From Candidatus Roizmanbacteria bacterium GW2011_GWA2_35_19 (GTDB taxonomy: Bacteria; Patescibacteriota; Microgenomatia; UBA1406; GWC2-37-13), in contig LBQC01000001.1 of the NCBI GenBank assembly GCA_000990565.1, positions 56,401 through 101,728 on the forward strand: a stretch of DNA of 45,328 nt, written 5' to 3'. The translations under genes and the position numbers were made by a program. The notes under the pieces were generated by a model, which worked only from the letters and a program-made list of their open reading frames with translations, had not been told where the DNA came from and searched no databases. Below are positions 1 to 45,328 of the stretch, in pieces. Position 1 is the stretch's first letter. Each line of letters begins with the position of its first letter.

Positions 1-1
1 T

Positions 2-940
2 AAAGATGCTGTATCAAAGTTAATTAAATTTAAGAATCGTCCACCAGGAAAAGCAATTTCGATATTCATAGCTGATTTTAAAATGTTAGCTCAGCAGGTA
101 ACAATTAGCGATTTACAATCGGCAATTGTAAGCGAAATTCTTCCAGGTCCATTCACTATAATCCTTCCTTCAAAACATTTAGTTGAAAAGTCACTTGAGT
201 CAGAAAGCGGGACGCTAGGAGTAAGAATTCCTGACAATAAATTAATGTGTGGCTTAGTGAAGAAATTTGGTAAACCAGTAACGGCAACATCCGCAAATCT
301 GACTGGGAGGGCGCCTCATTATTCTTCAAAATCTTTTTTGGCAAATCTGTCTGATAAAAAGAAACAATTGATAGATTTACTGGTCGATGCTGGGCAGTTG
401 CCAAAAAACAAACCATCAACTGTTGTTGATTTAACGGAATCAAATATAAAAATTTTGCGAAAGGGTGACGTAGAATTTAAAGATTCAAAAACTTTTCTTT
501 CTAAATCAGCCAAAGAGACAAAGAAGATTGCCTTTGATGTCATTTCAAGTGAGACGAAAAATCTAACAAAGCGTAAGTCAAAAAAACCCTTGGTCTTTAT
601 TATCGAAGGTGAACTTGGAGTTGGTAAGACAGTACTGGTCAAAGGAATGGGTGAATTTTTAAACATAAAGAATATTGTTTCACCTACTTATGTGATTTAT
701 TATGAGTACGGAAATTTTTTTCATTATGACCTTTATAATGTGATGGAAAAAGCAGAGCTAAATTATTTAGGAATAGAAAAAAATTTAAAACCAGGAAATA
801 TTTTATGTTTTGAGTGGGGAGAGAAAGCAGGAGAGATTATTAACTTACTGAAAAGTAAGGCAGAGATTATTTATATAAAGATGAATTATGTTAATGAGAG
901 GGAAAGGAAAATTATTATTAATAAACAAATAACCAAATAA
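2..940 (+). CDS. TsaC-TsaE fusion protein (tRNA t6A synthesis), 5' end cut by window edge
   Basis: The frame is open from base 2, so the first ATG at 83 is internal and the gene begins outside the window. The N-terminal part is a YrdC/Sua5 (TsaC) domain, which makes threonylcarbamoyl-AMP; visible are the KFKNRPPGKAISIFIAD block, PGPFTIILPS and TATSANLTG. From about base 480 the protein continues into a TsaE ATPase domain: P-loop GELGVGKT near 609-632, SPTYVI, HYDLY and FEWGEKA. TsaC and TsaE are usually separate proteins; here they form one chain just upstream of tsaD, so the three t6A functions are clustered. The frame runs without a break. Domain calls are secure. The functional benefit of the fusion (matched dosage of two pathway enzymes) is inference. 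Confidence 0.9.
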   Translation, partial: KDAVSKLIKFKNRPPGKAISIFIADFKMLAQQVTISDLQSAIVSEILPGPFTIILPSKHLVEKSLESESGTLGVRIPDNKLMCGLVKKFGKPVTATSANLTGRAPHYSSKSFLANLSDKKKQLIDLLVDAGQLPKNKPSTVVDLTESNIKILRKGDVEFKDSKTFLSKSAKETKKIAFDVISSETKNLTKRKSKKPLVFIIEGELGVGKTVLVKGMGEFLNIKNIVSPTYVIYYEYGNFFHYDLYNVMEKAELNYLGIEKNLKPGNILCFEWGEKAGEIINLLKSKAEIIYIKMNYVNERERKIIINKQITK

Positions 941-1016
941 TAAAATAAACAAATGGATAAAAGATTAAGTAATTTTAATTATTTAATTATTTGTAATATT
1001 TGAATATTTCATTATT
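941..1016. other. AT-rich word-repeat spacer between tsaCE and tsaD
   Basis: The spacer is built of short repeated words such as aaataa/aacaaat and aatatttgaatattt and has no clear promoter or terminator. The same style of spacer recurs at 7876-7975 and 29641-29842. Confidence 0.5.
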
Positions 1017-2180
1017 ATGAAGATTTTAGCAATTGATACCAGTTGTGATGAGACATCAGTAGCGGTGACCGACAGCCGACGGGTACTTTCTAATGCCATC
1101 TATTCCCAAATTTTAATTCATAAAAAGTGGGGAGGAGTGGTCCCATCACTTGCCAAGCGCGCCCATGAAGAAAGAATTGATTTGGTGATAAATGAATCGT
1201 TAAGAAAAGTTAATTTGGATCCTGTCTCAAATTCATTCCCGCCGGTGCTCGCTACGACTGCGCGCCGTCGGGACCCCTTTCTTTTCGCCACCCAAATTAA
1301 CAAGTTTGATTTTATAGCGGTTACTCAGGGGCCGGGTCTGGCGGTAGCCCTTGAAGTTGGTATAAATAAAGCCAAGGAATTAGCGGAGAAATATAATAAA
1401 AAGCTAATTTCAGTTAATCATCTTGAAGGTCATATTTATTCTCCTTTTGTTCAAAATAGTCGGGGAAATCCAAACCGAGAATTTAATTTTCCTTATCTTG
1501 CTCTAATAATTTCCGGTGGTCATACTGAATTTGTAATTTTTAAAGATCATCTTAAATATGAAGTTATTGGTAGAACTCTTGACGACGCCGCGGGTGAAGC
1601 GCTAGATAAGGCAGCCAAACTTCTGGGACTTGGATATCCAGGTGGAGAGGTGATTGAAAAATTGGCCGGCGAAGCCGGAAATTCGGATTTTCATAAATTT
1701 CCAAGACCAATGTTAAAGAGCGATGATTTGAACTTTTCTTTTTCAGGTCTAAAAACTTCGTTTTATTATTTTTTAAAAAAAAATAATCTTGTCATTCCCC
1801 TGAAGAGGGGAATCCAACTGAATGGATCCCCGATCAGGTCGGGGATGACGAAGGAATCAAAGTACAATCTTCGTCAATTGGCCAGCTCATTTCAAGAAGC
1901 TGTTTTTGACACTATTATTAAAAAGACTGAAAAGGCAATCAAGCAGACAGGAATCGATCGACTAGTCGTTGGAGGTGGAGTAATTGCCAACCTTTATCTT
2001 AGAAAGCTTTTTAGAAATCTAGTTAAAAAACATAACGGGGAGGTTTTATTTCCTCCATATAAATATTTGGCCGGGGATAACGCTGCGATGATTGGAGTAG
2101 TTGCATCATATAAAGCTGAAAAAGGAATGTTTATTAAGAAAGTCGATGACTTAGACAGAATACCTCGAATGCAATTTTAG
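1017..2180 (+). CDS. tsaD: tRNA N6-threonylcarbamoyladenosine transferase TsaD, with two repeat-derived insertions
   Basis: TsaD is an ASKHA-fold enzyme that transfers the threonylcarbamoyl group to A37 of ANN-decoding tRNAs. The start MKILAIDTSCDETSVAV is the canonical TsaD N-terminus. Metal ligands lie in the HEERID and VNHLEGH motifs; SGGHTEF, the DDAAGEALDK block and the C-terminal LAGDNAAMIG motif are present. It is 387 residues against about 335-340 normally. The excess is explained by two insertions: residues about 68-95 (rich in Pro, Ala and Arg; bases about 1219-1303) and residues about 259-278 (bases 1791-1849, bounded by GTCATTCCCC and its near inverse GGGGATGAC). The second is a dispersed palindromic repeat that has kept the frame. 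It overlaps the convergent HD gene by 4 bases. Confidence 0.95.
   Translation: MKILAIDTSCDETSVAVTDSRRVLSNAIYSQILIHKKWGGVVPSLAKRAHEERIDLVINESLRKVNLDPVSNSFPPVLATTARRRDPFLFATQINKFDFIAVTQGPGLAVALEVGINKAKELAEKYNKKLISVNHLEGHIYSPFVQNSRGNPNREFNFPYLALIISGGHTEFVIFKDHLKYEVIGRTLDDAAGEALDKAAKLLGLGYPGGEVIEKLAGEAGNSDFHKFPRPMLKSDDLNFSFSGLKTSFYYFLKKNNLVIPLKRGIQLNGSPIRSGMTKESKYNLRQLASSFQEAVFDTIIKKTEKAIKQTGIDRLVVGGGVIANLYLRKLFRNLVKKHNGEVLFPPYKYLAGDNAAMIGVVASYKAEKGMFIKKVDDLDRIPRMQF
1791..1849. repeat. Palindromic repeat copy A, in frame inside tsaD
   Basis: The copy starts GTCATTCCCC and ends GGGGATGAC, giving near-perfect terminal inverted repeats, and contains an inner CCCCTGAAGAGGGG hairpin. It is translated as part of TsaD between the LKKNN and KYNLRQLASSF regions. 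It shares its ends with copies in sufS, femX and two intergenic sites. Confidence 0.8.
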
Positions 2181-2836
2181 AGAGGATGCATTTGATCTTT
2201 TGGAGCAAGGGGTAAAGATTTTAAGTCCTTTAAAAATCCAGGTAAAAGTTTTTTTAAAATTTTACTTCCTTCACCATTTGGTCTAAATTTTTCAATTTCT
2301 TTAAGTAATGTAAAAGCAGAGTATCCGGCTGCTTCTTGAAAAGTTTTAAATTTTTCTGTATCCGTACTAATTGCTCCCAATACGTCGGCTTCTAAAAATG
2401 CTCTTTCATCTTCTTCATTGATTAAGTAAGTCGAATCATGAATTTCGATTATTCTTAATATTTTTCGAATTTGATTAATTTCATAATATTGTGAAATTCC
2501 CGGAATATTAAAAAATTCTCTGGCTCGTAAAACGCTATATTGAGCATGCGCTTCTTTGTTGTGATTATCAGGCTCAAGTCGTTTTAAATCAGCATACCCG
2601 GTGTCATGTAGCCAGGCAGCAGTGCGCAGCACTAGTTCGTCAAGCTTATCCTGAGATGCAATACGAGAAGCAAAGTAGTCAACATTTTTTGTATGGGGTA
2701 AGTCATAATTTTTACGACCTTTGAGTAATAATGGAGTTGCAAATTCACGAGCCATGTTTATGGGTGTCCTTATTTTTTCTGGTAGCATCAGATTATGCAA
2801 TCGACCATGAATCAATCGCCTATCTTTTTCAGACAT
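2177..2836 (-). CDS. HD-domain phosphohydrolase
   Basis: A 219-residue protein with the HD metal-dependent phosphohydrolase signature: His48 in PHTKNV, His77-Asp78 in AWLHDTG, a later IHDS and LEADVLGAI, which together give the usual H...HD...D ligand set. HD proteins hydrolyse nucleotides or cyclic nucleotides, but the substrate cannot be read from sequence. It is transcribed away from the SUF operon, and its start codon lies just upstream of the Rrf2 promoter, so the two may share a divergent promoter region. Its 3' end overlaps tsaD by 4 bases. The start chosen (MSEKDRR) is the only ATG that gives full domain coverage. Confidence 0.8.
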   Translation of the reverse strand: MSEKDRRLIHGRLHNLMLPEKIRTPINMAREFATPLLLKGRKNYDLPHTKNVDYFASRIASQDKLDELVLRTAAWLHDTGYADLKRLEPDNHNKEAHAQYSVLRAREFFNIPGISQYYEINQIRKILRIIEIHDSTYLINEEDERAFLEADVLGAISTDTEKFKTFQEAAGYSAFTLLKEIEKFRPNGEGSKILKKLLPGFLKDLKSLPLAPKDQMHPL

Positions 2837-2849
2837 ATAGTGATTTTAA

Positions 2850-2878
2850 TTGACAAAGCTTGATAATTATAATAAACT
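2850..2878 (+). promoter_or_regulatory. Promoter for the Rrf2-SUF operon
   Basis: A perfect -35 TTGACA (2850-2855), a 17-base spacer and a -10 of TAAACT (2873-2878, 4 of 6 matches). Predicted transcription starts about 10 bases before the ATG at 2895, leaving almost no leader. The upstream TTG at 2850 that would lengthen the protein is part of the -35 box, which argues for the ATG at 2895 as the true start. Confidence 0.6.
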
Positions 2879-2894
2879 ATTACATCGCAAGTAT

Positions 2895-3293
2895 ATGTTA
2901 AATATAAGCGCTCAATCAGATTACGGTATCTTACTAATTTCTCACTTAACCAAAAGCAAAGGATTTATACCTCTGTCTGAACTAATAGAGAAGACTAAAT
3001 TGCCTGCGCGCTACATGGCGAGAATCGCATCTTCACTATCTAAGGCAGGAGTTCTTGAAAGCCGGGAGGGTAAAATCGGCGGATATAAAATAAGCGAAAA
3101 AGGAAAAAAAATATCGTTATATGAATATTTAAAAATATTTGAAGGTGATTTAGCAATCGTGAAGTGTCAGAAAAGCGGATACGAATGTCCATGGGATGAA
3201 GAGTGTCAACATAAAGGTTTTCTTAGAAAAACTTTAAGTAAGATCCTTTTAGCTGAATTAAAAAAATTTAGACTTCTTCAGTTATTCAAATAA
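2895..3293 (+). CDS. Rrf2-family Fe-S responsive regulator of the SUF operon
   Basis: A 132-residue Rrf2/IscR-type winged-helix protein. SAQSDYGILLISHL, the recognition region LPARYMARIASSLSKAGVLES, and GKIGGYKIS are typical. Three cysteines at positions 91, 98 and 104 (KC..., YECPW, EECQ) sit in the place where IscR has its [2Fe-2S] ligands (92, 98, 104 in E. coli), so a cluster-sensing role is likely. It is the first gene of the SUF operon, 4 bases before sufC, as expected for a local regulator. The ATG at 2895 is preferred over the in-frame TTG at 2850, which is part of the promoter. Its operator was not recognised. Confidence 0.88.
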   Translation: MLNISAQSDYGILLISHLTKSKGFIPLSELIEKTKLPARYMARIASSLSKAGVLESREGKIGGYKISEKGKKISLYEYLKIFEGDLAIVKCQKSGYECPWDEECQHKGFLRKTLSKILLAELKKFRLLQLFK

Positions 3294-3297
3294 TCTA

Positions 3298-4017
3298 ATG
3301 AATTCTATGATAGGACTTAAAAATCTTTCGGTATCTGTATCTAACAAGGAGATTATTAAAGGAGTAAATTACAGCTTTGAAAAAAATAAAGTATATGCCC
3401 TAATGGGGCCAAATGGCTCCGGTAAATCTACTTTAGCCTATGCAATTGCCGGTCATCCTTCATACTCCTACAGCAAAAAATCCAAGATTTTTTTTGAGAA
3501 AAGTGAAATTTCAAAGCTTCTACCTGACAAAAGGGCCAAGAAAGGAATTTTTTTAAGCTTCCAGAATCCACTTTCATTAAACGGTGTGACTGTATTTCAG
3601 CTTTTGCGACTTGCTCTTTCCGGAATTAAAGAACCCCTTGCGGTTAAAAAACAAATAGACGTATTAGCTGACAAGCTTCATATAAAAAAAGAATTGATTT
3701 CTAGATCATTGAATGAAGGAGCATCCGGTGGTGAGAAAAAGAAGCTGGAGCTTCTTCAGGCAATCGTACTTGATGCAAAATTTATCATTTTTGATGAAAT
3801 AGATACGGGAGTCGATATAGACGCGTTAAAAATAATCGCTGAGTATATGTCTAAAAACAGAAAAAATAAAACTTATCTTTTGATCACTCATTACAATCGA
3901 ATTCTTAAATATGTAAAACCAGATAAAGTCTTAGTAATGTCAAGCGGAAAGATTGTAAAAGTGGGAGACTATAAACTAGCCGAAGAGATAGAGAAGAATG
4001 GATATAAAAGTTTATAA
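3298..4017 (+). CDS. sufC: SufC, Fe-S cluster assembly ATPase
   Basis: ABC-type ATPase of the SufBCD scaffold. Walker A GPNGSGKST is at residues 37-45; the signature is EGASGGEKKKLELLQA, a SufC-specific form of the ABC signature; Walker B is FIIFDEIDTGVD; the H-loop lies in LLITHYNR. At 239 residues it is close to the normal 245-250. ATP binding by SufC reshapes the SufB-SufD pair for cluster building. It follows the regulator by 4 bases and precedes sufB by 27 bases of low-complexity TAAAGTT repeats. An alternative start is the ATG at 3307 (MIGLKNLS), which fits the family N-terminus slightly better. Confidence 0.96.
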   Translation: MNSMIGLKNLSVSVSNKEIIKGVNYSFEKNKVYALMGPNGSGKSTLAYAIAGHPSYSYSKKSKIFFEKSEISKLLPDKRAKKGIFLSFQNPLSLNGVTVFQLLRLALSGIKEPLAVKKQIDVLADKLHIKKELISRSLNEGASGGEKKKLELLQAIVLDAKFIIFDEIDTGVDIDALKIIAEYMSKNRKNKTYLLITHYNRILKYVKPDKVLVMSSGKIVKVGDYKLAEEIEKNGYKSL

Positions 4018-4044
4018 AGTTATAAAGTTCGTCAAGTTTTTAAA

Positions 4045-5313
4045 GTGGTGAAACAAAATGATTTAAATTTTGATTATAAATTTGGGTTTTCCAAACCCGA
4101 AAAAAGTGTCTTTAGGGTTAAAAAAGGGATAAACGAAGAGATTGTTTCTCAAATTTCTATAAGAGCAACAGATAAAGCAATGAACTCATGGGAAGACCTC
4201 CCATCGGAAATTAAAGATACTTATGATCGGATCGGGGTGCCTGAAGCCGAGAAAAATTTCCTGGCGGGGGTATCGGCTCAATATGAATCAGAAGTTGTAT
4301 ATGAAAGTATCCAAAAGGAGTTGACGAAACAAGGTGTGATTTTTTGTGATATGGATACAGGACTAAAAAAATATCCGGAGATTGTAAAAAAATATTTTGG
4401 AACGATAATTTCTCCATATGATAATAAGTTTGCTGCTCTAAATAGCTCTGTATGGTCGGGTGGGTCTTTTGTGTATGTACCGCGAGGTGTAAAAGTAGCT
4501 CTTCCTCTTCAAGCTTATTTTAGGATTAACGCTCGTAATTTTGGTCAGTTTGAGCGAACCCTCATTATTGCAGAACCGGAAAGTTTTGTACATTATATTG
4601 AAGGGTGCACGGCTCCAATATATACAACATCATCTCTTCATAGCGCTGTTGTTGAAATTATTGTTAAACCTGGTGCTCGAGTCCGCTATACTACTGTCCA
4701 AAATTGGAGTAAAAATGTATTTAATCTTGTCACAAAAAGAGCTAGAGTCGAAAAAAATGCCGTCATGGAATGGGTAGATTGCAATATTGGAAGCGGCGTC
4801 ACGATGAAATACCCATCTTGTTTTTTGGTTGGTGACGGAGCGAAGGGCGAAGTATTATCGATTGCTTATGCAGGGAGCGCTCAGCATCAGGATGCAGGTG
4901 CCAAGATGATCCATATGGCACCAAATACAACTTCGAGAATAGTTTCAAAATCGATTTCGGGTCACGGAGGTAGGACTTCATATCGAGGCTTAGTCCAAGT
5001 TTTGCCGGGTGCAAGTAACTCTAAAGTTTATGTCTCCTGTGACGCCTTGATACTCGATGAAGAATCACGAAGCGATACTTATCCATCAATGAAAATTAAT
5101 GAAAATGAAGTCGACATCCAGCATGAAGCAACGGTTGAAAAGTTGGGTGAAGAAAAATTATTTTACTTACAATCACGAGGCATAAGCAAGTCTGAGGCAG
5201 AAGGATTATTGGTAAATGGCTTTATTGAGCCAGTTGTAAAAGAAATTCCACTGGAGTACTCTATTGAGTTAAATAGATTAATTAATTTGGAAATGGCGGG
5301 GAGCGTAGGATAA
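4045..5313 (+). CDS. sufB: SufB, Fe-S scaffold subunit, with an apparent in-frame internal deletion
   Basis: Very well conserved SufB: GIPEAE-like GVPEAEKNFLAGVSAQYESEVVY, NKFAALNSSVWSGGSF, YIEGCTAP, HQDAGAKMIH, and the C-terminal QSRGISKSEAEGLLVNGF. It scaffolds Fe-S assembly with SufC and SufD. Length is 422 residues against about 465-475 in the family. The shortfall is at one place: after EEIVSQIS (residue 38, base about 4158) the protein jumps directly to IRATDKAMNSW. Most SufB proteins have about 45 residues here, including a W.L..RL.AL and PMP.WG.DL segment. The frame is kept. It starts with GTG (4045, or 4048), no ATG being available. Either a real shortened SufB or an assembly loss. 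Confidence 0.93.
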   Translation: MVKQNDLNFDYKFGFSKPEKSVFRVKKGINEEIVSQISIRATDKAMNSWEDLPSEIKDTYDRIGVPEAEKNFLAGVSAQYESEVVYESIQKELTKQGVIFCDMDTGLKKYPEIVKKYFGTIISPYDNKFAALNSSVWSGGSFVYVPRGVKVALPLQAYFRINARNFGQFERTLIIAEPESFVHYIEGCTAPIYTTSSLHSAVVEIIVKPGARVRYTTVQNWSKNVFNLVTKRARVEKNAVMEWVDCNIGSGVTMKYPSCFLVGDGAKGEVLSIAYAGSAQHQDAGAKMIHMAPNTTSRIVSKSISGHGGRTSYRGLVQVLPGASNSKVYVSCDALILDEESRSDTYPSMKINENEVDIQHEATVEKLGEEKLFYLQSRGISKSEAEGLLVNGFIEPVVKEIPLEYSIELNRLINLEMAGSVG

Positions 5314-5315
5314 TT

Positions 5316-5870
5316 ATGAAATATATAAATCTGAATCTAACTAAACAATCAAAGTTAATTTTTAATAGTCCGGGTGATTATATTGTTTACTTTGAAAATT
5401 TGTCCGGTGATTTAGTCTTTGACATCAAATCCTCTGGTGTGAACCTCAATATTTATGGTCTGTATACAGGAAGTAAAAACTCGATATATAAAGTTAATAC
5501 TTTTCAAAATCATCTTGAACCTTCCTCAACATCTGACTTATTAATTAAAGGCGTGTTTTATGACGCTTCCAAGTTCTATTATCGAGGTTTGATAAGGCTA
5601 GAAAAAAATGCCCAAAAATCTCATGCTTACCAAAAGAACCAGAACATTTTAATGTCAAAAAATTGTTATGTTGACTCAAAACCATATCTAGAGATACTTG
5701 CAAACGATGTGTTTTGCACCCACGGGTCAACAACGGGAAAATTAAACCAAGATCAATTACATTATACTATGACTAGGGGACTTTCTAGAAAAGCGTCGGA
5801 GGATTTATTAATTACAGGCTTTATAAACGAAATTAAACAAAAAATATTGCCAAAAGCCCAATCAATCTAA
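5316..5870 (+). CDS. sufD: Short SufD-like scaffold protein
   Basis: A 184-residue SufB/SufD beta-helix core protein, less than half the size of E. coli SufD. Recognisable are the helix-rung pattern, KNQNILMSKNCYVDSKPYLEILANDVFCTHGSTTGKLNQDQL (the SufB/D core with the conserved C.HG) and SRKASEDLLITGFI. It starts 3 bases after sufB, so it is translationally coupled. In CPR genomes SufD is commonly this small (family knowledge recalled, not checked), so I do not treat it as truncated. It probably pairs with SufB and SufC. Confidence is high for SufB/D family and moderate for the exact SufD role. Confidence 0.85.
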   Translation: MKYINLNLTKQSKLIFNSPGDYIVYFENLSGDLVFDIKSSGVNLNIYGLYTGSKNSIYKVNTFQNHLEPSSTSDLLIKGVFYDASKFYYRGLIRLEKNAQKSHAYQKNQNILMSKNCYVDSKPYLEILANDVFCTHGSTTGKLNQDQLHYTMTRGLSRKASEDLLITGFINEIKQKILPKAQSI

Positions 5871-5875
5871 GGAGG
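5870..5875 (+). promoter_or_regulatory. Strong Shine-Dalgarno for sufS
   Basis: AGGAGG at 5870-5875, 9 bases before the ATG at 5885. This is one of the few textbook ribosome binding sites in the window; most other genes have none or are leaderless. It overlaps the sufD stop codon. Confidence 0.75.
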
Positions 5876-5884
5876 CGCTAAAAT

Positions 5885-7228
5885 ATGGTTAATTTTAATA
5901 AAATTAAAGCAGACTTTCCAATTTTTAAAAATAACAAAGATCTAGTATATCTTGACTCAACTGCAACATCGCTAAAACCGGGAGAAGTCATTGAAAAACT
6001 AAATGAATATTACACCGGTTATAGTGCTAATATTTTCCGGGGAGTTTATAAAATTTCGGAAAAGGCAACAACAGAATATGAAAAAACAAGAAATAAAGCT
6101 GCGGAATTTATAAATGCAAATAGCCTAGACGAAGTAATATTTACAAGGAATACGACAGAGTCTATAAATTTAATTGCATATTCTTGGGGGAGGCAAAATG
6201 TAAAGAGGAACGATGAAATTGTAACAACGGTCATGGAGCATCATTCAAACTTTGTCCCATGGCAGGTGCTTGCTACGGAAACTAATGCAATTTTCAAAGT
6301 TATTGACGTTGATGAAGATGGTTATCTTGCCTGTCATCCCGAGCAGAGCGAGGGATCTAGCGACCGAAGGGAGCGTTACGCTTCGCCAAGTACCAGACGG
6401 TACCTGGCTACGCTAGATTCCTCGTCGCTAATTACTCCTCGGAATGACGCATGTCAACTTGAGGGAATAGTAACGAAAAATACTAAAATCTTGGCGATTG
6501 CATATGTGTCAAATGTACTGGGGACAATTAATCCGATTAAAGAGATAATCGCCGCAGCTAAAAAAATTAACCCAAAAATAATCACTATTGTTGATGCAGC
6601 TCAGGCGGTTCCCCATATGAAAGTTGACGTCCAAGACTTAGGATGTGACCTCTTAGTATTTTCCTCTCATAAAATGCTTGGACCAACAGGGGTTGGCGTA
6701 CTTTGGGGGAAAAAGCAGATACTTGATGAAATGTACCCGTTTATGTATGGAGGTGAGATGATTAGCGAAGTGTATTTAGACAGGACTACTTATAAGCCAA
6801 CGCCTCACAAATTTGAAGCAGGGACTCCGGCAATCGGTGAAGTAATCGCACTAAGCTCGGCAATTGATTACCTGAATAAAATTGGATTAAAAAATATATC
6901 CGCTCATGAAAAACAATTAGCACTACAATGTTTTAAAACATTGAAGTCGGAATTTGGAGAGAAAATAAAGATTCTTGGGCCAAAAAATTTACAAAATAGA
7001 GCCGGGATAATCTCATTTAATTTTGGTAATTATCATTCGCATGACATAGCTTCAATTTTAGACGAAGACAACATTGCTGTCCGAGCTGGAAATCACTGTG
7101 CTATGCCGCTTCATACGAGACTCGGTGTGGACTCGACGGTAAGAGCGAGCTTCTATATTTATAATGATGGAAAAGATGTTGATAGATTAATAAATGGACT
7201 AAGAAAGGCGGAAAAAATACTTAAGTAA
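5885..7228 (+). CDS. sufS: SufS cysteine desulfurase carrying an in-frame repeat insertion
   Basis: PLP-dependent cysteine desulfurase that mobilises sulfur for Fe-S assembly. Motifs: YLDSTATSLKP near the start, TRNTTESINL, VMEHHSNFVPWQ, VDAAQAVPH, the PLP lysine in FSSHKMLGPTGVGVLWG, and the catalytic cysteine in RAGNHCAMPLH. It is 447 residues against about 405. The excess is residues about 150-188, between DVDEDGYL and LEGIVTKNTKIL, encoded by a dispersed palindromic repeat (6333-6448) with ends GTCATCCCGAG and CTCGGAATGAC. The core is otherwise intact, so the enzyme may be active with a surface loop added. The insertion point lies in a region that is variable in the family. Confidence 0.95.
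   Translation: MVNFNKIKADFPIFKNNKDLVYLDSTATSLKPGEVIEKLNEYYTGYSANIFRGVYKISEKATTEYEKTRNKAAEFINANSLDEVIFTRNTTESINLIAYSWGRQNVKRNDEIVTTVMEHHSNFVPWQVLATETNAIFKVIDVDEDGYLACHPEQSEGSSDRRERYASPSTRRYLATLDSSSLITPRNDACQLEGIVTKNTKILAIAYVSNVLGTINPIKEIIAAAKKINPKIITIVDAAQAVPHMKVDVQDLGCDLLVFSSHKMLGPTGVGVLWGKKQILDEMYPFMYGGEMISEVYLDRTTYKPTPHKFEAGTPAIGEVIALSSAIDYLNKIGLKNISAHEKQLALQCFKTLKSEFGEKIKILGPKNLQNRAGIISFNFGNYHSHDIASILDEDNIAVRAGNHCAMPLHTRLGVDSTVRASFYIYNDGKDVDRLINGLRKAEKILK
6333..6448. repeat. Palindromic repeat copy B, in frame inside sufS
   Basis: A 116-bp copy with terminal inverted repeats GTCATCCCGAG / CTCGGAATGAC and inner words AGGGATCTAGCG and CGCTAGATTCCT that also pair. It is translated through without a stop. 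The closest relatives are the copies in femX (13714-13827) and before trpB (36658-36720), which share the CGCTAGATTTCTC words. Confidence 0.85.
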
Positions 7229-7360
7229 TCTCAAATGTCAAAACTCAAATCTCAAAGCTACATCTCAAATCTAAAAGATTTAAGATTTATAGTTGTAAAT
7301 TTGGCCTGCCTGTCGGCAGGCAGGCGTTTGCGATTTGAGATTTGAAATTTAATCAAAAAT
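7229..7360. repeat. Intergenic inverted word-repeat with GCCTGCC hairpin
   Basis: Repeats of CAAATCTCAAA on the left are mirrored by TTTGAGATTTG on the right, with a GCCTGCC-TGTC-GGCAGGC hairpin at 7304-7325 in between. This is a short composite repeat of a kind seen at other spacers here. No terminator U-tract follows the hairpin, so termination is unlikely. Confidence 0.6.
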
Positions 7361-7610
7361 ATGTCTATTTACTCTGAACTAATATTGGATCATTATCAAA
7401 ATCGAGGGGATTGGATGCGCTATTTCTAAGGCCGCCTCGTCGATGCTTACTGAATACGCAAAAGACAAAACAAAAGATGAATTGCAAAAGCTAGACAAAA
7501 ATTTTATGATTAAGTTGTTAGGAATTGAGCTTGGGGTGAATAGAGTCAAGTGTGGGATGCTTCCATCTGAAGCCCTTAAAAAATTAATAGTTATCAATAA
7601 AAATGGATGA
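7361..7610 (+). pseudogene. sufU: Broken SufU Fe-S scaffold/sulfur-transfer protein (internal deletion and frameshift)
   Basis: Two frames carry the two ends of a SufU protein. From the ATG at 7361: MSIYSELILDHYQN, the canonical SufU start, which then hits a stop at 7427. In the other frame from about 7407: GIGCAISKAASSMLTE, then LGVNRVKCGMLPSEALKKLI, the normal C-terminus, ending with TGA at 7608. Joined at about 7406, they lack roughly 40-50 residues, which is where SufU has its first conserved Cys and Asp metal ligands (the NP.CGD region). The second and third conserved Cys remain. As read, no functional SufU can be made. It overlaps the ferredoxin start by 8 bases, so the original genes were coupled. 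An assembly error must be excluded. Confidence 0.82.
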
Positions 7611-7875
7611 TGCCATAGATTCACAAAAACCATCAGGACCGGTTAAAGTCAAAAAAGTTTATACTGTTTGGGTTGATCGTAATTTGTGCATTGGAGCGGC
7701 AACTTGTGTAGCGGTCTCTCCAAAGGTCTTCGCAATGGATAATGAAGCGAAAGCAGTAGTCCTTAAAACTGCCGATGAAGACACAATAGAAAACATTATT
7801 GAAGCAGCACGGGCTTGTCCCGTTGCCGCTATATTTATTGAAGATGAAAAGGGGAATAGAATATTCCCTAAATAA
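7603..7875 (+). CDS. Three-cysteine (probably [3Fe-4S]) ferredoxin
   Basis: A 90-residue ferredoxin with Cys29, Cys35 and Cys72 in CIGAATC ... ACPVAAI. Position 32, the second ligand of ordinary C..C..C ferredoxins, is Ala, the pattern of [3Fe-4S] ferredoxins such as those serving P450s. VSPKVFAMDNEAKAVV is typical of this family. It lies between the SUF genes and korAB, so it may be both a client of the SUF system and an electron partner of the 2-oxoacid oxidoreductase; this is inference from position. The first 15 residues are a charged extension. The start overlaps the sufU remnant. Confidence 0.87.
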   Translation: MDDAIDSQKPSGPVKVKKVYTVWVDRNLCIGAATCVAVSPKVFAMDNEAKAVVLKTADEDTIENIIEAARACPVAAIFIEDEKGNRIFPK

Positions 7876-7975
7876 ACGTATAAATAATAAAATGATCAAA
7901 TAAAAAAATAAATCATTTGATCATTTTTACATTTATTTGCTTATTTGGTTATTTGTTTATTTGATGTTTTAAATT
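7876..7975. repeat. AT-rich inverted repeat before korA
   Basis: A perfect 12-bp inverted repeat AAATGATCAAAT (7890-7901) / ATTTGATCATTT (7915-7926) followed by TTATTTG word repeats. It could form a cruciform or a weak bidirectional terminator but lacks a GC-rich stem. Confidence 0.55.
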
Positions 7976-9736
7976 ATGGATATAACTTGGAAAATCGGGG
8001 GTGAGGCGGGATTTGGGATTATGACAACTGGCTTAGCATTTTCAAAAATTGTAAGCAGACTCGGATATCAAATTTTTGATTATGTTGAGTACCCATCGCT
8101 TATACGAGGGGGTCACAACGCTTATGAAGTTCATGTGTCTCACGAAAATGTGTCACATCTCAAACCTGAGGTTGATGTTTTGGTTTGTCTGAACAAAGAG
8201 ACGTATACAAAACATCAATCCAGCTTGACCAAAAAAAGCTACGTAATTTATGATGAGCAAGAATTTACCGTTGATGGTGATTTTGTAAAAATAAATGTCC
8301 CGTTTAAAAAAATACTAGCTGATCTTAAGGGCCAGATGATTATGAAAAATACGATTGCGCTTGGAGCAAGTCTCTCAGTACTTGGAGCTGAAATAGACGA
8401 GCTAATAAAAATACTCGAAGATCAATTTTCAAAGAAAGGCGAAGCAATCGTCAATTTCAACAAAAACTTTGCAAATGCTGGGTATGATCACATAAAAAAT
8501 AATTATTCAAAGAAAGTTTTGAAGTTTTTAACAAAACGTGAATCATCACCATCTTTAGTTATGACTGGCAACGATGCTTTTTCTCTCGGATCAGTAATTG
8601 CTGATAGCCGTTTTTACTGCGCATATCCTATGACTCCTTCATCAACTATATTAACAACAATGGCGAGTTGGGCTGAAAAGGTTGGCCTCGTTGTCAGGCA
8701 TGCGGAGGATGAAATAGCAGCAATCAATACGGCAATTGGGGCATCATTTACGGGTGTCCGCGCATCAGTCGGGACTTCAGGTGGGGGATTTGCCCTGATG
8801 GTTGAATCTCTATCATTTGCAGGAGTTACGGAAATTCCAATCGTTGTATTTATTGCTCAACGGCCGGGACCGGCAACCGGAATGCCGACGTGGACTGAAC
8901 AGGGAGATCTACTTTTCGCCGTTCATGCCGGACATGGTGAATTTCAAAAAATAGTTCTTTCGGCTTCAGACATCGAAGAGATGATTGAAGTAACTGCCGA
9001 AGCTTATAATCTGGCGGAAGTTTATCAAATGCCAGTAATCGTAATGTCTGACATGTATTTGTCCGAAGGACACAAAAGCATTACAAAAAAGTTCATTGAT
9101 GATTTTATTACTAACTACAAAGTTAACCATGGCAAGCTTCTTAAAGAAATTACAAATGGCAAATCACAAATAACAAATGAAGATCAAAATTCAAATAATA
9201 AAACTAAAAACTATTTAAGATATAAAATTACTGAGGATGGGGTTTCGCCGAGATTAATTCCAGGTACGCCAGGTCATTATTATCAAGCTAATTCGTATGA
9301 ACATCTAGAAGATGGCCATACGACGGAGGAAGCTCAACCGAGACTTAACCAAGTCAATAAAAGAGCAAGAAAATGGGATACGTATTTGAAGATTGATTTT
9401 AAACCACCCAAAGTGTATGGAGATCTTGATAAGGCTGAAGTTGTATTTGTGTCTTGGGGTTCAAATAAAGGGGCGGTTATTGAAGCTCAAAAGCAGCTTA
9501 AAGATAAAACCAATACGGCCTTTATAAACTTCACTCACCTTTATCCGCTCAATAAGAAAATAATTCTACCCTTCTTCAAGGAGAATAAAAAATATATCCT
9601 TGTTGAAAATAATTCCTGGGGACAATTTGGGAAGCTTCTATTACAAGAAACAGGAATAGAAATAAAAGAAAAAATTTTGAGATATGATGGAAGAACGATT
9701 ACGCCGGAATATATTATTAAAAATTTTAAATTTTAA
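7976..9736 (+). CDS. korA: 2-oxoacid:ferredoxin oxidoreductase, fused gamma-alpha subunit
   Basis: Residues 1 to about 190 form the gamma domain (GGEAGFGIMTTGLAFSKI, YPSLIRGGHNAYEV). The rest is the alpha (PYR) domain: AYPMTPSSTIL, RHAEDEIAAINTAIGASFTGVRASVGTSGGGFALM, QRPGPATGMPTWTEQGDL, and the C-terminal transketolase-like part with VSWGSNKG and LVENNSWGQFG. With korB it oxidatively decarboxylates a 2-oxoacid to acyl-CoA and reduces ferredoxin, or runs in reverse. The gamma-alpha fusion is common in this family. A low-complexity stretch (residues about 393-413, bases 9151-9211, repeated AACAAAT-type words) appears inserted in a loop and keeps the frame. The exact oxoacid cannot be told. Confidence 0.93.
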   Translation: MDITWKIGGEAGFGIMTTGLAFSKIVSRLGYQIFDYVEYPSLIRGGHNAYEVHVSHENVSHLKPEVDVLVCLNKETYTKHQSSLTKKSYVIYDEQEFTVDGDFVKINVPFKKILADLKGQMIMKNTIALGASLSVLGAEIDELIKILEDQFSKKGEAIVNFNKNFANAGYDHIKNNYSKKVLKFLTKRESSPSLVMTGNDAFSLGSVIADSRFYCAYPMTPSSTILTTMASWAEKVGLVVRHAEDEIAAINTAIGASFTGVRASVGTSGGGFALMVESLSFAGVTEIPIVVFIAQRPGPATGMPTWTEQGDLLFAVHAGHGEFQKIVLSASDIEEMIEVTAEAYNLAEVYQMPVIVMSDMYLSEGHKSITKKFIDDFITNYKVNHGKLLKEITNGKSQITNEDQNSNNKTKNYLRYKITEDGVSPRLIPGTPGHYYQANSYEHLEDGHTTEEAQPRLNQVNKRARKWDTYLKIDFKPPKVYGDLDKAEVVFVSWGSNKGAVIEAQKQLKDKTNTAFINFTHLYPLNKKIILPFFKENKKYILVENNSWGQFGKLLLQETGIEIKEKILRYDGRTITPEYIIKNFKF

Positions 9737-9746
9737 ATTAAAAATT

Positions 9747-10598
9747 ATGTCTAGCATACAAGATTTCACAGGCTACAGTCCAACTTGGTGTTCAGGATGC
9801 GGAGACCACGGAATTGGGATCGCCATCAAGCAGGCGCTGGTTCAGATGAATTTGACTCCGTCAGATTTAGCGGTAGTCTTTGGTATCGGTTGCTCAGGTA
9901 ATATGAATGACTTTTTAAATGCTTATGCAATTCACTCGCTACACGGCAGGGCATTGCCTAATGCAATCGGAATAAAATTAACAAATCATCGCCTCCCGGT
10001 GATTGCGGTCGTTGGAGACGGGGATTGTTATGGTGAAGGTGGTAATCATTTTATTCATGCCTGTCGAGGCAATCACGATATTAAGGTTTTAGTTCATGAT
10101 AATGGAGTTTATGGCTTAACAACAGGCCAATCGGCGCCAACCGCAAAGCAAGGTTACAAGTCAAAGTCCACCCCATCAGGTATAATTGAAATACCAATCA
10201 ATCCGTTAACTCTTGCGATTTCCTCGGGCGCGACCTTTGTTGCCCAAAGTTTTGCCGGGGATCCAGCCCACATGATTCAGACGATTAAGGCAGCTATGAA
10301 CCATAAGGGTTTTGCATTGGTTAATGTCCTTCAGCCTTGCGTTACGTTTAACAAAATAAACACTTACCAGTATTACTTACAGCGAGTGTATAAACTGGGA
10401 GGAGACTATAAGAAAGATGATTTCGAATCAGCGATGATTAAGAGCCTTGAGGTTAATAAAGAAAAATTTCCTTTAGGGATAATTTATCAAGTACAAAAAC
10501 TAAGCTATCATGATCATTTGCCCCAAATCAAATCGGAGGCACTAGTCGCTAAAAATAGATTTATTGAGTTTGATAAAATTACAAAAGATTTTATATAA
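9747..10598 (+). CDS. korB: 2-oxoacid:ferredoxin oxidoreductase beta subunit
   Basis: TPP-binding beta subunit. Cluster ligands are in PTWCSGCGDHG and VLQPCVTFN; the TPP motif is VVGDGDCYGEGGNHFIHACRGN followed by NGVYGLTTGQSAPT. At 283 residues it is complete. The frame is open upstream to 9684, inside korA, but MSSIQDFTGYSPTWCSGCG from the ATG at 9747 is the normal family start, 10 bases after the korA stop. The TPP and cluster residues are all present, so the KorAB enzyme looks functional; electrons likely go to the ferredoxin encoded just upstream. Confidence 0.94.
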   Translation: MSSIQDFTGYSPTWCSGCGDHGIGIAIKQALVQMNLTPSDLAVVFGIGCSGNMNDFLNAYAIHSLHGRALPNAIGIKLTNHRLPVIAVVGDGDCYGEGGNHFIHACRGNHDIKVLVHDNGVYGLTTGQSAPTAKQGYKSKSTPSGIIEIPINPLTLAISSGATFVAQSFAGDPAHMIQTIKAAMNHKGFALVNVLQPCVTFNKINTYQYYLQRVYKLGGDYKKDDFESAMIKSLEVNKEKFPLGIIYQVQKLSYHDHLPQIKSEALVAKNRFIEFDKITKDFI

Positions 10599-10675
10599 AC
10601 AATTTGAACGGAAGTTCAGGTTTAGATAGTCAGTTCAAGCTTAAATACTATAGGTTTAGGCTCAAAAAATAGGTA

Positions 10676-10709
10676 TTGACAGTTAGCAATTAATTTGTTA
10701 GACTGCTAA
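10676..10709 (+). promoter_or_regulatory. lon promoter overlapped by a CIRCE-like (HrcA) operator
   Basis: -35 TTGACA (10676-10681), 17-base spacer, -10 TAGACT (10699-10704). Over it lies TTAGCAATT-N9-GACTGCTAA at 10683-10709. The CIRCE element bound by the heat-shock repressor HrcA is TTAGCACTC-N9-GAGTGCTAA; this site has the exact 9-9-9 geometry and matches 15 of 18 arm positions. Predicted transcription starts at about 10711, 4 bases before the lon ATG, so the mRNA would be nearly leaderless. Confidence 0.75.
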
Positions 10710-10714
10710 AATAT

Positions 10715-13066
10715 ATGGCATTTTTAGTCGGAGCGTCAGAACAATACATTTATCCTGTTGCAGCCGTGCGTGATGGCATTGTATTTCCTAATACCGAGAA
10801 CGTACTCATATTTGGAAGGCCAAAAAGTGTCGCTGCGATCAATGCTGCCATGAAAAAAGATAAGAAAATTATTCTTCTCATGCAGAAAAACCCTACTCAC
10901 GAAGATCCGCCCTCAACAGAATTACATTACGTTGGTGTTCTTGCAACAATCGAAAAAACGGCCGTTGGCGAAAAAGGTGAGATTAACGCGCTAGTTAAAG
11001 GTCGGGAAAAAGTAAAGCTTCTAAACTTTACAAAGGAAGATCAATGGTTTGAAGGAAAAGTACAAATAGTCCATGATGAGGCTCGCGAGGACGAAGAAAC
11101 AAAAGCGATGGTCAAACATATTTCAAGTCAAATCAAAAAAGCGATCAATCTTGGAAAAACGGTTGACTTCGTATTTTTGATGAACATCTTAAACACCGGC
11201 AATTCTCTAGATTTTTCAAATCAAATTGCCGTAGTTCTTGATATTAAGTCAGGTGAAAGGCAAAATCTTCTTGAAGAAAGCAATCTTAAAAACAGATTAA
11301 AAAAAGAAGTTGATTTCGTTGACCGAGAGATCAAAGTCTTGGAAATAGAGTTTAGACTTTCTTCAAAGACGCAAAAAAAATTTGAGCAAGGCATGAAAGA
11401 AAGCATACTGCGTGAAAAAATGAAGACAATCGAGGAAGAGCTTGGAGAAAAAGGCGAGGACAAAGACATCTCCGAATACCGGGAAAAAATAAAGAAAGCT
11501 AAAATGCCTCTCGAGGTACAAGAAAAAGCAGAAAAAGAATTAAAGAGACTTAAGCAAATGTCTCAATTCAACCCCGAATCATCATATGTCAGGACCTATC
11601 TTGATTGGTTAGTCGAGCTTCCATGGTCAGTGACTTCTGCTAATAATGTTGAGATCAAAGCGGCTGAGAAAATACTTGATGAGGATCATTTCGGTTTAAA
11701 GAAGATAAAAGAAAGAATCCTTGAGTATTTGGCTGTCCTTGAGCTTCGTAAAAAGAAAGCCTCTAAAGGATATCAACCAACGATTTTATGCTTTGTTGGC
11801 CCACCTGGCGTTGGAAAGACATCGCTTGGTAAGTCGATCGCTAGATCACTCGGACGGAAATTTGTAAAAATGTCTCTTGGTGGAATTCGTGACGAGGCGG
11901 AGATAAGAGGACATAGACGCACCTATGTTGGGGCCTTGCCTGGACGGATGATCCAAGGGATTAAGCAGTCGGCCACAAGGAATCCAGTCTTCATGCTTGA
12001 TGAGATAGATAAAATAGGTCGAGATTATCGAGGTGACCCATCAGCCGCCCTCCTTGAAGCCTTAGATCCGGAACAAAACCACAGTTTTTCTGATCATTAT
12101 CTAGAAGTCCCTTTTAACTTATCAGATGTTTTCTTTATAACAACGGCAAATATATTAGACACGATTCCAAATGCACTCCTTGACCGGCTTGAAGTAATTC
12201 ACTTCCCAGGTTATACTGAGGACGAAAAGTTTAATATTGCCCGGAATTATTTGGTTAAAAAGCAAGGCGAATCGCACTCATTATCACCGAAGGAAGTAAA
12301 GATGACAGATGTGACTTTGAAAACAATAATTAGAAGATATACGAGAGAAGCGGGAGTTCGCGAACTTGAAAGACAGGTAGCAACAATTTTTAGAAAGATC
12401 GCCAGAGAGATCGTTGAAAATAAGTTTAAATCAAAAATAGTTGGGAATCCAGACTTACATAAATATCTAGGTCCTTTTAAATACTCCTCTCAGATGATTG
12501 AAGAAAAAGATACTATTGGCATCTCAACCGGTTTAGCTTGGACTCAAGCGGGAGGAGATATTCTCTTTATTGAAGTTGCGATCATGCCTGGAAAAGGAAG
12601 TCTAACTCTAACCGGTCAGTTGGGTGATGTGATGAAAGAATCTTGCCAAGCAGCTTTATCATATGTAAGAGCACGGTATAAAAAATTTGGGTTGAAGGAA
12701 GATTTTTATGGCAAAATAGATATTCACGTCCATGTACCTGAAGGCGCTGTCCCTAAAGACGGGCCCTCGGCAGGACTTGCAATTACAACCGCAATGATTT
12801 CGGCATTAACTAAAACTCCAACAATTAGGACCGTTGCAATGACCGGAGAGATAACCCTTCGCGGTCGAGCACTTGAGATAGGAGGAGTCAAAGAAAAAGT
12901 AATCGCAGCCCACAGAGCAGGAATCAAGACGGTAATTTTACCTAAGGACAATAAAAAAGATCTAGAGGATATACCGGACTATGTATTAAAGGGACTCGAG
13001 TTTATTTACGTTGAGCACATGGATCAAGTGTTGAAGGTTGTCCTTAAAAACAATAAGATCAATTAG
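10715..13066 (+). CDS. lon: ATP-dependent protease Lon (LonA type)
   Basis: Complete 783-residue LonA: N-terminal substrate-binding domain (PVAAVRDGIVFPNTENVLIFGR), coiled-coil middle, AAA+ module with Walker A GPPGVGKT (residues about 362-369), SLGGIRDEAEIRGHRRTYVGALPGR, Walker B PVFMLDEIDKI, and the protease domain with the Ser685 (KDGPSAG) and Lys726 (GGVKEK) dyad. It degrades misfolded and regulatory proteins in the cytoplasm. The start at 10715 is set by the promoter just upstream. A CIRCE-like operator suggests heat-shock control through HrcA, which is more usual for groE/dnaK than for lon. Its 3' end overlaps the convergent femX gene by 4 bases. Confidence 0.97.
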   Translation: MAFLVGASEQYIYPVAAVRDGIVFPNTENVLIFGRPKSVAAINAAMKKDKKIILLMQKNPTHEDPPSTELHYVGVLATIEKTAVGEKGEINALVKGREKVKLLNFTKEDQWFEGKVQIVHDEAREDEETKAMVKHISSQIKKAINLGKTVDFVFLMNILNTGNSLDFSNQIAVVLDIKSGERQNLLEESNLKNRLKKEVDFVDREIKVLEIEFRLSSKTQKKFEQGMKESILREKMKTIEEELGEKGEDKDISEYREKIKKAKMPLEVQEKAEKELKRLKQMSQFNPESSYVRTYLDWLVELPWSVTSANNVEIKAAEKILDEDHFGLKKIKERILEYLAVLELRKKKASKGYQPTILCFVGPPGVGKTSLGKSIARSLGRKFVKMSLGGIRDEAEIRGHRRTYVGALPGRMIQGIKQSATRNPVFMLDEIDKIGRDYRGDPSAALLEALDPEQNHSFSDHYLEVPFNLSDVFFITTANILDTIPNALLDRLEVIHFPGYTEDEKFNIARNYLVKKQGESHSLSPKEVKMTDVTLKTIIRRYTREAGVRELERQVATIFRKIAREIVENKFKSKIVGNPDLHKYLGPFKYSSQMIEEKDTIGISTGLAWTQAGGDILFIEVAIMPGKGSLTLTGQLGDVMKESCQAALSYVRARYKKFGLKEDFYGKIDIHVHVPEGAVPKDGPSAGLAITTAMISALTKTPTIRTVAMTGEITLRGRALEIGGVKEKVIAAHRAGIKTVILPKDNKKDLEDIPDYVLKGLEFIYVEHMDQVLKVVLKNNKIN

Positions 13067-14124
13067 ATCTTAAGAATTACTTCACGAATTTTGTAGGCGA
13101 GATTATAAATTTTGTATAAGATTGGATTAATGATCAGATCGTAACTACCAACCATTTTAACAAATTTAGTTCCGTAGCCTTCTTTGAAGCGAGTGAAACC
13201 TGACCAAGAATGAGATTGATCATAACCATGAGGAAGCGATCCCCACATATCAAATTTTTTCGCCCCGAGTTTTTTACCAAGTTTAATAGCTTTCCACATA
13301 AGGAGATTTGAAGCCATTAAATTACGATTTTGTGACGAGGTGCCACCATAGACATAGTATAATACATCTTTAAAATAAAATAATTCATAAGCGGCAAGTG
13401 GGGCATCTTTATAGTAAGCAATCAAAATATGAGAGACATCTTTTTTCAAGCTATCCCAAACTGTTTTATGATACTTGTAATTATGACCTAAATATTTTTG
13501 TCTTTTACATGTTTCAAAATATAGTTTCGCAAAATCCTCAAATCCCTTGTCGTTTGATAATTCTTTAACTGTGACTCCTTTTTTTTCAGCAAGACGGATG
13601 TTATAACGCGTTTTTGAATGAAAACTTTTTAGGAGTTCATCCTCAGTTTTATTCAGATCAAGTACTTGTGTCCACTCGGGAAATAGAGGATGGGAAGATT
13701 TTACCCACCCTGTGTCATTCCGAAGGAGAGTATCGACTGAGAAATCTAGCGAAGCGTTACATCCCAACTTAGTCGGGACTGGATTTCTCTCCCTAGGCTC
13801 GCTTTGCTCGCTCGGGATCGAAATGACGGCAATGTTAGGCTCAAATTTTATAAATAAAACCCTGTTTTTTTTACCCCATTCATAAAAAAAATTAACAACC
13901 TCATGTGAAGGTAATCTAGATCGGGGAACATAGCCAACTTTATAACCTAAAGGTAGCGGGTGGAGAGTCATTTGATAAGAGTTATTTTTATCCCGTACGC
14001 GGATCACTTCAATCCCCATTTTTTCCCGTGCAAGACCCCATTCGTATGACTGCAAAGGATGGTTGGCCAACTTATTTATGAGTTCACCGCTAATACTATT
14101 CTTGTTTATTATTTTAGGAACCAT
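13063..14124 (-). CDS. FemAB/FemX-like peptidyltransferase with an in-frame repeat insertion
   Basis: A 353-residue FemAB-type protein with two GNAT-like halves. Recognisable are NHPLQSYEWGLAREKMG at the start, FHSKTRYNIRLAEKKGVTV, and the C-terminal MASNLLMWKAIKLGKKLGAKKFDMWGSLP plus FKEGYGTKFVKMVGSYDLIINP. Fem proteins add amino acids from aminoacyl-tRNA to the peptidoglycan stem peptide; relatives also act on other acceptors. Residues about 100-137 (bases 13714-13827) come from a 114-bp palindromic repeat, exactly 38 codons, inserted between the AVIS and WVKSSHPLFPEW regions. It is the last gene of the surface-glycan operon, 8 bases after a glycosyltransferase, which fits a cell-wall role. 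Confidence 0.86.
   Translation of the reverse strand: MVPKIINKNSISGELINKLANHPLQSYEWGLAREKMGIEVIRVRDKNNSYQMTLHPLPLGYKVGYVPRSRLPSHEVVNFFYEWGKKNRVLFIKFEPNIAVISIPSEQSEPRERNPVPTKLGCNASLDFSVDTLLRNDTGWVKSSHPLFPEWTQVLDLNKTEDELLKSFHSKTRYNIRLAEKKGVTVKELSNDKGFEDFAKLYFETCKRQKYLGHNYKYHKTVWDSLKKDVSHILIAYYKDAPLAAYELFYFKDVLYYVYGGTSSQNRNLMASNLLMWKAIKLGKKLGAKKFDMWGSLPHGYDQSHSWSGFTRFKEGYGTKFVKMVGSYDLIINPILYKIYNLAYKIREVILKI
13714..13827. repeat. Palindromic repeat copy C, in frame inside femX
   Basis: A 114-bp copy with ends GTCATTCCGA and TCGAAATGAC. Inner words GAAATCTAGCGAAGCGTTAC and GGATTTCTC match those of the sufS and pre-trpB copies. Length is a multiple of three and no stop is introduced in the gene's frame. 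Confidence 0.85.
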
Positions 14125-14132
14125 TTTGATAT

Positions 14133-15211
14133 TTAGGAAATAGTAGACATTATTACCTCAAGCGTTTCCTTAGCACATGTATCCCAAGAAAATTTTTTAA
14201 TTCTTTCCTTGCCATTTCTAATTAATTTATCTCGAAGGATTGAATTATCCATTAAGTTTTTTATTTTTTCAACTAAGTCATAATGATTATTTGGGTCAAA
14301 ATATAATGCTGCATTACCCGCAATTTCAGGAAGCGATGAAGAGAAAGACGAAATAACCGGGCATGAGAAACTCATTGCTTCAAGCGCCGGTATTCCAAAT
14401 CCTTCATAAAATGACGGTATGACGAAGCAGGTAGCATTTTCGTATAAAAAGATAAGTTGATTATCGGTTACAAAATCAGCAAAATAGATATCATCTTCCA
14501 TTCCAAACTTGGCAACTGAATGATAGATTTCGTCATATAGCCAACCCTTTTTTCCAGCAATCACAAGCTTTATTTCCGGATAAATCAGCTTGAGTCTTGA
14601 AAACGCTTTAATTAAGGTTAGAATATTCTTTCTTGGCTGAAGGGTACCAACATATAGGATATAGGGATTTTTTGTTAAATCAGTTTTTAATTTTGATTCA
14701 GACAATAGATGCTTTTTTTCATAACCGTTATATATAACCTTAATTTTAGATGAAGGTATGTGGTAAGAATTTATTAAGTCTTTTTTAGTCGACTTTGAAA
14801 CAGCGATTATTCGTTTTGCTGAGTCGATTGAATATTTAGTCCAAAATTTTAACTGATATAAATCTTTTTTAAGAAAATCTTGTGGGAAAAATGAATAGTT
14901 ACGACCTGAGGGACTGGGCAAAATCTTGGCAAATAGTGGGCAGGACTATAAAAAACATCGATATCTTTTTTTTTGTAAAGCCGAAAAGGTAAAAATATTT
15001 GTGACCATAAAAATTTTGCTTTAATAATTTCATATTTAAAGTATCTATCTTCTTTTGGTAGATCGGGTAGGGGAGTTGCGCGAAGAAAAACCTTGAAAGT
15101 AATGTTTTTTTTAGATTGTCGTTTAAAGTATCGGAGAAGATTTAAAGCATAGACAGAGACACCAACCCTTTTTACAACATTTGCCTCATTGCCATCGACT
15201 CCTATAACCAT
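14133..15211 (-). pseudogene. Glycosyltransferase family 4 (GT-B), frameshifted
   Basis: The N-terminal frame (15211 to about 14895) reads MVIGVDGNEANVVKRVGVSVY ... DVFYSPAHYLPRFCPVPQVVTIH, the donor-independent half of a GT-B enzyme. The C-terminal frame continues with SFFPQDFLKKDLYQLKFWT ... VSKSTKKDL ... YILYVGTLQPRKNILTLIKAF ... FVIPSFYEGFGIPALEAMSF, the GT4 nucleotide-sugar half with the E.......E motif. The frames meet near 14885-14897. The family normally reads IHDLSFF-x-FP here, so only a few residues (about 10 bases) seem to be missing. The two pieces together are full length. It may be a real mutation, an assembly error, or two polypeptides; both halves look otherwise well preserved. 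Confidence 0.85.
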
Positions 15212-15231
15212 AGTTGATATTTTAGCACAGT

Positions 15232-16425
15232 TTATAAATTCTTATAGACAGTTTCAAGCTTGTTGGCAATCCCTTGCCATTGATACTTGCTTTTAACAAG
15301 TAATAAAGCGTTTTTTCGTATTTTTTCGTAATTACCTTTGTCACTCAAAATTTTTTCAATTTTTTCAACAAATTGCAAAGGAGTCTTGGCCGTTAGGACG
15401 TGGATATTATCAATTACATCCAAGCCCTCAACTCCGGTTTCGGTCGATATGACTGGAATTCCTGATCCCATTGCTGCAAGGATTTTAAGTCGTGTTCCGC
15501 CAGGACCAAAAATAGGGGCGATAAATAAGTCGGCCTCCCTAAATAATTTTTTTACTTTTTGGGTATCGTCAGATGAAATATCTACAATCTTAATTTTTTT
15601 AAAATTAACCTTTCCAATTTTTCCAGCGTTCTGACCAGCAATAACGACATTAATATTTGGATTATTTTTTGTAAGTAGTGGATAAATTTTATTAATTAAA
15701 AATTTTGCCGCTTCAACGTTTTGCAACCAGAAAAAATTTCCTTGAAAAAAAACAGTTAACTTTTTTAGATCTTTTTTCCCAAGGCTTGATACAATCATTT
15801 CATCTCCAGCGCCATTTGGGATGACTGAAGTCTTTATTTCTTCTTCCTCATTCTTAATGATCTTTTCGTCAGGGGATGATACAGCAACAACTATGTTTGC
15901 CTTCTTCCAATAAAATCTTTCCCAATACCGAAGCTTAATAATATCTATATCAAAATATAGGAGCATTCTTAAATAAAACGGAAGGGAATTGACAAAATGT
16001 TTATAGACATTATATTCAATTGTCTGTTCAACTAAGACGATCGGAGTATTGGTTTTTGGAATATGTGGCATTACATAAAAAGTTTCGGCGTGAATGACAT
16101 CAAATTTTTCTTTCTCTAAAAGCTTGCTAATTATTTCTTTTGCCTCATCTGAAAAATTGCGGACAACTAAAAAAGGAGATGAAGAAAAAATTGTTTTAAA
16201 GATATTTTTAAAAACCCATGGTTTTTCCGGTCTTTGACAAAGATAGATTTTTTTACAAAAACTTTTAAGGTATGAATAATAATCTTTTTCCTTTTGATTT
16301 TTATAAAGAGCTACAAGTGTAATTTCATTACCTTGACTCAAGTGTTTTAAGAGGTTGAAAGTACGGATTTGACCCCCAGATGATGGAGGATATGGAACAT
16401 ATGGCGTAACCATTAATATCTTCAT
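15232..16425 (-). CDS. Glycosyltransferase family 4 (GT-B fold)
   Basis: A 397-residue GT-B glycosyltransferase: MVTPYVPYPPSSGGQIRTFNLLKHL at the start is the usual GT4 N-terminus; the C-terminal half has VFFQGNFFWLQNVEAAKFL, LFIAPIFGPGGTRLKILAAMGSGIPVISTETGVEGL. The GPGGTRLKIL form resembles sugar transferases of the PslH/Stp1-like group. It overlaps the upstream GT39-like gene by 4 bases (ATGA), so the two are translationally coupled. Donor and acceptor are unknown. The frame is intact. Confidence 0.88.
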   Translation of the reverse strand: MKILMVTPYVPYPPSSGGQIRTFNLLKHLSQGNEITLVALYKNQKEKDYYSYLKSFCKKIYLCQRPEKPWVFKNIFKTIFSSSPFLVVRNFSDEAKEIISKLLEKEKFDVIHAETFYVMPHIPKTNTPIVLVEQTIEYNVYKHFVNSLPFYLRMLLYFDIDIIKLRYWERFYWKKANIVVAVSSPDEKIIKNEEEEIKTSVIPNGAGDEMIVSSLGKKDLKKLTVFFQGNFFWLQNVEAAKFLINKIYPLLTKNNPNINVVIAGQNAGKIGKVNFKKIKIVDISSDDTQKVKKLFREADLFIAPIFGPGGTRLKILAAMGSGIPVISTETGVEGLDVIDNIHVLTAKTPLQFVEKIEKILSDKGNYEKIRKNALLLVKSKYQWQGIANKLETVYKNL

Positions 16426-17720
16426 AGCTTGAATATGGTCATTTTTTCGTTTTCAAAAATGATGAAATAATTTTCGGATTTTAAAATATCGATTTCGGAT
16501 GAACTTGAAGTTACCAAAAAATTATAACCGAGCTCTTTTAAAGTTTTAGGGTCTTTAAAAATCGAAGGCGCTCCTCGTCTATCCGATAAGTATAAAAGGG
16601 TAGTATCACCAGTTGTATCAGTTACGACTAGATCATTTTTCCCGGTCAAACTATTGATAATCTTGGCACTTGCAACTTGGTCAGGTGAAATTCCAACTCC
16701 TGAAAATATTGCAAGAGCCGGTAAGATCAGAGTTTGATAATACTCATGTTGGACATTGCCACCTTGAAAGACAAAAAGAAAGGCTAAGCTTGAAACCAGA
16801 ATCGAATGAAGGAGAAGTTTCTTACTCTTGAGAAATGATCCAATAACAAAAAAACTTGCCGCAAACCCTCCTAAGATAAGATTGTTAATTCGCTCAAAAA
16901 AGATCCATCGAAAGAAGGCGGGTTTAAAAAAAATCCTCTGTAGAGCGCCGCCCGTATTGACACTGGTTATCAACCATTCTGAAACCGGTACTCCCTCTGG
17001 GAATTGTTTTATATAATTCCTCCACAAATATAAGGGGATAATTGAAAGGATAAAATATAAATAAAAAATTATATTCTTGAGAAACTTTTTAGGACTACTT
17101 GCATAAAAAATATAGGTAAGCGGAAGGCCGAAGAAAATAACCGTTGGTTTAATCAACATTGATGAAGCAAAAAAGAGGAGAGATATTAAACATAGAAATA
17201 GCGATCGGGGATTAAGATAAAGAAAAAATATCGCAAGAAAAGAGAAACTGAGAGCGGTTGTTTCAGGTAGTACCGCCCTTGAGAAAAAAACAAAAAAAGG
17301 AAAGACTGCGTAAATTAGACTGGCAAAAAATGCCGCCAATCTCCCTGATTCGCGAAGAGTCAAGTAATGAATTATTGCAATGATAATTAAAGAAAAAAAT
17401 ACGGAAGTAAGCCGACCCCATATTTCAATCGGGAGTCCTGGGATATACTTTGATATTGAGGCAAAGATCGCATTGTAAAGTGGGAACTCTACCATTCGCA
17501 AGCCTTGAGGATTCTCAATCCCGGACTGAACATTAGAAAAGTCATCATATTTTGGGCGCATTAGATCAAAACCACTTTTAACAAAATTACGGGCAACGGC
17601 GGCTGTATCTACCTGACGCCAACTATGAAAGTCAGCAAGAGGTGTATTTATACGGTACAGCCTAAACAGAAGCGCAACGCTGAGAATAAAGCTTAATAAT
17701 AAAAAATCAACTTTCTTCAT
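16422..17720 (-). CDS. GT39/ArnT-like membrane glycosyltransferase, possibly with an internal deletion
   Basis: A 432-residue multi-pass membrane protein. The first loop carries ADFHSWRQVDTAAVARNF, the acidic motif of polyprenyl-phosphate-sugar-dependent (GT-C) transferases, followed by about nine hydrophobic segments. Such enzymes move a sugar from a lipid-phosphate donor onto lipid or protein outside the membrane. After ILPALAIFSGVG the chain runs straight into ISPDQVASAKIINSLTGKNDLVV. Relatives usually have another membrane helix and linker of some 40 residues there, so an in-frame deletion near base 16690 is suspected but less certain than in sufB or rarA. It overlaps both neighbours in the operon. 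Confidence 0.78.
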   Translation of the reverse strand: MKKVDFLLLSFILSVALLFRLYRINTPLADFHSWRQVDTAAVARNFVKSGFDLMRPKYDDFSNVQSGIENPQGLRMVEFPLYNAIFASISKYIPGLPIEIWGRLTSVFFSLIIIAIIHYLTLRESGRLAAFFASLIYAVFPFFVFFSRAVLPETTALSFSFLAIFFLYLNPRSLFLCLISLLFFASSMLIKPTVIFFGLPLTYIFYASSPKKFLKNIIFYLYFILSIIPLYLWRNYIKQFPEGVPVSEWLITSVNTGGALQRIFFKPAFFRWIFFERINNLILGGFAASFFVIGSFLKSKKLLLHSILVSSLAFLFVFQGGNVQHEYYQTLILPALAIFSGVGISPDQVASAKIINSLTGKNDLVVTDTTGDTTLLYLSDRRGAPSIFKDPKTLKELGYNFLVTSSSSEIDILKSENYFIIFENEKMTIFKL

Positions 17721-19209
17721 ATTTGATCTTTGATTTTAGCTGAAAGTATCCAACATATAACCCAGAAATTAACCAAAATGTATAGGCGACTTTGGAGGCC
17801 TCAAAGGCATCGATGTATGAAGCATTTATAAATAAGGCAATAAAGGAAAAAATAAAACCAAGACCGATGATTTTTTCTTTGACATCGAGCTTTCTTATCT
17901 TAAAATATATTGTTTTTAGCAAATATAAGAGGATTGCTAGAAATGACGCTGTGCCGAATAATCCAAATTCTCCAAGCCACCTGAAATAGTCGCCATCAGT
18001 GGCCTCAGTAATTGAGGATGGGCCGCTACCCAAAAAGATATTTTTTTTGAAGGCATTAATCGCTCTTGGCCATTCAACCTGAAGTCGAGTTGCCATTGAG
18101 ATATCAGAAACCACAGTGTTAACCGGCTTTAGGTTAGCTGAAAGAGTGGCTGAATATTTCGCTTTGTCAGAAAGAGAAATTTCTCCGGATAAGGTGGCAG
18201 CTCGTGATTTTTCATCGACCACTTGATTACGGAACTTGTCTAAATTGTCACTTCCAGATTGATCTTTCAACTTATAGTAAAATGATCCAGCCGGTAACTC
18301 TTTCGTCGTAATTTTCTGACCGATGTATACGGCTCCAGTTTTTTCATCAATTAGAATTCTTCTCACCTGGAATGTCTTTAAAAATCTTTTAGTTATTTCT
18401 CCGGTTGTAAACATTAGCCCGACTGTCAAAACCAAAACAAAGATAAGAAGCAAGTATTTTCGAACAAATAATAAAAATGTAATAGTCGATACAGCATAGG
18501 CGATAAATGATGAGCGGGAGGATGTGTATAATAATACGACCAATGAAACAATAAAAAGATATAAATAAGACCTTCTGTCTTTTGATAAATAAAAAGACAG
18601 AATAATAGGAATTGATATAACAAGATAAATTGCTAAATCATAATGTCCAGCAAATGTTGATGAAATTCGTGCTTCGGGTGTCAAATATAAGAGGTACCCT
18701 TTTGCATATTCTGGATTCATCGTCTGGATAGCGGGGAAGTTAAAAAATTTCTGGCCTAGACCATAAAGGACAACAAGCAAAATAGTAATAAAATAAAAAT
18801 TTATCAGTTGAATAAAATCTTTTTTTGTCTTAATAGTTGAAAACGCAATAAAAAATACAATCATATACTCAATTCTTCTTAAAGAATGCAGGAGCCCGAG
18901 ATGTAGGAATTCAATGGTTTTTCCAATGAAGCCTCCCCAGTAGAAAGATGAGAATACTGCAACCCAAAATACCCCAAAAAGTAAGGCAAAAGTTTTATTT
19001 ATGGTGACTTTTTTACGAACAAGTTGAACAACAAAAATAAACACCATTACTGTCAAATAAATATCTTCAAGGCGAATGGCAATATATGTGTAGTTAATCA
19101 TCTTAATCGGGAGCTTTGGCCATAGAGGTACCAAGAAGATAAAACCGGCAAGAATAATTTTTATCAGATTGTCATCAAGTATTTTAAGAGATCTTAAAAG
19201 CTTCTGCAT
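17707..19209 (-). CDS. O-antigen ligase / Wzy-like membrane polymerase
   Basis: A 500-residue polytopic protein with about 12 hydrophobic segments and one large hydrophilic loop (roughly residues 280-390), as in WaaL/Wzy-type proteins. YTSSRSSFIAYAVS and the late FLGSGPSSITEATDGDYFRWLGEFGLFGTASFLAILLYLLKT block match the O-antigen ligase family. It probably ligates or polymerises surface glycan on the outer face of the membrane. It overlaps the GT2 gene upstream by 26 bases and the GT39-like gene downstream by 14. Confidence 0.85.
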   Translation of the reverse strand: MQKLLRSLKILDDNLIKIILAGFIFLVPLWPKLPIKMINYTYIAIRLEDIYLTVMVFIFVVQLVRKKVTINKTFALLFGVFWVAVFSSFYWGGFIGKTIEFLHLGLLHSLRRIEYMIVFFIAFSTIKTKKDFIQLINFYFITILLVVLYGLGQKFFNFPAIQTMNPEYAKGYLLYLTPEARISSTFAGHYDLAIYLVISIPIILSFYLSKDRRSYLYLFIVSLVVLLYTSSRSSFIAYAVSTITFLLFVRKYLLLIFVLVLTVGLMFTTGEITKRFLKTFQVRRILIDEKTGAVYIGQKITTKELPAGSFYYKLKDQSGSDNLDKFRNQVVDEKSRAATLSGEISLSDKAKYSATLSANLKPVNTVVSDISMATRLQVEWPRAINAFKKNIFLGSGPSSITEATDGDYFRWLGEFGLFGTASFLAILLYLLKTIYFKIRKLDVKEKIIGLGFIFSFIALFINASYIDAFEASKVAYTFWLISGLYVGYFQLKSKIKYEES

Positions 19210-19967
19210 AAGTATTAATCAGGTATTTATTACCTTTAATTTTACCAATAAAAAACGCTAATATTGCCTTAGATTTAAGGAGGAGTCTCAACATAAATAA
19301 ACTTAAGGTTGAATAATGCTTTTTATAGAAAAATATAAAACCCCGGTAAACTTGAAGAATGGGGAATGTCCGGCCATTCGACGATGCTGATCCGAGATGA
19401 ATTATCTGAGCAGACGGATAAAAATATGTTTTTAATCCAAGCTTGGCGGCCCGATACAAAAGATCAACCTCTTCCATATACATAAAGATAGTTTTATCAA
19501 ATCCACCTAGTCGTACATACAAGGCTTTTTTCGTAAATATTGCTGCACCGGACAGCCAATCAACCTGTTGAGTTGTGTCAGGGGAAGATCGGGTAGCACC
19601 CCAGTAATCACCTTTTAAAAATAGCAAAGCAAAGATAACAGGGAGAGTAAAAAAATGAGCAGCTGAGGCTTGGGGAGTAAGGTCGGAGTTATAAAGTTTT
19701 GGGCCAAGAAAACTAATATCTTTTTCAATTTCCCCGCCCAAATCCAAGATTTTCTCCAGTCTGGAAATATTTAAGATTATTTTTTTTGTCTGAGGATATT
19801 TTTTCCAATAATTCTTTCGAGCCGTCTTGGGAATTATTATCAGCAACAATGATTTCATACTTAATTTTTGAGCCAATGAGAGAGCGGTTAATCGAACGAA
19901 GGCACTCGTCAGTGATTTTTTTGGTGTTATAAGAGACGATCACAATTGACAAATCGGGTCTTTTCAT
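19184..19967 (-). pseudogene. Glycosyltransferase family 2, broken by internal deletion and frameshift
   Basis: The N-terminal frame from 19967 reads RPDLSIVIVSYNTKKITDECLRSI ... EIIVADNNSQDGS ... FQTGENLGFGRGN, a classic GT2 start with the first Asp motif, and then stops at 19725. In the other frame, from about 19737, GEIEKDISFLGPKLYNSD ... WLSGAAIFTKKALYVRLGGFDKTIFMYMEEVDLLYRA continues the GT2 family up to the C-terminus. What is missing at the join is about 35-40 residues, including the LNPDT (DXD-like) metal motif that normally follows NLGFGRGNN. As read, the enzyme cannot be active. First gene of the surface-glycan operon. Assembly error is possible. Confidence 0.82.
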
Positions 19968-19975
19968 TGGCCCTA

Positions 19976-20004
19976 ATTCTATCAGGAATACCTGATGAGG
20001 TCAA
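19976..20004 (-). promoter_or_regulatory. Promoter of the surface-glycan operon with a palindrome in the spacer
   Basis: On the minus strand: -35 TTGACC (20004-19999), 17-base spacer, -10 TAGAAT (19981-19976), then 8 bases to the ATG at 19967, so the transcript would be almost leaderless. The spacer is largely an inverted repeat, ATCAGG-TATT-CCTGAT, in the position of an operator. Confidence 0.6.
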
Positions 20005-20006
20005 AT

Positions 20007-20027
20007 TTTCCACTTTACCCGTGGAAG
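20007..20027 (-). terminator. Short hairpin ending the tRNA transcript
   Basis: TTCCAC-GGGTAAA-GTGGAA followed by AATTT on the minus strand, a few bases after the tRNA 3' fragment. Stem of 6 bp with a weak U-tract; probably the tRNA terminator. Confidence 0.45.
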
Positions 20028-20034
20028 GGAGTTG

Positions 20035-20074
20035 TGTCAGCAGCAGGATTCGAACCTGCGACGCTCCGCTTACC
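20035..20074 (-). pseudogene. 3' part of an interrupted tRNA, lacking its anticodon arm
   Basis: Minus-strand sequence GGTAAGC, GGAGCG, then a perfect T-arm GCAGG-TTCGAAT-CCTGC, acceptor strand TGCTGAC and A73. Its acceptor pairs 7 of 7 with GTCAGCA at 20282-20276. Between GGAGCG and TCGCAGG the anticodon loop and 3' anticodon stem (roughly 20 bases) are missing, so the decoding identity cannot be given. Confidence 0.7.
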
Positions 20075-20090
20075 TGCCCGCCGTACAAAG

Positions 20091-20163
20091 TGGCTGGAGG
20101 GAGATTCGAACTCCCGGCCTAACGCTTATGAAACGTTTGCTCTAACCGCTGAGCTATCCAGCC
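20091..20163 (-). tRNA. tRNA with CAT anticodon (tRNA-Met, or tRNA-Ile2)
   Basis: A complete cloverleaf of 73 bases: acceptor GGCTGGA/TCCAGCC, D-arm GCTC-AGCGGTTA-GAGC, anticodon arm AACGT-TTCATAA-GCGTT with anticodon CAT, T-arm GGGAG-TTCGAAT-CTCCC, discriminator A. The first acceptor pair is G-C, so it is not a typical initiator. Whether C34 is lysidine-modified (Ile2) cannot be decided from this sequence. CCA is not encoded. It is flanked by a perfect 10-bp inverted repeat, GTACAAAGTG (20083-20092) and CACTTTGTAC (20166-20175), which would extend the acceptor stem in the precursor. It lies between the two halves of another tRNA. Confidence 0.93.
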
Positions 20164-20204
20164 TTCACTTTGTACTTTGGGAGGCGCGGTGAAACGAGAG
20201 CTCC

Positions 20205-20264
20205 CTGCCCGCAACGCCTCGCTTGCGAAGCATGTGTACTTCGGCTAGCGTGGCAGGCGGGTAC
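20205..20264. repeat. GC-rich inverted repeat next to the split tRNA
   Basis: Imperfect terminal inverted repeat CCTGCCCGCAACGC / GCGTGGCAGGCGGG with an inner GCTTGCGAAGC hairpin. Its outer end abuts the D-loop of the 5' tRNA fragment; a matching TGCCCGCC remnant abuts the 3' fragment at 20075-20082. Together they look like the ends of the insertion that split the tRNA. Confidence 0.65.
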
Positions 20265-20282
20265 CGCTTAAGCTATGCTGAC
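20262..20282 (-). pseudogene. 5' part of the interrupted tRNA
   Basis: Minus strand GTCAGCA-TA-GCTT-AAGCGGTA: a 5' acceptor strand, U8-A9, and D-stem with the start of the D-loop. It is the exact partner of the acceptor at 20036-20042. GGTA is present at both broken ends, as expected for a target-site duplication or a split D-loop. Confidence 0.7.
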
Positions 20283-20321
20283 TTCTACTTTTAGTTTATA
20301 AATTATACTATAATAAGGTAT

Positions 20322-20870
20322 TTGTGTCATTTCGAGCGTAGCGAGAAATCTAATTTTATACGCTTTGTTTTTGTCCAGGATTACTCTAAGAAAAAGGTTA
20401 TAAAAGATGTAAAGGTGGTCGAAATTAAAAAATGGAGCGGGGAAGACGGGACTTTTGAAGAATTGGTCAGACTTAATGAAAATGGTAATTTTGAGGAGTT
20501 TCCAGATTTTAAAGTGAGGCAAATTAACAGATCTAAGATATTACCAGGTGGGGTGAAAGCATGGCACATTCACTTCAATCAAGAAGATATCTGGTATGTA
20601 TCTCCTGATGATCATATGATCATGGGTCTTTGGGATTTACGAAACGACTCGGATACAAAAGATGTGAAGATGAGAGTTGTCCTTGGAGCCGGTACGACAA
20701 AACTTATATATGTTCCACGAGGAGTTGCTCATGGAGTAGTCAATGTATCAAAAAGGCCAGGAATAATAATTTATTTTGTAAATCAGCAATTTAATTTCAC
20801 AGATCCTGATGAAAGAAGATTAAAGTGGGATGCGGCCGGAGAGGAATTCTGGATGGCGGAGAAAGGCTAG
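20322..20870 (+). CDS. RmlC-like cupin (dTDP-4-dehydrorhamnose 3,5-epimerase family), start uncertain
   Basis: A cupin-fold protein of up to 182 residues. GGVKAWHIHFNQEDIWYVSPDDHMIMGLWDLR and TTKLIYVPRGVAHGVVNVSKRPGIIIYFVNQQFN match the RmlC/sugar 3,5-epimerase family; the first His of the pair is in AWHIH. It probably acts on a nucleotide sugar used by the glycan operon. The frame opens with a TTG at 20322 inside a repeat fragment, and no in-frame ATG occurs before the conserved KDVKVVEIKKW block. The native start was probably TTG or GTG near 20390-20420, or has been replaced by the repeat. Confidence 0.75.
   Translation: MCHFERSEKSNFIRFVFVQDYSKKKVIKDVKVVEIKKWSGEDGTFEELVRLNENGNFEEFPDFKVRQINRSKILPGGVKAWHIHFNQEDIWYVSPDDHMIMGLWDLRNDSDTKDVKMRVVLGAGTTKLIYVPRGVAHGVVNVSKRPGIIIYFVNQQFNFTDPDERRLKWDAAGEEFWMAEKG
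20326..20351. repeat. Half copy of the GTCATTTCGA palindromic repeat
   Basis: GTCATTTCGAGCGTAGCGAGAAATC has the same outer end and GAGAAATCT word as the longer copies. It overlaps the 5' end of the RmlC-like reading frame and may have displaced that gene's native start. Confidence 0.6.
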
Positions 20871-20893
20871 ATATAATTTTCAAAGACTTCTTT

Positions 20894-21775
20894 ATGAACT
20901 TAAAAATTCGAGAAATTCGCGCTTCTTCGATATTAATTAAATCCGGACTGCCTGCAGCTGATTGGGTTATAAATCCTTACAATGGTTGCTTATTCGGGTG
21001 CATGTATTGTTACGCAGCCCAAATCGCAAGATGGAAGCATCCTGATGAAATTTGGGGGAATTATCTTGATGTAAAAATCAACGCTTCTGAACTACTAAAA
21101 AATGAACTTGAAAAATTAGTTATAAGACGATCGCATCATATCTATGATTTCGGATCGATATTTTTTAGTTCGGTGACAGATCCATATGTTGGGATGGAGG
21201 CAAAGTATAAGTTGACTAGGAAGTGTTTAGAGGTTTTGGCTGACTTTGGCTACCAAGGATCAATTTCAATTTTGACAAAATCTCCCTTAATTACTCGAGA
21301 TATTGATTTATTTAAAAAATTTAAAGATATTGAGGTCGGGATGACGGTGACCGGACTTGACGATAAAGTATCACGATTTCTTGAAGTCAAAGCTCCTCCA
21401 GTTACATCAAGAATAAAAGCACTTAAGGAATTATCCGATGCAGGAATTAATACGTATGCGTTTGTAGGACCAATCGTCCCGTATTTTATTCATGACGAGA
21501 AAAAGATAAAAGAAATTATTGATAAACTTGAGGAAATTGGGGTTAAGAAAGTATGGTTTGAGCACCTAAATCTTAGTCCAAAAATCAAAGCTCGACTATA
21601 TGAATATCTCAAAAAAGAGTCCCCAGAATTAATTACAGAGTTTGAAAAAACCGACACCGAAAAATATCGGGAAAAGCTAAATAAAATTATTGAAAAACAG
21701 ATGAATGGAAGAAAAATAAAGATGGGATATAAAGAAGTGATTTATCATAAAAAATTAACTAAAAAGATAGGTTAG
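20894..21775 (+). CDS. Radical SAM protein of the SPL-like family
   Basis: The radical SAM cluster motif is CLFGCMYCYA (C...C..C, with NPYNG before it), about residues 31-40. SVTDPYVGMEAKYKLTRKCLEVL, ILTKSPLITRDIDLFKKF and the EVKAPPVTSRIKALKELSDAGINTYAFVGPIVP block are typical of the spore-photoproduct-lyase-like radical SAM group (Rv2578c type). The specific substrate is unknown; non-sporulating bacteria often carry it. The frame is open upstream to 20825, but MNLKIREIRASSILIKSG from the ATG at 20894 is the family start. Its 3' end overlaps the convergent PLP-enzyme gene by 17 bases. Confidence 0.85.
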   Translation: MNLKIREIRASSILIKSGLPAADWVINPYNGCLFGCMYCYAAQIARWKHPDEIWGNYLDVKINASELLKNELEKLVIRRSHHIYDFGSIFFSSVTDPYVGMEAKYKLTRKCLEVLADFGYQGSISILTKSPLITRDIDLFKKFKDIEVGMTVTGLDDKVSRFLEVKAPPVTSRIKALKELSDAGINTYAFVGPIVPYFIHDEKKIKEIIDKLEEIGVKKVWFEHLNLSPKIKARLYEYLKKESPELITEFEKTDTEKYREKLNKIIEKQMNGRKIKMGYKEVIYHKKLTKKIG

Positions 21776-23255
21776 TTTTTAAAAATTTACTTGGATATTT
21801 TAGATATAAATTCTTAAATTCATTAAATAATTGCAAAGATTTAATAAATAATTTTTTGTTTTCCCTGGCATATGAGATTCGCAACCAAAAGCCTAAAGTA
21901 TCATCGTTTTCCCAACGTTTTTGATCAAAAGCAAAGCACGGACCAATCTGAGTGACAATATTACAGGTGAGATAAAAATTTACACAAAAATCAAAAAAAT
22001 TAACACTGTCTAAATCCTTTATTTTAATGAAAGTGTTAAAGGCAGTGATTTTTGGTGTTGCGCTTTCAATATTCTGATTAAGAATAAGAATTACTTCATC
22101 ATAATATTGGCTATAATAATTCTTTAATTTAATTGAATATTTTTTATATTTAAAATATATCTTAGTTAAGTCACTACACGAATAACTGCGGATCGTACTA
22201 CTAAATTTATCAAAATCATTTTTTAAATTATTTGTCAATAAATTTAAATCTTGATAATCACTAATTGCTTGCCTAATTGACTGGATAAAGCAATCAAGTG
22301 ATATAAGTCCTGTAAAACAAGAAGATGATGTAAAACATTGTCTTTGTTCAGATATTTTAGTTATTTCCTCTATTAGAATTTTGTTTTTTGAAACTAGATA
22401 TCCGATCCTTAGGCCAGCTAAGTTTTTCGATTTAGAAAAACCTTTAACAATAACTAAATTATCTAGGGCATCAATTTTATTTGCAATTGTGTCTGTTTGC
22501 ACAAAAAAGTTATCTTGATATATTAAATCAGAGAATAACTCGTCTATCAATAATAAAATATTGTTTTTTTTACATTCATATATCAATGTTCTTAATTCTT
22601 TTTTTTTATAAACTTGACTTGAAGGATTAGCTGGTAGGGTAAGAACTATTAGCTTTATATTTTTGTTAATTTTATTTAAAATATCTGGTATAGGATCAAA
22701 ACTCGTAATTCTATCATTCATTTTTTTAATTCCTAAAGCTTCAATAAATTTTAAATTATAAAACTTAGCTGAATATTTATAAATGTAATACGTAGGACTA
22801 CCAATAATAATTTCAGAACGAGGATATTTCCTTTTTATAAATTCAAATATTTGGCTTATTGCCCCGGTTGATCCTTCGGTTAAAGCAACGTTCTGAAAAG
22901 AATAAATATTTTTTTTGAATTTAACGTTTTCCATATATGCCACAGATTGACGAGCTTCTATATTTCCTAAAGATCCATTATATGATCGGTAATAAGTATG
23001 ATTTTTAAAATCTCTTATTAATTGCTGTATATACGGTTTAAATGTTTTGTAGTCTGAAGTTCCGTCTGAAATTTTAAACTTGCCTTGCTTTGTTTGATTA
23101 AAAACTAATTGATCTAATTTAGGTGTTTTATAAAACAATTTATATATCATGTGATAAAAAATGTTATAAGGTTCTTCATTAAATTTACTAACATTTTTTA
23201 TGATTTTGTAAGCTTGATTGAAATATTTTTTTGATGGAATAATAATTTTTTTCAT
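21759..23255 (-). CDS. Fold-type-I PLP enzyme (aminotransferase-like) B, paralogue of its neighbour
   Basis: A 498-residue aminotransferase class I/II-like protein. Visible: NVALTEGSTGAISQIFEF (phosphate loop), LVLTLPANPSSQV, IDELFSDLIY (cofactor Asp), and the PLP lysine, probably Lys275, in VKGFSKSKNLAGLRIGYLVS. It aligns by eye along its length with the next gene upstream (LTEGST/LTNGAT, VLTLPANP/VLTLPNNP, IDELFSD/IDQLFDS), so the two are paralogues, perhaps subunits of one enzyme. It is richer in AT codons and Lys/Asn/Ile than the rest of the operon. It starts in an ATGA overlap with that gene. Substrate unknown; aminotransferase, decarboxylase or hydroxylase activity are all possible in this fold. 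Confidence 0.75.
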   Translation of the reverse strand: MKKIIIPSKKYFNQAYKIIKNVSKFNEEPYNIFYHMIYKLFYKTPKLDQLVFNQTKQGKFKISDGTSDYKTFKPYIQQLIRDFKNHTYYRSYNGSLGNIEARQSVAYMENVKFKKNIYSFQNVALTEGSTGAISQIFEFIKRKYPRSEIIIGSPTYYIYKYSAKFYNLKFIEALGIKKMNDRITSFDPIPDILNKINKNIKLIVLTLPANPSSQVYKKKELRTLIYECKKNNILLLIDELFSDLIYQDNFFVQTDTIANKIDALDNLVIVKGFSKSKNLAGLRIGYLVSKNKILIEEITKISEQRQCFTSSSCFTGLISLDCFIQSIRQAISDYQDLNLLTNNLKNDFDKFSSTIRSYSCSDLTKIYFKYKKYSIKLKNYYSQYYDEVILILNQNIESATPKITAFNTFIKIKDLDSVNFFDFCVNFYLTCNIVTQIGPCFAFDQKRWENDDTLGFWLRISYARENKKLFIKSLQLFNEFKNLYLKYPSKFLKTNLSF

Positions 23256-24877
23256 ATTAAATAACCTAGACGGTTTTCATAAACTTCATTGAATGCAAGT
23301 AATCTTGCCAATATTTGGGGAATTTCTTCTTGTCTAATCCCTCCATAAGTTAGTCTAAAGGTATCCTCACTTATATTATTTGAAAGTCCAAAGGATTGGA
23401 TATTCATTGGTACAATTCCTGTGGTTAGGGCTGTTTTAGCAATTTTATCGAAACCATTATTTTGTCCCAAAGATTTTATTGTAACTAAGGTGTTATATCC
23501 AGCTTCATCTGGAGATCTAATAATCGTTCTCCCTCTTTTTTCAAAATAATCGAGACAAAATTGAATGACGGTTAAATTATTACGATAATATTTTATTACT
23601 TCTTCATTCCACTTTTTTCGTTCAATATACCAATTGTCTAATGTTTGTAGGCTAATACCTTTGAGCCAATTGAATCCCGTATTTTTTTCTAATCGTTGCT
23701 TAATGGCCTTAATTGATTTTACTCCCTGTTCTTGATCAATGATTTTTGCTAATGCCTCAAATTGATAAAAAAAAGTTTGGGTTAGATTTGAAGTACATCT
23801 TCTTTCAAGCAATGAACGATTTATTTCTTTCATTATTTTTGAGTTTGTTGTAGCAATAGAACCTGTTCGGGTGCCGGCAACATTGGTAGATTTTGCGAAA
23901 CCATAAATGAAAACGATATTATCTAATGATCCGGTTTCTTTCCCAATTTTTATCGGGTTGGGGGTACTTTTATTTTTTGAAAAATATAAACTATCAAACA
24001 ATTGATCGATTACTATTATTACTCCGTTATTTTTTGCCCACAAAAACAAACCTTTAAGAAAGTTATCACTAAAATCTTCACCATTTGGATTATTTGGTAA
24101 TGTCAAGACGAGTAAGCTTTCTTTTGGCAGAGTATCTTTAATATCTTGTAATGAAGGGAAATATGACCTTACAAAATCTACATCTTTTGGTTTTGATAAA
24201 TCAATAACTTCAAATCCAGCGCTTTTTACTGATAGTGGTAGAGTATAGTATGAAGGCAGAATAATGCTGGCTTTTTTCATTGAACCTGCTTTTGGTTCAG
24301 GTAAGATTTTGTATATAGAATTAATCGCCACACTTAGAGCCTCGGTTGCCCCATTTGTCAATGCAATATTTTCTGGACCAAAAATTTTTGAAGTGTTGAG
24401 AGCCATTTCTGGATCAATGGAGGTATTATAAATAGTTGCGATTGCACAACGTCCTTCGGGTGATCCTCCCGGAGCATTGTAGCTAATTATATTTGCAGGT
24501 GTTATTCCTGCCTTTAGTGATTCAATTGCCGAAATACTTGGTTCTATATTTCCAACTCCTGAACCAGGTTCTCGAGCAAACCTACCCCAGTTGACCTCAA
24601 AAACTGAGTTAATTGTATTGACCATATAATTTTCTGATTCAATTTTTCGCCTAATCGCTAAGGTTTTTAAATATACTTCGTTAGGATCACCTACTAAACT
24701 TGAAGTTTCTGTCTCAAAGCGATCATTAAAGTATGCTGCATCTCGCCCTTCAAGTAATTTTTTTATTGCCTTTTCATATTTTCTAACTTTTTGAAATTCT
24801 GAAGCAACTTTAGTTGTATTTAATGGATTAGTGTTACTTTTTAAAACGGCAGAAAATGGTGTAATTTCTATTGTCAT
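23252..24877 (-). CDS. Fold-type-I PLP enzyme (aminotransferase-like) A
   Basis: A 541-residue protein, long for an aminotransferase. Motifs: NIALTNGATEALSVAINS, LVLTLPNNPNGEDFS, VIDQLFDSLYF (Asp291), and the PLP lysine, probably Lys329, in FIYGFAKSTNVAGTRTGSI. There is an N-terminal extension of about 100 residues with a conserved-looking NWGRFAREPGSGVGNIEPS segment and an extra helical block at about 380-440. Length recalls aspartate 4-decarboxylases, but I do not see enough identity to call it that. It lies 2 bases after the threonine-synthase-like gene and overlaps enzyme B, so all four genes of the operon are tightly coupled. The product is unknown. Confidence 0.75.
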   Translation of the reverse strand: MTIEITPFSAVLKSNTNPLNTTKVASEFQKVRKYEKAIKKLLEGRDAAYFNDRFETETSSLVGDPNEVYLKTLAIRRKIESENYMVNTINSVFEVNWGRFAREPGSGVGNIEPSISAIESLKAGITPANIISYNAPGGSPEGRCAIATIYNTSIDPEMALNTSKIFGPENIALTNGATEALSVAINSIYKILPEPKAGSMKKASIILPSYYTLPLSVKSAGFEVIDLSKPKDVDFVRSYFPSLQDIKDTLPKESLLVLTLPNNPNGEDFSDNFLKGLFLWAKNNGVIIVIDQLFDSLYFSKNKSTPNPIKIGKETGSLDNIVFIYGFAKSTNVAGTRTGSIATTNSKIMKEINRSLLERRCTSNLTQTFFYQFEALAKIIDQEQGVKSIKAIKQRLEKNTGFNWLKGISLQTLDNWYIERKKWNEEVIKYYRNNLTVIQFCLDYFEKRGRTIIRSPDEAGYNTLVTIKSLGQNNGFDKIAKTALTTGIVPMNIQSFGLSNNISEDTFRLTYGGIRQEEIPQILARLLAFNEVYENRLGYLI

Positions 24878-24879
24878 AT

Positions 24880-25791
24880 TTATTTTTCTTTCAACCCGTT
24901 TCCGGTAAGAATTAGGACAACTTTTAATGAATATATTTTGCTTTTTATTAGCGCTGCTAAGGTTGCGGCGGCCGAAGTTTCAACATATATCCCCTCGGTT
25001 TTGGCTAGGAGATTTTTTGCTTTTAAAATTTCACCATCGTTAACAGACAGGATCATTCCGTTTGTTTCTTTAACCCAATTTAAAGTCAATCTTCCGTCGA
25101 GTGGTGCGCCAACTTTCATGGCTGAGGCAACTGTTTGAGGCACTTCGATTAATCGAAGTGTTGGTGAATTTTCTTCCCAAGTCTGGGTTAAAGGATCAGA
25201 CCCTTTTCCTTGAACGCCAATAAATTTTGGCCATTTATCTTTTTCAATAAACCCTTCAATGATTGCGCAACCGAGAGTGCCATTTCCAACAGGGACAACA
25301 AAAGCATCAAAGTCAATCCCTGACACTGCTAATTCGCGACCGAGTGATCTTTGACCAAGTCGTCTTAATTCATAGTCGCCACAAAGTAAATAATTATTTT
25401 TTTCTGCGATCTCTTTGGCTTTTTTTACACATAAATCATAGTTTCCATTTATTTCTATTATTTTTGCTCCACATGCAATTGTTTGCAGAAGCTTTCCTAG
25501 GGGAGTACCACTTGGCACAACAACAAGACATTTGAGCTTAGCTCTGGCGGCATAGGCGGATAAGCTCGCCGCCATGTTACCTGTTGATGCGCAAACAACT
25601 CCCTTTTTACTTCTTTTTAAAGCTTCGGAGACTTCTGTAATACTACCCCTATCTTTAAAAGACCCTGTTGGATTTTGGTATTCAGCTTTTACCCAAATTT
25701 CTCCTCTCCAATCTAAAAACTTCTCTAAATTAAAGAGTCGAAATATAGGAGTATTACCTTCGCCCATTGAAATTTGACCAAGGTTTTTCAT
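24880..25791 (-). CDS. Threonine-synthase-like PLP lyase (fold type II)
   Basis: A 303-residue fold-type-II PLP protein. The PLP lysine is Lys46 in YQNPTGSFKDRGS; the phosphate-binding region is VCASTGNMAASLSAYAARA; VVPVGNGTLGCAIIEGF and TGNGLKEK near the end are typical of ThrC-type enzymes. It is shorter than most threonine synthases (about 350 or more), and no homoserine pathway gene is nearby, so another beta/gamma-replacement or dehydratase role is possible. It starts in an ATGA overlap with the ammonia-lyase gene. An 18-bp palindrome (25142-25159), found twice more in the window, lies within its coding sequence and encodes TLRLIEVP. Confidence 0.78.
   Translation of the reverse strand: MKNLGQISMGEGNTPIFRLFNLEKFLDWRGEIWVKAEYQNPTGSFKDRGSITEVSEALKRSKKGVVCASTGNMAASLSAYAARAKLKCLVVVPSGTPLGKLLQTIACGAKIIEINGNYDLCVKKAKEIAEKNNYLLCGDYELRRLGQRSLGRELAVSGIDFDAFVVPVGNGTLGCAIIEGFIEKDKWPKFIGVQGKGSDPLTQTWEENSPTLRLIEVPQTVASAMKVGAPLDGRLTLNWVKETNGMILSVNDGEILKAKNLLAKTEGIYVETSAAATLAALIKSKIYSLKVVLILTGNGLKEK
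25142..25159. repeat. Palindrome ACTTCGATTAATCGAAGT, copy 1 (in the thrC-like gene)
   Basis: Perfect 18-bp palindrome, extended to 20 bp by a flanking C/G pair (25141-25160). Identical 18-mers occur at 27524-27541 and 40597-40614. Confidence 0.9.
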
Positions 25792-27350
25792 AATGGTTTT
25801 ATTAAATCCATCGGTTCACTTAACGGTCCGATTGTTTTTTCGACAATTGATACTAATTTTTCTGACTCGATTAAATCGAAAATGTCTTTGACCATTGTGT
25901 ACATGATCCTATCTTTTTTTATGTAGGGGACTTTTTCTCTGATTAATTGATATGCGGCCAATATTCCTTTCCCTGGTTTTTTTCCTTTTTTGAAATCCAA
26001 TGCCTGACATCCGAGCATTAACTCGATTGCCAATACATATCTTGTGTTTCTAATAATCCTTAGAATTTTTAAAGCGGCATTGGTGCCCATTGAGCAATCA
26101 TCTTCCTGGCCGGCTGATACCGGAATGGAATCAACAATACCCGGGTAACAAAGAATTTTATTTTCATTTACTAATGCTGCCGATGCGTACTGAGGCATCA
26201 TGAATCCAGAATTTAATCCTCCAGACTCGATAAGAAATGCCGGCAAGATTTTGCTGTAATACGGATTGTTCATTCTTTCTTGTCTGATCTCTGAACTGTT
26301 GGCATACTCCTGTATTGCTTGAGCCATTGTCTCAAGTGGCATACAGATTGGTTGACCGTGAAAATTACCACCCGATAAAACTTCCTTTGTATCTATAAAA
26401 ACTAATGGATTATCCTGAGCAGCATTAATCTCTGTTTCAAATTGACGCTTAATCCAAAGCAAAGCTTCGCGACTGGCGCCAAGGATAACCGGAGCGCAGC
26501 GGATAGAGTAAGCATCTTGGACTCGCTGAGGGGGAGCGGCAAGAATTTCGCTTTGCTTCATAAGCATTCTTAAATTCTTGGCGGCAATGATTTGCCCATT
26601 AAACCTTCGGGCTTTGGCGATTTTTTCGTCAAGTGCTTGGAAAACTACCTCTATTGACTCCATTGTCATTGCGCAGGCGATCTCTGAGATTTTCGCGAGC
26701 TGTAAGGCATCATATAATTCAAGACTCCCCATTCCGGCCATGAAAGTATCGCCATTTATAAGAGCTAAACCTTCTTTTGCTTGAAGCTTAAGTAAAGGGA
26801 TCCAGGCTTTTTTCATCGCCAGTCGGCCTGGCATTCTTATGCCTTTATAAAATGCTTCACCCTCACCAATCATTGGCAAAACCATCATGGCAAGAGGCGC
26901 CAAGTCTCCACTTGACCCGACTGATCCTTGTTCAAGAATCATCGGGGCTACTTTTTTATTAAGCATTTCAACTAGAGTTTCCAAAAGAATGGGTCGGCCC
27001 CCCGACATACCTGATGCCAGATAATTTGCTCGGCACAACATTGTTGCCCTGACAATATCTTCACGAGCAGGGTCTCCAATTCCGGTACTGTGACTTAAAA
27101 TTAGATTAAGTTGCAATTGGGCCGCTTTTTCCGGATCAATAAATACTTGAGAAAATTCTCCGAAACCAGTTGTCACCCCATATATTTTTTCCTTATTATT
27201 TATTTTTTCCTGCAAAATGTCATAGCCCTTTTTACTTTTTTTTGCCGCATCTTTTCCGATTTCAACAATCGCATAATCACGCGCTACAGCTTTTATCTGC
27301 TCAATTGTTAAATTCCGACCTGTCAATACGACCTTATTTACTTTTTTCAT
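25788..27350 (-). CDS. Histidine ammonia-lyase family (MIO) enzyme
   Basis: A complete 520-residue aromatic-amino-acid ammonia-lyase. Tyr57 lies in YGVTTGFG, the MIO cofactor triad is in GSVGSSGDLAPLA (Ser146-Ser147-Gly148 rather than the usual Ala-Ser-Gly), followed by LSGGNFHG, RQERMNNPYYSKILPAFL and SAGQEDDCSMG. The substrate-selectivity pair after NLIL is Ser86-His87, the HAL form, rather than the Phe-Leu or His-Leu seen in PAL or TAL. HAL converts histidine to urocanate and ammonia. No hutU, hutI or hutG is nearby; it instead heads an operon of three PLP enzymes. The preceding leader looks like an attenuator, which is odd for a degradative enzyme. HAL is the best call; an aminomutase or other MIO enzyme is possible. 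Confidence 0.88.
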   Translation of the reverse strand: MKKVNKVVLTGRNLTIEQIKAVARDYAIVEIGKDAAKKSKKGYDILQEKINNKEKIYGVTTGFGEFSQVFIDPEKAAQLQLNLILSHSTGIGDPAREDIVRATMLCRANYLASGMSGGRPILLETLVEMLNKKVAPMILEQGSVGSSGDLAPLAMMVLPMIGEGEAFYKGIRMPGRLAMKKAWIPLLKLQAKEGLALINGDTFMAGMGSLELYDALQLAKISEIACAMTMESIEVVFQALDEKIAKARRFNGQIIAAKNLRMLMKQSEILAAPPQRVQDAYSIRCAPVILGASREALLWIKRQFETEINAAQDNPLVFIDTKEVLSGGNFHGQPICMPLETMAQAIQEYANSSEIRQERMNNPYYSKILPAFLIESGGLNSGFMMPQYASAALVNENKILCYPGIVDSIPVSAGQEDDCSMGTNAALKILRIIRNTRYVLAIELMLGCQALDFKKGKKPGKGILAAYQLIREKVPYIKKDRIMYTMVKDIFDLIESEKLVSIVEKTIGPLSEPMDLIKPL

Positions 27351-27382
27351 TTTATTTTTATAAAATTTGTAATTTGTTACCC

Positions 27383-27409
27383 ATAAAAAAGCCCCGCACT
27401 TGGCGGGGT
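27383..27409 (-). terminator. Attenuator terminator before the ammonia-lyase operon
   Basis: Minus strand CCCCGC-CAAGT-GCGGGG (27408-27392) followed by C and six T (27390-27385), a textbook intrinsic terminator placed 33 bases before the HAL start codon and downstream of the promoter, so it must act as an attenuator. Its 5' arm ACCCCGCC (27409-27402) is perfectly complementary to GGCGGGGT upstream at 27455-27448. Confidence 0.8.
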
Positions 27410-27433
27410 AGAGAAATTCAGTTAACTAGTTAA

Positions 27434-27511
27434 CTACATTTTAGGAAACCCCGCCTGCGGCAGGGAATGATGAAAGCTAAAACTAAATTTTATGTCGCTG
27501 GATTGTATCAT
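27434..27511 (-). CDS. Putative 25-residue leader peptide of the ammonia-lyase operon
   Basis: ATG at 27511, TAG at 27436-27434. The peptide begins MIQSSDIK, then residues 9-15 are FSFSFHH, then SLPQAGFPKM. The two His codons lie directly before the first of three alternative pairing segments: CCTGCC (within codons 17-18) can pair with GGCGGG (codons 20-21), which can instead pair with the terminator 5' arm. A ribosome stalled on Phe/His codons would cover the first segment and free the second to block the terminator. Part of the sequence is a dispersed repeat, so chance remains possible; conservation would decide. Confidence 0.5.
   Translation of the reverse strand: MIQSSDIKFSFSFHHSLPQAGFPKM
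27444..27468. repeat. GC-rich repeat copy within the leader
   Basis: TCATTCCCTGCCGCAGGCGGGG on the minus strand is related to the GTCATTCC / CCTGCC-GGCAGG repeats elsewhere in the window. Here it supplies pairing segments 1 and 2 of the predicted attenuator. Confidence 0.6.
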
Positions 27512-27523
27512 TATTTTTTACCT

Positions 27524-27541
27524 ACTTCGATTAATCGAAGT
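27524..27541. repeat. Palindrome ACTTCGATTAATCGAAGT, copy 2 (in the ammonia-lyase leader)
   Basis: The same 18-bp palindrome as at 25142 and 40597, extended here to 22 bp by CT/AG flanks. It lies between the promoter and the leader peptide. Confidence 0.9.
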
Positions 27542-27565
27542 AGCCTAAAATATTAACGTGTTAAC

Positions 27566-27594
27566 ATAATAACACATGATATTTCAGTTGTCAA
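27566..27594 (-). promoter_or_regulatory. Promoter of the ammonia-lyase operon
   Basis: Minus strand TTGACA (27594-27589), 17-base spacer, TATTAT (27571-27566). Transcription would start near 27559, leaving a leader of about 209 bases. That is long for this genome, where most promoters sit right at the start codon, and fits an attenuator. Confidence 0.75.
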
Positions 27595-27617
27595 TAGTAT
27601 ATGTTAGCTGCGATTTA

Positions 27618-27644
27618 TTGACAGCAGAATTTTTATGATATAAT
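27618..27644 (+). promoter_or_regulatory. Promoter of the DUF5678 gene
   Basis: TTGACA (27618-27623), a 15-base spacer (short) and a perfect TATAAT (27639-27644). The ATG is 7 bases after the -10 box, so the mRNA is predicted to be leaderless. Confidence 0.6.
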
Positions 27645-27650
27645 CAAAGT

Positions 27651-27857
27651 ATGAAAAATTATATAGATTTAACTAATATTCAAAAAAAATATAGAGGCTC
27701 TTGGATCGCCTTAGATAATAATTTGAAAAAAGTAATTTCAAATGGTCAAGACGCTAAATCTGTTTACGATATAGCTATAAAACAGGGGTACAAAATTCCT
27801 ACTTTATTTAAAGTGCCCAAAAAGATTACTCCTTACTTTGGAGTATCTTTTATATGA
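27651..27857 (+). CDS. Small DUF5678-like protein
   Basis: A 68-residue protein: IQKKYRGSWIALDNNLKKVISNGQDAKSVYDIAIKQGYKIPTLFKVP. The pattern of a short Trp-containing strand, a helix and a P..(F/L).VP end fits the DUF5678 family. It overlaps the retropepsin-like gene by an ATGA junction; pairs of this kind are common in CPR bacteria and archaea. Function unknown. Confidence 0.7.
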   Translation: MKNYIDLTNIQKKYRGSWIALDNNLKKVISNGQDAKSVYDIAIKQGYKIPTLFKVPKKITPYFGVSFI

Positions 27858-28258
27858 TTAAGCATAGATTCAAATACCAAAAATACGGTCAATTCTACAG
27901 ACCCGTTATTCCAGTAACATTAAGAAATGGTTCAAAAGTATTCAGATATTTGGCTCTAATAGATTCTGGAGCAGATCAAAATATATTTCATTCAAATTTA
28001 ACAGAAATTTTAAAATTGGATATAACAAAATTAAAACCCTATTCTTTTACTGGAATAAAAAGAGAATCTTCATCAAAGGGTTATCTGGGAATAGTTGAAC
28101 TAGGGATAGGCAATGAATTTTTTGATGCCCCGGTAATTTTTTCAGATGATATTTCAGATAATGGTTATGGCATTGTTGGCCAATTTGGTTTTTTTAGCCA
28201 TTTTAAGGTAAAAATTGATTATCAAGGTAAAGATATAGAATTAAAGAGTTTTAAGTAA
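27854..28258 (+). CDS. Retropepsin-like aspartic protease
   Basis: A 134-residue protein with the single-domain aspartic-protease motif ALIDSGADQNIF (Asp-Ser-Gly), followed by a flap-like GIKRESSSKGYLGIVELGIG and a second hydrophobic-Gly motif, GYGIVGQFGF. Retropepsins act as homodimers. There is no signal peptide, so it should be cytoplasmic. It is translationally coupled to the DUF5678 protein, which could be its partner or substrate; this is inference. Confidence 0.78.
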   Translation: MIKHRFKYQKYGQFYRPVIPVTLRNGSKVFRYLALIDSGADQNIFHSNLTEILKLDITKLKPYSFTGIKRESSSKGYLGIVELGIGNEFFDAPVIFSDDISDNGYGIVGQFGFFSHFKVKIDYQGKDIELKSFK

Positions 28259-28261
28259 AAC

Positions 28262-28549
28262 ATGTCAAGCTTTCAGCCATATAAACCTAGAAACACGAAA
28301 GAGAAGACACTAGCTAAATCCTTTTTAAAATTAAAAAATGAACAAGACGTTGCAAATTTTTTAAGGGATATCTTGACCATTAAAGAATTAGAGGAATTTG
28401 CGAACCGGCTAGAAATGGCGAGGCTTTTAAAGAAAGGTTGGTCATACAAAAAAATCGCTCGTGAATTAAAGGTTTCGACAACTACGGTAACCCGTACGGC
28501 ACACTGGTTATATAGAGGGTGTGGGGGATATGATAAGGCACTTAAATAA
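28262..28549 (+). CDS. YerC/TrpR-superfamily DNA-binding protein
   Basis: A 95-residue helix-turn-helix protein: DVANFLRDILTIKELEEFANRLEMARLLKKGWSYKKIARELKVSTTTVTRTAHWLYRGCGGYDKAL. This is the YerC/YecD form of the TrpR superfamily, ending in the usual W...G.GGY. It differs from the second family member at 36838-37083, which has the true TrpR-like GVATVTRGS helix. The target is unknown. It is 3 bases after the retropepsin gene and probably in the same transcript. Confidence 0.85.
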   Translation: MSSFQPYKPRNTKEKTLAKSFLKLKNEQDVANFLRDILTIKELEEFANRLEMARLLKKGWSYKKIARELKVSTTTVTRTAHWLYRGCGGYDKALK

Positions 28550-28560
28550 AAAATGACAAA

Positions 28561-29640
28561 TTATTTCCAATCGGGTTTGTAGTACTTTCTTCCCGTAAGA
28601 TTTTTTGGGAGATATTCCTGATTTATTTTTTTTCCGGTTTCTTTTTCCACTTTCCATGGATAGCGGACATGGCCTTGGCCGTAGCCTAAGGATTTCATCA
28701 CTTTGTTTAGAGCGTTTCTTAAATGGAGGGGAATTGGGTCAAGATTTTTTTCATCAATATCGGCAAGCGCTCCATAAAGGCCGCTGGTTGAAGCAATTGA
28801 TTTTTTAGCAGTTGCTAAGTATGTTGCCGTCTGGGCAAGTATTAAACCAGCTTCGGGCCAACCGATCATATGGCAAGCCTGCATGGCGGTGGTTGCCAAG
28901 ACTAAAGCGGTTGGTTGGGCATTACCAATATCTTCACTAGCAAATACGACCATCCGTCGGGCTATAAAAATCGGATCCTCTCCCGCTTTAATCATTCGGG
29001 CGAGATAATGAAGTGTCGCATCAGGGTTAGACCCGCGCATAGATTTTATAAATGCAGAAATTGTGTCGTAGTGCCAATCGCCTTTTTTATCGTAATAGAT
29101 CGCTTTACGTTGGACCGCCTCTTCTGCAATCTTTAGAGTTATTTTTTTTGAAATTGATGCGGCTAATTCAATTGCATTAATTGCCGTTCTCCCATCACCA
29201 TTGGCACTTTTAATAATATGCTCAATTGCCTCTTTTTCAAATTTATGTTTTGGGTAAAATTTTTCGGCCCGTTTAACTATCATTTGGATTTCTTTTTCTG
29301 TCAATGAGTTTAAGACATAAATTTGACTTCGGGAAACAAGGGGAGCGATCACTTCAAATCCTGGATTTTCGGTGGTTGCGCCGATTAATGTAATTGTGCC
29401 GTCCTCAACATAGGGCAAGAATGCATCTTGCTGAGCTTTATTAAACCGATCTATATACCTAGCGATTATTCTAGCAAGGGTAGTCTTCCCTGTTCCAGGA
29501 GGCCCCCAAAAAACCATTGAGATAACTTTCTTATTCTCAATCATTCGTCGGATCGGTTTACCCAGTCCTACCAAGTGGTCTTGGCCGACAAATTCATCAA
29601 GCGATTGAGGTCGTAGGCGCTCGGCTAGAGGAATATCCAT
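28561..29640 (-). CDS. rarA: RarA/MgsA-type AAA+ ATPase missing its Walker B segment
   Basis: Replication-associated recombination protein A. Clear family features: PLAERLRPQSLDEFVGQDHLVG, Walker A GPPGTGKT (residues 46-53), QQDAFLPYVEDGTITLIGATTENPGFEV, SRSQIYVLNSL, and the C-terminal tetramerisation region with YKPDW. It is 359 residues against about 400-440. The chain goes TLARIIARYIDRFNKAQQDAF, whereas relatives have about 45 more residues here ending in LFIDEIHRFNKAQQD. The Walker B Asp-Glu and the segment before it are therefore gone, in frame, at about residue 61-64 (base about 29455). As read, it should be ATPase-dead. Real mutation or assembly loss. Confidence 0.88.
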   Translation of the reverse strand: MDIPLAERLRPQSLDEFVGQDHLVGLGKPIRRMIENKKVISMVFWGPPGTGKTTLARIIARYIDRFNKAQQDAFLPYVEDGTITLIGATTENPGFEVIAPLVSRSQIYVLNSLTEKEIQMIVKRAEKFYPKHKFEKEAIEHIIKSANGDGRTAINAIELAASISKKITLKIAEEAVQRKAIYYDKKGDWHYDTISAFIKSMRGSNPDATLHYLARMIKAGEDPIFIARRMVVFASEDIGNAQPTALVLATTAMQACHMIGWPEAGLILAQTATYLATAKKSIASTSGLYGALADIDEKNLDPIPLHLRNALNKVMKSLGYGQGHVRYPWKVEKETGKKINQEYLPKNLTGRKYYKPDWK

Positions 29641-29842
29641 AGAAATGGAATAAGGAAATTGGGTTTGGAAGCGGGTTAGGAATTTGGAAGTATGAAATTA
29701 GATTTATCTATCTTCAATTCTCAAATTTCCTAACTCGCCTCAATACCTATATTCAAATTTCTAATCATGAACTTTCGTTCACCTTAATAATAGACCAGTT
29801 CGTTTTGAAAATCAAGGGATAAATAATTGATATAATTATTCA
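29641..29842. repeat. Intergenic imperfect inverted repeat and promoter of the DUF711 gene
   Basis: GGAAATTGGGTTTGGAAGCGGGTTAGGAATTTG on the left is mirrored by CAAATTTCCTAACTCGCCTC on the right, forming one large imperfect hairpin between divergent genes. At its right end TATAAT (29832-29837) lies 5 bases before the ATG at 29843, so the DUF711 mRNA is probably leaderless. No small gene is seen. Confidence 0.6.
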
Positions 29843-30850
29843 ATGTCAAATAAAATAATTAGAACGATATGTTATTTTCAGAAAGAACCAAATGAGGAAG
29901 TATTCCAAAAGCTAGATAATTTAGAAAAATTATTTAAAGAAAAAGGATTTGAAGTTCAAACAAAACGTCTTAATTCTCCCAATATTAGTAAAGTAATAGA
30001 ATTAGATAATATTTACGCAGCTAAAGGATATTTTTTGTCTGTTGGATCTGCCGCTAAGGAAGAAGTAATTAAACTTTCAAATTCTAACAACATTGCTTTC
30101 AATATTAATTTAACAAATAAACCTCTCGACTTAGATGAAGTAGATATTTTATTTAACATTATTAAAAATAATTCCACTAAGACATTTAATTTTACTTACG
30201 TTTTCAACAATCCTGTATCTAGTCCTTTTTTTCCGGCTGCAAATTACGGAAGAGACGGCTTTTCAATTGGTTTACAGCCGACGAACTTAGCTGAAGGTTG
30301 TACTGAGACAAAACAATGGTTAGGTAAAATGAAAGTAACATGGACCGAAATAACTCAGCTGCTAGCAACAAATGAAGAATTTATTGGAATCGATTCTTCT
30401 ATTGCTCCTTTTAGAGCTGGTAACTCCAGTTTAGTTAATTTCATTCGGAAGTTATCTGGAACTTTTGAAAAGTCAGTGACAACAAATATTTATACTCAAA
30501 TAACTGAATTTATAAAAAAAGAAAACCCAAAACCAGTTGGCCTTTGCGGATTAATGTTTCCTTGTCTTGAGGATTTTGAATTAACTGATGAATATGAAAA
30601 GGGTAATTTTTCTATAGAAAGAAATATTTATCTATCATTACATAGTGGTGTGGGAATTGACACATATCCAATTGGAATTGATGAAAAACCTGAGAGAGTT
30701 TTGGAAATATTGAAATTAATTCAAAATTTATCTAATAAATTTAAGAAGTCGTTGTCCGCCCGTTTTGTATCAGACGGAAAGTCTAAAATTGGTGAGAAAA
30801 CTAATTTTAAAAGTAAATATTTAAAAGATACAATTATAAAACCATTATGA
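29843..30850 (+). CDS. DUF711 (UPF0210-like) protein
   Basis: A 335-residue protein with the DUF711 hallmarks IGIDSSIAPFRAG, GLCGLMFPCLEDFEL and SLHSGVGIDTYPIGID. The family has a glycyl-radical-enzyme-like fold but no known reaction. It overlaps the cyclase gene by an ATGA junction, so the two are co-translated and probably work in the same pathway. Lys/Asn-rich composition is like enzyme B at 21759-23255. No membrane segments. Confidence 0.82.
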   Translation: MSNKIIRTICYFQKEPNEEVFQKLDNLEKLFKEKGFEVQTKRLNSPNISKVIELDNIYAAKGYFLSVGSAAKEEVIKLSNSNNIAFNINLTNKPLDLDEVDILFNIIKNNSTKTFNFTYVFNNPVSSPFFPAANYGRDGFSIGLQPTNLAEGCTETKQWLGKMKVTWTEITQLLATNEEFIGIDSSIAPFRAGNSSLVNFIRKLSGTFEKSVTTNIYTQITEFIKKENPKPVGLCGLMFPCLEDFELTDEYEKGNFSIERNIYLSLHSGVGIDTYPIGIDEKPERVLEILKLIQNLSNKFKKSLSARFVSDGKSKIGEKTNFKSKYLKDTIIKPL

Positions 30851-31371
30851 AAATAATAGATTTATCCCAAGAGCTTTATGATCAAATGCCGGTTTACCCC
30901 GGCGATCCGGAAGTAATAATAAAAGAAATCCATACATTGGACAAGGAAGGATGGAACTTAAGAAGCATGGCTTTTACAACTCATATAGGTACCCATGTCA
31001 ATGTCCCATATCATATGGTTAAAGGAGGAAAGAAATTGGATAAATTTGCTTTGGATAATTTCTTTGGCAAAGCAGAACTTTATAAAGAAGGAATGAAATT
31101 TTATCGAAATAAAGGGGTGATTTTTTCATCGTGCAATATTGATAAGAAAATTGCCAATGACTTAATCAAATTCCCACCAAAATTCATCGGTCTTTCGGAA
31201 AAATTTGAATTTGATATTACTCTTGAAAAATTACTTCTTGAGAAAGGGATTATATCTTTTGAAAACCTGACTAATGCCGATATACTTCCTTCAGAATTTA
31301 CATATTATGGAGTACCATTGAATATTAAAGAAAGCGACGGTTCACCAGTTCGCGCATTTGCAATAGTTTGA
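30847..31371 (+). CDS. Cyclase / kynurenine-formamidase-like metal hydrolase
   Basis: A 174-residue member of the cyclase family (Pfam Cyclase; KynB-like). The metal motif is HIGTHVNVPYHM, the H.GTH.D.P.H pattern with Asn in place of the usual Asp. YPGDPEV near the start and PSEFTYYGVPLNI near the end are also typical. The family opens amide or lactone rings with Mn or Zn. It is shorter than KynB (about 205). Its neighbour is DUF711, not tryptophan-degradation genes, so kynurenine is not established as substrate. Confidence 0.8.
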   Translation: MKIIDLSQELYDQMPVYPGDPEVIIKEIHTLDKEGWNLRSMAFTTHIGTHVNVPYHMVKGGKKLDKFALDNFFGKAELYKEGMKFYRNKGVIFSSCNIDKKIANDLIKFPPKFIGLSEKFEFDITLEKLLLEKGIISFENLTNADILPSEFTYYGVPLNIKESDGSPVRAFAIV

Positions 31372-31413
31372 TATGTTTTGTTGTTAAAAATCCCACCCGT
31401 AGGGTGTTCTACT

Positions 31414-32043
31414 ATGAACAAAATCAAATTTGTTTACTTTGACATCGGTGGTGTCATGGCAAATACTGACGATTATTTTAAAGGCGCAACTATTAAATTT
31501 GGGATTTCTTTAAATGACTTTACTGAATTTTGGCAAAACTTTTTTAGAGACGATATGACAATAGGGAAAATAACTCCCCAAGAATTTTGGAACAAAGCAA
31601 TTATCAAATTTAATCTGAAAAATGCTAATGATTTCAATTTTCTAGAAAGTTGGATGGGTGATTACAAGGAGAATATTGATGTTCACGAATTAGCGAAAAA
31701 AATCGCAAAAAAATACAAAATCGGCTTAATCTCCAATCTTTATCCTGGCATGATGCCAAAATTGGTAGATCTAGGCAAGGTTCCCGATATTAATTACTCT
31801 GCAATAGTTTTATCTAACGAAGTAGGTATGATGAAACCGGAAAAAGGAATCTATGAACTTGCCACAACCATAGCCAGAGTAAAGGCGGAGGAGATTTTAT
31901 TTATTGATGATAGGCAGGATTTTATTGAAGGAGGAAGGTTGGCGGGTTGGATTACATTTTGGCTTGACGAAAAGAATATAAAAAAATCAATAGAAAAAAT
32001 TGAGAAAATTCTCCTTAGTGACAAAGTACATTTATCAGTGTAA
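31414..32043 (+). CDS. HAD-superfamily hydrolase
   Basis: A 209-residue HAD subfamily I protein. Motif I is YFDIGGVMAN (Asp nucleophile), motif II IGLISNLYPG, motif III KPEKGIYE, motif IV ILFIDDRQDFIEGGRLAGW. These resemble YihX-like sugar-phosphate phosphatases. The open frame begins further upstream, but the first 12 codons there cover a CCCACCCGTAGGGTG repeat; MNKIKFVYFDIGG at 31414 is the family start. The substrate is unknown. Confidence 0.87.
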   Translation: MNKIKFVYFDIGGVMANTDDYFKGATIKFGISLNDFTEFWQNFFRDDMTIGKITPQEFWNKAIIKFNLKNANDFNFLESWMGDYKENIDVHELAKKIAKKYKIGLISNLYPGMMPKLVDLGKVPDINYSAIVLSNEVGMMKPEKGIYELATTIARVKAEEILFIDDRQDFIEGGRLAGWITFWLDEKNIKKSIEKIEKILLSDKVHLSV

Positions 32044-32065
32044 TGATACCCTGATAAGGAATTAT

Positions 32066-32086
32066 AATTAGGCCGCTAGGCCTTTT
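32066..32086 (+). terminator. Weak terminator between convergent genes
   Basis: AGGCC-GCT-AGGCCT followed by TTTT, just after the HAD gene and overlapping the 3' end of the minus-strand PEP-utilising gene. Short stem of about 5 bp; modest support. Confidence 0.4.
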
Positions 32087-33003
32087 TACTTAAGAATTTT
32101 ATAGTTCCATTATTGGCGTCAACTTCTATGTAGTCTCCATCTCTTAATATATGAGTTGCAAATCTAGTTCCTGTTACGCAAGGTATTTGCAGTTCTCTAG
32201 CAAGGATTGCTGCATGACAAAGAACTCCGCCCTCGTTAGTTACAATCGCGGCCGCTCTTTTCATTGCCGGAAGAAAATCAGGAATGGTCATCGAGGAAAC
32301 AAGTATTTCTCCTTTTTTAAATTCACCGATCTGTTTGTGACCCATTACTCGCCGGACTAATCCTCGGGCGATTCCTTTTTGAGCAATATTACCTTGCAAT
32401 ACTGCGGAGTCAAATTTATTTATCTTAAATTTTATTTCAAATATTTTTTCAATTTCTGGTCTTGATTTGCTGATCAACAACTTATTATTCCCAAAAAAAT
32501 AACCCATATCCCTTTTTAGTAACTCACTTTTAAGAGGTAGTTTTCCTGAAAAAATTTCTTGAGTAGTTAGCAAGGAAGACAACTCTTCAAGTTTTGGATA
32601 CATCTTGATGAGTGATTTTCTGATAACGGTATCTGATGAATTACATAATTTATCAGTAAGCGATCTTACTTTTTCAAGCTCTTTCAAGTCCAAGTCTTTG
32701 ACTTTATCTTCATCCATTTGAAAGAACCACCACATTGCCTCAAACCAAGGATATTTTTTTTAAGAAAGATTTATCTTCATGGGCTAATTTTGAAAGGAGA
32801 TTACAAACCCAATCAACTCCCTGCAAGTCATAGTTAAATCGAATTGTGTCATCGAATCTCTCAGTGATAATATAAGGGAGAAATGGTTGCTTTAATTCTG
32901 TCCAGCCTTTTGGATTAGTGCTTTCTCCACGAACCCAAGCTTCAACTGAAGGTAGGCAAAAGTCTCTGGCAAATAATTTCTCGTAGAGATGATTTTTTTT
33001 CAT
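32076..33003 (-). pseudogene. PEP-utilising enzyme, mobile-domain protein, broken by internal deletion and frameshift
   Basis: The N-terminal frame (33003 to 32740) reads FARDFCLPSVEAWVRGESTNPKGWTELKQPFLPYIITER ... KSFLKKI and then stops. The C-terminal frame holds PWFEAMWWFFQMDEDKVKDLDLKELEKVRSLTD ... and the swivelling phosphohistidine domain VTNEGGVLCHAAILARELQIPCVTGTRF. Both are parts of one CPR-type protein related to the C-terminal half of phosphoenolpyruvate synthase. At the join (near 32755) some tens of residues are missing and the frame changes. The phosphohistidine motif GG..CHAAI is intact, and an internal ATG at 32735 could make the C-terminal part alone. Confidence 0.78.
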
Positions 33004-33011
33004 CAACTATA

Positions 33012-34472
33012 TTATAACAATCCCATCTTTTCTTTAACTTCTTTTACAGTTTCTCTTGCAATTTTACGGGCGCGGTCGGCTCCGTCTCTGATCACTCCAT
33101 CGACATAATTTTTGTCAGCAGCGATTTTGGCCCGTCTTTCTTGAAAAGGTTTTAGGTCGGCATATATTGCTTCGGCGATGGCGTCTTTAATTTTTACAAA
33201 TTGTAATGTCCCGTCATTAAATTCTTTTTTATACCTATCCGTGACGGCCGGAAGGAATAGGTTAGCAAAAGCAAAAAGTGATTTTAATCCTGGTGACATT
33301 TCTCCGCCAGCTGAGGTTGCGGTTGGAACAGAACGGATTTTTTTCCTAATTTCTTCAAGTGAATCCGTTAAGTTAATAAAACTATTTGCAACAGTTTTAC
33401 TCATTTTTCCCTCACCAGTCAATGACGGAATGTATTCACCTTTAGTCGCAAATCTTACTGGCTCGGGGAAATCTGTCCCGTAAAGTTGGTTCATTTTTCG
33501 AGCGATTTCTCGTGTTACTTCCAAATGTGGCTCCTGGTCTATACCGACAGGCACTAATCCTGCCTTATAAATTAAAATGTCAGCCGCCATTAAAATCGGA
33601 TAGTTTAAAAGTGCCATAGTATTGGCGTTTGGATGCTGCTTAACTTTTTCTTTGTACGTTGGTAGGTGCATCATCCTGGCAATTGTTTCGACTGTTGAAA
33701 AATAAAAAGCAAGCTCAATATGCTCGGGAATATCGGATTGGTAAATAATGATACTTTTTTTTGGATCAAGACCGGCCGCTAGATAATCAATAATAATTTC
33801 TCTTTTATTTTTAGCGAGCGCTTTTTTATCGTAAGGCGTTGTAATTGAATGGATGTCGACCACACAATATACAGTTTCATATTTACCTGTTTTTTCCAGC
33901 TCGAGGAATCCTTTGACTGCTCCCAAATAATTGCCTAAATGCAATCGCCCAGTTGCTCGGATTCCTGAAAAAACTCTTTTTACCGACTTAAGGTTTGTTA
34001 CTTCTTCAATTTCCGACGTGATGTCCACTATTTGAATATTTGGTAGTTTTTTAAGATCTTTAGATAAACATCGGAATGTTGTACTTAAACTACCAGTCCC
34101 ACCTAGAATAGTTTTCTTTTCAAAAACTTTTTTGTCTATATAGGTTTTTACATTTTCAACATAAAATCTTGCTGTGCCGATTTCAAGTCCTGTTACCTGA
34201 TTAAACTCTTCAGGTGTGGCAATTTGTAGTTCAGAAATTCCTAATAATTTCTTTATTTTCTTAAAAGAAATTTTTGTCACGTCTCGCCTAAGCACAGCGA
34301 TATAATTTTTATCGGCTTTCATGATCAAGGTCGCCACGCTATCGTTCAGTGTATAGCCCAATTGAGCAACGACATCAGCCGCCTCAACTAAAGAGTCATG
34401 TTCAAGGATCTTATTTTTAATTCCCAACTCGGTCATTTTTTTTGAATATTCCAGAGACATTTTGTCTATCAT
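33012..34472 (-). CDS. trpS: Tryptophanyl-tRNA synthetase with N-terminal YbaK/ProX-like editing domain
   Basis: Residues 1 to about 155 resemble YbaK/ProX deacylases: EADVVAQ-type helix, KADKNYIAVLRRDVTKISFKKIKKLLG, TGLEIGTARFYVENVKTYIDKKVFEKKTILGGTGSLSTTFR. From about residue 163 it is a class I TrpRS: SGIRATGRLHLGNYLGA (HIGH-like HLGN), PILMAADILIYKAGLVPVGIDQEPHLEVTREIA, and GKMSKTVANS (KMSKS). Trans-editing domains of this type clear mischarged tRNA (Pro/Ala/Cys cases are known); fusion to TrpRS is unexpected. A perfect TATAAT (34485-34480) lies 7 bases before the ATG at 34472, so the transcript should be leaderless and this start is favoured over the ATG at 34460. Confidence 0.9.
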   Translation of the reverse strand: MIDKMSLEYSKKMTELGIKNKILEHDSLVEAADVVAQLGYTLNDSVATLIMKADKNYIAVLRRDVTKISFKKIKKLLGISELQIATPEEFNQVTGLEIGTARFYVENVKTYIDKKVFEKKTILGGTGSLSTTFRCLSKDLKKLPNIQIVDITSEIEEVTNLKSVKRVFSGIRATGRLHLGNYLGAVKGFLELEKTGKYETVYCVVDIHSITTPYDKKALAKNKREIIIDYLAAGLDPKKSIIIYQSDIPEHIELAFYFSTVETIARMMHLPTYKEKVKQHPNANTMALLNYPILMAADILIYKAGLVPVGIDQEPHLEVTREIARKMNQLYGTDFPEPVRFATKGEYIPSLTGEGKMSKTVANSFINLTDSLEEIRKKIRSVPTATSAGGEMSPGLKSLFAFANLFLPAVTDRYKKEFNDGTLQFVKIKDAIAEAIYADLKPFQERRAKIAADKNYVDGVIRDGADRARKIARETVKEVKEKMGLL

Positions 34473-34509
34473 AGTTTTTATTATAACAATTTATAATTCA
34501 TATTTTCTT

Positions 34510-34606
34510 GTCATCCCCTTGAGCCGAAGGCTTCCCTTTGGGAAAGAAAGGGATCCAGTCTTTGAATTCCCGCCGGAGCCTGCCCTCGAATGGGGGCGGG
34601 AATGAC
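34510..34606. repeat. Palindromic repeat copy D, intergenic
   Basis: A 97-bp element with ends GTCATCCCC and GCGGGAATGAC, and internal AAGGGATCC / GGAATTC words. It separates the racemase remnant from trpS. Confidence 0.8.
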
Positions 34607-34607
34607 A

Positions 34608-35320
34608 CTATTTTGCATAATAGTAATCCACGATTGCCTCGGCCAGGACTTCGTCGGAATCGATGGTTTTTTCGCCTAATGCTTCGTAATTAATAGCTTG
34701 AGGTAATTCAGTACAACCGAGAATAATATTTTCGGCGCCGTAATCGTACATACTATGAAGTAAGGCGATATACTCCTTTTTTAGAAATAGATTATTTACC
34801 CCGGCAAGAATTTCTCTAATGATTGATTCAGAAATTTCTAACTGTTTACTATTAGGTAGTATTACCTTAACTCCGTAATTTTTTAACTCTTTTTCATATA
34901 GCCCGGATTTGACTTGACTAGGACAGGACTGCCAAGTAATCCCACGGTTTTTATTTTTTTCTTTGAGACATTCTTACTGACTTCTGTAATGACCGAAATA
35001 AAGTCAACCGCTGTATGATTTTCTAATTCTTTGAGCAATATATGAACAGTATTACTGGCAATTGCTAACTTTGTCGCTCCAGCGACTTCAAGTGTTTTAG
35101 CAGACTTTATTAGCATTCCCTTGGCTTTTTCAATATTTTTTTTGTTACCAATAAAATCGGGAATTGGCAAAGATTCAAATATTAGATATGGGAAATCATC
35201 GTTATTTTTTGCTCCATATTTAGCTTGAGAAAACTCAATAATCTTTTTGTAAATAAAATTAGTTGACTGTGGGCCAACGCCTCCGATGATGCCGATTTTT
35301 TTGTTATTAATTTTTTTCAT
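34608..35320 (-). pseudogene. Aspartate/glutamate racemase family protein, frameshifted
   Basis: From 35320: KKIGIIGGVGPQSTNFIYKKIIEFSQAKYG ... DDFPYLIFESLPIPDF ... the first-Cys region reads LAIASNTVHILL, with Ser where the family has Cys (CNT.H). The frame breaks near 34905 after VLVKS. In another frame the protein continues through YEKELKNYGVKVILP ... YGAENIILGCTELPQAI (second catalytic Cys present) to TAG at 34608. Joined, it is about 237 residues, the normal size. A gain or loss of a few bases in a TCAAGTCAAATC stretch would explain the break. Even if repaired, it would be a one-Cys racemase-like protein, as known for some family members such as YgeA. Confidence 0.82.
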
Positions 35321-35338
35321 AATATTTTATATATAAAT

Positions 35339-36646
35339 TTATAACTGATTATGCAAAAATTTGTCATAACCGTTAAGATCTAGTAAACCGTGCCCGGAAA
35401 GATTAAATAGAATTACTTTTTTCTTTCCTTCCTCGCGAGCTTTAACCGCCTCATCCATGGCTGCTTTTATTGCATGAGATGACTCAGGGGCGGGAATAAT
35501 TCCCTCAGCCTTGGCAAAATCAACTCCAGCTTTGAAAACTAGGCTTTGCTCATAAGCGACTGCTTCAATTAATTTTTCGTTATACAGAAAAGAAATTTGA
35601 GGGGCCATACCATGATAGCGAAGTCCTCCAGCGTGAATCGGGGATGGGACGAAGCCGCTTCCCAAGGTGTACATTTTTAATAGCGGGGTCATTTGAGCCG
35701 TGTCACCAAAATCATATTCGTACTTACCTTTTGTCAGTGACGCACAAGACATAGGTTCAACGCCAACAAATCTGGTTTTATTTTTGTTCTTCAATTTATC
35801 TGCAAGGAATGGAAAAGCGATGCCGGCAAAATTACTTCCGCCGCCGACGCATCCGATAATAATATCTGGATATTCTTCTGCCTTCACCATCTGTTTTTTT
35901 GCCTCTTGCCCAATAACTGTTTGATGAATTGAAACAAAGTTCAAAACACTCCCGAGCGAATATTTTGCACCTTTAGTTTTAGAGACAGTTTCAAGTGCCT
36001 CGCTGATGGCAATTCCCAGGCTTCCGTTATGATTTCGATTTCCGGCCAATATTTTTTTACCAAAATCAGTTTTTTCTGAAGGACTGGCAAAGACATCGGC
36101 TCCGTACATTTGCATCACAGTTTTCCGGTATGGTTTTTGATCGTAGGAAACTCTAACCATAAATATCTGGCATTTTAATCCGAAATAATTACAAGCCAAG
36201 CTTAAAGCCGATCCAAACTGACCGGCCCCGGTCTCTGCAATAAGAGTTTTTACTCCTTCCTTTTTGTTGTAATATGCCTGGGCAATAGTCGTATTTAATT
36301 TGTGAGCTCCAGTAGGTGAGACACCCTCATATTTATAATAAATATGTGCGGGGGTATCTAAAAACTTTTCTAATCGGTAGGCTCTAATAAGCGGTGTTGG
36401 CCTATAAAGTTTATATAACTCCCTGACTTCATCAGGTATGGCGATTTTTTCATCAAGTGAAACCTCCTGCTTTATTAATTCCATTGGAAATATTGCTGAT
36501 AGGTCAGCCGGGCCCGCAGGTTGCTTAGTCACAGGATTTAAGGGCGGGTCGGGTAATTTTCCTAAGTACTTTTTTAAGTAATAGGAAATATTTATATAAT
36601 ATTGTGGGATCTCTGATTCTGAAAGTGTAAAATTTGTATGTTTCAT
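35339..36646 (-). CDS. trpB: Tryptophan synthase beta chain, TrpB2 type
   Basis: A 435-residue TrpB2-type enzyme, which condenses indole with serine (or phosphoserine) to tryptophan. The PLP lysine is Lys116 in SPTGAHKLNTT; ETGAGQFGSALSLA, VGGGSNFAGIAFPF, GGLRYHGMAPQIS and ESSHAIKAA are diagnostic. The long N-terminus with YLGKLPDPPLNP is typical of TrpB2 rather than TrpB1. No trpA or other trp synthesis genes are present here, so it may salvage indole. It is preceded by a leader peptide with three Trp codons and an attenuator, and further up by a TrpR-type repressor gene, so its expression should track tryptophan supply. The racemase remnant follows 18 bases later. Confidence 0.95.
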   Translation of the reverse strand: MKHTNFTLSESEIPQYYINISYYLKKYLGKLPDPPLNPVTKQPAGPADLSAIFPMELIKQEVSLDEKIAIPDEVRELYKLYRPTPLIRAYRLEKFLDTPAHIYYKYEGVSPTGAHKLNTTIAQAYYNKKEGVKTLIAETGAGQFGSALSLACNYFGLKCQIFMVRVSYDQKPYRKTVMQMYGADVFASPSEKTDFGKKILAGNRNHNGSLGIAISEALETVSKTKGAKYSLGSVLNFVSIHQTVIGQEAKKQMVKAEEYPDIIIGCVGGGSNFAGIAFPFLADKLKNKNKTRFVGVEPMSCASLTKGKYEYDFGDTAQMTPLLKMYTLGSGFVPSPIHAGGLRYHGMAPQISFLYNEKLIEAVAYEQSLVFKAGVDFAKAEGIIPAPESSHAIKAAMDEAVKAREEGKKKVILFNLSGHGLLDLNGYDKFLHNQL

Positions 36647-36657
36647 ATATTTTTTCT

Positions 36658-36720
36658 GTCATCCCGAGGAAATGAAATGTAATGACGCTTCGCTAGATTT
36701 CTCACTATGTTCGAAATGAC
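36658..36720. repeat. Palindromic repeat copy E, between attenuator and trpB
   Basis: A 63-bp element with ends GTCATCCCGA and TCGAAATGAC and the internal CGCTAGATTTCTC word shared with the sufS and femX copies. It lengthens the region between the terminator and the trpB start. Confidence 0.8.
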
Positions 36721-36738
36721 AATTAAACTAATAATTAA

Positions 36739-36767
36739 TAAAAAAACCTCTGCTTGAAGCAGAGGTT
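36739..36767 (-). terminator. trp attenuator terminator
   Basis: Minus strand AACCTCTGC-TTCAA-GCAGAGGTT (36767-36745), a perfect 9-bp stem whose 3' arm runs into seven T. It lies between the leader peptide and trpB. The segment CCTCTG-G-TGAAGCAG (36800-36786) can form about 14 pairs with CTGCTTCA-AG-CAGAGG (36762-36747), which would destroy this hairpin. That upstream segment overlaps the last Trp codon and the stop codon of the leader peptide. Confidence 0.9.
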
Positions 36768-36790
36768 AACCCATCAAAAAATCATCTGCT

Positions 36791-36841
36791 TCACCAGAGG
36801 CTATCTGTCCACCAATTATTTGAATTTATTTTGTCTTTCAT
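36791..36841 (-). CDS. trpL: trp leader peptide (16 residues, three Trp)
   Basis: MKDKINSNNWWTDSLW, from the ATG at 36841 to TGA at 36793-36791. Trp codons are tandem at positions 10-11 and again at 16, just before the stop. The start codon overlaps the stop codon of the TrpR-type gene (ATGA), so translation should pass on from it. A ribosome stalled on the tandem Trp codons (36814-36809) would leave 36800-36786 largely free to form the antiterminator; one reaching the stop codon would cover it and let the terminator fold. Position, composition and secondary-structure logic all agree. It is too short for ordinary gene finders. Confidence 0.88.
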   Translation of the reverse strand: MKDKINSNNWWTDSLW

Positions 36842-37083
36842 ATTTTTTTAAATCTTCCCATTCTAATTTCCCTTGACCCTCGAGTCACCGTTGCCACCCC
36901 GACCTTAAGTCGGCGGGCGATCTCTTGGTGGGGGAGGCCTTTTTTCAAAAGTTTAACAATTTGCAAACGGGTAACTATTTCGTCAAACTCACTAGGTGTC
37001 AAAATACCTCTCAAAAAATCAAGCATTTCGGTTTTTGACTTTTGTTTCAAAAAAGCCTCGACCAACTCCCCCACTTTGTTCAT
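36838..37083 (-). CDS. trpR: TrpR-type tryptophan repressor
   Basis: An 81-residue helix-turn-helix protein: LDFLRGILTPSEFDEIVTRLQIVKLLKKGLPHQEIARRLKVGVATVTRGSREIR. The LTP...E...R..IV..LL.G..(S/P)(Q/H)(R/Q)E segment followed by G.ATVTRGS matches E. coli TrpR (GIATITRGS) more closely than YerC proteins. It should bind DNA when loaded with tryptophan. The start is the ATG at 37083; an in-frame ATG at 37098 lies within the -10 box and is unlikely. An ACTAGT-type palindrome overlaps its promoter, suggesting autoregulation. It is co-transcribed with trpL and trpB. Confidence 0.87.
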   Translation of the reverse strand: MNKVGELVEAFLKQKSKTEMLDFLRGILTPSEFDEIVTRLQIVKLLKKGLPHQEIARRLKVGVATVTRGSREIRMGRFKKI

Positions 37084-37093
37084 CCTAAATACT

Positions 37094-37122
37094 ATCATAC
37101 TAGTACACTATTAATTTGTCAA
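37094..37122 (-). promoter_or_regulatory. trpR promoter with TrpR operator-like palindrome
   Basis: Minus strand TTGACA (37122-37117), 17-base spacer, TATGAT (37099-37094), an almost perfect sigma-70-type promoter. TACTAGTA at 37105-37098 is a perfect palindrome that overlaps the -10 box; ACTAGT is the core half-site of the E. coli trp operator. The trpR ATG is 11 bases after the -10 box, so the transcript has almost no leader. Confidence 0.8.
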
Positions 37123-37181
37123 GAGGAATTAATTATAAGGGTTTATGGTAATAAATCAAAATATATAGAAGCTTGTTCAAA

Positions 37182-37379
37182 TTAATTTTTGAATTTTATT
37201 TCAGGTTCATCAGGAAGATTGCCAACAATGGAGTTTTTAACTTTTTTAGTTTTTTTGAACGCTTGCGTTATCTCATTTTCTGACAAATCACGTTTTTCTC
37301 TCTCTGCTTCTTTCATAGCCTGGCAGATTGGGCAGTCGTCGAAATATTTGTTGGAACTACTTACGAGTATTTTTGACAT
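37182..37379 (-). CDS. Small CxxC protein of unknown function
   Basis: A 65-residue soluble, charged protein with one C-P-I-C motif (DDCPICQAMKEAEREKRDLSENEITQAFKKTKK), a possible metal-binding knuckle. I do not recognise the family. MSKILVSSSNKYF at 37379 is preferred; the frame extends to 37400. It overlaps the tiny membrane protein upstream, forming a three-gene mini-operon. Confidence 0.6.
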   Translation of the reverse strand: MSKILVSSSNKYFDDCPICQAMKEAEREKRDLSENEITQAFKKTKKVKNSIVGNLPDEPEIKFKN

Positions 37380-37479
37380 TTTTGTCTTTTCTGAAAGCAA
37401 TAATCATTAGCAAAATTATAATAGCAAATAGAGCTCCAGTAATCTGAAATCCCTGGTTGATTGAAATAAAGTTATTCAT
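37357..37479 (-). CDS. Tiny single-span membrane protein (40 residues)
   Basis: MNNFISINQGFQITGALFAI, then IILLMIIAFRKDKNVKNTRK: one hydrophobic helix and a basic tail (N-out, C-in by the positive-inside rule). The ATG at 37479 overlaps the stop codon of the upstream two-span protein by 8 bases, and its own 3' end overlaps the CxxC gene by 23 bases. Overlap on both sides supports it being a real gene. Function unknown. Confidence 0.55.
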   Translation of the reverse strand: MNNFISINQGFQITGALFAIIILLMIIAFRKDKNVKNTRK

Positions 37480-37681
37480 AAAAATTATTTATTTTAACTG
37501 CTAATATAAAGTACATTGTAGCAGCAAATAAATTAAAAGAAAAATTAATAACAATTGATCCAAAATTTCCAATAGCACCAGTAGGCGTTAGGGCTGCGGC
37601 AACAAAATAGGCCGATGAAACATTAACTAATAAATTTGCCAACAATTTTAATATTCTTCTATCAAAGAGATATGAAGCCAT
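37472..37681 (-). CDS. Small two-span membrane protein
   Basis: A 69-residue protein with two hydrophobic helices (LLANLLVNVSSAYFVAAALT and SFNLFAATMYFILAVKI) separated by a Gly/Pro turn, preceded by a basic N-terminus (FDRRILK). It resembles small DUF6722-type membrane proteins, but this is tentative. First of three overlapping small genes. Confidence 0.6.
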   Translation of the reverse strand: MASYLFDRRILKLLANLLVNVSSAYFVAAALTPTGAIGNFGSIVINFSFNLFAATMYFILAVKINNFYE

Positions 37682-37768
37682 AAGAAATAGGATAAAGTAA
37701 TCATATGTTTTTGTCTATGGACTATAGTCTACATAATAAGACATTTAGAGCTTTAAGATAACTTATTT

Positions 37769-38164
37769 TTAACGATATGCCACTTCTTTATGTTTTTTCA
37801 TCATGCAGGCGTTCATTACAACGGTTAGGCCGGCAGCGCGGCCCTTGGCAGAGGCGACTTCATCAACGACCCCTTCCTGCAACCAGATTGATTTAGCGCC
37901 GATTTTAATGGCCTCATCAACAATCGGACCGACAAATTCCGACTTTCTAAAAATATCTACGACATCTATTTTTTTTTCTATTTCTGAAAGCGTCTTGTAA
38001 CTTTTTATTCCCAAAAAATTATCGATATTAGGATTTACTGGGAAGATTTCATATCCCTGATCCATTAAGTATTTGCCAACCTCATAAGACGGCCGATCTG
38101 GTTTGTCAGATAAACCTACGATGGCAATGGTTTTTATGTTTTTATAAAAATGATTGTAATTCAT
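37769..38164 (-). CDS. CoA-binding protein (YccU-like)
   Basis: A 131-residue single Rossmann domain: TIAIVGLSDKPDRPSYEVGKYLMDQGYEIFPVNPN, then VVDIFRKSEFVGPIVDEAIKIGAKSIWLQEGVVDE and VVMNACMMKKHK. It matches stand-alone CoA_binding proteins (YccU/YneT), relatives of the succinyl-CoA synthetase alpha N-terminal domain, with the typical late Cys. The physiological role is unknown. It is downstream of the PBP gene, separated by a strong hairpin. Confidence 0.88.
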   Translation of the reverse strand: MNYNHFYKNIKTIAIVGLSDKPDRPSYEVGKYLMDQGYEIFPVNPNIDNFLGIKSYKTLSEIEKKIDVVDIFRKSEFVGPIVDEAIKIGAKSIWLQEGVVDEVASAKGRAAGLTVVMNACMMKKHKEVAYR

Positions 38165-38181
38165 TTTGTTGCGACCAACCG

Positions 38182-38204
38182 TTTCCGACCGCTTCGGTCG
38201 GAAA
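38182..38204. repeat. Perfect 10-bp intergenic hairpin
   Basis: TTTCCGACCG-CTT-CGGTCGGAAA, with further AACC/GGTT pairing outside. There is no U-tract on the minus strand, the direction of both flanking genes, so it may stabilise or process the mRNA rather than terminate it. Confidence 0.65.
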
Positions 38205-38218
38205 AAGTGGTTAATAAT

Positions 38219-40429
38219 CTAGAGTTTGATCATTTGATAGGGCTCGTTTTCGTGTGAACAATCTACACAATAGTTGACAAACATATCTTTGATAATGGTT
38301 TTCTCTTTCATTTCAACATCAGGCCAATTTGCGGGAGCTAATTTATCGTCTTTGGTTATTGCAATTGTTTGCTTGGAAATGTGAGAATCTTTTGGTTCAG
38401 TTCCTTTAATAAAATATTCAAATCGTGGTGAGCAGCTTTCAGTCCCATCTTCCTTTTTTGCCATCAAGTCACCTGAATCCCAGCATACTTGTCTACCTAC
38501 AACGGTCTCGGGCCTCACCGGCCATAAATCGGGCTGATTTTTAAGGACGTATTTCATCACTTTATTCCAAATAGGCGCAGCTCCGGAGACGCCTGATGTA
38601 AGCCATGGATTCATCGGTGAATTATCATTATTCCCGACCCAGACTGCGGTCAAAAAGTTTGGAGTATATCCTATCGTCCAGTTGTCACGCTTGTCATCTG
38701 TTGTCCCTGTTTTGACAGATACCGCATGCCCTGCGACCGATAAATATGAACCTGTCCCAAATGCTTGTGACCGGGCATTGTCATCAAGTAGGATATGCGA
38801 TATTATAAATGCAGTTTCCGGAGAAACAGCATTTTTACCAGATATCGAAAGCGAACTTGGAGCAGTCATTGGCTTTTTAATATCTTTTATGTAGTTTGGA
38901 TCGGAAAATTTATATAAAACTTTTCCTAATTTATCTTCAATCTTTAAAATTTCGTTGAGTTTTTTTACTTTACCTCGATTAGCAAAGCTAGAAAATGCCT
39001 GGGCCATTTCCGTCATTTTAACTTCGCCACCTCCTAAGGTAAGCGCGAGACCATAGTTTTTTGGATCTTTAAATGACGTAATGCCAAAGGCAGAAGAGGA
39101 AGCTACAAATTCTTTAACGCCGTTGAGGGCAAGCATTTTAACTGCTGGAATATTGAAAGAATTACCAAGTGAAAATCTTAAAGCTTGAGGACCATGGAAC
39201 TTACCGTCATAATTAACAGGGCAGTAGCCTTTTGGCTGACCTCCAGCCGTGAAGCAGGTTGGGGAATCGATAAATACAGTTGCCGCGGTTACCAGCCTTC
39301 TATCAATCCCGATCGCGTAGTTAATGGGTTTGATTGATGATCCGGGTTGCCTTTCGGCCGTCACAACGTTAAAGGCCCCTGAACCGGTTGCAAAATAATC
39401 AACCGATCCTATCATTGCTAGTATTTCCCCTGTTGGAGGACGGGTGACTAGTACAGCTCCATTTGAAATATTCAAGTCCTCCACTTTTTCTAATTCTTCT
39501 TTCAAAGTTTTCTCGGCTGCCTCCTGAATGTCAAGATCAAGAGTCGTCGTTACCTTAAGTCCGCCCACTTCAACGGTCTCAACACCATATCTTTCTTCGA
39601 GTATTTTTTTTATATAAAAAACAAAATGAGGAGCTTTTATTATATTTTTTGGTGGTTTAATATCAAGTTTTTGAGATAAAGCCTTATCATAAGTTTTTTT
39701 ATCAATATATTTTTGCTCAAACATTTTTTTAAGTACTGTGTCTTTTCGGGAAAGCGAAAGTTTAGGATTAAGATATGGCGAATAAAGCGAAGGAGCTTGT
39801 GGTAGACCGGCGAGGAAAGCAGCCTCAGGAAGATTTAGCTCTTTAGCAGGTTTGTTGAAATATAGAAGACTCGCCTGTTCAATCCCATAGGCTGCTCCAC
39901 CGTAGGGAACCTGGTTTAAATACATTTCAAGAATTTCATCTTTTCCATATATTTTTTCCGTCATCATCGCTAAAATAATTTCCCTTATTTTTCGTCTTAT
40001 GGTTCTTTCCGAGGTTAAAAGCGAGGTCTTTATAAGTTGCTGGGTCAAGGTCGAGCCACCCTGAACACGACCGGTGAGAAGACTATCTTTAAATGCCCGT
40101 AACATTCCACTAAAAAATGAAATACCAGCATGTTTATAAAAATCTTTATCTTCAATCGCAATTGTAGCGTCGGAGACAAACTTAGGTATATTTTTTAACT
40201 TAATAGAAGTTCGATTTTGATCCTTGTATATATCGTAAAGGAGCTTGCCATTTCGGTCCAGGATTTGAGTTGACAAAGGAGTCGCTTGAAAATCTTTCAG
40301 TTTATAAGGATTTGGAAGTTGGTAAAAAATATAAAAAAATACTAAAAAAAAACCTGCTAAAAACCCAAGGATAAAGATTACTCTTCTTCTTTTATTTATA
40401 ACGCTTTTGATTTGCTGCAAATTTGTCAT
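38219..40429 (-). CDS. Class A penicillin-binding protein (PBP1A-like)
   Basis: A 736-residue bifunctional peptidoglycan synthase. One N-terminal membrane helix (VIFILGFLAGFFLVFFYIFY); glycosyltransferase domain with AIEDKDFYKHAG, GGSTLTQQLIKTSL and EILEMYLNQVPYGGAAYGIEQAS; transpeptidase domain with the SxxK motif in RQPGSSIKPINYA, the SxN motif SFN, and KTGTT. All catalytic residues are present. It polymerises and cross-links cell wall outside the membrane. It begins 5 bases after metG, in the same transcript. The C-terminal tail is hydrophilic, with paired cysteines (NYCVDCSHE). Confidence 0.95.
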   Translation of the reverse strand: MTNLQQIKSVINKRRRVIFILGFLAGFFLVFFYIFYQLPNPYKLKDFQATPLSTQILDRNGKLLYDIYKDQNRTSIKLKNIPKFVSDATIAIEDKDFYKHAGISFFSGMLRAFKDSLLTGRVQGGSTLTQQLIKTSLLTSERTIRRKIREIILAMMTEKIYGKDEILEMYLNQVPYGGAAYGIEQASLLYFNKPAKELNLPEAAFLAGLPQAPSLYSPYLNPKLSLSRKDTVLKKMFEQKYIDKKTYDKALSQKLDIKPPKNIIKAPHFVFYIKKILEERYGVETVEVGGLKVTTTLDLDIQEAAEKTLKEELEKVEDLNISNGAVLVTRPPTGEILAMIGSVDYFATGSGAFNVVTAERQPGSSIKPINYAIGIDRRLVTAATVFIDSPTCFTAGGQPKGYCPVNYDGKFHGPQALRFSLGNSFNIPAVKMLALNGVKEFVASSSAFGITSFKDPKNYGLALTLGGGEVKMTEMAQAFSSFANRGKVKKLNEILKIEDKLGKVLYKFSDPNYIKDIKKPMTAPSSLSISGKNAVSPETAFIISHILLDDNARSQAFGTGSYLSVAGHAVSVKTGTTDDKRDNWTIGYTPNFLTAVWVGNNDNSPMNPWLTSGVSGAAPIWNKVMKYVLKNQPDLWPVRPETVVGRQVCWDSGDLMAKKEDGTESCSPRFEYFIKGTEPKDSHISKQTIAITKDDKLAPANWPDVEMKEKTIIKDMFVNYCVDCSHENEPYQMIKL

Positions 40430-40434
40430 ATTAT

Positions 40435-41871
40435 CTAGATTTGGGATGACGAATGTGAAAGTCGAGGAAATAATGGAATAATTTTTTTTATTTTCCCTTT
40501 TGTAACTTTTAGAATTTTTTCGGATGTTTCTGGTATAAACGGTTGGAGTTCGTAGCCAATTTGGTGAATTTCCTTAATCGCACTTGTCAAAAATTCACTT
40601 CGATTAATCGAAGTTTTTTTCCAGGGGGCAAAGTCGTCGATGGCTTTATTTAAAGCTTTTATTTCTTTCCAAATCAATTCAAGAATTAAATTAAATTTGT
40701 AAGAATTAAATAATTCTTTTGTCCTATTGTCAATTGTCAATTGCCTATTGACGATTGTTTTTATTTCGTCTTTTTCGGCGAGGGTGGTAAGACGCGAAAC
40801 TAAGTTTCCAAGTTCATTGACAAGGTCGGAATTATAAACCTCATCCATCCTCCGGTACGAAAAATCTCCGTCTTCTGCAGGTGGGATTTCCTTCAATAAA
40901 TAATAGCGGACAGCATCAGTCCCATATTTTTCAACTAACTCAAAAGGATCAACGACGTTGCCGAGGCTTTTGCTCATTTTTTGACCGCTTGACGTAATAA
41001 AACCATGTATAAATATTTGAGTTGAATTAGGGAGCCCAGCTGACATAAGCATCGCTTGCCAGATTGCCGACTGTTGTCTTAAATTGTCTTTGCCAGCAAC
41101 TTGCATACCTGGCCAAAAAGTCGAGTAGTCGCCTTTTTCATTCGGCCAGCCCAAAGTTGAGATGTAAAAAACCAAGGCATCAAACCATACATACATCACA
41201 TGTTCTGGATCATTGGGAACGGGTACTCCCCAAGGCATTTTGCTTTTGAGTCTGGAAACACTGAAGTCTTCAAGGCCCGACTTAACGAAAGCTTTAATCT
41301 CTGTCAATCGATAATCGGGGACGACAAAATCCGGATTATCTTTATATAATTTCAAAAGCTTATCCTGGTACTTAGAAAATCTGAAGAAATAGTTTTCTTC
41401 CTCAATTATTTCAATTGTAAGATTCGGGTGGACTGGGCATTTGCTTTCATTTAACTCAGAATCTGTCTTTTCAAGCTCGCACCCTACGCAGTACTTTGTT
41501 TTATAATTTTTTTTGTAAATGTCTCCGTTTTTAAAGCAGCGACTCCATAATTCTTGTGCTGCCTTCATATGAGTAACATCAGTTGTTCTTATAAAATGAG
41601 TTGTGCTTAGGTTAAGTATTTTTTTTAAATCGTCAAATCGTGAAGAAAACTCTTTACAGTATTGAAGGGGGTCTTTCTTTGCTTCAAGCGCTTTACGATA
41701 GATTTTTAAACCGTGCTCATCTGTCCCAAAACCAAAAGCAACTTTGGCACCAATAAGACGATTAAAACGAGCTAATACGTCAGCCTGGACTATCTCTAGA
41801 GCAAAACCGATATGAGGGTCAGCGTTGACATAAGGAGCAGTGGTTGTAATGTAAAAATTCTTTTTTGACAT
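40435..41871 (-). CDS. metG: Methionyl-tRNA synthetase
   Basis: Class I MetRS: YVNADPHIGFALEIVQADVLARFNRL, zinc-knuckle region YCVGCELEKTDSELNESKCPVHP, WFDALVFYISTLGWP, and KMSKS in SGQKMSKSLGNVVDP. No C-terminal tRNA-binding (EMAP) domain follows. MSKKNFYITTTAPYVNADPHIG at 41871 is the normal start; an upstream ATG at 41907 adds 12 residues that do not fit. Two low-complexity additions lie in the anticodon-binding domain: TIVNRQLTIDNRT (repeated CAATTGTCAATTG words, bases 40723-40757) and KTSINRSEF, encoded over the 18-bp palindrome at 40597-40614. Both keep the frame. Confidence 0.95.
   Translation of the reverse strand: MSKKNFYITTTAPYVNADPHIGFALEIVQADVLARFNRLIGAKVAFGFGTDEHGLKIYRKALEAKKDPLQYCKEFSSRFDDLKKILNLSTTHFIRTTDVTHMKAAQELWSRCFKNGDIYKKNYKTKYCVGCELEKTDSELNESKCPVHPNLTIEIIEEENYFFRFSKYQDKLLKLYKDNPDFVVPDYRLTEIKAFVKSGLEDFSVSRLKSKMPWGVPVPNDPEHVMYVWFDALVFYISTLGWPNEKGDYSTFWPGMQVAGKDNLRQQSAIWQAMLMSAGLPNSTQIFIHGFITSSGQKMSKSLGNVVDPFELVEKYGTDAVRYYLLKEIPPAEDGDFSYRRMDEVYNSDLVNELGNLVSRLTTLAEKDEIKTIVNRQLTIDNRTKELFNSYKFNLILELIWKEIKALNKAIDDFAPWKKTSINRSEFLTSAIKEIHQIGYELQPFIPETSEKILKVTKGKIKKIIPLFPRLSHSSSQI
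40597..40614. repeat. Palindrome ACTTCGATTAATCGAAGT, copy 3 (in metG)
   Basis: Perfect 18-bp palindrome identical to those at 25142 and 27524. It is translated in a different reading frame from the copy in the thrC-like gene. Confidence 0.9.
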
Positions 41872-41913
41872 AAGGTAAATTATAACATTCCCGTAGTGTA
41901 AGTCCAAGTGAGG

Positions 41914-42195
41914 CTATTTATTTAATAATGAATAGACACCGATTATAAATCCGATGGCTAATAAACTACTTGAGACATCAAGAAGAGACAGAGCCGCTAA
42001 ACTTATGAAAATGAAAAAAAACAGAAAAGTTGCCACGGCAAATTTATGGTTAGTAAGTGATTTTACGATAAGACTTAAAAAAAGACTAAATAAAAAAGTT
42101 ACTATCAAAATGATAGCTAGATTACTTGGTGGGACTAATACAATAAGTAGTAAAATAGCTATAAAAAGTAAGATAATAGGGGTTGCATCTCTCAT
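41914..42195 (-). CDS. Small multi-span membrane protein
   Basis: A 93-residue, very hydrophobic protein with about four short helices (IILLFIAILLLIVLVP, LAIILIVTFLFSLFLSLIV, FAVATFLFFFIFISLAALSLL, LLAIGFIIGVYSLL). No family is recognised. It is divergent from rpsO and upstream of metG by 42 bases. The ATG at 42195 (MRDATPI) is preferred to 42204. Confidence 0.6.
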   Translation of the reverse strand: MRDATPIILLFIAILLLIVLVPPSNLAIILIVTFLFSLFLSLIVKSLTNHKFAVATFLFFFIFISLAALSLLDVSSSLLAIGFIIGVYSLLNK

Positions 42196-42211
42196 TGTTA
42201 TCAATTATAAT
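42183..42211 (+). promoter_or_regulatory. rpsO promoter
   Basis: TTGCAT (42183-42188), 17-base spacer, perfect TATAAT (42206-42211), then 8 bases to the rpsO ATG. The transcript is predicted to be almost leaderless. Confidence 0.65.
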
Positions 42212-42219
42212 GTTTTACC

Positions 42220-42591
42220 ATGAAGAAAACAGAGACCAAAAAAAAGACCGTAAAGAAGACAAGTGTCAAAACGGTAACCAAGACTCCTGCAGTAAAAAAA
42301 CCAGTAAAATCCGCTCCTATTGATACCACACTATTGGAAGATAAAGATAAAATTATTGAAAAATTTGCACAAAGAAAGGGAGATACCGGATCACCTGAAG
42401 TCCAAATTGCCCTTCTTTCCCACAAAATAATTAAGTTGAGCGGACACTTAGGTATTAATAAAAAAGATAATCATTCACGCCGAGGACTTTTGAAAGTAAT
42501 TGCCAAAAGGAGAAGAATTTTAAATTATCTTCAAAAATTAGACGAAAAAAGATATAAAACATTAATTAAAGAATTAGGTCTGAAGCGATAA
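42220..42591 (+). CDS. rpsO: Ribosomal protein S15 with a Lys-rich N-terminal extension
   Basis: The S15 core (about residues 37-123) is complete: KFAQRKGDTGSPEVQIALLSHKIIKLSGHLGINKKDNHSRRGLLKVIAKRRRILNYLQKLDEKRY. It binds 16S rRNA in the central domain. Before it are about 35 residues of Lys/Thr/Val/Pro repeats (KKTETKKKTVKKTSVKTVTK), absent in E. coli S15 (89 residues). The promoter just upstream supports this start. rpsO-pnp order is conserved widely in bacteria. Confidence 0.96.
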   Translation: MKKTETKKKTVKKTSVKTVTKTPAVKKPVKSAPIDTTLLEDKDKIIEKFAQRKGDTGSPEVQIALLSHKIIKLSGHLGINKKDNHSRRGLLKVIAKRRRILNYLQKLDEKRYKTLIKELGLKR

Positions 42592-42729
42592 ATTAAAAAT
42601 TCGTGGGTAGTTACGTTGATAATAGAAGATAGGCTTTGAGTATAGAAGATAGATAGTAGAGATCTATTTTCTGACTTCTAGCTTCAAGATCTTATCCTCT
42701 ATTTTCCACGACTACCTAAAAAAATATTT
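42592..42729. repeat. Intergenic imperfect inverted repeat between rpsO and pnp
   Basis: CGTGGGTAG ... GATAATAGAAGATAGG on the left is mirrored by CTTATCCTCTATTTTCCACGACTACC on the right, with AGTAGAGATCTATTTTCTGACTTCTAGCTTC in the centre. The transcript would fold into one long imperfect hairpin. In other bacteria the rpsO-pnp leader is an RNase III processing site for pnp autoregulation; the same role here is inference. Confidence 0.6.
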
Positions 42730-44817
42730 ATGAAAGTTACAGAAAAAACTACCGAGATTGATGGTCAGAAGTTAACTTTGCAATTTGGAAGACTAGCAAC
42801 TGCGGTTGATACCTCAGTATATGCAACGCTCGGCGATACGGCCGTCTTAGTGACGGTTGCGCTTGGCCCAGTTAATCCAAACCTAGATTATTTTCCACTC
42901 TCAGTTGAGTATGCTGAAAAATTATATGCCGGTGGTTTGATTAAAGGATCACGATGGATTAAACGTGAAGGAAGACCATCTGACGAAGCCGTGTTGACAG
43001 GCAGATTGATTGATAGATCTATTCGTCCTCTTTTCCCAAAAAGCTATAAAAAACAAGTGCAAGTTGTCATCACACTCCTTTCAATAGACGGAGTCAATGC
43101 ACCAGAGATTTTATCGGCAATTGCAGTATCTGCGGCTCTATCAGTATCTTCTGTTCCATGGTCAGGGCCGATTGCAACATCTCGTATCGGTTATGTGACG
43201 TCTTCTGAAAAAAAAGAATCGGAGTTTATTCTAAATCCGACTGAAACTGAAAAGGAATTTTCAGATCTTGATTTAGTCGTCTCTTCGACTAAAGAAAAAG
43301 TATTAATGATTGAAACCGAGGCAAATATAGTCCCCGATGAAGTTATCCAAGAGGGAATAGAAATGGCCAAAACAGAAAATAGAAAGATTATCGACTTTAT
43401 TGAGGCTTTAGCCAAAGAGATTGGTAAGAAAAAAGACGAAACACCTGAAGATGCTGATTATTCAGAAATATTAAAACTTGTAAAATCAAAATACGCAAAG
43501 CAAGTCGAAGATTCTGTCAAGCAAGCGGCTGAAACGGCCGGATCTGAAGACAAGATGCTTCAGGAAATTGTTAATTCAATTTATGAAGACCTTGAGAAGA
43601 AATATGACATAAAGCAGATAATGGCAGCAATCACCAAGAATAATTACGAAAATATAAAAAATAATATTTTAGACAAAAAAATTAGACCTGATGGCAGGAA
43701 ATATGATGAGGTAAGAAGCCTACTTTCCGAAGTTTCAGTACTTCCAAGAACCCATGGATCTGCCCTATTTCAAAGAGGACAAACTCAGGTTCTTTCAATT
43801 GCTACTCTTGGATCAACAACTTTAGAACAACTCATTGAGGGACCAGAAGGGAAAGAGGCAAAAAGATATATTCACCACTACTCAGATGGGCCATATTCAT
43901 ATGGACAAGTCGGCAGATTTTTTGGACCTTCAAGACGGGCGATCGGTCACGGGGCTCTGGCTGAAAAAGCAATTGAGCCGGTTCTCCCAAAGACTGACGA
44001 TTTTCCATATGCAATAAGAGTCGTATCTGAAATTTTATCTGAAAATGGATCGTCTTCAATGGGAAGCGTCTGTGGATCCTCACTTGCTCTGATGGATGCA
44101 GGCGTTCCGCTTAAACAGGCCGTCGCCGGAATTGCGATGGGAATTATGACCAAGTCAGATGATGAATATGTGATACTTACTGACATTGTTGGTCTTGAAG
44201 ATTTTTCAGGAGAGATGGATTTTAAAATTGCCGGGACTGACAATGGGATAACAGCGATTCAACTTGATGTAAAAAATAAAGGACTGACTAAAAAAATGAT
44301 CGGTGATGTTTTTGCGCAAGCGAAAGTGGCCAGGCTTAAGATTCTCGCCAAGATGAATTCAGTAATTGATAAACCACGAAAAGAAGTTTCAAAATATGCT
44401 CCAAAAGTAGTTGTTCTTACCCCTCCACCAGATAAAATTGGTGAAATAATAGGCCCGGGTGGCAAGAATATAAGAGCTCTAATTGCGCGGACTCAGACTG
44501 AAATCAATGTTGATGACGATGGTAAAGTGACCATCTCAGGGCTTGATCGAGCAAAAGTTGACGAAGCAGCCGCTCACATTGGAAACATAACTCGAGAGAT
44601 TCAAGTCGGTGAGGAATTTGAAGGTGAAGTCAAAAGAATTCTAGCTTTCGGGGCATTTGTTGAAATGGTCCCGGGTAAAGAAGGACTTGTCCATGTGTCT
44701 AAGATGGGTAAAGGATTTGTGAAACATCCAGAAGATGTTGTAAAAATAGGGCAAAAAGTAAAAGTCAAAGTCTATCAGGTCGACAACATGGGAAGAATCA
44801 ACCTTCAGATGATCTGA
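42730..44817 (+). CDS. pnp: Polyribonucleotide nucleotidyltransferase (PNPase)
   Basis: A complete 695-residue PNPase: first RNase PH domain (GGLIKGSRWIKREGRPSDEAVLTGRLIDRSIRPLFP), helical domain, second RNase PH domain (RPDGRKYDEVRSLLSEVSVLPRTHGSALFQRGQTQVLS, FFGPSRRAIGHGALAEKAI, SENGSSSMGSVCGSSLALMDAGVP), KH domain (IIGPGGKNIRALIARTQTEINVDDDG) and S1 domain (GEVKRILAFGAFVEMVPGKEGLVHVSKM). It degrades RNA from the 3' end using phosphate. The stop is TGA, confirming the standard code. Confidence 0.98.
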   Translation: MKVTEKTTEIDGQKLTLQFGRLATAVDTSVYATLGDTAVLVTVALGPVNPNLDYFPLSVEYAEKLYAGGLIKGSRWIKREGRPSDEAVLTGRLIDRSIRPLFPKSYKKQVQVVITLLSIDGVNAPEILSAIAVSAALSVSSVPWSGPIATSRIGYVTSSEKKESEFILNPTETEKEFSDLDLVVSSTKEKVLMIETEANIVPDEVIQEGIEMAKTENRKIIDFIEALAKEIGKKKDETPEDADYSEILKLVKSKYAKQVEDSVKQAAETAGSEDKMLQEIVNSIYEDLEKKYDIKQIMAAITKNNYENIKNNILDKKIRPDGRKYDEVRSLLSEVSVLPRTHGSALFQRGQTQVLSIATLGSTTLEQLIEGPEGKEAKRYIHHYSDGPYSYGQVGRFFGPSRRAIGHGALAEKAIEPVLPKTDDFPYAIRVVSEILSENGSSSMGSVCGSSLALMDAGVPLKQAVAGIAMGIMTKSDDEYVILTDIVGLEDFSGEMDFKIAGTDNGITAIQLDVKNKGLTKKMIGDVFAQAKVARLKILAKMNSVIDKPRKEVSKYAPKVVVLTPPPDKIGEIIGPGGKNIRALIARTQTEINVDDDGKVTISGLDRAKVDEAAAHIGNITREIQVGEEFEGEVKRILAFGAFVEMVPGKEGLVHVSKMGKGFVKHPEDVVKIGQKVKVKVYQVDNMGRINLQMI

Positions 44818-44825
44818 TTTGCAGT

Positions 44826-45188
44826 TTATTTTATATTTTTTCTTATATCATCGACGATATATCTTATGTCTCCTTCAAAGTACCAGTAGGTAATACTTAG
44901 CTTGTCAGATGGATTTGAATGAATGTGCCACGTTCCTTCGGGAACAATCCGCAGCTTATCTTTCTCGTTCAGCTTATGAGTACTTCCTTCAGGTTTATCA
45001 AATACTATCATCACGCAGCTATTTTTAACCTGAGTTAAATTTTCAAATCCTCTTGGACGATTATGTATAAGCAATGAAGAAAATGGTTTAAGCTCGAGGT
45101 ATCCTTGACTAAAGGTTTTGTTTGATTTGCCTAGATAAAATTTCCCTTGAGGAATCTCAACTACTTCGCATGTGTCAATATTTTGCAT
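44826..45188 (-). CDS. Cupin-like protein
   Basis: A 120-residue single-domain beta-barrel protein: FSQGYLELKPFSSLLIHNRPRGFENLTQVKNSCVMIVFDKP and KLRIVPEGTWHIHSNPSDKLSITYWYFEGD. The EGTWHIHSNPSD turn is typical of cupins, though the first metal-binding motif is weak. The substrate is unknown. It is convergent with pnp, 8 bases apart. Confidence 0.65.
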   Translation of the reverse strand: MQNIDTCEVVEIPQGKFYLGKSNKTFSQGYLELKPFSSLLIHNRPRGFENLTQVKNSCVMIVFDKPEGSTHKLNEKDKLRIVPEGTWHIHSNPSDKLSITYWYFEGDIRYIVDDIRKNIK

Positions 45189-45238
45189 ATTTATGTCATT
45201 TTATCACACCCTACGGGTGAAATGAGGCTAACCTACAT

Positions 45239-45328
45239 TCAATAATTAAGCGCAACATTAACTTGTAATGGTAATTTAGAGTATTCTAATTCTAACATCT
45301 CCTGGGGAGTAGCGTACTGTAACGTCTT
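45239..45328 (-). CDS. C-terminal end of a possible integrase-core transposase (cut by window edge)
   Basis: The minus-strand frame open from the window edge reads KTLQYATPQEMLELEYSKL and ends in ALNY then TGA. The L.Y.TP.E.L pattern resembles the last residues of rve-type (IS3/IS481) transposases (HQSLGYLTPEEFL). Only 29 residues are visible, so this is tentative. A CACCCTACGGGTG palindrome lies just downstream (45204-45220). Confidence 0.4.
   Translation of the reverse strand, partial: KTLQYATPQEMLELEYSKLPLQVNVALNY

What the first reader, a model, noticed from the sequence alone, without database searches (positions are those of the whole stretch)
36739..36841. Ribosome-mediated trp attenuator in a CPR-type genome, coupled to the trpR stop codon
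Seen directly: a 16-residue reading frame MKDKINSNNWWTDSLW with three Trp codons (two in tandem), whose ATG overlaps the TrpR-gene stop as ATGA; a perfect 9-bp terminator hairpin with seven T after it; and a segment at the leader's stop codon (36800-36786) that can form about 14 pairs with the terminator (36762-36747). trpB follows. Geometry fits attenuation: stalling at 36814-36809 leaves the antiterminator segment free, while reaching the stop codon covers it. Known: trp leader peptides of this design occur in Proteobacteria and some other phyla. Inference: this minimal version needs three RNA segments, not four, and gets its ribosome from trpR by coupling. I am not aware of one described in CPR bacteria.
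Basis: partly seen in the sequence, partly recalled or inferred. Interest (0 to 1): 0.93.

Follow-up and report, generated by a model that had tools for sequence, protein, structure and literature searches.

The report
Tryptophan-codon RNA switch behind trpR
In a tiny uncultured bacterium (a Roizmanbacteria-like member of the Candidate Phyla Radiation), a 16-codon frame that starts on the stop codon of the tryptophan repressor gene appears to let the ribosome test for tryptophan and decide whether the next gene, a tryptophan synthase, is transcribed; the same switch recurs across this little-known branch of life.

Summary
The Trp-rich frame, ATGA overlap, terminator and competing antiterminator are all present. 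In the window, predicted terminator formation flips from 0.00 to about 1 as the ribosome's A site crosses the tandem Trp codons. Relatives carry the same device with different stem sequences, each leader matching its own terminator (0 of 20,000 permutations as good). In 33 of 37 loci the computed switch exists, usually at the first Trp codons. All 14 readable trpR loci of the genus have a Trp leader; it recurs in other families and in Levyibacteriota, Peregrinibacteria and Paceibacterota. The trpR promoter carries a conserved trp-operator-like site, so repression and attenuation act in series. Stop/start overlap is common (12 of 27), not universal. The mechanism is known, and a Chlamydia trpR-trpB leader was predicted before: a new variant. 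No transcript data could be checked. A side finding may be more novel: in six other genomes, five directly behind trpR, a prfB-like +1 frameshift signal with a Trp codon in place of UGA precedes genes such as trpE.

The parts
37094..37122 (-). trpR promoter TTGACA-17-TATGAT
   Evidence: 11 of 12 consensus matches; same promoter upstream of nearly all relatives' trpR
37090..37106 (-). TrpR operator-like site GTACTAGTATGATAGTA overlapping the -10 box
   Evidence: conserved as RTACTAGTATACTAGTA or close variants upstream of most trpR genes; resembles the E. coli trp operator (recalled knowledge)
36838..37083 (-). trpR, Trp repressor family (81 aa from the ATG at 37083; the ATG at 37098 lies inside the -10 box)
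   Evidence: PF01371 E=4e-18, 65.7 bits, cut-off 27
36791..36841 (-). Trp leader peptide frame MKDKINSNNWWTDSLW*, ATG overlapping the trpR stop (ATGA)
   Evidence: sequence; Trp-rich leaders at the same place in all 14 readable loci of the genus
36809..36814 (-). tandem Trp codons TGGTGG, the sensing codons
   Evidence: P(terminator) flips from 0 to about 1 as the A site passes them
36785..36800 (-). antiterminator strand CCTCTG-G-TGAAGCAGA
   Evidence: pairs with both terminator arms, -24.2 kcal/mol; covaries with the terminator across loci
36745..36767 (-). intrinsic terminator hairpin
   Evidence: 10 pairs, 3-nt loop
36740..36746 (-). terminator T tract (7 T)
   Evidence: sequence
35339..36646 (-). 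trpB2-type tryptophan synthase beta, the attenuated gene
   Evidence: NF009057 683 bits (cut-off 366), TIGR01415 628 bits (cut-off 519)
33012..34472 (-). trpS with N-terminal YbaK-like editing domain, on the same strand downstream; possibly in the same operon
   Evidence: TIGR00233 272 bits (cut-off 177), PF04073

Best explanation
This is a ribosome-mediated transcription attenuator for tryptophan, placed inside the operon between trpR and trpB2. Shown by sequence and computation: the transcript would start at a promoter that carries a TrpR operator-like site, cross trpR, then meet a 16-codon frame with tandem Trp codons; RNA near the end of that frame can pair with both arms of the terminator that guards trpB2. 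Inferred: ribosomes leaving trpR restart on the overlapping ATGA and read the leader. When charged tRNA-Trp is scarce they stall at TGGTGG, the antiterminator strand stays free, the terminator cannot form and trpB2 (and perhaps trpS) is transcribed. When Trp is plentiful the ribosome reaches the stop codon, covers the antiterminator strand, and the terminator forms. In the window's three-segment version the RNA alone folds into the antiterminator, so termination needs a ribosome to arrive, which coupling to trpR would supply.
For: Leader RNA fold -27.2 kcal/mol, z -2.68; the segment left free by a stalled ribosome forms the antiterminator (z -3.91); the segment left by a ribosome at the stop forms the terminator. 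The ribosome-position scan, with footprints of +11 to +16 nt, switches at or next to the tandem Trp codons. Across 37 loci, 33 have such a switch; 25 of 33 lie within one codon of a Trp codon; with one locus per terminator sequence, 20 of 21 lie within two codons of the first Trp cluster (random mean 7.1, 0 of 20,000); all 37 favour the terminator with the ribosome at the stop codon. Leader segments match their own terminators better than others' (sum -274.7 against -187.0, sd 16, 0 of 20,000). Trp leaders lie behind trpR in all 14 readable genus loci and recur across the phylum. The operator-like site is conserved. The own genome gives no trpA or trpC hit, which fits Trp made from indole by TrpB2.
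Against: No transcript, ribosome-profiling or reporter data. Four loci show no switch in the folding model (L011, L027, L030, L071) and a few relatives with a trpR-trpB order lack the device (L025, L028, L035, L038, L044). The 14-nt footprint is an assumption, and at the second Trp codon the prediction depends on it. The recurrent last Trp codon (36796) would, if stalled on, favour termination, so it is not explained as a sensor. The genome is 86.7% complete, so absence of trpA and trpC is not certain. Overlapping and separate leader starts do not differ clearly in Shine-Dalgarno strength, so coupling rests on the overlap alone.
Confidence: 0.9

Rival explanations
1. The hairpin is only the end of the trpR message (or a partial terminator setting a fixed trpR to trpB ratio); the Trp-rich frame is incidental and control is by TrpR alone.
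For: The terminator is a normal intrinsic terminator; the promoter carries an operator-like site; some relatives have a terminator with no Trp leader switch (L023, L025).
Against: Leader-terminator complementarity covaries; the switch point tracks the Trp codons; leaders rich in Trp persist while the rest of the peptide drifts.
Confidence: 0.06
2. The leader is an arrest peptide of the TnaC kind that binds free Trp and stalls at its stop codon, so high Trp holds the ribosome over the antiterminator and enforces termination.
For: A Trp codon sits at or near the leader end in many loci; a stop-codon stall would also give termination in the folding model.
Against: Apart from Trp, residues and spacing to the stop are not conserved across loci, unlike an arrest motif; the switch falls at the first Trp cluster, not the last Trp.
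Confidence: 0.03
3. A different RNA sensor such as a T-box or a protein-binding leader.
For: Two alternative structures upstream of a Trp gene.
Against: No Rfam family reaches its gathering score in the leader, and neither T-box nor Trp leader appears even at E up to 10.
Confidence: 0.01

Closest known systems
E. coli trpL attenuator of the trp operon
   Same: Tandem Trp codons in a short leader, mutually exclusive antiterminator and terminator, combined with TrpR repression at the promoter
   Different: Here the leader lies behind trpR inside the operon, its start overlaps the trpR stop, the window version uses three RNA segments without a protecting 1:2 hairpin, and it guards trpB2 rather than trpEDCBA
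Predicted Chlamydia trpR-trpL-trpB leader (C. felis LWWA peptide, C. trachomatis TrpL; PMC3937554, PMC7755916)
   Same: A Trp-codon leader predicted in the interval between trpR and trpB, with TrpR repression upstream
   Different: The Chlamydia leaders are long (40-59 aa); that of C. trachomatis has no tandem Trp and is a poor attenuator by PASIFIC according to PMC7755916, and C. trachomatis instead uses YtgR. Here the leader is short and overlapping, with covarying structures in many genomes
E. coli pheM leader between rplT and pheST (recalled, not tested)
   Same: A leader-peptide attenuator inside an operon, behind another gene
   Different: Phe codons, no repressor gene, no stop/start overlap recalled
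prfB +1 programmed frameshift (for the side finding; PMC12421855)
   Same: AGGGG(G), three nucleotides, then a slippery NTTT site and a +1 shift
   Different: Slippery GTTT rather than CTTT, and the slow A-site codon is TGG (Trp) rather than the UGA stop

Membership tests
Ribosome-mediated Trp attenuator (trpL type) | Short leader frame enriched in Trp codons upstream of a Trp-related gene | tested here: met
   MKDKINSNNWWTDSLW before trpB2
Ribosome-mediated Trp attenuator (trpL type) | Intrinsic terminator before the structural gene and a mutually exclusive antiterminator | tested here: met
Ribosome-mediated Trp attenuator (trpL type) | Stalling at the Trp codons favours antitermination; reaching the stop favours termination | tested here: met
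   in silico only: for the window, for relatives
Ribosome-mediated Trp attenuator (trpL type) | Covariation of the alternative helices between genomes | tested here: met
   swap test
Ribosome-mediated Trp attenuator (trpL type) | Four segments with a protecting 1:2 hairpin (E. coli form) | tested here: not met
   in the window RNA without a ribosome folds to the antiterminator, P(term)=0.003; some relatives have a default-terminator profile
Ribosome-mediated Trp attenuator (trpL type) | Trp-dependent readthrough in the cell | not testable with these tools
   no transcript data or culture
Rfam Trp_leader | Match to the covariance model | tested here: not met
   no hit up to E=10
T-box | Match to the T-box covariance model | tested here: not met
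   no hit
TrpR | Trp repressor domain | tested here: met
   PF01371 above cut-off; the TIGR01321 equivalog cut-off is not reached, 50.2 against 67.25
TrpR | trp operator in a regulated promoter | tested here: met
   operator-like site over the -10 box, conserved upstream of most relatives' trpR; binding itself untested
TrpB2 | TrpB-like PLP enzyme of TIGR01415 / NF009057 | tested here: met
   both above cut-off; canonical TIGR00263 below its cut-off
Translational coupling of leader to trpR | Leader translation depends on trpR translation | not testable with these tools
   4- or 8-base stop/start overlap seen in 12 of 27 loci; dependence itself untested

The most novel reading that the evidence does not exclude
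Behind trpR, CPR bacteria place interchangeable Trp-codon sensors. One is the attenuator seen in the window. The other is a +1 programmed frameshift driven by a hungry Trp codon: AGGGG, three nucleotides, GTT, TGG, in which lack of charged tRNA-Trp lets the ribosome slip and make TrpE or other enzymes. That would be a natural starvation-triggered frameshift producing a useful protein, of which a 2016 review said no examples were known (PMC5009743). Six loci fit, five of them directly behind trpR, and one (L071) has both a Trp leader with terminator and the frameshift signal.
Probability: 0.6. Interest if true: 0.92.

Novelty: new variant of a known kind. Interest (0 to 1): 0.72.

Why it matters
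Amino-acid leader-peptide attenuation was described mainly in Proteobacteria and Actinobacteria, with some in Firmicutes (PMC2965389), and no paper found in the held library reports it in CPR bacteria. Here it is widespread in genomes of about 1 Mb from uncultured bacteria, joined to an apparently autorepressed trpR in one transcript. That implies coupled transcription and translation and active sensing of tRNA-Trp charging in these reduced cells. It also offers a natural series (separate leader, overlapping start, trpR frame running on into the leader) for how a leader is captured by its neighbour. The frameshift loci, if real, would answer an open question about hungry-codon recoding.

Tried and rejected
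Rfam at gathering and at E up to 10 gave no relevant family. Shine-Dalgarno strength did not separate overlapping from independent leaders, so it cannot be used as evidence for coupling. The strict frameshift motif alone is not enriched genome-wide over its reversed control; only its position and reading-frame geometry make it convincing. L076 and L105, with superficially similar frames, did not meet the stricter geometry. A protein search for relatives of one frameshifted gene found only one distant homologue. Merino et al. 2008 was not held.

Full report
Observation. The minus strand of the window carries, behind trpR, the frame ATGAAAGAC...CTCTGGTGA (36841-36791; MKDKINSNNWWTDSLW*), whose ATG overlaps the trpR stop as ATGA, then a terminator (36767-36745) with seven T (36746-36740), then a TrpB2-type gene. 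It is the only place in the window where a short frame with three Trp codons precedes a terminator, and none arose in 40 simulated windows.

Identity and setting. The promoter of trpR is TTGACA-17-TATGAT with an operator-like GTACTAGTATGATAGTA over the -10 box, and this arrangement recurs upstream of nearly all relatives' trpR. The own genome (86.7% complete) has no hit to TrpA or IGPS models, which suggests that TrpB2 works on acquired indole (inference). A second copy of the locus, trpB 91% identical, is on another contig of the same bin, probably a co-binned relative, and it also has a Trp leader with a different stem.

Switch. Folding the RNA left free by a ribosome stalled at the first Trp codon gives an antiterminator of -24.2 kcal/mol that uses both arms of the terminator; the RNA left by a ribosome at the stop codon gives the terminator at -14.4. 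Moving a model ribosome codon by codon with a 14-nt footprint, P(terminator) is 0.00 up to the first TGG, 0.66 at the second TGG (footprint-dependent, 0.00 to 0.96), and 0.97 or more beyond. Without any ribosome it is 0.003, so the device is on by default and needs a ribosome to switch off. This gives a reason for the ATGA overlap, though coupling itself was not tested.

Relatives. All 14 trpR loci of the genus with readable downstream sequence have a Trp leader and terminator. Others occur in further genera of the family, in Levyibacteriota (L071), Peregrinibacteria (L072, L074), Paceibacterota (L073) and in a phylum-wide sample (L152, L153, L155, L158, L159, L161, L163, L169, L170), before genes that include trpB, trpB2, trpE and trpS. 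Stems differ in sequence, yet leaders pair best with their own terminators: over 13 sequence clusters the summed energy is -274.7 against a permuted mean of -187.0 (sd 16), 0 of 20,000 as good. In 33 of 37 loci the computed switch exists; with one locus per terminator sequence, 20 of 21 switches fall within two codons of the first Trp cluster (random mean 7.1). Related loci are not independent, and for this reason the cluster version is given.

Coupling. The leader start overlaps the trpR stop as ATGA in eight loci and as an eight-base overlap in four, out of 27; L152, L155 and L158 add three more ATGA cases; in L040 and L157 the trpR frame itself ends in a WW-containing tail. Fifteen of the 27 have a separate start. 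So the overlap is recurrent, not defining.

Exceptions. L025 has trpR, a terminator and trpB2 but no predicted switch; L028, L035, L038 and L044 have a trpR-trpB order with no such device; L011, L027, L030 and L071 have leaders but no switch in this folding model.

Known systems. The logic is that of the E. coli trp attenuator plus TrpR. Leaders between trpR and trpB were predicted in Chlamydia but are long, doubtful and unvalidated (PMC3937554, PMC7755916). Leader-peptide attenuators were known from Proteobacteria and Actinobacteria, with an extension to Firmicutes (PMC2965389). No held paper joins CPR with leader-peptide attenuation. The library lacks most subscription papers, so this is not proof of absence. 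Verdict: new variant of a known kind.

Side finding. In L020, L021, L033, L052 and L071, directly downstream of trpR, and in L091, elsewhere, a short frame ends EG(L/I/S)VW or QGLVW at AGGGG-N3-GTT-TGG, and a frame of 212-462 codons continues in +1. In L033 that frame is TrpE: it aligns to solved TrpE from residue 9, while its first possible in-frame start codon is at residue 27. L020 encodes a DIT1/PvcA-like enzyme and L021 a glycosyltransferase-family-3 protein; the others have no Pfam match. The spacing equals that of prfB (AGGGGG, three bases, CTTT; PMC12421855). Of 64 distinct motif sites collected, a first looser filter passed 7, and a second filter on frame geometry passed these 6. The motif by itself is not enriched over a reversed control. 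A review noted no known case of starvation frameshifting that makes a useful protein (PMC5009743). This needs an experiment.

Noticed in passing
L020 (minus strand, site 1566 in reverse-complement coordinates), L021 1884, L033 1816, L052 (minus strand, 1792 in reverse-complement coordinates), L071 4402, L091 1501: Possible +1 programmed frameshift at a Trp codon (AGGGG-N3-GTT-TGG) linking a short frame to trpE, a PvcA-like gene, a glycosyltransferase-3 gene and unknown genes; five of six directly behind trpR.
   Followed up: partly
window 34883-35320: Asp/Glu racemase-like gene truncated to 145 aa; the homologue in L002 (772-1479) has 235 aa, so the window copy is frameshifted, a pseudogene, or an assembly error.
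   Followed up: no
window 36650-36723: Palindromic REP-like sequence TGTCATTTCGAAC...GGGATGACAG between terminator and trpB2; similar elements stand in the same interval of L007, L016, L022 and L073.
   Followed up: no
window 28262-28549: A second TrpR-superfamily gene (YerC-like), found in many genomes of the genus.
   Followed up: no
window 25788-27350 and 30847-31371: An aromatic ammonia-lyase-like gene (by its ASG-type motif, recognised by eye) and an arylformamidase-like gene near the Trp genes, hinting at aromatic amino-acid turnover.
   Followed up: no
L040 and L157: trpR frames that themselves end in WW-containing leader-like tails; in L040 a terminator follows 20 nt after the stop.
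   Followed up: partly
L161 and L169: A trp operator-like TACTAGTATG runs into the leader ATG, suggesting a leaderless, separately repressed Trp leader.
   Followed up: no
G000 contig C2 (L002): The bin holds a second, 91% identical trp locus, probably from a co-binned close relative.
   Followed up: partly
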